Shown here piece after piece: positions 1-39,069 of a stretch of 39,069 nt of DNA; position 1 is the stretch's first letter; the number at the start of each line of letters is the position of its first letter. This DNA comes from Roseofilum reptotaenium CS-1145. GTDB lineage: Bacteria; Cyanobacteriota; Cyanobacteriia; Cyanobacteriales; Desertifilaceae. The stretch covers positions 1 through 39,069 of the forward strand of contig NZ_JAQMUE010000002.1 of assembly GCF_028330985.1 (NCBI RefSeq), in the 5' to 3' direction. Both the position numbers and the translations under genes were made by a program. The notes beneath the pieces are model-generated. The model worked only from the letters and a program-made list of their open reading frames with translations, did no database searches and had not been told where the DNA came from.

Positions 1-120
1 ATGGTAGGCTACGCCCAGGGACTCTCTACTCTGGTGGGGGACTATCTTAAGGAGTCGGGGCATTGCTTTGCTTGGACACTCTTCATTTATATCGTAACTT
101 ATTCATCGGACTTGATATAA

Positions 121-160
121 TACCCTTTCCGATGAAGCGCAGCTTCATAGGGAAAGGGTA
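121..160. repeat. Nested inverted repeat (REP-like hairpin)
   Basis: The outer arms TACCCTTTCC (121-130) and GGAAAGGGTA (151-160) are perfect complements. Inside them ATGAAGC (132-138) and GCTTCAT (142-148) pair around a GCA loop. One or two unpaired bases separate the two stems. There is no T-run on either side, so it does not look like a simple terminator. A 27-nt stretch of it (135-161) recurs at 285-311 with 23 of 27 identical bases, which suggests an interspersed repeat family. Confidence 0.7.
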
Positions 161-284
161 TAAGATGGCAGAACTATAAAGACCTGAAAAGCCTACAGCA
201 AAGGCTTTCACAAGTCCTTGATTCCTTCGATAAGGTAACGATCGCCTCGATTACTGGATGGGACTACTTGGTCGATGCCTTATT

Positions 285-311
285 AAGCGCAACTTCATAG
301 AGAAATAGTAT
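285..311. repeat. Degenerate copy of the 135-161 repeat
   Basis: It starts AAGCGCA-A-CTTCATAG and matches positions 135-161 at 23 of 27 bases. The mismatches destroy the outer stem seen at 121-160, so this copy is probably decayed. Confidence 0.5.
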
Positions 312-329
312 CAGATTCCCTAGAAAACT

Positions 330-354
330 AAAAAAAAGGAGCCTAATGGCTCCC
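330..354 (-). terminator. Rho-independent terminator of the PEP-CTERM gene
   Basis: GGAGCC (338-343), loop TAAT, GGCTCC (348-353). Read on the minus strand, the stem is followed directly by a run of T (A330-A337 on the plus strand). It lies about 80 bases past the stop codon of the 432-1313 gene and points the same way. Confidence 0.8.
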
Positions 355-431
355 CAAGTTCTTCATATAGTTTAATTCGGAGGAAATCAGACTACCTGAC
401 TTGATGCATACCAGCTTCAACAGGACTTGAC

Positions 432-1313
432 CTAGGCATTCTTGCGGCGCTTGGACGCAGCAACCAGACCGCCAATGGCAGCTAAACCGAGGAGAGTGGA
501 AGGTTCGGGAACTTTAGCAGCAGGTTCACCTACGGTGAACTTGAAGTTGCGGGTGAAGGAGAATCCATCACCCGCATCAACTACACCAGATTGATAGGAA
601 CCTTGATCGAATTCACCTGCGGAACTGGGAGTACCAAAGCTGTAAGCGTAATTCCATTTTGTACCTCCGTCCAAGCTGTATTTAACGACTTCACTAGCCA
701 TCATTTGGGATAATACAGGGTAGAGTGGGTCGGCTACATTAAGTTGTAAACCGCTAGCGAAGGTGTTATGACCGGCTAATTCAAAGGAGTATTCGCCATT
801 GTTGCTCGTAACAGATTGAATGTTGGGGTCGCTCAAACGTTGGAAAACATTTTTGGTGGACAAGAGAGGGTTGTTTTGAATATGCCCTAAAAGAGCAGCA
901 CCAGAGTTAATGCCAATGTTTAATGCATTGAACTGAGCTGTATAAGCGCTATAAATTCCGTTAGTCCAGGCAGTTCCCAAGCCACCTAACCAGTCAGCTT
1001 GACCGACGGAACCAAAGGTGATGCTGCCGTCGGTGAAGTTAGCGGTTAAGGTTGAGGGGGTTTCATTTGCCCAGCCATAGTCGATGTTGTCATCTAGCTC
1101 AACGTTACCTGTATTTCCCAGAGCGTCCATAATGGCTGCGCTGCCGTTGCTACCAGAAAGTTGAACTTGTCCGCCACCAATTTCTTCAAATACGCGAACA
1201 TCTCCACTGGTGCTAACTCCAGTTAAAGTACCGGCAAATGCGGGAGCGCCGAGGACGCTAACACCGGCGACAACGGAAGCACCCATAGCAATTTTTTTCA
1301 TAGTGTTAAACAT
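432..1313 (-). CDS. PEP-CTERM sorting-domain exported protein
   Basis: This 293-residue protein has an N-terminal signal peptide (residues about 1-27, ending in APAFA). Its C-terminal sorting signal has the VPEPSTLLGLAA motif, a hydrophobic stretch and a basic tail (SKRRKNA). That is the classic PEP-CTERM arrangement, recognised by exosortase and linked to export with extracellular polysaccharide. The body between is Gly/Ser/Asn-rich, of a kind seen in secreted beta-rich proteins, and has no catalytic motif I recognise. The ATG at 1313 has a good ribosome site (AGGAG) upstream; a second ATG four codons in is possible. The gene has its own terminator at 330-354 and appears monocistronic. No exosortase gene is in the window. 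It resembles a cyanobacterial PEP-CTERM family with a very similar N-terminus, but I cannot confirm which. Confidence 0.9.
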   Translation of the reverse strand: MFNTMKKIAMGASVVAGVSVLGAPAFAGTLTGVSTSGDVRVFEEIGGGQVQLSGSNGSAAIMDALGNTGNVELDDNIDYGWANETPSTLTANFTDGSITFGSVGQADWLGGLGTAWTNGIYSAYTAQFNALNIGINSGAALLGHIQNNPLLSTKNVFQRLSDPNIQSVTSNNGEYSFELAGHNTFASGLQLNVADPLYPVLSQMMASEVVKYSLDGGTKWNYAYSFGTPSSAGEFDQGSYQSGVVDAGDGFSFTRNFKFTVGEPAAKVPEPSTLLGLAAIGGLVAASKRRKNA

Positions 1314-1646
1314 AATCTCAAGCTCCTAGAATTCTGTAAGTGTGTTGGGTTGACTTGTAATTTTCAATAAGTTGTTGGGAACTTGCTATCCTCTCAACTG
1401 AGTCCCATCCTAAGTTGATATTTGGGGAAGCTATGTGACCGAGTTCACTAGAGCAACGTGATTGTTATTCTTTGGAGAAACTCTATTTTCTTCCTCGCTT
1501 TGGGTGGCTCAGTTTGGGGAAGTTATTGCCTTGCAACTTGCTCCTATCATAGCCTCAAACCCTTGACCTGTGGTGAAGTTAGGATGAAGATTACAACAAG
1601 TTTCTATAAAGTTTTCCAGGAAATTAAGATGCCATTTTCCGTATTT
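1314..1646. other. Intergenic region upstream of the PEP-CTERM gene
   Basis: It lies between the PEP-CTERM start and the 3' end of the aminotransferase. It holds the minus-strand Shine-Dalgarno of the former and presumably its promoter. A + strand open frame (1458-1811) begins here but runs antisense into the aminotransferase and has no recognisable motif, so I do not call it. I see no RNA gene or terminator. Confidence 0.5.
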
Positions 1647-2822
1647 CTACGATTGCAAAAACTGGCTGATCCGAGTGGCAGCCTGTTGGAGAATGTGGGG
1701 GTCATGGACGAGGGCAAAACGGACAAAGCCCTCTCCAGAAGGGCCAAAACCAGCTCCAGGGGAGGCCGCTACCCCTGTAGTTTCCACGAGTTGGGTGCAA
1801 AACTTGACTGAGTGTTTTTCCCATTTCTTCGGTAATTTGGCCCAGACAAACATGGTGGCAGCGGAGGGAGAAATCGGCCAACCTATGTCGTCCATGGCAC
1901 GAATAAAGGCATCGCGACGCTGTTGAAAGCGGTTAATCGTGGTCTGGATATGGGTTTGGGAGCCTTGGAGGGCGGCGATCGCCCCATTAAAGATGCCTTG
2001 GTACTGATTAAAGTCTACCACTGCTTTGACTTGGCGCAATCCAGCTATCAATTGGGGATTGCCGATCGCATAACCCACCCGAAATCCACCCATACTATAG
2101 GTTTTGGAGAAGGAGAACAATTCGATGGAGATAGCTTTATCGGGGTCGGCTTGGAGGACGGAAGGAGATGCAGGTTTGCCATCAAAGACAAATTCGGCAT
2201 AGGGTGCATCGTGGACGAGAGCGATATTGTGGCGCAAACATAGGTCTACCGCTTCTTTGAAGAAGGATAAGGGCGCAGTGGCAGAGGTTGGATTATGAGG
2301 ATAGTTGAGAACCATCATCCGCGCTTTGTCTAAAACAGAGGGGGGAATATCCCTAAAGTCGGGTAAAAATCCATTCTCTTCTCGCAACGGGAGAGTGTAG
2401 ATGTCTCCCCCGGCAAAGCAAACCCCACCATAGTGAGACGGATAGCCCGGATCGAGCAAAATAGCGATATCTCCAGGGTTAAGGATGGCTAGAGGAAGAT
2501 GAGCCGTGCCTTCTTGAGAACCAATTAAAGCCAGGACTTCCGTTTCTGGATCGACGGGAATGTTGTATTTATCGGTGTACCACTTCCCACAGGCTTGGCG
2601 GAATGGTAGGGTACTGTTGAACAGTTGATAGCCATGGGTGCGGGTATCGGGGAGAGTTTGGGCGATCGCCTCGATCACCTGGGGGGCAGTGGGTTGATCG
2701 GACGATCCCAAGGATAAATCAATGACTTCTAAACCCGCAGCTCTGGCTTTCCCTTTGCCGCGATCCATATCGGCAAAGACATTATGTTCAAATGATTTGA
2801 GGCGATCGGCAAAACGAATCAT
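1647..2822 (-). CDS. Class I/II aminotransferase, LL-diaminopimelate aminotransferase-like
   Basis: This is a 391-residue PLP-dependent fold-type I aminotransferase. The key residues are visible: N177 in LNYPHNPT, D205 in VHDAPY, the Schiff-base lysine K240 in FSFSKTYSM and R248 in GFRVG. The C-terminal arginine (FVRFAL) would bind the substrate carboxylate. The opening segment (FADRLKSFEHNVFADMD) resembles cyanobacterial proteins annotated as LL-diaminopimelate or succinyldiaminopimelate aminotransferase, which act in lysine and peptidoglycan-precursor synthesis. An aspartate or alanine aminotransferase role cannot be excluded by eye. It follows the thioredoxin gene by 23 bases on the same strand, so the two are probably co-transcribed. 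The ATG at 2822 fits the family length. Confidence 0.85.
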   Translation of the reverse strand: MIRFADRLKSFEHNVFADMDRGKGKARAAGLEVIDLSLGSSDQPTAPQVIEAIAQTLPDTRTHGYQLFNSTLPFRQACGKWYTDKYNIPVDPETEVLALIGSQEGTAHLPLAILNPGDIAILLDPGYPSHYGGVCFAGGDIYTLPLREENGFLPDFRDIPPSVLDKARMMVLNYPHNPTSATAPLSFFKEAVDLCLRHNIALVHDAPYAEFVFDGKPASPSVLQADPDKAISIELFSFSKTYSMGGFRVGYAIGNPQLIAGLRQVKAVVDFNQYQGIFNGAIAALQGSQTHIQTTINRFQQRRDAFIRAMDDIGWPISPSAATMFVWAKLPKKWEKHSVKFCTQLVETTGVAASPGAGFGPSGEGFVRFALVHDPHILQQAATRISQFLQS

Positions 2823-2845
2823 GAGGTAGGGAATGGGGGGATGGG

Positions 2846-3169
2846 TTACAGGTGGGGCTGGATCATGTCCACTAATTTTTGTTTGGTGAGTGCCCCTTCA
2901 TCAGCAGCGATAAGCTCTCCAGACTTGAACAGGCGCAGTCCTGGAACGCCCTCTACTTTATACTTATCTACCGCTTTAGGATTGGGGTCTACTTCCATTT
3001 TTACGACTTTGAGGCGATCGCCATATTCGCTGGCAATTTGATCAATTGAAGGACTCACTAAGCGACAAGGACCACACCAACTCGCCCAAAAGTATACTAG
3101 TACAGGTTTAGAGGCTTGGAGGACTTCAGATTGAAATTGATCGTCGGTAATCGTAATTGCGGTACTCAT
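2846..3169 (-). CDS. Thioredoxin
   Basis: This is a 107-residue thioredoxin with the active site WCGPC (C32 and C35, counted from the ATG). The fold landmarks VLVYFWASWCGPC and a cis-proline loop are present. The loop reads VEGVPGLRLF, not the usual PT motif, so it belongs to one of the less typical cyanobacterial thioredoxin types. It reduces disulfides in target proteins in the cytoplasm. I place the start at the ATG at 3169. Two further codons upstream (TTG TTT) are open but have no better ribosome site. It is the first gene of the operon with the aminotransferase and is divergent from the hydrolase at 3276. Confidence 0.93.
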   Translation of the reverse strand: MSTAITITDDQFQSEVLQASKPVLVYFWASWCGPCRLVSPSIDQIASEYGDRLKVVKMEVDPNPKAVDKYKVEGVPGLRLFKSGELIAADEGALTKQKLVDMIQPHL

Positions 3170-3202
3170 AAACAATCACAGCAGTTCTGGAAACGACCTA
3201 TT

Positions 3203-3220
3203 TTAGGTTAGGTTAGGTTA
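3203..3220. repeat. Short TTAGG tandem repeat
   Basis: Three TTAGG units plus TTA lie in the divergent intergenic region between thioredoxin and the hydrolase. No regulatory role can be read from it. Confidence 0.6.
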
Positions 3221-3275
3221 TTATACCCCGATCCGGGACTTTCTTTTTGATCAACTAAAATTAGAGCTTCTTTCC

Positions 3276-4178
3276 ATGAATCCTATTGTTGCCTCTGAGC
3301 TGAACACGTTTACAGAAGAGACTTCTATCCGTACGATCCAAGCGCTCCAAGAGGAAGCGATCGCAACTCCCTTAAGTCCCGAACCTATTGTTACGTCCTA
3401 TCTCCATCAAGGCAACGGCGGTACTCCGATTGTCTTATTGCCTGGGTTTGACAGTTCGGTGTTAGAGTTTCGGCGATTATACCCTCTGCTAGCGGATCGT
3501 CAGGAGACTTGGGCGATCGATTTATTCGGGTTTGGGTTTACCGAAAGACGGCCCAATTTACCCGTGAATCCAGAAGCAATTAAGGTTCATTTACATTCAG
3601 TTTGGCAAACTCTGATTCAAGAACCGGTGATTTTAGTCGGCGTTTCCATGGGAGGTGCAACGGCGATCGATTTTAGCCTTAGCTATCCCGAAGCCGTAGA
3701 ACAGTTAGTGTTAATTGATAGTGCCGGATTTGCTAACGGTCAGGCTATTACCGCACAATGGTTAAAACCCCTCGTCTATGGGGCAGCTAAATTTTTACGT
3801 CAATCTTGGGTGAGGCAGTCTGTCGCAGTCCAAGCCTATTATGACCGAAAATGGGCTTCTGTCGATGCTCGGCTCTGTGGAGCGCTGCATTTAAAGATGC
3901 CTTATTGGACAGAAGCGATGGTCAGTTTTACTCTCAGTGGCGGCTACAATAATATGGCGGACAAGGTGAGGAAAGTTACTCATCCGACGCTTATTTTATG
4001 GGGAGAGGGCGATCGCATCCTTGGCACTGCCGATGTTCCCAAATTCCAAAACGCCATCCCCCACGCTAAAGTCATTTGGATCGAGCAGTCTGGTCATACA
4101 CCCCACTTAGAACAACCCCAAAAAACCGCCCAACTGATTTTAGAACACTGTAGCCAACCCTCCTTACGCTTGAGATGA
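3276..4178 (+). CDS. Alpha/beta-fold hydrolase
   Basis: This is a 300-residue alpha/beta hydrolase. The nucleophile elbow GVSMGG places the catalytic serine at 124. The acid is likely D246 (LWGEGDR) and the base H274 (SGHTPH). The oxyanion region is at LLPGFDSS (about 54-61), and a cap domain would span roughly residues 150-215. There is no signal peptide, so it is cytoplasmic or peripheral. The substrate is not evident; family members include esterases, haloperoxidase-like enzymes and chlorophyll-related hydrolases. The gene is divergent from thioredoxin. Its last two codons and stop lie inside the left copy of the 22-nt direct repeat at 4173-4194, so it marks the left boundary of the segment that follows. 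Confidence 0.9.
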   Translation: MNPIVASELNTFTEETSIRTIQALQEEAIATPLSPEPIVTSYLHQGNGGTPIVLLPGFDSSVLEFRRLYPLLADRQETWAIDLFGFGFTERRPNLPVNPEAIKVHLHSVWQTLIQEPVILVGVSMGGATAIDFSLSYPEAVEQLVLIDSAGFANGQAITAQWLKPLVYGAAKFLRQSWVRQSVAVQAYYDRKWASVDARLCGALHLKMPYWTEAMVSFTLSGGYNNMADKVRKVTHPTLILWGEGDRILGTADVPKFQNAIPHAKVIWIEQSGHTPHLEQPQKTAQLILEHCSQPSLRLR

Positions 4179-4194
4179 TGATTAAGATTAAGCC
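4173..4194. repeat. Left copy of a 22-nt direct repeat bounding a 5.9-kb segment
   Basis: It begins AGATGATGATTAAGATTAAG and is identical over 22 bases to 10081-10102. It overlaps the stop codon of the hydrolase gene. The match stops abruptly on both sides. Confidence 0.75.
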
Positions 4195-4277
4195 GCAAAC
4201 TTTGCACTGAACTACCGAGGCGATCGCCCCCAGTGTAATACGATAGAGTATCAATCCTACCTAACAGCTCTCCTGTA

Positions 4278-5198
4278 GTGACGCGCCAACCCCACGATCA
4301 ATTTGCCAAGCAGTACCTCAAAGAACTGCTCGAACCCCTGGGAGAAGTAGAAATTAGCCGGGAAATTCCAGGGGAAACTCTGGCTATTGACCTAATTTTC
4401 GAGCCATCCCCTAAACCACCAAGCAACCCTCCAGCATTGGGTTTACTCTCTCAACTGGCTTCTACACCTTGTTTACTAGAACCCTATCGAAATTGTCCCA
4501 GCAACCCAGAAATTCGCAACTGTATTCTGAAACTTTTCCATGTCCATGCAGAGCTGCAACGTCAAGCCAAACGGGAACAGCGAACCCTTGATGAAGAGCA
4601 ATTGCCTCGACTATGGATTTTAACGCCAACTGTTTCTGACAGAGTATTAGAAGGGTTAGTCGCTCGTCCTGACTTAAAAAAATGGTGTGCAGGAGTGTAT
4701 CTTTTAGGAGAAACGCTCAAAACGGGTATTATTGCCATCAACCAACTGCCGGAAACCCCAGAAACCTTATGGTTAAGGATGTTAGGGAAAGGAGGAACTC
4801 AGAAAAGAGCGATCGAGCAAGTAGTGGAACTACCGAAAGAAGATCCTCAACGGCGAAATATTCTACAGTTAGTGGGGATATGGCGGATTAATGTTGCCAG
4901 TAAAATAGAGTTAGACACAGAAGAAAGGGAGTTGATTATGGAATTATCACCAGCCTATCTAAAATGGCGAGAAGATACGATTCAAGAAGGAATTCAACAG
5001 GGACTTGAACAAGGGATTGAACGGGGACAGCGCTTGATGATTGAAGCCTTATTACGAACTCGGTTTGGTGAGTTAGATGAGCCGCTTTTGGGCATGATTG
5101 ACGCTTTGTTGGTATTATCTCCAGATGAGTTTATGCCTTTGTGTTTGCAGTTATCCCGTGAGGAGTTATTAGAGCGATTTGGCGATCGCCAACCTTAA
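4278..5198 (+). CDS. Rpn/DUF4351-like protein with a PD-(D/E)XK-type N-terminal half
   Basis: This is a 306-residue protein of a family that is highly duplicated in cyanobacteria. The N-terminus (DQFAKQYLKELLEPLG, then LAIDLIF with D38, and an E92-x-Q94 pair) resembles the restriction-endonuclease-like fold of Rpn-family and DUF4351 proteins. The C-terminal 90 residues carry the EGIQQGLEQGIERG linker and the RFGELDEPL / LLERF helical domain typical of DUF4351. Such proteins are often misannotated as flagellar assembly protein or transposase. The start is a GTG at 4278. Whether the nuclease site is active is unclear. A MITE-like element abuts the stop codon. It sits just inside the 22-nt direct repeat and precedes the putative ATPase/GIY-YIG operon. 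Confidence 0.75.
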   Translation: MTRQPHDQFAKQYLKELLEPLGEVEISREIPGETLAIDLIFEPSPKPPSNPPALGLLSQLASTPCLLEPYRNCPSNPEIRNCILKLFHVHAELQRQAKREQRTLDEEQLPRLWILTPTVSDRVLEGLVARPDLKKWCAGVYLLGETLKTGIIAINQLPETPETLWLRMLGKGGTQKRAIEQVVELPKEDPQRRNILQLVGIWRINVASKIELDTEERELIMELSPAYLKWREDTIQEGIQQGLEQGIERGQRLMIEALLRTRFGELDEPLLGMIDALLVLSPDEFMPLCLQLSREELLERFGDRQP

Positions 5199-5205
5199 AT
5201 GTAGC

Positions 5206-5293
5206 AGGACTTACCCATTGACTCTATCAGTAGGGTGTGTTATCGAAGCGCAGGGCACCAATCCGCCATATATCGAGTCGTTGCGTAAGTCCT
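5206..5293. mobile_element. MITE-like element with terminal inverted repeats
   Basis: The terminal repeats start AGGACTTAC (5206-5214) and end GTAAGTCCT (5285-5293). Extended to 22 bases the two ends pair at 18 positions. The 88-bp element has no coding capacity. A 7-base direct repeat AATGTAG flanks it (5198-5204 and 5294-5300), separated from the left end by one base, consistent with target duplication. AGGACTTACGCA-type ends are familiar from small cyanobacterial elements mobilised by a transposase elsewhere. In addition GCGATCGCCAACCTT occurs at 5182-5196 and 5325-5339 on either side. Confidence 0.7.
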
Positions 5294-5337
5294 AATGTAG
5301 CCTTCTTAAGGGAGAGGGCACAATGCGATCGCCAACC

Positions 5338-5367
5338 TTGACAGCCAACTCAACTGGGACTTATTCT
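5338..5367 (+). promoter_or_regulatory. Candidate sigma-70-type promoter of the 5413-10093 operon
   Basis: A perfect -35 box TTGACA (5338-5343) is followed after 18 bases by TATTCT (5362-5367, 4 of 6 to consensus). It lies 46 bases before the ATG at 5413. This would drive the HEAT-like gene and probably the whole operon. Confidence 0.5.
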
Positions 5368-5412
5368 ATACTCTAGGGTAAGCTACTGAAATATACACTC
5401 AGGTGTAGAGCC

Positions 5413-6756
5413 ATGGACTTCTCAGAGATTCAGCCGGTATCGCTCAACTCCCATCTTGGGCAACCGATTTCGATTAATAACGCTGCCGATCTAAGTCTGT
5501 GCTTCAATAGTATGGCTAATGTGGGCGATCGCGTCGAGATGTTCTTCTCCATTGCCGAAAACGACCCCGAAGTAGCCATCCGCTCCTTCATCACCGTCAT
5601 CCGCAATTCCACCAGCGCCCCCATTCGAGCCTTAGCCATTCAAAGCTTAGGGAAAGTTGCCCAACCCTACAAGCAAGTGTTAGCCTCTTGTGAGTCTCAA
5701 GAAAGCCAAGACTTATTAAAGCTCCTCTGTGCTGAAGTTCAAAGTCGAAAAAACGATCTCACCGCTTGGGCTGCCATAGAAGCATTGAAAGAAATAGGAT
5801 TTTCTACATATCATATTGAGCATCCAGATGGGGGTAATTTATCCGAGCCACTTAGACGAATTCAAAATGAAATTCTAGACCGGCAAGTTGCACAAATAAC
5901 GAAAATAAAACAAGCCAATACTAGAGGACAGCCCACCGCAGAATATGAAAGGGTTTTAGAGTTTTGGGCTTATGGGCCAATATCAGAATTGTTTAATGAA
6001 AATCTTGAGCACTTTAATTACTTAAACCTTGTCCGAGATGTTCTTCACCTTACTCAAATTCGAGGAGTCCAGTTAGGGTTAAGTGCTAACAACCCAGCCG
6101 TTAGACAAGAGTCTTTTACCAAGGCTCAGGAAATATTTCGATCGTACTCTAAATCTAAAGATCAGAAATTCAAGAAAACATTGGGGGAAACTCTTAAAAT
6201 CCGTTTCTTGAAAGAAGAGAAAAGTGAAGACAGCGACTTGCAAAAGCTGACTCAGGCAATTTTATTTGACCAGCCCCTACAAATAAGATTCAATATTCAG
6301 AATTTAGCACAAGTAACTATTGCAGAGATGGAAGATGAAATAGCTTTTCTAGAGGAAGAATGTGATAATCTTTCTACGGTTTTCTTATCTGCTATAGAAG
6401 TTTCCAATGACGCTGGTTTAAATCAAATTCTCAGGGAGACTCAAAAGAGTTACTTATATGAACCAAAGGTATGGATAGCCAAGCTAGATGAACAGATAGG
6501 GCTAGTTGAAGCTGAAAGGCTTAAAATCTCTCATAATATTAGCTTATTAAATGAGATATTTGAAGATATCAATAGAATCGAGTTTAGGAAACTTGAGCCT
6601 AAAGATCTTAGAAGAATAGAAGCCAGCAAAGGTCCATACGATCGTAATGATTTTAGCCGTTATGAACCATTCGATTCTAATAGTACTAGCGGATGGGATC
6701 GATTAGAATACAATGAATTTTGTTTTTTGCACAGATCAAATGCTTTATATCGCTAA
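5413..6756 (+). CDS. HEAT-like helical protein of unknown function, first gene of the operon
   Basis: This is a 447-residue, largely alpha-helical soluble protein. Residues about 20-140 look like HEAT-type repeats (EVAIRSFITVIRNS, PIRALAIQSLGKV, LTAWAAIEALKEIG), usually a protein-protein or protein-nucleic-acid scaffold. The middle and C-terminal parts are charged helices, with a likely coiled coil around residues 290-390 (EMEDEIAFLEEECDNL, EQIGLVEAERLKI). No catalytic motif is recognised. The first third is C-rich and the remainder AT-rich: 35 of 60 G+C at 5581-5640 against 20 of 60 at 6301-6360. This suggests a conserved N-terminus joined to an exchanged C-terminus. It has its own candidate promoter at 5338-5367 and is followed by 163 AT-rich bases, then the small membrane protein. 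A sensor or adaptor role is conjecture. Confidence 0.75.
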   Translation: MDFSEIQPVSLNSHLGQPISINNAADLSLCFNSMANVGDRVEMFFSIAENDPEVAIRSFITVIRNSTSAPIRALAIQSLGKVAQPYKQVLASCESQESQDLLKLLCAEVQSRKNDLTAWAAIEALKEIGFSTYHIEHPDGGNLSEPLRRIQNEILDRQVAQITKIKQANTRGQPTAEYERVLEFWAYGPISELFNENLEHFNYLNLVRDVLHLTQIRGVQLGLSANNPAVRQESFTKAQEIFRSYSKSKDQKFKKTLGETLKIRFLKEEKSEDSDLQKLTQAILFDQPLQIRFNIQNLAQVTIAEMEDEIAFLEEECDNLSTVFLSAIEVSNDAGLNQILRETQKSYLYEPKVWIAKLDEQIGLVEAERLKISHNISLLNEIFEDINRIEFRKLEPKDLRRIEASKGPYDRNDFSRYEPFDSNSTSGWDRLEYNEFCFLHRSNALYR

Positions 6757-6919
6757 CGCTTCTTAAGAATTGTAGAAATACCAAGGTCATTGATAGAGTG
6801 TAGAAAATTAAGTTGTGAAGTAGATTCTATCAAAAGCGATCTAAAACACTTAATTGGTTATTGTTTAAAATCCCAGAAATATTACCTAAAATAAAATTTA
6901 GAATAGGAGAAAATATTGT

Positions 6920-7132
6920 ATGTATATGTGTCTTTTATTTACTTTACTTGTATCTTGTATAACTTTTTTTATTCCGACTATTCCGGGAAAAATAGTCTTT
7001 TTTTTAACCGCATTGTTTCTGGCTGGATATGCAGATCATCTCAACTCTCGTAAAAAGGATCTAGAAATATTTAAAAGACATGAAAAACTGCTGTCTATTT
7101 CAGATAAACTAGATAAAAATTGGAAATCATGA
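6920..7132 (+). CDS. Small two-helix membrane protein
   Basis: This 70-residue protein has two predicted membrane helices (about 3-18 and 24-42) and a charged cytoplasmic tail (SRKKDLEIFKRHEKLL). The AGGAGA upstream of the ATG at 6920 is a good ribosome site. Its stop overlaps the ATG of the ATPase gene by ATGA (7129-7132), indicating translational coupling and a shared complex. The DNA is AT-rich, like the flanking parts of its neighbours. I do not recognise the family. It could anchor the ATPase at the membrane or act as a membrane effector. Confidence 0.7.
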   Translation: MYMCLLFTLLVSCITFFIPTIPGKIVFFLTALFLAGYADHLNSRKKDLEIFKRHEKLLSISDKLDKNWKS

Positions 7133-9147
7133 ATAATGATGTTACTTTAAATTTTGAGATCACTTTTAGCGTAGGTATGGAGAATTTAAAGTCTTTAGAC
7201 AATGGCCTCCCTAACAAGAGTATACTGTTGCAATTACTATCTAAAGTAGACCCTAGCATAGTTTTATCTTGGAGATACTTATATACTCCATCAATAAAAC
7301 AGTCTCTGAAACTATTATTGGTCATTAAGATACGATCAGAGATCAAGAAGCCTAGTATGATTGAACAGATTACTGAGCTTCTGAAGAAAAGTAGCCTTAG
7401 CCGATTTTATCATTTCCAACTTATAGATGAAGACTTCTTGGAACTTAATTCCGTCCGTTCAATCAGTGAAGTCATTAAACATGCAGAATTAATCAATCCA
7501 CCCGGATTAACGGGATACCTACCCCATAGTTTTGAAACCCATTTACAAGACAATGACTTTTCCTTACTCAACTTCCTACAAAGCGCCGGATATCAAGACT
7601 TAATCTTAGAATTTTCCCTACAAACCCATAACCCTGCAACTGAACCCACCCATTGGAAACCCGCACTCGACGACTTAGTAGAGCGCCTCAACAAAAGCGA
7701 ACATCGCAAACACCATGAAACCAACCAAGCGCTCCAACTCTACAGAAAATATCAAAATCATTACGCCAACAATCAGCTTTTCACCTACAACATCAAAGCA
7801 TTAGGAAAAAATTCCACTGATACCTTTGCCATTCTGCAAACCCTACTCGAACTCACCACTCCCAACACCACCAAACACATCCCCCCCATTCTCACCTTTC
7901 AACCCGGTGATTCCCGATTCCAAGAGCATTTACAAGCCACCGAAACCGTGCAACTTGTCCCCACTCTAGACTGGGAAGGTTGGCAAACAGAAACCGGTAA
8001 ACAACTCGCTCAGAAATCCATCAAAGAAACCATTCAATCTGGTGGAATTCTCAGCAGCTTAGACGATGGTTCCCTAAGTTTTCCCGCAATTTCCTCCCGT
8101 CCCACTTTCTCTCAACCCCAACAACCCTCCCTCTCTTCCTCCAATAATGCCAACCCTAACCCCAATTCCAGCGATTTAGTCCTACGAAAAGACTCATCCC
8201 TGGCCAAAATCTTCCAACCCCAACTCCCCAAAGTCGAACACTTAAAACCCTTACAGCGACTCACCACCTACGAAGAAATCCAAGGCTTCTTGCAATTCTT
8301 CACTCCTCCCCCATCCACCACAACCACCAACTCACCCACCCTATCCGCAGAAGAAATTTTTAAGCAATACAAACACTTAATTACCTCAGACACCTACATC
8401 ATCGGACTTGATGACAACGGTAACCCAGTCACCTCCAGTTGGGCCAAAATTCCCCATCGTCTCATCGCAGGTTTACCCGGTGCAGGAAAAAGCAACTTTA
8501 TCAACTGGCTCCTCTTTCAATTTCTATATATCAACCCCAAGCGAAAAGTCTATATCGCTGACTTTGGCGGCGTTGATTTCCAATTTCTGAAGAGACTTCC
8601 CTTAGCGGTGGAAATTATCGATACTCCTGAAGATTGCCAAAAGCTAGTTGAAACCATTCATGAACAAGAATATGAACAACGTTTACAACTGATGCAGGAA
8701 TATTATGTTGATAATGTCAAATTACTCCAGGAAGAAGGGGTAGAGATAGACCGTACTCTCTGGGTCATTGATGAAGCCGCAGATATTGCTGACGAATCCA
8801 TGAAATTGAAAAACTCTATCGAAAAACACCTCAAACAATATGCTCGCAAAGGTCGAAAATATGGGATACAAGTCCTCTATTGCACCCAGCGGCCCACAAC
8901 TGAAGTGATTACCAAACAAGTTACCGACCAATGTGAAGAAAAAGTCGTATTTAGAGTTTCCGCCGATTCTAGCCAACGCATTTTATATGATACCATTGCT
9001 GGAGAGATTCCCAAAAATGCTCCTGGTCGAGCTTGGTTAGATGGTTCTGCGGGTAAAATGTTTGTGAACGTCCCCAAAATGGACAAACCTCAAGGCACAA
9101 AAATTCCCATCTCAGAGACCCTCTGGCGCTATTTTGAATCTAAATAA
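7129..9147 (+). CDS. FtsK/SpoIIIE-type ATPase (putative DNA translocase) with a novel N-terminal region
   Basis: This is a 672-residue protein from the ATG at 7129; a TTG three codons earlier is open but ignores the ATGA coupling with the previous gene. The C-terminal third is an FtsK-type RecA motor. It has PHRLIAGLPGAGKSNF with Walker A at 448-455, LWVIDEAAD with Walker B D548/E549, and the diagnostic YCTQRPTTEVITK sensor segment followed by VVFRVSADSSQRILYD. There is no FtsK membrane domain and no C-terminal winged-helix gamma domain. The first 440 residues match nothing I know and include a Ser/Pro/Asn-rich linker (about 325-355). Codon use changes sharply within the gene: 18 of 60 G+C at 7141-7200 but 33 of 60 at 7861-7920. 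Likely role: pumping or remodelling double-stranded DNA together with the nuclease encoded downstream. Confidence 0.85.
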   Translation: MNNDVTLNFEITFSVGMENLKSLDNGLPNKSILLQLLSKVDPSIVLSWRYLYTPSIKQSLKLLLVIKIRSEIKKPSMIEQITELLKKSSLSRFYHFQLIDEDFLELNSVRSISEVIKHAELINPPGLTGYLPHSFETHLQDNDFSLLNFLQSAGYQDLILEFSLQTHNPATEPTHWKPALDDLVERLNKSEHRKHHETNQALQLYRKYQNHYANNQLFTYNIKALGKNSTDTFAILQTLLELTTPNTTKHIPPILTFQPGDSRFQEHLQATETVQLVPTLDWEGWQTETGKQLAQKSIKETIQSGGILSSLDDGSLSFPAISSRPTFSQPQQPSLSSSNNANPNPNSSDLVLRKDSSLAKIFQPQLPKVEHLKPLQRLTTYEEIQGFLQFFTPPPSTTTTNSPTLSAEEIFKQYKHLITSDTYIIGLDDNGNPVTSSWAKIPHRLIAGLPGAGKSNFINWLLFQFLYINPKRKVYIADFGGVDFQFLKRLPLAVEIIDTPEDCQKLVETIHEQEYEQRLQLMQEYYVDNVKLLQEEGVEIDRTLWVIDEAADIADESMKLKNSIEKHLKQYARKGRKYGIQVLYCTQRPTTEVITKQVTDQCEEKVVFRVSADSSQRILYDTIAGEIPKNAPGRAWLDGSAGKMFVNVPKMDKPQGTKIPISETLWRYFESK

Positions 9148-9180
9148 CGTATTTTCTTTTCAATCACAGGAGCAAATCTT

Positions 9181-9402
9181 ATGAGCAGCTTATCCGAAAG
9201 TATAGAGGAATTTCGCAGCATGATCAACAGACTGGTTGACCAACTCGAACAAGTTAGCAATTCCTCACGTACCATTCCTTCAACAGAAGTCGATCAACTC
9301 AGCCAAAAATTAGCTGAATTAATGGAAAACTTAGAAGAAGCAGATGGTCAAATGCGAACTGCTACTGAGTTATTAGACGAAATCAGAAGCACCTGGGGTT
9401 AA
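9181..9402 (+). CDS. Small helical protein, paralogue of the GIY-YIG protein's N-terminal domain
   Basis: This 73-residue, all-helical acidic protein has a clear ribosome site (CAGGAG) before the ATG at 9181. It aligns without gaps over 71 residues with the start of the next protein. Shared positions include the opening SL..E.I..F, the central S-x-E-(V/I)-D-(Q/E)-L, the following AE, and a closing G. It probably forms a coiled-coil dimer, or hetero-oligomers with that domain. It ends 4 bases before the next start, so expression is coupled. Its function is unknown; it may recruit or restrain the nuclease. Confidence 0.75.
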   Translation: MSSLSESIEEFRSMINRLVDQLEQVSNSSRTIPSTEVDQLSQKLAELMENLEEADGQMRTATELLDEIRSTWG

Positions 9403-9406
9403 ACTC

Positions 9407-10093
9407 ATGTCTCTAGCCGAAGAAATTGTCACGTTTCAAAGGCGAATTCATCAATCTTTGAACAGTTTCTACGAGATTCAGAAACTATCTGAAGCATTAA
9501 CATCTTGTGAAATAGATGAACTCCGCGAACGATTTGCTGAAATCCAAGATTTATGTGAAGGAGGATTATTTGATATTAAACAACTCATTGAACACCTGCA
9601 TGACATCAACCGTCAATTGGGTTCAAAATCTCTAGACAGCTTTAAGTCTGTCTCCTCTATTGCCAAATCAAAAAAATCTCCTCTATCTTCTCGCACTAAG
9701 AGTTCTACGCGTAAAACCGTTGGGCAGAACTCAGATTCTCTATCTTTCGCTAAAGACGAAATAAAAGGAGGAATCTTTAATGAGACTTCTGTGAGTAAAG
9801 TTAAGCCTAATCTCAAAGGAATTTACCATATCTGGGAGTCTCCTGAAGTCCAATACGTGGGCAAATCAGACGACTGCATACGCGGGCGATTGGAAAAACA
9901 TTTAAAGGGAGAAGGGAACCAAAAAATTGCACAAGCGCTTCAATCCGGTGCAGAATTAGTCTTTGCCTACTGGGAATCTCCCCATCCCACCTACGAAGAA
10001 GCTCTGGAGATTGCTAGACTGAAAAATGCCGGACTTTTAGATAATCAGAAGCGCGAAAGAAAACCCTTAATTATTCATTTAGATGATGATTAA
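9407..10093 (+). CDS. GIY-YIG nuclease-superfamily protein with N-terminal helical domain
   Basis: This is a 228-residue protein. Residues 1-72 are a helical domain shared with the preceding 73-residue protein. Residues about 78-130 are a Ser/Lys-rich flexible linker. The C-terminal domain begins with the GIY of KGIYHIW (138-140) and YVG of QYVGKS (150-152). It continues with basic RGRLEKH (R158 or R161 as the catalytic arginine), a glutamate in the YEEALEIARL helix, and N213. That order is typical of GIY-YIG endonucleases, although the domain is short and activity is not guaranteed. It is the last gene of the operon. Its stop codon lies within the right copy of the 22-nt direct repeat. Paired with an FtsK-type ATPase it would be the effector nuclease. 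Confidence 0.8.
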   Translation: MSLAEEIVTFQRRIHQSLNSFYEIQKLSEALTSCEIDELRERFAEIQDLCEGGLFDIKQLIEHLHDINRQLGSKSLDSFKSVSSIAKSKKSPLSSRTKSSTRKTVGQNSDSLSFAKDEIKGGIFNETSVSKVKPNLKGIYHIWESPEVQYVGKSDDCIRGRLEKHLKGEGNQKIAQALQSGAELVFAYWESPHPTYEEALEIARLKNAGLLDNQKRERKPLIIHLDDD

Positions 10094-10102
10094 GATTAAG
10101 CC
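10081..10102. repeat. Right copy of the 22-nt direct repeat
   Basis: It is identical to 4173-4194 over 22 bases. It covers the last four codons of the GIY-YIG gene and the bases just before the PIN-toxin remnant, so it marks the right boundary of the segment. Confidence 0.75.
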
Positions 10103-10104
10103 CA

Positions 10105-10260
10105 TCATTGTAGGGTATCTAAAACCAAAACATCTAACCCTGGAACCGTCGCTAAATGTGCATCATTCTCCAAATAGGCTTCATTTTGCTCAATAAAATA
10201 AATCAGTGGTGCTGTATCTAAGGCAACGACTTGACCTTGTAGTGGTATCAGCCATTCCAT
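10105..10260 (-). pseudogene. PIN-domain (VapC-like) toxin remnant with internal deletion
   Basis: The frame is open for 51 residues. Its start reads VVALDTAPLIYFIEQNEAYL, the N-terminal strand of a PIN domain with the first catalytic aspartate. It then passes directly into NDAHLATVPGLDVLVLD, the usual C-terminal end of such toxins. The central part of about 80-90 residues, with the remaining acidic residues, is missing without a frame change. The ATG at 10260 overlaps the antitoxin gene by 13 bases, as in intact vapBC pairs. It is probably inactive as an RNase. Confidence 0.75.
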
Positions 10261-10463
10261 GAATCCCGTTCCTGATTAACATACTCTTGTGCATCAAGTC
10301 CATGCCAAATTTCTTTTCCTAATCCTTCTAAGTCCATAATGTTATGCTTAGGTTTGACCAGTATACGCTGACGAACCATTACAGCTAACGCTTCTAGCAA
10401 GCGAAGTTGCTCATCTGGAGTCAGAGTCTGGACTTGGTGGCAAATCTCTTGGTAGGTAGCCAT
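10248..10463 (-). CDS. VapB-like antitoxin of a degraded toxin-antitoxin pair
   Basis: This 71-residue protein begins MATYQEICHQVQTLTPDEQLRLLEAL, a pattern common to cyanobacterial antitoxin-like proteins partnered with PIN or RelE toxins. The C-terminal part (HGLDAQEYVNQERDSW) would be the toxin-neutralising tail. It overlaps the toxin remnant at 10105-10260. With that toxin deleted, the antitoxin may be a leftover or may counter a related toxin elsewhere. Confidence 0.75.
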   Translation of the reverse strand: MATYQEICHQVQTLTPDEQLRLLEALAVMVRQRILVKPKHNIMDLEGLGKEIWHGLDAQEYVNQERDSWNG

Positions 10464-10588
10464 CTTCTTTCTGGAAAAATGCTGGTTTTTTTATATAAGC
10501 AGTATATCTTCCCCATCAATATGAGTCCATTACACTATCTGAACTAGCACTATCCTATTACACTATACCCAGTGGGTTATCGATGGTG

Positions 10589-10649
10589 TGGGGGCGGGTT
10601 TTGGAAATCGATCATTCGTCCCCTAAATATTGGTGAACCCGCCCCTACA
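10589..10649. repeat. Interspersed inverted repeat (GGGGCGGGTT family)
   Basis: GGGGCGGGTT (10591-10600) and AACCCGCCCC (10636-10645) are perfect complements about 35 bases apart. The end TGAACCCGCCCCTACA (10634-10649) recurs with 14 of 16 bases at 25562-25577. It is non-coding and lies between the antitoxin promoter region and the end of the first Uma2 gene. Confidence 0.65.
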
Positions 10650-10675
10650 AAACCCATTTTTAATTTTTAACTGAG

Positions 10676-11290
10676 CTAACCCCAAACCCGACGCAAATCC
10701 AAGGCAAAACCGGGTAAGATTGCCTCACCGGATAACTCAGTGGGATTAGACAAAACTTCTACGTCTAAACCGACTCGATACACTTCCACTGTTCTATTTT
10801 TAGGATCGATCAACCAACCTAACTTGGCTCCATTGTCCATATACTCCTGCATTTTCTCTTGCAGCGACTTCAGAGTATCGGAAGCAGAGCGCAATTCCAC
10901 CACAAAATCCGGACAAATATTGGCAAAGGTTCCCTTTTGTTCCTCCGTAAGTGCATCCCAACGCTCTTGACTTATCCAAGACGCATCCGGGGCGCGATTT
11001 GCACCATTGGGTAAGATGAAAGCAGTCGAAGAATCAAACACCTCTCCTGGTTCACCCGCATTGCGCCACCATATATACAACTCGCCAGAAATTCTGCTAT
11101 TCCGTTTTCCGCTTTCCCAACCTGTAGGTGGATTCACAATTAACTCTCCTTGTGCAGTTCTCTCCAGTTGTAAGTCTCGATTGCTCGCAGCTAGAGCTTC
11201 AAACTGTTCTTGAGTGACATAGAGCTTCAGGGTTCTGGGTAACTCCAGTGACAGAGTTTCGGTTTCGGGTTTGGGGGGTGTTTGTACCAT
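10676..11290 (-). CDS. Uma2-family putative endonuclease (copy 1)
   Basis: This 204-residue protein belongs to the Uma2 family, a PD-(D/E)XK-type fold massively duplicated in cyanobacteria. Family features are NPPTGWESGKRNSRI, NRAPDASWIS (aspartate of the core), CPDFVVELRS (acidic-x-acidic pair), the helix with LQEKMQEYMDNGAKLGWLIDP, and RTVEVYR. It starts at an ATG (MVQTPPKPE). It is a tandem paralogue of the gene at 11338-11958, differing most at residues 68-85, where the two copies have unrelated sequences. The biological role of Uma2 proteins is largely unknown. Confidence 0.85.
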   Translation of the reverse strand: MVQTPPKPETETLSLELPRTLKLYVTQEQFEALAASNRDLQLERTAQGELIVNPPTGWESGKRNSRISGELYIWWRNAGEPGEVFDSSTAFILPNGANRAPDASWISQERWDALTEEQKGTFANICPDFVVELRSASDTLKSLQEKMQEYMDNGAKLGWLIDPKNRTVEVYRVGLDVEVLSNPTELSGEAILPGFALDLRRVWG

Positions 11291-11337
11291 GTTAACCTCT
11301 GCGATCGTAGAGATTGGCTAGTCAGATTCTAACCGAT

Positions 11338-11958
11338 CTAACCCCAAACTCGACGCAAATTCAACACAAAACCGGGTACGACTTTCTCACCAGATAGCCC
11401 AGTGGGATTGGACAAGATTTCCACTTCTAAACCGACTCGATAAACTTCCACGGTTCGATTTTTAGGATCGATCAACCAACCCAGCTTGGCTCCATTATCC
11501 ATATACTCCTGCATTTTCTCTTGCAGCGACTTGAGAGTATCGGAAGCAGAGCGCAATTCCACCACAAAATCAGGGCAAATATTGGCAAATGTTCCTTTTT
11601 GTGAATCCATCAGCGCATCCCAACGCTCTTGACTTACCCAAGAGGCATCTGGGGCACGATTTGCACCATTCGGTAAGATGAAAGCAGTCGAAGAATCAAA
11701 AACCTGTCCCAAGTTTTCATTTTCTTCGTCCCAACGATCCAATTGTCCGGTGATCCTACTATTTCGTTTTCCACTTTCCCAACCTGTAGGTGGATTGACA
11801 ATTAATTCTCCTGTTGCCGTTCTTTCTAGTTGTAATTCTCGGTTACTCGCTGCTAGAAGTTCAAACTGTTCTTGAGTAACGGAGAGTTTCAGGGTTCTGG
11901 GTAACTCCAGTAACAGGATTTCGGTTTCGGGTTTGGGGGGGGTTCTACCATATCTCAA
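11338..11958 (-). CDS. Uma2-family putative endonuclease (copy 2), start affected by a C8 tract
   Basis: It is a tandem duplicate of the neighbouring Uma2 gene, with the same core motifs (PDASWVS, CPDFVVELRS, GWLIDP). In copy 1 the ATG leads directly into MVQTPPKPE. Here the equivalent ATG (11951) reads GTA GAA and then a run of eight C (11935-11942 on the plus strand). This puts it one base out of frame with the rest of the protein. Only a TTG at 11958 opens the coding frame (206 residues). Either a C has been lost or gained in the tract, or expression depends on the weak TTG start. A sequencing error is also possible. Confidence 0.75.
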   Translation of the reverse strand: MRYGRTPPKPETEILLLELPRTLKLSVTQEQFELLAASNRELQLERTATGELIVNPPTGWESGKRNSRITGQLDRWDEENENLGQVFDSSTAFILPNGANRAPDASWVSQERWDALMDSQKGTFANICPDFVVELRSASDTLKSLQEKMQEYMDNGAKLGWLIDPKNRTVEVYRVGLEVEILSNPTGLSGEKVVPGFVLNLRRVWG

Positions 11959-12128
11959 TTAAAAATTAAACATGGGTATGGGTTGGGCTTCCTCTTCGAT
12001 TTTAGGCGATCGCGCTCTCCGATTTTCTCCCAGGGTTGTGCAACCGAACCGTTAAATCATAGGTTTCCCTATCGCCAGAGTATGATATATAAATAGATAC
12101 GGAAAAAAGCGAGACTCAATCGAAACCT

Positions 12129-13245
12129 ATGGATACGCTAACGCTCAAACGCGAAGTAGACTTGTTGTGCGATCGCCTGGGTAAAACCCAGGACTATCTT
12201 TGAGCTACCCATCCTCAATGCTAAAATCCAAGACCTGGAACAACTTGCCTCTCAACCCAATTTCTGGGACGACCAAAACCAGGCTGGCCAAACGCTCCAA
12301 GAGCTAAACGACCTCAAATCTTCTCTTCAACAGTTTGAAAACTGGCAAGGCACATTAGAAGAAGCGAGGGCCATCTTGGAGTTGTTAGAGTTAGAAGCCG
12401 ATGAATCACTTCTCCAAGAGGCCCAATCTCATGTTTCCCATTTAAGCCAGGATCTCGATCAATGGGAACTGCAACAATTGCTATCGGGAACCTACGATAA
12501 AAGTGGAGCGGTTCTAACTATCAATGCAGGAGCAGGGGGAACTGATGCTCAGGACTGGGCAGACATGCTGCTGCGCATGTATAAGCGCTGGGGCAATGCT
12601 CAAGGCTATAAAGTTGAACTGACTGAAATTTCCGAAGGAGACGAAGCCGGTATTAAATCAGCCACCCTAGAAATCAATGGCCGGTATGCTTACGGTTACC
12701 TGAAAGCGGAAAAAGGAACCCATCGGTTAGTGAGAATCTCCCCCTTTAATGCCAATGGTAAACGACAAACTAGCTTTGCTGGAGTCGAAGTCATGCCGAT
12801 TTTAAATGAAGAGGTACAGCTAGAGATCCCGGAAAAAGACCTGGAAATCACGACTTCTCGTGCGGGTGGTAAAGGGGGTCAAAATGTTAACAAGGTAGAA
12901 ACGGCTGTTCGCATTACTCACCTCCCTACTCGGTTATCGGTGCGCTGTACTGAAGAGCGATCGCAACTTCAAAACAAAGAAAAAGCCCTCGCTCTCTTAA
13001 AATCTAAATTACTGGTGATTGCCCAAGAACAACGGGCCCAAGAAATTGCCGATATTCGCGGCGATATCGTCGAAGCGGCCTGGGGAAATCAGATCCGGAA
13101 CTATGTTTTCCATCCCTATCAAATGGTTAAAGATCTGCGTACCAATGTAGAAACAACTGCTATTATGGATGTGATGAACGGTGAAATTATGAGCTTTGTC
13201 GAAGCCTATTTGCGCCAAGAAAATCAACTCATCGAAGTGACTTAA
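12129..13245 (+). CDS. prfB: Peptide chain release factor 2, expressed by programmed +1 frameshift
   Basis: RF2 terminates translation at UGA and UAA. The reading frame starts at the ATG at 12129 and runs 24 codons to CTT TGA (12198-12203). It then continues in the +1 frame from GAG (12202) to the stop at 13245, giving 371 residues. On that numbering the codon-recognition tripeptide SPF is at 204-206 and the hydrolysis motif GGQ at 249-251, almost exactly as in E. coli RF2 (205-207, 250-252). This confirms both the start and the shift. The in-frame UGA makes synthesis autoregulated: low RF2 favours shifting. It is monocistronic as far as can be seen. Confidence 0.96.
12190..12204 (+). promoter_or_regulatory. 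Programmed +1 frameshift site of prfB
   Basis: AGGA (12190-12193) acts as the internal Shine-Dalgarno-like element, followed by CTAT, the slippery CTT and TGA (12201-12203), then GAG in the new frame. The spacing mirrors the E. coli AGGGGG-TAT-CTT-TGA signal, although the Shine-Dalgarno is weaker. Confidence 0.92.
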
Positions 13246-13389
13246 CCTGCCTTAATCGGCGATCGGGAGACCCTTTAATCTTGATTGGGCATAATTACGG
13301 GAATATATTCGTTGCGATGTTTACGATAGATTTGAAAATCGCTAGAAAAGCAATTAAAACTCCAGTATCTAGAATGATTATCGAGGTCA

Positions 13390-13632
13390 TTATCCTCCAA
13401 ATCCTTCTAAGTATTCTGGATTATGAGAAAGGTCTTCAATCTCACTATCTAGACAGCCGATAAATTCCTGTGCTGCTTCTGCAAACGATTTTTGTGCCCC
13501 TTTGTTATTATTTAAGTCTAAGGGTCTTTTATGCGATCGCAATTCTAATCTTTCAATAAATTCAATCACTTGATGTTGTTGTTCCGGGGGGAAATCTCGG
13601 ATTTTTTGGATTGCCATTTCTAGAGTAAGCAT
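13390..13632 (-). CDS. Small DUF2281-like antitoxin-type protein, orphan
   Basis: This 80-residue protein begins MLTLEMAIQKIRDFPPEQQHQVIEFIE, the helical DUF2281-type segment seen in many cyanobacterial antitoxin-like proteins. The rest is acidic and ends NPEYLEGFGG. The ATG is at 13632. No toxin gene lies on either side: prfB ends upstream of its 3' end and a PilC-like gene lies on the other side. It is therefore an orphan or has a partner elsewhere. Toxin neutralisation is inferred only from family resemblance. Confidence 0.7.
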   Translation of the reverse strand: MLTLEMAIQKIRDFPPEQQHQVIEFIERLELRSHKRPLDLNNNKGAQKSFAEAAQEFIGCLDSEIEDLSHNPEYLEGFGG

Positions 13633-13679
13633 AATTTTATTCCGGGTTGGTATTCTCAGTTTTTAAATTTTTAATGGAT

Positions 13680-14645
13680 CTAAAGATTGGTCGCATTCAA
13701 AATGACCAACATACCACGAATACAGACAATTACCACCAGATTGCTTAAGGCCAAAATGCTGATTAAGCGTAAACTGCTGGCCATAAACTTTAATCCTTTT
13801 TCTAATTCTGCCCCATAATGTTGACCGATCTGTTGCCAAGCAAGGTCTAGTTCTCCTGTTTCTTCCCCTGTACGCAGAAAGTCGATCGCCAATGGAGGGA
13901 ATTTACCCTTGAAGCTTTCACTTAAGGTTTGTCCCCGCCGCATTTGACGAGTTACCGTTGTTACTCGTTTTTTGATCGTTCGATTTGGGGTTTGTTGTTG
14001 AATCCATTCCAGGGCCGTCAGGACAGGCATTCCACAGCTTAAGAGTAAGCGCAATTGGGATAAATACCAGAGGCTATAGGCTTCCATTAAGGGACGTACT
14101 AAGGGCAGATAACTGCCCATTTGAAATAGGGTAGCGCCCAAATACCGAGGTAAGGAAAAAGCCAGTATCCATAAAGTCAAGGCGATCGCCACACTCTGAA
14201 GCCAAAACATCGGATGTAGCAAGGCAGCTATATTGGAATTCAAAATCGCAGCCAGCAAGGTTAACAGGCTCCAGAGAGCGAGTAAGCTACTGCTACGAAT
14301 AGATTGATAATAGGTTTTCCATTTCCCTTGGAATTGGGTGATTTCGGCTAAAATCAGGCAAGTTTCGGCTAAAGTTCCTTGGGTTTCGGCTAACCGAATC
14401 ACGGAGATAGTCCAAGGATCAAAATAGGTGTGCCGTTTGCGATCGGCTGCCGCACGAACGGTGAGGGCAGACGCGAGATCCTGACCATTGCGTATGGCGC
14501 GACTGGCCCCTTGCAGATAACATTGGAAATGGCGATCGCTCTCCCGTCCTGCTAAAGTTAACCCTTGTCTGAGGCTAATTCCAGACTGGAGCAACTCAGC
14601 CAAAGTCGTAAAGAAGAGAACTTTTTCTTGGGTCTTCAATGCCAT
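13680..14645 (-). CDS. Short type II secretion / type IV pilus inner-membrane protein (GspF/PilC-like)
   Basis: This 321-residue protein has two T2SSF-type repeats (about 5-120 and 205-315), each followed by hydrophobic helices (about 120-175 and 290-320). Family hallmarks are LAELLQSGISLRQGL, LLLSCGMPVLTALEW and DFLRTGEETGELD. Such proteins organise pilin or pseudopilin assembly in the inner membrane with an ATPase of the PilB/GspE type. At 321 residues it is shorter than the usual 400 and lacks the N-terminal cytoplasmic extension. No other pilus gene is nearby. It lies 4 bases downstream of the AEC permease gene, so the two form an operon, an odd pairing. Confidence 0.85.
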   Translation of the reverse strand: MALKTQEKVLFFTTLAELLQSGISLRQGLTLAGRESDRHFQCYLQGASRAIRNGQDLASALTVRAAADRKRHTYFDPWTISVIRLAETQGTLAETCLILAEITQFQGKWKTYYQSIRSSSLLALWSLLTLLAAILNSNIAALLHPMFWLQSVAIALTLWILAFSLPRYLGATLFQMGSYLPLVRPLMEAYSLWYLSQLRLLLSCGMPVLTALEWIQQQTPNRTIKKRVTTVTRQMRRGQTLSESFKGKFPPLAIDFLRTGEETGELDLAWQQIGQHYGAELEKGLKFMASSLRLISILALSNLVVIVCIRGMLVILNATNL

Positions 14646-14649
14646 ACTC

Positions 14650-15543
14650 CTAAAGCATCAAGGTTACCCACAGAACTAAGGGAAGCGTTACTAAAGCCAT
14701 CACTGTAGACACCACCACCGTGCGGGCAGCCCATGACGCATCTCCCCCAAATTGAGTCACCAACACCACTGTATTCACAGCAGTGGGCATTGCACTTTGC
14801 AAGATTAACACTTGCACATCTAGTACCTCTAGTCCTAAGCTTCGACCCACACTATACGCAATTGCTGGGGCCACTAGCAAACGAATGATTGCTGTAACGC
14901 CCTCATAGAGTCCTATTTTAAAGGTAGTGGTGCTTAATTGAATGCCGAGAACAATTAAAGCAATGGGAATAGCAGCACTTCCTAAAAGGTCTAACCCATT
15001 ATCGAGCCGTAGAGGAAGATCAATAGAGAAAACGCGCAAAACCAACCCAGCGATCATAGCCCAAATGAGGGGTAATCTCACGATCAGACGCAAACTATCC
15101 CTTAATCCTCCTCCTTGCAACAACGCTGGGCCCGTAGAAAAAATGATTAAACTAGACACAATTAGGCAAACAATCGCCCGATCTAAACCCGCTTCTCCTA
15201 ACGCAAATGTGGCAAACGGCAGGCCCATGTTTCCTGTATTAGCAAACAAGGAAGTGGCGATAAAACTGGTTTCCATCCCAGATTTGAGCCGGAGAAGTTT
15301 ACTTATGCCCAGGGAAACCCCATAGATCAATAGACAAGTAATGAGATATCCGATAATTAGCCCCAGGGTACTATCTGTTGATAATCTGGCTTGATAGAGG
15401 CTACTAGAAATTAAAGCCGGAGTCAGAATATAGACCGCAAGTTGAGAAAGGGTTGAGCGTTCCAGAGTCAAAGTCCGACCGGCAATCATGCCAATGGAAA
15501 TAATGAAAGTAACCGGGACTAAGGCAGATAAAATAACATTCAT
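14650..15543 (-). CDS. AEC (auxin efflux carrier) family permease
   Basis: This is a 297-residue integral membrane protein with about ten predicted helices in two five-helix halves. It begins with MNVILSALVPVTFIISIGMIAG, characteristic of AEC permeases (Mem_trans). The FANTGNMGLPFATFALG motif marks the first-half crossover and QSAMPTAVNTVVL the second. AEC carriers move organic anions such as malate, or other small solutes; the substrate here is unknown. It is divergent from the + strand gene at 15575, with only 31 bases between the starts. It precedes the PilC-like gene by 4 bases. Confidence 0.9.
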   Translation of the reverse strand: MNVILSALVPVTFIISIGMIAGRTLTLERSTLSQLAVYILTPALISSSLYQARLSTDSTLGLIIGYLITCLLIYGVSLGISKLLRLKSGMETSFIATSLFANTGNMGLPFATFALGEAGLDRAIVCLIVSSLIIFSTGPALLQGGGLRDSLRLIVRLPLIWAMIAGLVLRVFSIDLPLRLDNGLDLLGSAAIPIALIVLGIQLSTTTFKIGLYEGVTAIIRLLVAPAIAYSVGRSLGLEVLDVQVLILQSAMPTAVNTVVLVTQFGGDASWAARTVVVSTVMALVTLPLVLWVTLML

Positions 15544-15574
15544 TACTTACAGGGCTAGGCAACAGGAGGAAATC

Positions 15575-15907
15575 ATGACTCAGAGTTTTATCAATGACAA
15601 TGGTATTGGCCATCAAACCCAGGAAGCCCTGAGACATCAAATCCGCCCCATTGTAGAGCATTTCCTGAAAACTGATGAGGGGTTTGAGGGACTAGAGTGC
15701 GATCGCGCCCTAAATGAAGTTTCAGACGTTTTCTTCAGAAACGGCAACGACCAAGAGCTGCAACAGATGACTGATGAAATAATGACTCAGAAAGTCAGGA
15801 GGATTTTAGGGACAAATATGTTGTTTAGACTCTTGAGTGACTTAACACCAGAAGAAATCCAAGAATTTGATGCTGCTCTGCTAGATTTAAGGAAAGGTCG
15901 CTATTAA
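15575..15907 (+). CDS. Small conserved-looking hypothetical protein
   Basis: This is a 110-residue acidic, mainly helical soluble protein (MTQSFINDNGIGHQ, then VEHFLKTDEGFEG, and a tail LTPEEIQEFDAALLDLRKGRY). I take the ATG at 15575 because a strong AGGAGGAA stands just before it; an earlier in-frame extension would run back through the divergent AEC start. No family is recognised. It overlaps the ATP-pyrophosphatase gene tail-to-tail by 4 bases and is isolated on its strand. Confidence 0.7.
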   Translation: MTQSFINDNGIGHQTQEALRHQIRPIVEHFLKTDEGFEGLECDRALNEVSDVFFRNGNDQELQQMTDEIMTQKVRRILGTNMLFRLLSDLTPEEIQEFDAALLDLRKGRY

Positions 15908-17259
15908 AATTTATCCACAATTTTTTGGAAAATATGATCGGGAATCGAATGCTCTTCAGTGTAGATCATATCATACTTTTCTTCCAGTTTCCGCCAATCA
16001 ATAGAAGAATCTGATAAAACCTCATTTTCAAAAACCTCTAAAGCTTTGCCAGATAAACCTTTGGCTAAACACTGTTTCATGGCCAATCGACTTTCATCAA
16101 TTTCTCCAATACACTCAAAGGGAGTATGTTCTTCTAATCCTATCATTTGCCTAAAAATCATCAACAAGTCTGGATCGTCGAATAAATTCACCCCAAACAC
16201 CCTATCTACAGCCACTGGATTAAACACAGACATTAAGCCTAGCCAGACATAGGCACATTTAGGACATTTCTTACACCAGGGTTTTTTGATATTACAGGAA
16301 TGAATTTTAGGGAGAACTTCTGGATAGTAACTCAGCTTCTTGAAAATCCGAAAATCATAGACCGGCTGTAAAATCCCGAAGTAAGTAAAATTGGATAACA
16401 GATGGTTTTGAATAAATGTATTTAAAGCTTGTTCTGCCTCAAAACCTTTCCCCCATTGATGATTGACTTCTTTCCCCAATTCCTCCCAGAATAAATTGCC
16501 CGTGTTGGCACTTCTTTCATGGGCTAAACTTAAGAATTTATAACCTTCATGAAGCATAAGGGGTAAGGATTCAAAGATGGAAACTGGAGTTTCCGGGGCT
16601 GTGATTCCTGAATTTTCGGGAAAATATAACGGAAATAAAGGGAAATCTAGGAAGTCATCGATAATTGAAATTTTATGGGTTTTAACGGGATTGGTTTCTT
16701 GAACAACTTCAGTAATGAGATCATGCTGTAACTCAGCTTTGCCATAAACACTGTGGGAATATTGCATAGAGGAAAATGGAAGACCCGCATCTTCCAAAAT
16801 TTTCATTGCCACCACACTATCTTTTCCTCCTCCACAACCGGTGAGAATTGTGGAATTATCGCCTAATATAACTGCTGGACTCGATTCTCCTAATGCTGGT
16901 GAATAAATAATTTCTGGTTGCTGATAATCAGTGACCTTATTTTCATACCAATGCTGGCCAAAAACACCTTGGTATATTTTTACAAACAGTTCTAAGGCTG
17001 GTTTTCCCAAATATGGCGCGATCTCAGAAATATCATAATACTTGGGGAATAATGAACATAATTTCATGCCTTCAAATAAGGCAATATAAGCGGCTATCTT
17101 GTTAATCAGGTTGGCTGAGTATTTCTGCTGGAGAAGGGAGAAGGATAAACCCTCATAAAAAACCTGGGTTGAAAAATCAAATTCATCTGCACTATAGCGC
17201 ACACTCAAATGGTGCTCATGGATTTTCAACTTCTCGATTGTAATACATTCTATATTCAT
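15904..17259 (-). CDS. MurL/QueC-like ATP pyrophosphatase with zinc-binding cysteines
   Basis: This 451-residue protein has a PP-loop motif GCGGGKDS (141-148), which adenylates a substrate and releases pyrophosphate. A conserved segment AHERSANTGN (247-256) is followed by VNHQWGKGFEAE, resembling the MurL muropeptide L-Glu epimerase family. A cysteine cluster C322-x6-C-x2-C-x2-C335 resembles the zinc site of QueC. A MurL epimerase role needs a D-Glu-independent muropeptide route with a matching MurD2, and neither is seen here. It may instead activate a carboxylate of another metabolite. It is the fifth gene of the egtD-egtB-DUF427-oxygenase set, 40 bases after the oxygenase. It contains one copy of a 27-nt repeat (16868-16894). 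Confidence 0.75.
   Translation of the reverse strand: MNIECITIEKLKIHEHHLSVRYSADEFDFSTQVFYEGLSFSLLQQKYSANLINKIAAYIALFEGMKLCSLFPKYYDISEIAPYLGKPALELFVKIYQGVFGQHWYENKVTDYQQPEIIYSPALGESSPAVILGDNSTILTGCGGGKDSVVAMKILEDAGLPFSSMQYSHSVYGKAELQHDLITEVVQETNPVKTHKISIIDDFLDFPLFPLYFPENSGITAPETPVSIFESLPLMLHEGYKFLSLAHERSANTGNLFWEELGKEVNHQWGKGFEAEQALNTFIQNHLLSNFTYFGILQPVYDFRIFKKLSYYPEVLPKIHSCNIKKPWCKKCPKCAYVWLGLMSVFNPVAVDRVFGVNLFDDPDLLMIFRQMIGLEEHTPFECIGEIDESRLAMKQCLAKGLSGKALEVFENEVLSDSSIDWRKLEEKYDMIYTEEHSIPDHIFQKIVDKF
16868..16894. repeat. 27-nt direct repeat, copy inside the ATP-pyrophosphatase gene
   Basis: It contains CTGCTGGACTCGATTCTCCT. All 27 bases recur at 18074-18100. Here it encodes the LGESSPAVI stretch just before the PP-loop. 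Confidence 0.8.
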
Positions 17260-17299
17260 AATTTATTTTTGAGTATAGCTATGATTATTTAAAGATGAC

Positions 17300-18058
17300 T
17301 TAAAACTTCTTGAGGGGATCGTGGGATGAGGAATAATTGGGGTCTGACGCTGATACGGTTTCTGAGGTGTACAGATAACTATTGAGTGGCTTTTCTACTG
17401 CATAACTGGCGTGAGGAATATCATAGGTCATAACGATGTTAATACGATCGCTAGATCCAGTTACTTGACGAACACTATGAAGACATTTATCACCACACAT
17501 GACTAGAAGAAGTCCAGGTTTAGGTTCTACAACAACTTTTTGACCAAACCATGAACGTATTAATGGATATTGTTGTATTTGATCGATCCAACTTTGAATT
17601 TGTGAAAATTTACCACTCTGAAGAGTTATTCTATAGTTAGGATAAAATTCAATTTCACCCCCCTCAACTTCATTTAAGAATAGGAGAGCGGTAACTGCAT
17701 TACGATCGTAATGCCAGCGATAGCTTCCTCCTTTTTCCGTAATGTTTACATTACATCCCGCTTGAATACTATCTAGAGTAAATAATGGGTAATTGGTATA
17801 TTGATTAATGAATGTATTGACTTTCTGGTATAAGCTTTGAAGTTGTGGAAAATGAGATTGAACTACCAGTCCATCAATGACAGAATAACTGAGGGGAATT
17901 GGCTTAGTATAGCGATGAATTTTGGGGACTGAAAACTGTTTTCGATATTCAGAAATCTTATCAAGAAGTATCTGACATTCTTGGGTTGAAAGAAAGTTTT
18001 CGACTAGCAAGTATCCTTCAGTTGGAGAATCTAAAAATTTAACTTGAGAATTATTCAT
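17300..18058 (-). CDS. 2-oxoglutarate/Fe(II)-dependent oxygenase
   Basis: This 252-residue protein has a double-stranded beta-helix iron site: H116-x-D118 in YRWHYDRN, H194 in KCLHSVRQV and R205 for 2-oxoglutarate binding (SSDRINIVM). The segment LLFLNEVEGGEIEFYP is typical of prolyl-hydroxylase-like P4Hc oxygenases. It would hydroxylate or otherwise oxidise a small molecule or peptide in the cytoplasm. It lies between the DUF427 gene (63 bases upstream) and the ATP-pyrophosphatase (40 bases downstream), all on the minus strand. This suggests action on the product of the EgtD/EgtB pathway. The substrate is unknown. The ATG is at 18058. Confidence 0.85.
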   Translation of the reverse strand: MNNSQVKFLDSPTEGYLLVENFLSTQECQILLDKISEYRKQFSVPKIHRYTKPIPLSYSVIDGLVVQSHFPQLQSLYQKVNTFINQYTNYPLFTLDSIQAGCNVNITEKGGSYRWHYDRNAVTALLFLNEVEGGEIEFYPNYRITLQSGKFSQIQSWIDQIQQYPLIRSWFGQKVVVEPKPGLLLVMCGDKCLHSVRQVTGSSDRINIVMTYDIPHASYAVEKPLNSYLYTSETVSASDPNYSSSHDPLKKF

Positions 18059-18073
18059 GATTATTGATGATTA

Positions 18074-18100
18074 ATAACTGCTGGACTCGATTCTCCTAAT
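18074..18100. repeat. 27-nt direct repeat, intergenic copy
   Basis: It matches 16868-16894 exactly but sits between the DUF427 and oxygenase genes, where it does not continue a reading frame. It looks like a short copied fragment of the ATP-pyrophosphatase gene. Confidence 0.8.
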
Positions 18101-18121
18101 TAGCGTTTCTATCTTCCTGAT

Positions 18122-18625
18122 TTACCATCCTCGTGTTCCTGGACCACCTTTAAATGGGCCAACAATATCAGCAGTAATCCATCCGCCATAAAAATCACCT
18201 TCTTGAGGGGTGACTAGCTCATCATTCACATAACAAGCATCCATCAAATTAGCCCAAAAACTATAGTAATTTTGAAGTTGAGCAAAATTGGGAGTCGTTT
18301 CGACACATCGCCAAGCACCGCGTTGAATATATTTTTCACCCATCTGAATGTCATAATATTGGTAGATCCCTTTCCACTCGCAAAATCCCTTTTTGGGAGT
18401 TTCGATAATATGTTCTAGCTTAATGTCTTCAAGGGGAAAATAATAAGTCGGGGGATGACTGGTTTCTAAAACTCTTTTTCCTTTGGTCGTTTCAGCTAAA
18501 ACAATACCATTACAAATGATTTTGAGATGCTTGTCGGTGTCTTGTACAATTGCTGGTCTGGGATAATCCCAAACGGATTCTTGACCAGGTGTGGGGGGGA
18601 TAGGTTCGGGTCTGGGTAAGAACAT
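18122..18625 (-). CDS. DUF427-domain protein
   Basis: This 167-residue protein has the DUF427 signature: ICNGIVLAETTKGKRVLE, HPPTYYFPLEDI, and CEWKGIYQYYDI near the centre. The domain forms a small beta-sheet barrel and has no agreed catalytic role. The N-terminus is rich in proline (RPEPIPPTPGQESVW), and the C-terminal FKGGPGTRGW tail is typical of longer cyanobacterial members. It follows egtB by 85 bases and precedes the oxygenase by 63, so it shares the cluster. Confidence 0.85.
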   Translation of the reverse strand: MFLPRPEPIPPTPGQESVWDYPRPAIVQDTDKHLKIICNGIVLAETTKGKRVLETSHPPTYYFPLEDIKLEHIIETPKKGFCEWKGIYQYYDIQMGEKYIQRGAWRCVETTPNFAQLQNYYSFWANLMDACYVNDELVTPQEGDFYGGWITADIVGPFKGGPGTRGW

Positions 18626-18710
18626 AAAACTTTTTCTTATTGGCTAAGAGATCAAGGGGAATTTTAGGGGTGATTCGATTGGAAACTCAATTTCTATTTA
18701 TTTTACCTTG

Positions 18711-20033
18711 TTATTGATTCTGAGCAACCCGGAAACCGGCATGTTGATAAAAATTACGGCGGAACCAATTGCGGCAAGAAGGAGATGCATAAGCGCCGGT
18801 ACTGGCCCAAGATCCACCTAACATAATCTGATGATCGCTATCGAAAAATGGGGCAGAATAATCTTTGTAAAGGGGATGAGGTTCAAATCCGGGTAAGGGA
18901 TTAAATTCATCACTGAGCCATTCCCAAACATTACCCCGAAGGTCATTAAGTCCAGAGGATGCTTCAGAGTTTTTTAAGCTTCCTACGGGAGAAGGGGAAC
19001 CAAATTTTACATTTAGATTAAAGTCGCGATCGCTCTGGGAACCCCTTGCTGCAATGTTCCATTCTGCTTCACTCATTAAGCGGGTTCCTTCCCCTTTCCA
19101 GCGACAATAAGCCATGGCTTCATAATGATTGACTTCAACGGGCCAATCTAGGGGTAAGTCTATATTCTCAAAGAGGGTGCGATATTGATAACCACCATTT
19201 TTATCCATCCAGAATTTGGGATGCTTGATGTTATTCTCTTGCTTCCAATTCCAAGATTCATTATTCCAAAACTCTGGGTCTTCATAGCCATCATCTTGGA
19301 TGAATTGCCAGAATTCTCCGTTGGTAATCAGATGCTGACTGGCCAAAAAAGGTTGGACTTCTACGGTTCGAGTTCCATATTCGCTATCCCAACCGTAGGT
19401 ATTGGACGTTTGAGGTTTTCCTAGATGAACCACTCCCCCAGAAACTGCCATCATTTTATTTTTTGGAACGGTTTGATTGGAAGGTGCATATTGCCAGGTT
19501 TCGGGACGTTTCAGGTGGTTAACTGAGAATTGTCTGAGCAACATGGAAGAGGTTTCAAAATGAATCCGGTTATGCTCTATTCCCATGATTAAAGCCCAAA
19601 GGGGATGGTTTTGAGTAATGGGAAGATTTAGGGGACAGGTTTTAAGAACTTTAGTAATCGTTTCTTTGGCTTTCTCGCGATAGTTCCAAACTTGTTCAAC
19701 TTGCGGCCAATTCATGGTTTTGATGGCTTTTTCTAGCTCTTCTGGACTACTGGGATCGACTCCTATTTCAAATAATATTTCGTAGTTAGGGTTAATCCGC
19801 CGGTCTAATAATTCTACTTGAATCAGTTTATTAATGTAGAAAACGGGGGAGTGTCCGAGGTAGAAGATAATCGGGTTTCTGAGGGGATCGGGATTAAGAT
19901 AAAAGCTCTCCTCATGGACTAAGCTTGTCATGAGAATTTCTTCTAATTCCCAGGAATTTTCAAAATAGTCCAGGAGGGTTTGGCGATCGCACTTATCCAG
20001 CTCTGGAGTCGGTAGTGACAGGAGTATATTCAT
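18711..20033 (-). CDS. egtB: EgtB-type sulfoxide synthase (DinB + FGE-sulfatase domains)
   Basis: This is a 440-residue non-heme iron enzyme that joins a sulfur donor to the imidazole C2 of hercynine using oxygen. The N-terminal DinB-like four-helix domain (about 10-180) carries the three-histidine iron site: H61 (YLGHSPVFY) and H154/H158 in EHNRIHFE. The C-terminal formylglycine-generating-enzyme-like domain (about 190-440) shows LMSEAEWNIAARG, LRGNVWEWLSDEF and GGSWAST. There is no EgtA or EgtC nearby, so cysteine may be used directly, as proposed for Chlorobium-type enzymes. An OvoA-like activity is excluded only by context. It follows egtD by 6 bases and is clearly co-transcribed. Confidence 0.85.
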   Translation of the reverse strand: MNILLSLPTPELDKCDRQTLLDYFENSWELEEILMTSLVHEESFYLNPDPLRNPIIFYLGHSPVFYINKLIQVELLDRRINPNYEILFEIGVDPSSPEELEKAIKTMNWPQVEQVWNYREKAKETITKVLKTCPLNLPITQNHPLWALIMGIEHNRIHFETSSMLLRQFSVNHLKRPETWQYAPSNQTVPKNKMMAVSGGVVHLGKPQTSNTYGWDSEYGTRTVEVQPFLASQHLITNGEFWQFIQDDGYEDPEFWNNESWNWKQENNIKHPKFWMDKNGGYQYRTLFENIDLPLDWPVEVNHYEAMAYCRWKGEGTRLMSEAEWNIAARGSQSDRDFNLNVKFGSPSPVGSLKNSEASSGLNDLRGNVWEWLSDEFNPLPGFEPHPLYKDYSAPFFDSDHQIMLGGSWASTGAYASPSCRNWFRRNFYQHAGFRVAQNQ

Positions 20034-20039
20034 GATTTT

Positions 20040-21041
20040 TTATACTTTTTGAGAGAGAATTAATCCAAACCAGTCGTTGGAATCGCTCCAAGCAGCCACC
20101 GGTTTTAGACCTTTTTCTGCGAGTTCTGCTTGAACTTCCTGTAGATTGAATTTACGTGATATTTCTGTTCTAATTGTTTCTCCAGACACAAACCCAACTT
20201 GGAGATCGAGAGCTTGTAAATCAACGGTATGAGGGTTTAAGCAGCGCAAATGCATCTCGATTTGGTTTAGTTCTTGATTATAAAAGGCCCAATGTTCAAA
20301 ATTTTGTCGTTTAAAATTGCCCCTAAAACGCTCGTTGAGATGTTCCAACATGTTGAGATTAAATGCAGCCGTTACCCCTTGAGCATCATTGTAAGCGGCT
20401 TCTAGGATGTCTTTGGGCTTTTGTAAATCCACACCCAAGAGGAAATACTCGCCCATATGCAAAGCCTCTAGAATATGGTCAAAGAAGCGATCGCACTCTT
20501 GAGGATTGAGATTTCCTAAGGTACTCCCCAAGAAGCATACCATCCGAGAGGGGGCAGGGGTTCGTTCGAGTTCGACTAAGGCTTGTTCGTAGGTTCCCAC
20601 TAACCCTTGAATCTGTAGACTGGAATACTCTTGGAGCAACTGTTGGGCACTTTGAGTCAGAATGCTACCACTGACATCAATAGGAATATAGTGTAGGCAA
20701 TTGGTCAAACCTTGATACGCATCTAACAAGCGACGGGTTTTGGTGGAACTTCCGCTTCCTAACTCTACCAACTCACAAGCACCCGTCATCCGAGCAATTT
20801 TATCAGCATATTGTTTGAGGATAGAATCTTCTGTACGAGTGGGATAATATTCGGGTAGCTGGCAAATTTGCTCGAACAACTGAGAGCCATATTCATCATA
20901 GAAATACTTAGGGGGTAAAGTCTTCCGATCTTGACTTAATCCCTGGATGACATCTTGTCTGTCTGCTGTAGACGCTGACCGGTGAGGATGGCTTAAATGT
21001 TTAAGCTGTAAACGCTCTTGAGTTGCGGGTAAAATAGCCAC
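20040..21041 (-). CDS. egtD: L-histidine N-alpha-methyltransferase (hercynine synthase)
   Basis: EgtD trimethylates the alpha-amino group of histidine with three S-adenosylmethionine molecules to give hercynine. The 333-residue sequence has all family landmarks: LPPKYFYDEYGSQLFEQIC, LPEYYPTRTE, the SAM loop ELGSGSSTKTR, FLGSTLGNL, and a C-terminal AAWSDSNDWFGLIL. The start is a GTG at 21041 preceded by AGGGAG. The gene lies 87 bases downstream of purM and 6 bases upstream of egtB. Confidence 0.92.
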   Translation of the reverse strand: MAILPATQERLQLKHLSHPHRSASTADRQDVIQGLSQDRKTLPPKYFYDEYGSQLFEQICQLPEYYPTRTEDSILKQYADKIARMTGACELVELGSGSSTKTRRLLDAYQGLTNCLHYIPIDVSGSILTQSAQQLLQEYSSLQIQGLVGTYEQALVELERTPAPSRMVCFLGSTLGNLNPQECDRFFDHILEALHMGEYFLLGVDLQKPKDILEAAYNDAQGVTAAFNLNMLEHLNERFRGNFKRQNFEHWAFYNQELNQIEMHLRCLNPHTVDLQALDLQVGFVSGETIRTEISRKFNLQEVQAELAEKGLKPVAAWSDSNDWFGLILSQKV

Positions 21042-21128
21042 GATAAATGCTCCCTTAATTGATTGTTCTGATCCTCTCGATCTAGGGTATCAGGTTTTAA
21101 CCCACTCCAGAAAAATCTAGCGATCGCG

Positions 21129-22163
21129 TCAGCGATGCCCAGCCTTATCGCCAATTAACTCCCCATTTCCTGCCACCACTTTACCGATCTCAAACGCTTC
21201 AATCCCTTGATAATTAAAGGTATTGAGGGCAAACTCAGCTTGTTCGGGATCGATCAATACCACAAATCCAATTCCCATATTAAAGGTATTAAACATCTCT
21301 TCTTGAGCCACTGATCCCGCTTGGGCTAACCATTGGAAAATAGGTGGAATTTCCCAAGCTCCCCAATTCATAGAAATGGATTGATTTTGGCCTAAACAAC
21401 GGGGTAAATTTTCGGGTAATCCCCCACCGGTAATATGGGCCATTCCATGGATATCCAAACCTTCAGCTAGGGCGGTTAAGATCGGCTTAACATAAATTTT
21501 AGTTGGCGTTAACAACACCTCACCCAATGGTTTATCTAATCCCTTGGGGATCGCATCCCAACTTAAGCCTTGAGTTTTCACAATGGAGCGAACCAAACTA
21601 AATCCATTACTATGAACACCCTGACTCCCTAATGCGATCGCCACATCCCCTAAACGCACTTTCGAGCCATCTAATAGATTCTTCTTTTCCACAATTCCCA
21701 CAGAAAAGCCCGCTAAATCGTACTCTCCCATCGAGTAAAATCCTGGCATTTCCGCCGTTTCGCCCCCCAGCAGGGCACATCCAGCATCCTTACATCCTTG
21801 GGCAACACCAAAAACGACTTGTTCTAACTGTTCTGGATTTAACTGTCCGGTGGCGAGATAATCCAGAAAAAACAGAGGTTCAGCACCAGAAGTGAGCACA
21901 TCATTAACACACATCGCGACTAGATCGATGCCAATCGTATCGTGGCGATCGCACGCTTGGGCAATTTTGAGCTTAGTTCCTACCCCATCAGTTCCCGAAA
22001 CTAACACCGGTTCTGAATATCCTCCCGGCAACTGAAAATAGCCCCCAAATCCACCCAGTCCCCCCAAAACTTCAGGGCGATAGGTACTTTTAACCCAACG
22101 ACGAATCTGGCTCACAAACGCCCGACCCGCCTCAATATTTACTCCTGACTCCTGATAATCCAT
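21129..22163 (-). CDS. purM: Phosphoribosylformylglycinamidine cyclo-ligase (AIR synthetase)
   Basis: PurM closes the imidazole ring of AIR in de novo purine synthesis, using ATP in the cytoplasm. The 344-residue protein shows the expected [13 protein letters not shown] start, [49 protein letters not shown] and [13 protein letters not shown]. The ATG is at 22163. It is followed on the same strand by egtD after 87 bases; read-through is possible but not shown. Confidence 0.97.
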
Positions 22164-22529
22164 GGTTTCTGCTCCCTATGTACCTGTAAGTTGAGGCATA
22201 TATCAAATATTCTTATCTATCGTGGGATCGCAGGGTGTACCTTAGTCTGGGCAATCCATACAGCGTACTTTTACTTAGTTTTTTGGGGATCGCGGCCTTC
22301 CCCAATCCCAAAAAATTGTGATAGCCTATCGCTGTTCAACCTAAAAACCAAATTCATAACGATTTCGATTTTTAGACTAAGAAACTTAAAACCCTCCACA
22401 ACTGAAGGTTATTCTACCCTCTGTTGGAGCGGGAAAAGTAGGGCTAAGTCAATCTGATAACAACCGTAAATTCAGATGGCATATCAGAGTTCAGACTCTG
22501 CCTCTTTTGTCCTAATCACCCAAGACTTT
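22164..22529. other. Divergent intergenic region between purM and the RlpA-like gene
   Basis: It is 366 bases long and must hold both promoters. An inverted repeat of TTTTTTGGG (22279-22287) with CCCAAAAAA (22307-22315) encloses a short GC-rich loop region; read either way it has a T-run and could act as a weak bidirectional terminator. An open frame from 22191 has no recognisable features. I see no RNA gene or operator I can name. Confidence 0.5.
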
Positions 22530-23606
22530 ATGAACCAACATCTTTGGAAAAGCTTAACCGTTTCTGCTCTCCTCTTGACCCTGGGCTCGGGGACTTCTAG
22601 TCATGCAGAACCCAACGATCAGCTTGCTAATCGTATGGCTCCTGAGTCGGAGGAGATCGCCCAACAAAAACAAGAAAAACAAAATCTGACTGCTTTGGAA
22701 CTCCCAGAGGTGGGGACTTCCAATACCCCTGAAACCGGCGAAAGTCAGAGCATTGCTCAGAACCCAGACCCGGAGATTGTCAGCGCTACACAGACTCAGC
22801 CAAATTCTGTTACCAAGATTTATCCCCATACCCTCAATGGACAGGCAGCCGCTACCTTATATGTTCAAAATATTCCTGTCCTCACCTTTCTCGGTGAACC
22901 CATTACTCAAGAAATAACTCAGGAAACTGCGGCCCCCTTATCAACCACCCCAGTTTCCATGGTCAATTTATCGGATACTGAACCAGTTCAAGACGCAGAG
23001 CAAGTCGCCGAAAAACTATCCGAATGGGTGAGAACGGTAGAAGATGCCCAGGAGATCGCTCTTAAATGGGATGAAGACTTAGAAACCTATCTCATTCAAG
23101 CCCAAGAGAAAACCCTAGTTACCATGGGCAAAGATGTAATTCTACCCGATACAACCCATGACTCTACCCAAGATGCGGTTCAAGCCACTAATCGGCTACG
23201 CCGTCTTCTCGGGAATGCCCCTCCTATTGAAGAAGTCTATGGTAAACCGGTCATTGCTCCGGCTAAAGAACCCCACAATACCCTGTCTTCCGAGAGGCAA
23301 TTAGTCGCGGTTCAAGCCATTAGTGGTTGGGCTTCTTGGTATGGGCCCGGCTTCCATGGTAATTTAACCGCTAATGGGGAAATTTATAACCAATATGGGT
23401 TAACGGCTGCCCATCGGAATTTACCTTTCGGTACAATGATACGTGTCACCAACATAGATAATGGTCGTTCCTTAGTGGTACGCATTAATGACCGTGGCCC
23501 CTATGTTCGGAACCGCATTATTGACCTGTCTAAAGGAGCGGCTCAAGAACTGGGATTAATCAGTACGGGGGTTGCCCCAGTACGGGTGGAAATCCTGGAA
23601 AGATAG
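22530..23606 (+). CDS. RlpA-like exported protein with double-psi beta-barrel domain
   Basis: This 358-residue exported protein starts at the ATG at 22530, which begins a clean signal peptide (MNQHLWKSLTVSALLLTLGS, cleavage after SHA). An in-frame ATG 18 codons earlier would bury it. Residues about 30-260 are a low-complexity Glu/Gln/Thr region. The C-terminal 95 residues form the RlpA barrel: GWASWYGPGFHGNLTANGE, LTAAHRNLPFGT, VVRINDRGPYV, IIDLSKGAAQELG. RlpA proteins are septal or peptidoglycan-binding lytic transglycosylases in some bacteria. There is no SPOR domain. It is in the same direction as panC/cmk, about 170 bases upstream of that GTG. Confidence 0.88.
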   Translation: MNQHLWKSLTVSALLLTLGSGTSSHAEPNDQLANRMAPESEEIAQQKQEKQNLTALELPEVGTSNTPETGESQSIAQNPDPEIVSATQTQPNSVTKIYPHTLNGQAAATLYVQNIPVLTFLGEPITQEITQETAAPLSTTPVSMVNLSDTEPVQDAEQVAEKLSEWVRTVEDAQEIALKWDEDLETYLIQAQEKTLVTMGKDVILPDTTHDSTQDAVQATNRLRRLLGNAPPIEEVYGKPVIAPAKEPHNTLSSERQLVAVQAISGWASWYGPGFHGNLTANGEIYNQYGLTAAHRNLPFGTMIRVTNIDNGRSLVVRINDRGPYVRNRIIDLSKGAAQELGLISTGVAPVRVEILER

Positions 23607-23774
23607 TAGACTTCTTGCAAGAATGAGGCAATAGGCATGAATAGCAATAATCATTAAGAATATAGGGTTATTGCATTTCTATTCATTGTCTGCTCACTTA
23701 TGCAAGAGACCGAGTTGGGATCAATTCTCCTTCTGGTAAACCTAACCTGGTACACCATTCATAACGAGGCGACT

Positions 23775-25433
23775 GTGCATCTGTACAAAACGATTGCTGC
23801 TCTTCAAACTTATTTACGGCAGCAGTCTCCCTCTGTAGTTTTGGCTCTTGTCCCCACCATGGGATCGCTTCATGGGGGGCATTTGCGTTTAATCGAGTTA
23901 GCCCGACAAGAAAGCGATCGCGTAATAGTCAGTATTTTTGTTAACCCGCTTCAATTTGGGCCGAATGAGGATTTAGCCACCTATCCCCGAAATTTAGAGC
24001 GCGACTGTGAACTGTGTCGCCAAGCTGGGGCAGATGTGGTGTTTGCGCCTACTCCAGAAGCAATGGGGATTGCAGGCGATTCGACCGCCCCAACTCTGGT
24101 GATTCCTCCAGAATCGATGACTTCGGTACTCTGTGGTCAAACTCGTGTGGGCCATTTTCAGGGGGTGGCAACTATCATCACCAAGTTATTTAATGTAGTT
24201 CGTCCCCATCGAGCCTATTTTGGCCAAAAAGATGCTCAACAACTGGCGATTATTCGCCAGTTAGTGCGAGATCTGAATCTGGGAGTTGAGATTATCGGTT
24301 GTCCAACAGTACGGGAAGCCTCGGGATTAGCCATGAGTTCTCGCAATCAGTATTTAAGCGATCGCGATCGCGAAGAAGCCTTAGTCTTATATCAGGGACT
24401 CAAGAGCGCAGAAACGGCGTTTAAAAACGGCGATCGCACCCGCGAAGGGTTAATCGGTGCATTTCAGGCGATCGCCAAAACCATGCCGAATGTACAGATC
24501 GAATATGCAGATTTAGTCGATCCTCAGACCCTAGAACCTTTACAGACGATCCTTTTTGAGGGACTATTAAGTGTTGCAGCTAAAGTGGGTTCTACTCGTT
24601 TGATTGATAATATTATCTTGTGCGACCGCCGCCCCATCATTGCTATCGATGGTCCAGCAGGAGCCGGAAAATCAACTATTGCTCGCCAAGTGGCCGAACA
24701 ACTCGGCCTGTTATATCTAGATACGGGAGCCATGTACCGAGCCGTGACTTGGTTAGTGCAACAAGCAGGAATTGCCTTAACTGACGAACCGGCTATTGTG
24801 GAATTAGTCAGTGAATGTGAGATTCGCTTTGAGTATTCCCCGGATTGGTCAGACAATAGAGATCAACGGCCATGCGTCCCGACCTCACCGCAAGATTTGT
24901 ATCCTGAAACCGCAGGAGGCAGTAGCCGAGTTGCTTATCTCGAAAAAGGCACCCGTGGCCTCTGCCAAGTCTTTATTAATAATCAGAATGTTACCGAAGT
25001 GATTCGGTCTTTAGAAGTAACCGCTCAAGTTTCGGCGATCGCCAGTTTAGGTGCTGTGCGCCAGAAGCTGGTTGAGCAACAACAATTATGGGGAAAACGA
25101 GGCGGACTCGTAGCCGAAGGACGGGATATTGGAACCCACGTCTTTCCTGAGGCTGACCTGAAAATTTTCCTCACCGCCTCAGTTGAAGAACGGGCGAAAA
25201 GACGACAACGGGATTACTTAGCTCAATCCTCCCACTCATCGCCAACCCTTCCCAGCACGGAACAATTGGAGCAAGACATCCGTAAGCGAGATTATACCGA
25301 CAGTCACCGAGAAATTTCTCCCTTACAGAAAAGTCCACAAGCGATCGAGATTCTCACAGACAACCTGAGTATCGACGAAGTGACCCATAAAATTATTACT
25401 CTCTATGAGTCTACTGTGTTGAGGCTTAATTAA
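23775..25433 (+). CDS. panC/cmk: Bifunctional pantoate ligase / cytidylate kinase
   Basis: This is a fusion typical of cyanobacteria. The N-terminal half is pantothenate synthetase, joining pantoate and beta-alanine with ATP: VPTMGSLHGGHLRLI, FVNPLQFGPNEDLATYPR, FGQKDAQQLAII, MSSRNQYL. The C-terminal half is CMP kinase: IAIDGPAGAGKSTIA (P-loop), YLDTGAMYRAVTW, EGRDIGTHVFPEAD, RDYTDSHREISPL. I start it at the GTG at 23775 (VHLYKTIAALQTYL), which fits the family, giving 552 residues. The frame is open to an ATG at 23700, but the extra 25 residues do not look conserved. It feeds coenzyme A and pyrimidine nucleotide pathways. Confidence 0.93.
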   Translation: MHLYKTIAALQTYLRQQSPSVVLALVPTMGSLHGGHLRLIELARQESDRVIVSIFVNPLQFGPNEDLATYPRNLERDCELCRQAGADVVFAPTPEAMGIAGDSTAPTLVIPPESMTSVLCGQTRVGHFQGVATIITKLFNVVRPHRAYFGQKDAQQLAIIRQLVRDLNLGVEIIGCPTVREASGLAMSSRNQYLSDRDREEALVLYQGLKSAETAFKNGDRTREGLIGAFQAIAKTMPNVQIEYADLVDPQTLEPLQTILFEGLLSVAAKVGSTRLIDNIILCDRRPIIAIDGPAGAGKSTIARQVAEQLGLLYLDTGAMYRAVTWLVQQAGIALTDEPAIVELVSECEIRFEYSPDWSDNRDQRPCVPTSPQDLYPETAGGSSRVAYLEKGTRGLCQVFINNQNVTEVIRSLEVTAQVSAIASLGAVRQKLVEQQQLWGKRGGLVAEGRDIGTHVFPEADLKIFLTASVEERAKRRQRDYLAQSSHSSPTLPSTEQLEQDIRKRDYTDSHREISPLQKSPQAIEILTDNLSIDEVTHKIITLYESTVLRLN

Positions 25434-25534
25434 GGCCTCATTCAGCAATTCTTCCCAAGTTCAGCTACCCAGATCACACAGTGTAGAGTACTAAGATCAC
25501 GTACCCACTCCAAGGATCGATGCATAGTGGGAGA

Positions 25535-25577
25535 GTAGAGGCGAGTTTACCGAAATTTTCGTGAATCTGCCCCTACA
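25535..25577. repeat. Interspersed inverted repeat
   Basis: GTAGAGGCGAGTTTACCG at the left pairs imperfectly with CGTGAATCTGCCCCTAC at the right. The end TGAATCTGCCCCTACA (25562-25577) matches 10634-10649 at 14 of 16 bases, so both belong to one repeat family. It is non-coding and lies after panC/cmk. Confidence 0.6.
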
Positions 25578-25645
25578 GAATCCCCCCAATGGAAAACGCC
25601 TTACTACCAATGGGGTCGGGAAACTGACTAAGGAATGAATTCACC

Positions 25646-26023
25646 GTGTTATCCTCATCTAGCTCCGATCATTTAACCCTAACCCAGGATCTCTACCAAC
25701 GAGTCCTTGATTCAATCTATCAATCCTGTGGCGAACTCTTGCAAGAATGCCTAGATCGCTGTAACTTTGGCATTGCTCCTGATGCCCAAGGAATCAATAC
25801 CTTGCTTATCGTTGCGCCCAATCAAACCCTAGCTGAACAGCTTGTCTCTCACCTGGCTCATACTCAACACTCCAAAGACTCGCTCCTCAGCCATATCTCA
25901 GAACAAATGATCGGCATTCATCAAACCGCTATTTGTTTTATCCCCATTGCCCAATTTCAACCTTCGCCCAACTCCATCAGGTCTGAGTTTTTAGTCGGTC
26001 AAGTTTTCCAGCATCATCTGTAA
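25646..26023 (+). CDS. Small hypothetical protein
   Basis: This is a 125-residue soluble protein with mixed helix and strand. It starts at a GTG at 25646 with a possible ribosome site (AAGGAA) upstream. Its motifs (SCGELLQECLDRCNFGI, INTLLIVAPNQTLAEQLVSHL) do not match a family I know. Its end overlaps the ProX gene tail-to-tail by 10 bases. It may be co-directional with, but is not obviously linked to, panC/cmk. Confidence 0.65.
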   Translation: MLSSSSSDHLTLTQDLYQRVLDSIYQSCGELLQECLDRCNFGIAPDAQGINTLLIVAPNQTLAEQLVSHLAHTQHSKDSLLSHISEQMIGIHQTAICFIPIAQFQPSPNSIRSEFLVGQVFQHHL

Positions 26024-27075
26024 TCGCTTTCTATAGCTTGTTCAATCCAACTGTCGAATACGTCTTGATTTTTGGCAATCCATTCATCAACATGGCGATC
26101 GATATCTTCAAAACTATCTTCCCCTTCTTCGACCAGTTTATTTTGAGCATTAATATCTTCAATGGGAATTTTGATTAACTCAAATAACTTGCTTGCCGCT
26201 GGATTAACTTCCACAAATTTTCGATTAGCGACAATTCTCAGATTCTCGACCGCAAACCCAAAATTTTTCCCATTAACTGTTGTATCTGCTTCAGATACAT
26301 TCCCTTGGGATTCCGGTAAATCAGTATACGGAACTTCTAACCAGACCACATCTTCCCCAGGTTTCAATATACTTCCTAGCGAATGGGGAGTCCAGGTGTA
26401 GAACAAGACCGGTTTGCCCTCCCGATAACGGGTTATCGTATCGGCCATTAATGCTACATATTTTCCATTATCTTGTTCAACCGTATCTGTGAGACCATAA
26501 ACCTCTAAATGATGTTGGATGACTAACTCACAGGCCCAACCAGAGTCACATCCGATTAAATTGGCTTTCCCGTTCCCATCCGTATCAAAAAGCTTGGCGA
26601 TTTCAGGGTCTTTTAGTTGTCCGATGTCACTGAGATTATACTCTTCTGCCGTTTTTTTATCAATTTGATACCCTTGCAATAAATCCTGAACAATTACCCC
26701 AAGTTTGCTTAATTTCTCATCGCCACCACTATTTTGGTAGATTTCAGTTTGGATTTTTTCCCAATGATGGCTTGTGTAATCTAAATCTCCGTTGGCGATC
26801 GCTAAAAACATACTTGTATAGGGAATTTCTGCCGGTGGTGGAGTCTCATATCCCAATTGTTGTAAAGCTTTATTAACAATCTGTACTTGAAAGTGATTTT
26901 CTAGAGTCGTAGTACGAACTGATTTAACCGTTATCCCTTTTCCCGGTAAATCCGTCGAGATCTCTTCTGTGTTATTCTCTCCAGAAGAACGGTTGCTGGT
27001 CGTAGGTTGGCAGGCAAAAATCCCCAACAGTAACGTGAGAAAAACTGCTCCCAAGGTAATATTTCTTCTCCCCAT
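26014..27075 (-). CDS. proX: ProX-type glycine betaine/proline betaine-binding lipoprotein
   Basis: This 353-residue substrate-binding protein of an osmoprotectant ABC importer aligns closely with E. coli ProX over its whole length (DLPGKGITV, LKDPEIAKLFDTDGNGKA, YTWTP). The three tryptophans that form the betaine cage in ProX are present: W105 (HHWEK), W180 (SGWACE) and W228 (YTWTPH). The N-terminus is a lipoprotein signal with cysteine C22 (LGIFACQP), so the protein is tethered outside the inner membrane. No proV or proW gene is nearby, so the permease and ATPase must be elsewhere. It lies downstream of gltS, with a hairpin between them. Ligands could be glycine betaine or other trimethylammonium compounds. 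Confidence 0.9.
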   Translation of the reverse strand: MGRRNITLGAVFLTLLLGIFACQPTTSNRSSGENNTEEISTDLPGKGITVKSVRTTTLENHFQVQIVNKALQQLGYETPPPAEIPYTSMFLAIANGDLDYTSHHWEKIQTEIYQNSGGDEKLSKLGVIVQDLLQGYQIDKKTAEEYNLSDIGQLKDPEIAKLFDTDGNGKANLIGCDSGWACELVIQHHLEVYGLTDTVEQDNGKYVALMADTITRYREGKPVLFYTWTPHSLGSILKPGEDVVWLEVPYTDLPESQGNVSEADTTVNGKNFGFAVENLRIVANRKFVEVNPAASKLFELIKIPIEDINAQNKLVEEGEDSFEDIDRHVDEWIAKNQDVFDSWIEQAIESDYR

Positions 27076-27128
27076 CGTATCGGTCTTGTCCTTTTTTTGG
27101 GTCTCAAAAGTGTAAAATGTTAATGATT

Positions 27129-27152
27129 AGGGGTCAACAAGCGTTGACCCCT
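27129..27152 (-). terminator. Hairpin terminator after gltS
   Basis: AGGGGTCAAC (27129-27138), loop AAGC, GTTGACCCCT (27143-27152): a perfect 10-bp stem 9 bases past the gltS stop. On the minus strand it is followed by AT-rich sequence but no clean T-run, so termination may be partial and proX might be read through. Confidence 0.65.
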
Positions 27153-27160
27153 GCTTTCAA

Positions 27161-30100
27161 TTAAGCCTCAACAGCCACCTTCTCGGTAACCGGGTTATCA
27201 TTCACCTCTGGAGAATTCGCTTCCGAAGGAGGAACGACTTGCCAGAACTTAGGCAAATAGGTTTCCCAGTTCTCTAAAATCATCTTGGCTTTCGGACTTC
27301 CCGTGCGGGAATAGTGCAACTCAATCAACTCTCGCACAGAGGCTGCACCCACCTTCGAGGTTACCCGTTGAATGGTAACAATCTCGGTATTAATTTTTTC
27401 CGGGAAATTCTCATTTTCATCGAGAATATAAGCCAATCCTCCGGTCATCCCTGCCCCCACATTGCGGCCAGTCGATCCGAGAACCACAACTACACCACCC
27501 GTCATATACTCGCAGCAGTGGTCGCCCGCACCTTCAATGACAGCTTTGCCGAGGGAGTTGCGAACCGCAAAACGCTCTCCGGCCTGACCATTGGCAAACA
27601 GAATACCGCCGGTTGCACCATAGAGACAGGTATTGCCGACGATGACATTTTCCGAGGGGTCAAACGTTACATTCATTGCTGGAACGATGACAATTTCGCC
27701 CCCATGCATTCCTTTACCCACATAATCATTCGCATCTCCGGTCAGGTGCAGATGCATTCGGGGTAAATTAAATGCGCCAAAACTTTGCCCCGCATTGCCG
27801 GTAAAGGACAGTTTCAACTCCCCGCTAAAGCCGCTATTGCCGTAGCGACGGGCAATTTCACCAGAGATGCGCGCTCCTACGGAGCGGTCAGTGTTGACAA
27901 TTTTCCAGGTTTTGCTCACCTTGCTTTGTTCAGAAATGGCGGATTTAATCTCGGCATCGGCTAAGATGTCGTCATCTAAAACTGGGCCGTTGGAGTGAAC
28001 GGGGCCGTGGCCCAGCCAACTGCGATCGCTTCTAGTATCGGGTAAATCGTCAATTAGGGACAGGACATGAATATGGTTGGTTTTGGCTAACTCTACATTC
28101 CGCACCTGCAACAGGTCAGCACGACCGATAATTTCGTTTAAGGAACGATAGCCCAACCGTGCCAAGAGTTGACGCACTTCTTCAGCGACAAAATAGAAGA
28201 AGTTGACTACATGGCCCGGGATACCGGTAAACTTCTGGCGCAGTCGTTCTTGTTGGGTAGCAACTCCTACGGGGCAATTGTTGGTGTGGCAAATGCGAGC
28301 CATAATGCAGCCTTCAGCAATCATGGCAATGGAGCCAAATCCATATTCTTCAGCTCCCAAGAGTGCGGCCATGACCACATCCCAGCCGGTTTTGAGACCG
28401 CCATCAGCCCGGAGTAAAACGCGATCGCGCAATCCATTTTCCATCAGCATCCGATGGACTTCAGTTACGCCCAATTCCCAGGGCACACCCGCATGTTTAA
28501 TCGAACTCAGGGGACTCGCACCCGTTCCACCATCATGGCCGGAAATTTGGATAATATCGGCATTAGCTTTAGCGACTCCACAGGCAACCGTACCGATACC
28601 AACTTCTGACACCAGTTTGACACTCACGCCTGCATTGGGATTAATTTGATGCAGGTCAAAAATAAGCTGTGCTAAGTCTTCAATGGAATAAATATCGTGG
28701 TGGGGAGGAGGAGAAATCAGAGGTACACCGGGTTTTGATCTGCGCAACATGGCGATATAGGGACTCACCTTTTTACCGGGAAGTTGCCCCCCTTCTCCGG
28801 GTTTGGCTCCTTGCGCCATCTTAATCTCAATCTGTTTGCCATTCATCAGGTATTCAGGAGTCACGCCAAAGCGCCCCGAAGCTACCTGTTTAATGGCACT
28901 GCTGGCGGTATCTCCAGCTTGCAGACCCTTGAGGTGGGCAAAACTAGCACTATTTCCTTCACCATCGACATCATGAAGGACGGTATAGCGCAAGGGATCT
29001 TCGCCTCCTTCTCCAGAGTTCGATTTACCACCCAGACGGTTCATGGCGATCGCCAAAGTTTCATGAGCTTCCCGTCCCAAGGCTCCTAGAGACATTCCTC
29101 CGGTACAGAACCGTTTGACAATGTTTTCGACGGGTTCTACTTCTTCGAGGGGAATAGATTGAGTATTGGGGCGGAACTCCAGTAAATCCCGCAAGGCGCA
29201 AGGGGGACGCTCTTGCAGCATTTTTTGGTACAACTCGTAATGGTCATATCCATCCGTTCCATTTTTCACTGCCTTATGCAATGCCTTGGATATTTCCGGA
29301 GAATTCATGTGATATTCTAGACCGGTGCGATACTGAACAAAACCGCGATTTTCCAGTTTTTTGCCTTCAAGTTCTGGGAACGCCTTGGCATGAAATTGTA
29401 GAGTTTCTTGGGCTAACTCATCCAGAGATAGGCCACCGACTCGCGATACGGTTCCTTCAAAGGCTAGATCCAACAACTCTTCACCAATACCGATCGCCTC
29501 AAAAATCTGTGCCCCATGATAGGAAGAGAGTAGAGAAATCCCCATTTTAGAGAGGATTTTCAGCAGTCCTAACTCGATCGCATGGCGGTAGTTATCTAAA
29601 GCTTGTTCCATCGAGATCTTGGGCAGTTTGCCGCGCTCCATGAACCCTTGGGTGCGATCGCTGCTCCACCAATGACGCACGGTTTCCAAAGCCAGATAGG
29701 GACACACTGCCGACGCACCATAGCCGACTAAACAGGCCACATGATGGGTACTCCAACATTGAGCTGTATCGATCACAATGGAGGTTTCACAGCGCAATTT
29801 ATTGCGAATCAAATGGTAGTGAACTGCACCGGTTGCGACTAGGGGAGAAATATAGGTTTGGCTTGCCCTGAGCGGAGTCGAAGGGTCGGGCGTAATGTTG
29901 CGGTCTGTGAGAACAACCACTTTCGCCCCTTCTCTGACTGCGGTATCTACGCGATCGCACAGTTGGTCAATAGCAACCTGAAGAGATTCTCCCACCGGAT
30001 ACAATGTGGAAACTTCCCGTGCTTTGAGTAGGGAATGTTCCAGCGTTGATAACTCCGCCTCACTTAAAATCGGTGTCGGCAGACGCAACTGGGTCGTTTT

Positions 30101-31825
30101 CCGGGACTGGGGATCGAGTAGGTTAGGATGGTCGCCTAAACGAATTTGCAGAGACATCACCAATTTTTCCCGCAGGGGGTCAATGGGGGGATTGGTGACC
30201 TGAGCAAAGCGCTGCTTAAAGTAGTCATACAGCACATGGGGTTTCTGGGACAGGACTGCTAAGGGAATATCATCTCCCATGCAGAAGGTTGGCTCTTTGC
30301 CCAGTTCTGCCATGGACTGTACCACCATTTCCACATCTTCCGAGGTATAGCCAAAAGCAGTTTGGGAAGTGAGCAGAGTTTTCTCGTCTAGGTTTAGGTG
30401 AGTATCCCAAGGCAGTTCAGCAAGATCGTGGGTTCCTGCTTTCAGCCATTCCCCATAGGGATATTGACTGGCGACCTGTTGTTTAATTTCCCAGTTGTGC
30501 AGTACCTGGTGATTTTCCAGGTCAATGGCCATCATTTGTCCCGGGCCTAAGCGACCTTTTTCGATAACTTCGGATTCATCCAGGAGAATACTACCGGTTT
30601 CCGAAGCAATCACAATATAGCCATCTTTGGTTAAACTGTAGCGAGCTGGGCGCAAACCATTGCGGTCTAGGGCTGCTCCCACAGTGCGACCATCGCTAAA
30701 TACCAATAGGGCTGGGCCATCCCATGGTTCTTGGATGCCCGCATAGTATTCGTAAAAGTCGATAATTTCTTGATGATCGTCTAAAGCGGGTTGATTGTGG
30801 AAGGCTTCTGGAACTAGGATCATTAAGGCTTCCATGGGGGTGCGTCCGGAGAGTACCATCAACTCGAAGACATTATCGAGGTTAGCAGAGTCGGAGGCGC
30901 TGCGGTTCGTCAGAGGAAGTAGTTCTTTGAGGCGATCGCCCCATACGGGTGAGGTGAATTCGACTTCGCGAGTCCGCATCCAGTTCAAATTGCCCAAGAG
31001 GGTGTTAATTTCCCCGTTATGCCCCAACATCCTTAGGGGTTGGGCTAACGACCATCTGGGCATCGTGTTTGTACTGAATCTACGGTGAAAAATAGCATAA
31101 CTACTGGTATAGAGCGGATTTTTGAGATCCCGATAAAAATCTCCTAAGATAACCGAGCGCACCATGCCTTTGTAGAGAATTTGGCGGGTAGAAAAGGAAA
31201 CAATGTAGATCTCGACTCCAGAGCGATCGGCATCTAAATGGGTTTTCTTCCGGGTTAAATACAACAGGCGCTCTAACTCCTGTCCCGATAGATTGGGAGA
31301 CTCAACCAATAATTGCTCAATTTGCGGTTCATTTTCCCGTGCTTGGGGCCCTAAAATCTCCAAGTTAACTGGAACCACGCGCCATCCCAGTGGCTTCAAC
31401 CCTTCTTCTTTTAGATGTTGTTCAAATAAGGCTTTGGCTTTGTTGCGGGCCGATCCATCTTGGGGTAAAAAGACCATCGCCACTCCCATATGGCTAGGAC
31501 TCGGTAGCGTAATGCCTTCTGTCTGACTCCAGTCTTGGAATAAGTCCCAGGGAATACCGGTCATTACCCCCGCCCCATCTCCAGAGTCTCTATCAGCGCT
31601 ACAACCTCCCCGATGTTCGAGACAGGTTAAACCCGATAAAGCTTTGGTTATTAAATCATGGCTGGCAATGCCTTGGGGATGGGCAATGACTCCCACCCCA
31701 CAAGCATCTCGTTCTTCTGTGAGTTGGCGTAAAACTTTTTCTTCTCGTCCTGAAGTCCCCAGGTCGGAAGAACCAGTTAGTGGATGCAGTTGATCTTGAG
31801 TTAAAATTCTGTCCATGGGATTCAT
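27161..31825 (-). CDS. gltS: Ferredoxin-dependent glutamate synthase (GOGAT), large subunit
   Basis: GOGAT makes two glutamates from glutamine and 2-oxoglutarate, the second step of ammonium assimilation. The 1554-residue protein (ATG at 31825; a TTG just before is less likely) has the class-II amidotransferase nucleophile in [14 protein letters not shown]. The central and FMN-binding synthase domains are present ([43 protein letters not shown]). The iron-sulfur cysteines are in [15 protein letters not shown], and the C-terminal GXGXG beta-helix domain is present. There is no GltD-like NADPH subunit nearby, consistent with the ferredoxin type. Near residue 655 an in-frame palindromic repeat inserts PSTPLRASQ into an otherwise conserved ITP-TYISPL segment. 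The ammonium transporter gene follows 1.7 kb away on the other strand. Confidence 0.95.
29862..29885. repeat. Palindromic interspersed repeat inside gltS
   Basis: CCCTGAGCGGAGTCGAAGGG (29866-29885) is a dispersed bacterial repeat type, here within the gltS coding region and translated on the minus strand as PSTPLRASQ. The flanks read as normal glutamate synthase, so the repeat looks like a tolerated in-frame insertion. Confidence 0.75.
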
Positions 31826-32217
31826 CAAAGGTATTTTTGGATTGGGAGTTTCTGACGCTGCGTGCTTTTGGTGCGCCAGGAGCTGGTCAACTCAGCGATG
31901 CAGACATCATATCCCTATTGATCGATAAGATTTCGTATCAATTACTGCTGGATGTTGGCAGGGGTTTTGCTTTCTGTCGGGACAAGCGAATCCAGAGAGT
32001 GCTGTGTATTTACCCGCCCCGAATTTGATGTGGATAATGATTGTATCGAATTCTAGTCAGTTCTGGCAATTGTTTCGATCTTGGAGGTATTGTAGACTTG
32101 AAGCTACTTCTCGAAGAGTACTCCGAAGATTGCCCGGCTTTCATCCTGATGCTCGTCTATAGCGTTTCTCTCTTCTATGAGGTACAGCTTAAAGCCTTAG
32201 AACCTAAGCTATACAAG

Positions 32218-32235
32218 CTATTGCCTATTGCCTAG
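32218..32235. repeat. Direct repeat built on TTGCCTA, copy 1
   Basis: CTATTGCCTATTGCCTAG, itself two TATTGCC units, is repeated exactly at 32361-32378. It belongs to the short tandem repeats often found at the edges of cyanobacterial intergenic elements. Confidence 0.7.
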
Positions 32236-32360
32236 CGCGAAGCACTATAGTCCCTTCAGCATGGCTTCGCCACCAGCAGAGCGTATAATTCTCCCAGCGT
32301 TGTTGCTCAATAGACTTAAATGCAGTCTTCTCGCAGGGAAAGGGAGAGTGAGGACATTTT

Positions 32361-32378
32361 CTATTGCCTATTGCCTAG
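32361..32378. repeat. Direct repeat built on TTGCCTA, copy 2
   Basis: It is identical to 32218-32235. The 125 bases between the copies contain the GCGAAGC/GCTTCGC hairpin and may form one small repeat-bounded unit. Confidence 0.7.
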
Positions 32379-32584
32379 TGCAAAGTTCTATATATGAAGC
32401 CATATTCAACTCTTCAGTAAAGGTGAAAAATTTAGGTATTTTTGTGAATATAAAGCGCTCAAATGTTCAGAGCGCTAAAGCACTACAACACAGGAAAGTG
32501 TATGGGTCATTTCCTCTCCCTATCCCCCTTCTTTTTCAATGCACCATTTTAGATAAAACAATCGAGTAGACACTTCTAACGTCC

Positions 32585-33265
32585 CTAATAGACTCTGCCT
32601 CGATAGACTCGTTTGTGACGGGCTTTTTTTGAGGAATTTTCTCCTGGGGGACCTACAGAGGGTACAGGTTGTAGAGGAACAGGAGCCTCTCTATTGACTT
32701 CCGATACTGAAAAAGAGTCAGCCGGATACTCAAAGACATCGTGATTATTGAGGGAACCTGCTACGGATGGAGTAGATAAGGATTGGGCGTTTTCCATATC
32801 TTGTTTTAAGGCCAGCAAACAGGAAACCAGAGGATCGTTGTGAATAATTAATCCTCCTAGAGCGGATAATACTTTTTTAATGCCAGCAATCACTTTGAGG
32901 GCTAGGGTATCGGCTTCAAAGGGCGGTAGAATATCGATCGCGCCATAGGCGATCGCTGCTTGACGTTGGTAATGACTCACTTCAGAATCTGTGCTTTCTA
33001 AAAGAATTACAGGTATTTCTGCGTAGTTCTCTTGGCACAAGAGACAGAATTCCTCTAGCTGCAAATCCGGAGTTTGGCGATCAATGAGAATGATCGCCGG
33101 TTTTCGGTTACCACTAGATCGGGTCTCTTCTAGCATTTTCAATAGGTGGGTTGCATCGGCAGTTAAGATGACTGCCAAGTTTTGGCTTCTTAATACTCTT
33201 TGCCATACCCAGCGTTGGAAGTCGCAGGGTTGACACAGAAGAATGGTCGCTCTTGGATTAGTCAT
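32585..33265 (-). CDS. Degenerate receiver (pseudo-response-regulator) protein with basic C-terminal tail
   Basis: This 226-residue protein starts at the ATG at 33265; a TTG five codons earlier is open. Residues about 5-130 have the receiver-domain pattern, with a strand ending ILIDRQTP that places D62 at the phosphorylation position. The acidic pocket has only one Asp (LLCQPCDF), and the conserved lysine of the KPF motif is replaced (DILPPF). Phosphotransfer is therefore doubtful, and it may be a protein-binding pseudo-receiver. The C-terminal half is disordered, Ser/Pro-rich, and ends in the basic KKARHKRVYRGRVY, a tail I associate with several cyanobacterial regulatory proteins. It is divergent from amt across 306 bases. 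A role in nitrogen signalling is only a guess from position. Confidence 0.72.
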   Translation of the reverse strand: MTNPRATILLCQPCDFQRWVWQRVLRSQNLAVILTADATHLLKMLEETRSSGNRKPAIILIDRQTPDLQLEEFCLLCQENYAEIPVILLESTDSEVSHYQRQAAIAYGAIDILPPFEADTLALKVIAGIKKVLSALGGLIIHNDPLVSCLLALKQDMENAQSLSTPSVAGSLNNHDVFEYPADSFSVSEVNREAPVPLQPVPSVGPPGENSSKKARHKRVYRGRVY

Positions 33266-33571
33266 GGAAGGATTAGACAACTGGATTTAGAGTAGGATGG
33301 AGCAAATCAAAACTATAAGCTAAATTTATAATTTAATTTTTGATTAATTGCCTTTAAGGATTTTCTTAAGCTTGGTATAGCAGAAAACAAAAGAAAATTT
33401 CTGTATCATTTAATTCATTTAAGAATCGGATCTTTCAGGCACAATCTACGTTTGTATCATTAAGTTTGATAAACTTTTGCCATAGGAGTTCTCTAATACG
33501 AGAAGATAACTCCTTTTGTACGGTTGTCAATGGCACTTAAAATGTTTACCCAAAATCCGTATATTTAAGAA
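33266..33571. other. Divergent promoter region between the receiver protein and amt
   Basis: An AT-rich 306-base intergenic region with stretches such as TAAATTTATAATTTAATTTTT. It must hold both promoters. I searched for GTA-N8-TAC (NtcA) and found only near misses, so I do not call a site. No RNA gene is evident. Confidence 0.5.
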
Positions 33572-35074
33572 ATGAAAAAACACTATTCAGGATTGAAACT
33601 CAAGGTCTTAAAAAAGGCAAATCCAACCCAAATAAGCATTAAGGGATACTCACTCTGGTTGTGGGCCAGTTTGGGAGTCATGATAGCTTTAATTCCCTGG
33701 GCCGGGCAGGCGATCGCCGAAGTCCAAACCCCAAGCATGGTCAATGATGGCATCCCCGATCAAATCCAAATTGCGCTCAATACCCTATGGGTAATATTTG
33801 CTGGAGTGCTGGTGTTTTTTATGAATGCTGGCTTTGCCATGCTAGAAACTGGCTTTTGCCGCCATAAAAGCGCTGTCAACATTTTAGCAAAAAATCTGAT
33901 TGTATTCGCCTTATCCTCTCTTGCCTTTTGGGCTACTGGCTTTGCCTTAATGTTTGGTGATGGCAATTCCTTTATCGGACTGCATGGGTTTTTCTTAAGT
34001 GGGCCGGACAATAGTCCAGCCGTGGCAGAAGCCTATCAAGGGATCTATCGTTCCTTAGATTGGGCTGCTATTCCCCTAAACGCTAAATTTTTCTTTCAAC
34101 TGGCCTTTGCAGGTACTGCCGCTACCATTGTATCTGGAGCCGTGGCTGAACGGATTAAATTTGCCGCTTTTGTTCTCTTTAGTTTGGGCTTAGTAGGATT
34201 GGCTTACGGCATCATTGGCCATTGGATCTGGGGGGATGGATGGCTCTCCCAACTGGGCTTTTGGGATTTTGCTGGATCAACTGTCGTGCATTCTGTGGGA
34301 GGATGGGGGGCTTTTATGGGGGCAGTTTTATTAGGGCCCCGGATGGATAAATATCCAGATGGACAAATTGCTGCTATTCCCGGCCATAATTTAGCGATTT
34401 CTACCCTCGGTTGTCTGATTCTATGGTTGGGATGGTTTGGGTTTAATCCCGGTTCAACATTAACAGCCGATCCGGAAGCCATTACCCATATTCTTCTGAC
34501 GACAAATATGGCAGCCGCTGCCAGTGGAGTGATGGCAACCTTGGTTTCTTGGCGCTATTTTGGGAAGCCCGATCTGACGATGATTATTAATGGCATCTTG
34601 GCGGGCTTAGTAGCAGTTACGGCTTCTTGTGCTTATATCAATATAGTGAGTGCGATCGCCATTGGAGTCATCTCTGGAACCATTGTTGTATTTTCCGTAG
34701 TGTATTTGGAACAATGGCACATTGATGATCCAGTAGGAGCGCTTTCTGTCCATTTGGTCTGTGGGATTTGGGGAACATTGGCCCTGGGATTATTTAGTAT
34801 AGGACCCGATGTTTATCCTTGGTATAGTGACGTTGGGGGGCCGTTGGCGGGATTGTTTTTTGGGGGCGGTTATTCTCAGTTGTTGAATCAATTGTTAGGG
34901 GTATTAGCTGTTGGATTTGCCATGATTGCCTTTAGTTTGCTGTTATGGTTGACCTTGAGTTTTACCGTGGGGATACGAGTGAGTCCAATGGAAGAATTAG
35001 AGGGCTTAGATCTGAGCGAGCATAGTATGGAAGCCTATAGTGGATTTATGAAAGAGCAGGAGAGAGGAAGATAG
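33572..35074 (+). CDS. amt: Ammonium transporter (Amt/MEP/Rh family)
   Basis: This 500-residue membrane protein has eleven or so helices after an N-terminal hydrophobic leader (about 25-50, ending QAIAE). Amt landmarks are FFMNAGFAMLETGFCR, the pore histidine H240 in VHSVGGWGAFMG, ILWLGWFGFNPGS, and the second pore histidine H394 in DDPVGALSVHLVCGIWG. The C-terminal tail GIRVSPMEELEGLDLSEH is the cytoplasmic segment bound by PII proteins in this family. It imports ammonium for the GS-GOGAT cycle, whose GOGAT enzyme is encoded by gltS in the same window. The ATG is at 33572. A second copy or glnB is not present here. Confidence 0.95.
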   Translation: MKKHYSGLKLKVLKKANPTQISIKGYSLWLWASLGVMIALIPWAGQAIAEVQTPSMVNDGIPDQIQIALNTLWVIFAGVLVFFMNAGFAMLETGFCRHKSAVNILAKNLIVFALSSLAFWATGFALMFGDGNSFIGLHGFFLSGPDNSPAVAEAYQGIYRSLDWAAIPLNAKFFFQLAFAGTAATIVSGAVAERIKFAAFVLFSLGLVGLAYGIIGHWIWGDGWLSQLGFWDFAGSTVVHSVGGWGAFMGAVLLGPRMDKYPDGQIAAIPGHNLAISTLGCLILWLGWFGFNPGSTLTADPEAITHILLTTNMAAAASGVMATLVSWRYFGKPDLTMIINGILAGLVAVTASCAYINIVSAIAIGVISGTIVVFSVVYLEQWHIDDPVGALSVHLVCGIWGTLALGLFSIGPDVYPWYSDVGGPLAGLFFGGGYSQLLNQLLGVLAVGFAMIAFSLLLWLTLSFTVGIRVSPMEELEGLDLSEHSMEAYSGFMKEQERGR

Positions 35075-35139
35075 GGGAACAGGGGAATACGCAGAATGAC
35101 ATGATTTAATGCAATACAAATACGATAGGACTCGGATCA

Positions 35140-36174
35140 ATGGATTGGGATGGCTGGTTTAAACGGATTGAAGATCTGGTAATGCTCCATTCTCCAAGTG
35201 GAGTAGAAGGGGAGATGAATGCGTTTCTCTTAGACGAGTTTGAGCGTCTGGGAGTGAAGCCAGAAGTGGATTTGGCAGATAATGTAATTGCCAAAATTCC
35301 GGGTCAAGATTCGAGCCGAGCGATCGCCATTACGGCCCATAAAGATGAAATTGGTGCGATTGTCAAGCGAATCAAACCGGAGGGACGGTTAGAGGTGGCT
35401 CGACTTGGAGGCTCGTTTCCTTGGGTATATGGGGAGGGGATTGTGGATATTTTAGGCGATCGCCAGACCATTTCGGGTATCCTCAGTTTTGGCTCTCGCC
35501 ATGTTTCCCATGAGTCCCCCCAAAAGGTACAGCAGGAAACTAAACCAGTCGAGTGGGAAAAAGTTTGGATAGAAACCAAACTCAGTAAGGAGGCGTTACG
35601 GGAGGCTGGGGTGCGTCCAGGAACTCGTGTAGTTGTCGGAAAACACCGTAAGCGAGCCATCCGATTAAATGATTATATTGCCAGTTATACCTTAGATAAT
35701 AAGGCTTCGGTGGCCATTCTCTTGGGTCTGGCCGAGCGCGTTAAAGAACCTCCCATAGATGTCTATTTAGTTGCTTCAGCCAAGGAAGAAGTAGGCGCGA
35801 TCGGAGCCTTATTTTTCAGTCAACGTCATCAGTTAGAAGCCTTAATTGCCCTAGAAATTTGTCCTTTAGCGCCAGAATATCCCCTCACTGACGGCGTAGC
35901 TCCAGTTCTGCTCTCCCAAGATAGTTATGGTCTCTACGATGAAGATTTAAATCAGCAGTTACAAAAAGCGGCTGAAGCCACACAAATTCCCATCCAACGA
36001 GCTGTTTTAAGTGGTTTTGGCAGTGATGCATCCATTGCGATGAAACTCGGTCATATCGGCCGTGGAGCCTGTTTGGGCTTCCCAACTCAGAATACCCATG
36101 GCTATGAAATTGCCCATTTAGGGGCGATTAGTAATTGTCTAGAAATTTTAGTGAATTACTGTCAGAAGTGTTGA
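35140..36174 (+). CDS. M42-family metallopeptidase (glutamyl/leucyl aminopeptidase type)
   Basis: This 344-residue cytoplasmic metalloaminopeptidase has two-metal ligands: His and Asp in TAHKDEIG, Asp in YTLDNKAS, the catalytic and metal glutamates in SAKEEVGAIGA, and the distal histidine in NTHGYEIAHLG. A PDZ-like insertion lies between about residues 75 and 165. M42 enzymes form large tetrahedral assemblies that trim peptides from the N-terminus. The GLU/endoglucanase annotation sometimes attached to this family is historical. It starts 65 bases after the amt stop on the same strand. Confidence 0.92.
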   Translation: MDWDGWFKRIEDLVMLHSPSGVEGEMNAFLLDEFERLGVKPEVDLADNVIAKIPGQDSSRAIAITAHKDEIGAIVKRIKPEGRLEVARLGGSFPWVYGEGIVDILGDRQTISGILSFGSRHVSHESPQKVQQETKPVEWEKVWIETKLSKEALREAGVRPGTRVVVGKHRKRAIRLNDYIASYTLDNKASVAILLGLAERVKEPPIDVYLVASAKEEVGAIGALFFSQRHQLEALIALEICPLAPEYPLTDGVAPVLLSQDSYGLYDEDLNQQLQKAAEATQIPIQRAVLSGFGSDASIAMKLGHIGRGACLGFPTQNTHGYEIAHLGAISNCLEILVNYCQKC

Positions 36175-36305
36175 ATGTAAAAACGAGTGCAACGGAAGTT
36201 AACGAAAGTCTTTGAAGTTACGCCAGCATTTCTAATAGGGAAACTTTTAGGGTCGGTAAAGGGGGCAAATGGCGATCGCCAGACCTGGAGCTAATCTCCT
36301 AAACC

Positions 36306-36487
36306 CTAAAAGGATTTAGGGTCTAGCATTTCATCCGCTTGTTTGGCCACAGCTAACCGCCCTCGATAGCGACAGTGCACCACCTCAATGGGAAGATGGG
36401 GCGCTCTTCACGGATGAGTTGCACCGCCTCTGAGAGTCCTTTTAATACCGCCGGTTCATTGAGGGTGGGAATCAGAACGCGATCGCT
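36306..36487 (-). pseudogene. 5'-truncated, frameshifted gene relic
   Basis: Read on the minus strand, the first part is DRVLIPTLNEPAVLKGLSEA, continuing through QLIREER. After a shift of one base within the C-run near 36401 it continues as PHLPIEVVHCRYRGRL and on to DEMLDPKSF and a stop (36306-36308). A TGA lies just upstream of the first part, so there is no start. The two halves read as one protein if a single C is restored. I do not recognise the family. It lies in the 370-base gap between the M42 gene and the next gene; the rest of that gap (36175-36305, 36488-36544) shows only a CCCTAAA/TTTAGGG hairpin (36304-36321). Confidence 0.55.
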
Positions 36488-36544
36488 TCAAGAGCAGATT
36501 CAGGATACTATTTTACCTGTAATTACAGAAAAAAGCGCTCAAAA

Positions 36545-37231
36545 ATGACAGGAAAAGTAGCGATTCAAGAACTGGCAATTGCCATAGCCGCCCCCGACTC
36601 CAACCCCATCCTACTCACCCCCACATTCCTCAAAGGTAGTGGCATTATCCCCCCAGAATGGGAACTGTCCTCCTCCCCTCGACTCACACCACAAATGGCA
36701 CAAGTGAGCTTCACCAACGGCATCAACCTGATTGCCCAAGCCGGTACCATGAGCTTCTTACAATCGATTCCCATCGAAGGAGACCTCAGTGATATCCACA
36801 TTTCCCAACTTGCCATTAAATACATCAACGTTCTACCCCAACTCGACTATAGCGCCATAGCCATTAACCCCCGTTCCTTCCTCACCTTCCCCGATGAACC
36901 AGAAGAAGGGGCGCGCAACTATATCCACCATCTCTTTGCTCCTGCGCCTTGGCTCAATGCCGCAGACGAACCCATGAAAGCCAATCTTAACTTGACCACC
37001 ACATTGGGCAAGCAAAAATTTAATCTCACCATTAATGAAGTTAAGTTACAACGCAACGAAGAAGACCCGCAAATGGCCGTCCTCTTTTCCGGTAATTTCC
37101 CCTATCCTCTAGAAGGAGAGAGCAGTGGAGAGAAACACGAGAAGTTGCACCAGTGTATTGGACAATGGATGCCCAAGTGGGAACGTTATCGTCAGCTCGT
37201 AGAGCAGTTTACAGCTCTTTGTCCTTCGTAG
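36545..37231 (+). CDS. Conserved-looking hypothetical protein
   Basis: This 228-residue soluble protein is beta-rich with no signal peptide. It opens MTGKVAIQELAIAIAA and has a PRSFLTFPDEPEEGARNYIH segment and a C-terminal helix (GQWMPKWERYRQLVEQFTAL). It looks like a cyanobacterial family without assigned function; no catalytic motif is visible. The ATG follows an A-rich leader with no strong ribosome site. It is separated from the M42 gene by 370 bases with a relic in between, so it is probably its own transcript. Confidence 0.7.
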   Translation: MTGKVAIQELAIAIAAPDSNPILLTPTFLKGSGIIPPEWELSSSPRLTPQMAQVSFTNGINLIAQAGTMSFLQSIPIEGDLSDIHISQLAIKYINVLPQLDYSAIAINPRSFLTFPDEPEEGARNYIHHLFAPAPWLNAADEPMKANLNLTTTLGKQKFNLTINEVKLQRNEEDPQMAVLFSGNFPYPLEGESSGEKHEKLHQCIGQWMPKWERYRQLVEQFTALCPS

Positions 37232-37245
37232 TGGAAAAGGGGCAC

Positions 37246-37310
37246 CTGGGAGTTAGGAGTCAGGAATTGATGGGGGGAGGGGAGTAAGGAGTCATTAAGG
37301 AGTCAGAAGT
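37246..37310. repeat. Short tandemly repeated GGAGT(C/T)A-type sequence
   Basis: It contains degenerate iterations such as GGGAGTTAGGAGTCAGGAAT, then GTAAGGAGTCATTAAGGAGT. This is the heptamer-type intergenic repeat known from many filamentous cyanobacteria. It is non-coding and lies between the hypothetical gene and the DUF4114 gene. Confidence 0.6.
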
Positions 37311-37492
37311 CAAAAATCAAACTGACTAACGCCTAACCCAGGCTTTTAGGTTCAGTAGAATTACGTTTTTTAGGAGAATCTAGCTATAAGAGTCACGTAA
37401 TTTCTACAATTGACCCTAGCTTTTGCCTTGTGGGAAAATCCCTCTCAAATGAAAAACGGCTGAGTTGGACATTGAGGTGCTGGGAGGAAAGA

Positions 37493-39069
37493 ATGAATTT
37501 TTTCAAAAAATTATTCGGTCAAAACCGAGTCAAAGCCAATCAACGCCATAGTGAAAACTCCCAGACCTTCATTCTCGAACCCATCCTCACCCCTTCAGCT
37601 CTAATTGATATCGAAACGGGGGAAGAAACCCCCGATCTCGACTCAGAACTCCTGGCAGATATAGCTCCTTCAAATCCAGAAGAACTCGAGAGAACAGAAG
37701 AGTCATTGAGTGAAGAAGGGGAAACCTTAGAGAATCCCTTAGAAGTCGAAGAAACGGTTGATGAAATAGAAGAAGAACTCCCCTTTTTTACCTCCCTGCC
37801 AGAAAGTATTAGTAGGGAAGAAGTAGAGGGAGAGTTAAATTTAGAAAATGATCCCTTAGAGCCGGAAGAACTCTCCTTACCCTCTGAGGTTAGGGATTCA
37901 ATAGAGTCAGAAGAGGAAGAACTCTCTCCCACAGAAACTGAACAGAGCGCAGCAGAAATAACCGATGATGCTCTCTTATCAGAAGATAGAGAAGCCGAAC
38001 AAGAGAGTGAAGAAAACCTGGGGAGCGATCGGATAACTCAAGCAGCAGAAGCCAGGATAGAACCGGAATACTTGGATGTTGATCGAGGCTATTTCCTTGT
38101 TGGAGAGAGCGGAGAAATCCAAGTCAATTTTATCTTAGATGGCGGCAAATATAAAGGAGAAGTTGGCATATTTAGCTTGCGAGAGATGGGAGATATAGAA
38201 CTAGATACTCCGGAATTTATCTCTGAAGCAGCCAAGCGGGTATTATCCGACTCAGACTGGGGACAAATCGCCATTAGCGATCGCACAGAAGGCGCTTTGC
38301 TCGACGAGAAAGTAGAATCAAGGAACTGGAACAGTGGCCAATACCAGGGAGAAAAAACCCTTACCTTTCAACCCGGCGATCGCCTGGGAATCATGTTAGT
38401 GCCCAAAGGGAGCATTCAGCAAGTCTTAAACAACCCACAAGCCACAGGAGCCAGAGCACCCCTATTCAGTTTAGAGGGAACCGCACTGGTGAAAATAGGA
38501 GAAGACAGTTGCGGGTATGGTTTTGAAGATATAGCTTTAGATAGGAAGAGCGATCGCGACTACAACGATATCATCTTCACGCTCAAAGGAGCCACCCCCG
38601 TCGGCATTTCCCCCATAGAAAACCTAATTGACGCTGATGCCAACTGGCAGGAAACCGAAGCCGGAGAGCGTATTCTTGAAGAACTGCACTGTCCTCATGC
38701 AGCAGATGAAGAAGCTCCCATGGTAGAGACACAACTGCTCAACGATAGCGGTTTATCCAGTTCAGATAGAATTACCAACGACCCCTCAATAACCGGAAGC
38801 GTAACTGATGAAAGCGCCATAGAACAACTACAAATTAGTTTGGACGGCACAAACTTCAATGAAATCACCACTTCATTAGAAGAAGATGGTAGCTTTACCT
38901 TAGACAAAGAAGCGCTCAACAGCCTTAATGGAGAAATCCTAGCTGAGGGAGAACATACCCTATCAGTTCAAGCAACAGACGAGTATGGGAATACTTCAGA
39001 AATCACCGAAATTTCCTTTATCCTAGATACCAGCGCGCCAGAGATTCAGTTAAATTTAGAATCTCTGAC
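37493..39069 (+). CDS. Large acidic DUF4114 / Ig-like repeat surface protein (3' end outside window)
   Basis: The frame starts at the ATG at 37493 after a strong GGAGGAAAGA and stays open to the window end (525 complete codons). Residues about 40-185 are an extremely acidic Glu/Ser/Leu-rich low-complexity region. Residues about 190-370 form a DUF4114 domain, with the diagnostic DRDYNDIIFTLKGA around residue 354. From about 405 an Ig-like repeat begins (SITGSVTDESAIEQLQISLD, then EGEHTLSVQATDEYGN) and a second starts at LDTSAPEIQLNL. There is no signal peptide, so export may rely on a C-terminal type I (RTX) signal beyond the window. The pattern suggests a giant adhesin or sheath-associated protein. 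Confidence 0.85.
   Translation, partial: MNFFKKLFGQNRVKANQRHSENSQTFILEPILTPSALIDIETGEETPDLDSELLADIAPSNPEELERTEESLSEEGETLENPLEVEETVDEIEEELPFFTSLPESISREEVEGELNLENDPLEPEELSLPSEVRDSIESEEEELSPTETEQSAAEITDDALLSEDREAEQESEENLGSDRITQAAEARIEPEYLDVDRGYFLVGESGEIQVNFILDGGKYKGEVGIFSLREMGDIELDTPEFISEAAKRVLSDSDWGQIAISDRTEGALLDEKVESRNWNSGQYQGEKTLTFQPGDRLGIMLVPKGSIQQVLNNPQATGARAPLFSLEGTALVKIGEDSCGYGFEDIALDRKSDRDYNDIIFTLKGATPVGISPIENLIDADANWQETEAGERILEELHCPHAADEEAPMVETQLLNDSGLSSSDRITNDPSITGSVTDESAIEQLQISLDGTNFNEITTSLEEDGSFTLDKEALNSLNGEILAEGEHTLSVQATDEYGNTSEITEISFILDTSAPEIQLNLESL

What the first reader, a model, noticed from the sequence alone, without database searches (positions are those of the whole stretch)
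5413..10093. Candidate undescribed system: HEAT-like protein, membrane protein, FtsK-type ATPase, helical protein and GIY-YIG nuclease in one operon
Five same-strand genes are tightly packed: an ATGA overlap between genes 2 and 3, and gaps of 33 and 4 bases after gene 3. The ATPase has Walker A GLPGAGKS, Walker B VIDEA and the FtsK-specific CTQRPTTEVITK segment, but neither the FtsK membrane domain nor the gamma domain. Its 440-residue N-terminus is unrecognised. The last gene carries GIY and YVG motifs. Motor plus nuclease plus small membrane protein is the logic of many anti-phage systems (compare HerA-nuclease pairs), but this combination matches none I can name.
Basis: partly seen in the sequence, partly recalled or inferred. 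Interest (0 to 1): 0.8.

Follow-up and report, generated by a model that had tools for sequence, protein, structure and literature searches.

The report
Candidate cyanobacterial toxin-delivery operon, swappable toxins
A conserved five-gene unit, found here in a set of cyanobacteria, looks like a machine that handles toxins whose killing end is exchanged from strain to strain, often with a protective gene beside it; I found no earlier description of the set, and export of the toxin has not been shown.

Summary
The five genes are real and the coordinates correct. The set recurs: the ATPase is followed by the same two genes in 21 of 21 loci from 21 genomes, 20 close and one diverged; named hosts include Roseofilum, Planktothrix, Microcoleus and Tychonema. 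Gene 4 is a solo ~72-residue helical hairpin. Gene 5 is the same hairpin fused to a C-terminus that falls into 8 unrelated groups, GIY-YIG here. Elsewhere it is a MafB19-type deaminase beside Imm1, or EndoU beside MafI. Toxins swap on a constant backbone: ATPases 96% identical carry unrelated toxins, and ATPases 43% identical carry toxins 93% identical. Two modules also occur as free cassettes. This is a polymorphic-toxin system, not an anti-phage set. I propose that the FtsK-type motor, with the HEAT and membrane proteins, exports a hairpin pair carrying the toxin: T7SS-like logic, but the T7SS features I tested are not met. Export, pairing and target are inferred. A named immunity gene follows gene 5 in 8 of 21 loci, not in Roseofilum; the window's gene 1 has an in-frame stop relative to a sister species. 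No description was found in the held library.

The parts
5413..6756 (+). Gene 1, HEAT-like protein, 447 aa. Relative to the G213 homologue it has an in-frame stop; 45 further residues stay readable behind it.
   Evidence: HEAT_2 18.7 bits, below the cut-off of 27.7. BLAST homologues upstream of the ATPase in 18 of 21 loci, window counted. Stop and tail.
6920..7132 (+). Gene 2, small membrane protein, 70 aa
   Evidence: Kyte-Doolittle peak 2.30. Only a chance-level Pfam match. A hydrophobic segment with a peak of at least 1.79 occurs upstream of the ATPase in 21 of 21 loci, in a small protein or in the HEAT protein.
7129..9147 (+). Gene 3, FtsK-type ATPase, 672 aa; unrecognised N-terminal region plus one motor domain
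   Evidence: FtsK_SpoIIIE 51.2 bits, cut-off 24. Nearest solved chains TcpA, FtsK, YukB. AF2 confident only for the motor.
9181..9402 (+). Gene 4, solo helical hairpin, 73 aa, presumed partner of gene 5
   Evidence: Hairpin profile match; same place in 21 of 21 loci.
9407..9625 (+). Gene 5, N-terminal hairpin, the constant carrier domain
   Evidence: Same profile; AF2 helices 3-33 and 36-70 with pLDDT above 90 by ten-residue block.
9797..10093 (+). Gene 5, C-terminal GIY-YIG nuclease, the exchangeable toxin module
   Evidence: 19.4 bits here (cut-off 22.6); 23.9 in the G213 and G322 orthologues, 20.0 in G334 and 22.1 in the G346 fragment. Signature residues invariant in 4 of 4. AF2 did not fold this part.
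6280..7460 (+). Segment that varies strongly within the genus: end of gene 1, gene 2, start of gene 3
   Evidence: No blastn alignment across it in three relatives (about 6225-7205 in G213). HEAT 281-447 is 38-44% identical and ATPase 1-100 36-50%, between flanks of 64-97%.

Best explanation
A polymorphic-toxin system of cyanobacteria with its own trafficking apparatus. Shown by sequence: gene 5 is a constant helical hairpin that carries an exchangeable C-terminal module, several of these being named toxin domains; gene 4 is the same hairpin alone; both always sit, in the loci seen, behind an FtsK-type motor with a HEAT-like protein and membrane segments. Inferred: the two hairpins pair; the HEAT and membrane proteins dock the motor at the inner membrane, with a SPOR-like part facing peptidoglycan in some loci; ATP hydrolysis drives the hairpin pair with its toxin out towards neighbouring cells; the neighbouring immunity protein protects kin. 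In this window the toxin is a GIY-YIG nuclease, so cleavage of DNA in the target is the expected effect.
For: Order ATPase - hairpin - hairpin fusion in 21 of 21 loci. Eight unrelated C-terminal groups on one carrier. MafB19-deam, EndoU, CdiA_C and Imm1 above Pfam cut-offs; MafI above the NCBIfam cut-off directly behind gene 5 in 7 loci and Imm1 in one. Swaps: G462/G479 ATPase 96%, toxins unrelated; G462/G531 ATPase 43%, toxins 93%; two toxin types are scattered on the ATPase tree. Fused and free forms of two modules. Solo and toxin hairpins co-vary beyond the ATPase, partial r 0.46. Membrane segments in 21 of 21; four invariant cysteines in the SPOR-like domain of 6 of 6 aligned sequences.
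Against: No export has been shown and no outer-membrane component is recognised. The motor scores higher against the DNA pumps TcpA and FtsK than against T7SS YukB (92, 79.5 and 63.8 bits). No named immunity gene directly follows gene 5 in 13 of 21 loci, the four Roseofilum loci included. Four of the eight C-terminal groups match no toxin model, and a fifth only one below cut-off. Taken together the toxin types follow the ATPase tree better than shuffles do (8 changes against a mean of 12.0), so exchange is occasional. The co-variation test is liberal. The window copy of gene 1 may be impaired.
Confidence: 0.62

Rival explanations
1. Intracellular conflict system: the hairpin recruits the toxin module to the ATPase complex, which holds or frees it inside the producing cell on infection or damage; the neighbouring 'immunity' proteins act as antitoxins.
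For: The motor is closest in sequence to DNA pumps. No exporter is recognised. The Roseofilum copies lack a named immunity gene, and a HicA gene follows gene 5 in G334 and G346.
Against: MafB, CdiA_C, EndoU and Imm1 families belong to exported toxins in the literature read (PMC3482391, and recall). Membrane segments in 21 of 21 loci and a cysteine-rich SPOR-like domain behind one in 8 of 21. Exchange of C-termini and free cassettes fit exported polymorphic toxins.
Confidence: 0.22
2. A divergent type VII secretion system by descent: single-domain EssC relative with WXG100-like hairpins.
For: Top NCBIfam match of the ATPase is EssC (56.2 bits); partner hairpin plus hairpin-toxin is the logic of LXG toxins; a footnote in PMC3482391 mentions solo WXG domains with a three-domain YueA-like ATPase in cyanobacteria and other phyla.
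Against: The EssC match is far below its cut-off of 778.4. One motor domain, no membrane segment in the ATPase. The WXG100 model is not met: 13.6 bits against 44.85 for the window's gene 4, no match for three other solo hairpins. TcpA and FtsK score higher than T7SS ATPases in the PDB.
Confidence: 0.08
3. Conjugation or DNA-partition module: the motor pumps DNA and the last gene processes it.
For: Best solved relative is the conjugation coupling protein TcpA.
Against: No relaxase among the 20 window proteins scanned with Pfam (not all were scanned). Toxin and immunity genes in the same place elsewhere. No plasmid record covers 80% of the ATPase.
Confidence: 0.04
4. Anti-phage motor-nuclease system.
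For: Motor plus nuclease in one operon; PADLOC motor matches (SspH 60 bits, mad8 60.9, HerA 31).
Against: The nuclease is not constant, and other effectors come with immunity genes.
Confidence: 0.04

Closest known systems
[quoted passage not shown] 2012, PMC3482391; abstract and passages seen)
   Same: Constant N-terminal trafficking domain, exchangeable C-terminal toxin, neighbouring immunity genes, free toxin cassettes; MafB19-deam, EndoU, CdiA_C, Imm1 and MafI families
   Different: The carrier is a ~72-residue hairpin with a solo twin and a dedicated FtsK/HEAT/membrane gene set that I did not find among the routes in the passages read.
Type VIIb secretion with LXG toxins and small helical partners (PMC11217815 passages; PMC9600955 listing only)
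   Same: FtsK-family ATPase, small helical hairpin, helical N-terminus on exchangeable toxins
   Different: One motor domain instead of several, no membrane segment in the ATPase, WXG100 model not met, host is a diderm cyanobacterium, HEAT and SPOR-like parts.
Solo WXG domains with a three-domain YueA-like ATPase ('mobile versions of T7SS', footnote in PMC3482391)
   Same: Reported from cyanobacteria among other phyla; small helical protein with an FtsK/HerA ATPase
   Different: Three motor domains with only the middle one active and no toxin fusion mentioned there; here one motor and a toxin on the hairpin.
TcpA conjugation coupling protein and FtsK
   Same: Motor domain: TcpA 92 bits, FtsK 79.5 bits; Foldseek ranks 1-5 TcpA
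   Different: No FtsK gamma domain or membrane domain matched; toxin-immunity neighbourhood in relatives.
HerA-nuclease anti-phage systems
   Same: FtsK/HerA-family motor beside a nuclease in this window
   Different: The nuclease is one of eight exchangeable modules and HerA models score low (31 bits at best in PADLOC).

Membership tests
Polymorphic toxin system | Constant N-terminus with unrelated C-termini | tested here: met
   8 C-terminal groups over 21 loci, one hairpin profile
Polymorphic toxin system | Known toxin domains at the C-terminus | tested here: met
   MafB19-deam 36.9 bits (cut-off 27), EndoU 44.2 (25.3), GIY-YIG 23.9 (22.6) in two orthologues. Four groups match no toxin model and a fifth only below cut-off.
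Polymorphic toxin system | Immunity gene next to the toxin gene | tested here: met
   Met in 8 of 21 loci: Imm1 in G211, MafI in G543, G308, G447, G462, G531, G575, G323. Not met in the window and the other Roseofilum loci.
Polymorphic toxin system | Free toxin cassettes and module exchange | tested here: met
Polymorphic toxin system | Export of the toxin | not testable with these tools
   Needs fractionation or competition experiments
Type VII secretion system | Membrane-anchored EccC/EssC ATPase with several NTPase domains | tested here: not met
   One motor domain (residues 428-617; AF2); EssC model 56.2 bits against a cut-off of 778.4
Type VII secretion system | WXG100 family protein | tested here: not met
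   TIGR03930 at 13.6 bits against 44.85 for gene 4; no match for three other solo hairpins
Type VII secretion system | EsaB/YukD-like protein | not tested
   None noticed in the loci; no specific search was run
HerA-nuclease anti-phage system | HerA-type motor with a constant nuclease partner | tested here: not met
   The partner varies; the motor is FtsK-type with DUF87 below cut-off (14.8 against 23.2)
FtsK DNA translocase | Gamma domain and N-terminal membrane domain | tested here: not met
   No such Pfam match at E up to 1
GIY-YIG nuclease | Curated domain score and GIY / Y-G / R / E / N signature (signature recalled) | tested here: met
   Orthologues in G213 and G322 over cut-off, the window itself below; residues invariant in 4 of 4. 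PDB sequence search gave only chance matches.

The most novel reading that the evidence does not exclude
A new class of toxin secretion system in diderm photosynthetic bacteria: a single-domain FtsK motor on a HEAT and SPOR-like membrane scaffold exports paired helical hairpins carrying exchangeable toxins, perhaps at the septa between filament cells, having reached type VII logic independently.
Probability: 0.42. Interest if true: 0.87.

Novelty: new variant of a known kind. Interest (0 to 1): 0.74.

Why it matters
The passages that I read place T7SS-borne toxins in Firmicutes, Actinobacteria and Chloroflexi. A compact gene set in cyanobacteria with a motor, paired hairpins and exchangeable toxins with immunity genes would add a delivery route for competition in mats and blooms. 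It makes a clean question testable: does a single-domain FtsK motor move protein rather than DNA? It also gives a likely role to proteins otherwise known only as FtsK-domain or unnamed.

Tried and rejected
Anti-phage reading: PADLOC matches lie mainly on the motor. Viral contigs: one scan, 4 pattern matches, no relative. Plasmids: 297 records matched, none covering 80% of the ATPase. T7SS by descent: tested features not met. The AF2 model of the ATPase N-terminal region is too poor to use (mean pLDDT 54.5), and so is the C-terminal part of gene 5. A PDB sequence search with the GIY-YIG alignment gave only chance matches. The PDB search with the hairpin gave generic coiled coils; H. pylori HP0062, which I recall as ESAT-6-like, appears at E 0.7-0.9 and I treat it as chance. 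Foldseek with the hairpin model had no match at E 0.001. The SPOR match is sub-threshold (14.5-16.2 bits, cut-off 21, in 3 of 4 sequences) and is used as a hint. G135 is very diverged (branch 2.71-2.96) and is a less certain member. G323, a near copy of G308, was left out of the tree and of the co-variation test (20 of 21 loci used). A search in the order of G135 (6 genomes) found only G135 itself.
Full report
What is in the window. The ATPase has one FtsK_SpoIIIE motor (51.2 bits, cut-off 24) behind about 427 residues without a Pfam match at E up to 1. The HEAT match of gene 1 is weak. The GIY-YIG match of gene 5 is below cut-off in the window (19.4 against 22.6) but above it in the G213 and G322 orthologues (23.9 each), and the signature residues are invariant in 4 of 4 sequences. 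The window lies in the genus of Roseofilum acuticapitatum BLCC-M154: G213, listed as same genus, has a contig of the same length and the same match as that named record.

The set recurs. Of 292 genomes of the phylum, 26 have some match at E up to 1e-10, mostly to the motor or to the N-terminal region alone; five, the window included, are near full length. Of 388 genomes of the order, 34 have a match at E up to 1e-20, 20 of them over the full length. In the family of Planktothrix rubescens (G255), 11 of 61 genomes have it, so the distribution is patchy. A scan of the genome collection gave 11 loci, all titled as cyanobacteria; it used two short patterns, so absence elsewhere is not shown. Taking the 20 full-length loci and the diverged G135, the ATPase is followed by a solo hairpin gene and then by a hairpin-fusion gene in 21 of 21. 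A hairpin profile, built from 26 copies of 13 of these loci, was run on 25 genomes: the 21 have exactly two copies each, both here; G372, G074 and G157 have none; G346 has a partial one. A gene related to gene 1 by BLAST lies upstream in 18 of 21, the window counted; G531 has no direct hit, and in G262 and G543 the contig ends there. A hydrophobic segment (Kyte-Doolittle peak of at least 1.79) lies upstream in 21 of 21.

The last gene is a toxin with an exchangeable end. The C-termini of the 21 fusion proteins form 8 groups without similarity to one another at E 1e-4. By curated models, G211 has a MafB19-type deaminase (36.9 bits, cut-off 27) followed by Imm1 (52.3, cut-off 22.4), and G543 has EndoU (44.2, cut-off 25.3) followed by MafI (58.4, cut-off 31); G255 carries a free CdiA_C gene behind gene 5 (45.7, cut-off 26.6). 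G416 has EndoU as a free gene (40.3) followed by MafI (58.3). Of the remaining groups, the G255-type, G262, G402 and G135 matched no toxin model, and the G308-type only HP0268 below cut-off; 'REase' for the G255-type is my label. A gene over the cut-off of an immunity family directly follows gene 5 in 8 of 21 loci: Imm1 in G211, MafI in G543, G308, G323, G447, G462, G531 and G575. In the other 13 no named immunity gene was found, though unnamed genes follow in several.

Exchange is direct. G462 and G479 share 96% of the ATPase and 97% of the solo hairpin, yet their toxins are unrelated. G462 and G531 share 43% of the ATPase and 31% of the toxin hairpin, yet their toxins are 93% identical. On the ATPase tree the REase type needs 5 changes (at least 4 forced by well-supported branches) and the 283-residue type 3, while the GIY-YIG type is one clade; over all types together the tree needs 8 changes against a shuffled mean of 12.0, so exchange is occasional rather than free. 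Two modules occur both fused and free: EndoU (fused in G543, free in G416, 86%) and the G262 toxin (free in G308 and G323, 78%); the genes that follow them are 97% and 48% identical. Recombination of C-termini with standalone cassettes is the hallmark of polymorphic toxins in Zhang et al. 2012 (PMC3482391; start of abstract and passages seen).

The carrier. AF2 gives the first 70 residues of gene 5 as a two-helix hairpin with pLDDT of 90 or more in every ten-residue block; the rest of that model is unusable. Solo and toxin hairpins co-vary beyond what the ATPase explains (partial r 0.46 over 190 pairs, permutation p 0.0002; 0.39 for the 169 pairs with ATPases under 75% identical). An obligate pair would show this, but the test is liberal. 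In 8 of 21 loci the HEAT protein, or the gene behind it, ends in a domain with a shared motif; in the six copies aligned, four cysteines are invariant, and three of four scanned have a sub-threshold SPOR match. Coming after a membrane segment, this suggests a periplasmic, peptidoglycan-facing part. Among four Roseofilum species, HEAT residues 281-447 are 38-44% and ATPase residues 1-100 36-50% identical to the window, between flanks of 64-97% (blastn gap). The end of gene 1, gene 2 and the start of the ATPase thus vary together, as a docking unit might; in G213 the motor is also lower, at 73%.

Mechanism. I take the system to be a toxin-delivery machine in which the motor acts on the hairpin pair. 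This step is inferred. By sequence the motor is closer to DNA pumps (TcpA 92 bits, FtsK 79.5) than to the T7SS motor YukB (63.8), although among NCBIfam models EssC comes first (56.2 bits, far below its cut-off), so the motor does not decide between protein and DNA. The main rival is an intracellular conflict system. The families MafB19-deam, CdiA_C and Imm1, which serve exported toxins elsewhere, and the membrane parts favour export.

Weak points for this window. Gene 1 has an in-frame stop relative to G213, so this copy may be impaired. No named immunity gene follows the GIY-YIG gene in any of the four Roseofilum loci: in G334 the next genes are HicA (51.7 bits, cut-off 27) and HicB-like, in G213 HicB-like (55.1 bits, cut-off 27), and in the window and G322 no open frame of 60 or more codons follows on that strand within about 300 and 150 bases. 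In G346 a transposase gene (72.9 bits, cut-off 29.2) sits directly before a truncated gene 5, with HicA (50.6 bits) behind it.

A sister class. Six genomes (G074, G157, G517, G576, G520, G371) have a ~1050-residue ATPase that shares only the N-terminal region. In 3 of 3 scanned the motor is HerA-type (DUF87 24.5-26.2 bits, cut-off 23.2). HEAT relatives lie beside it in 5 of the 6 by BLAST, G520 having no hit, and two helical proteins of about 125 and 185 residues were seen by eye. G074 and G157 have no hairpin.

Literature. Searches (none) gave no description of this set; only open-licence papers are held, and listings beyond the first 20 were not seen. The nearest precedent is a footnote in PMC3482391 on solo WXG domains with a three-domain YueA-like ATPase in cyanobacteria and other phyla. 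Passages, not whole texts, were read of PMC3482391, PMC11217815, PMC7159879, PMC12136450 and PMC12839542.

Verdict. A polymorphic-toxin system with what looks like its own trafficking machine. By effector logic it is a new variant of a known kind, possibly a new delivery system.

Noticed in passing
L032, L033, L087-L090 (G074, G157, G517, G576, G520, G371): A sister class: a ~1050-residue ATPase sharing only the N-terminal region, with a HerA-type motor (DUF87 over cut-off in 3 of 3 scanned), HEAT relatives and two helical proteins of about 125 and 185 residues; no toxin seen.
   Followed up: partly
L027:6615-7603 and 13383-14380 (G213); L028:6244-7192 and 12796-13743 (G211): In two genomes the operon lies between long direct repeats: about 1 kb of a DUF4351-like gene at 86.5%, and 949 bases of an aldehyde-dehydrogenase gene at 95.3%, which suggests insertion or exchange by recombination.
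   Followed up: partly
L137:32-1275 (G346): A Roseofilum genome without the ATPase keeps a truncated gene 5 directly behind a transposase gene, followed by HicA.
   Followed up: yes
window:6757-6894: Behind the stop of gene 1 the frame encodes 45 residues that resemble the C-terminus of the G213 homologue.
   Followed up: yes
L029:7107-7944 (G255): Internal tandem repeat of about 216 bases inside the HEAT-protein gene.
   Followed up: no
window:10665-11951: Two tandem Uma2-type genes on the minus strand, 85% identical in DNA over 629 bases.
   Followed up: no
window:17300-18058 and 18711-20033: A 2OG-Fe(II) oxygenase with a sub-threshold match to the WelO5 halogenase, near an FGE-sulfatase-type protein.
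   Followed up: no
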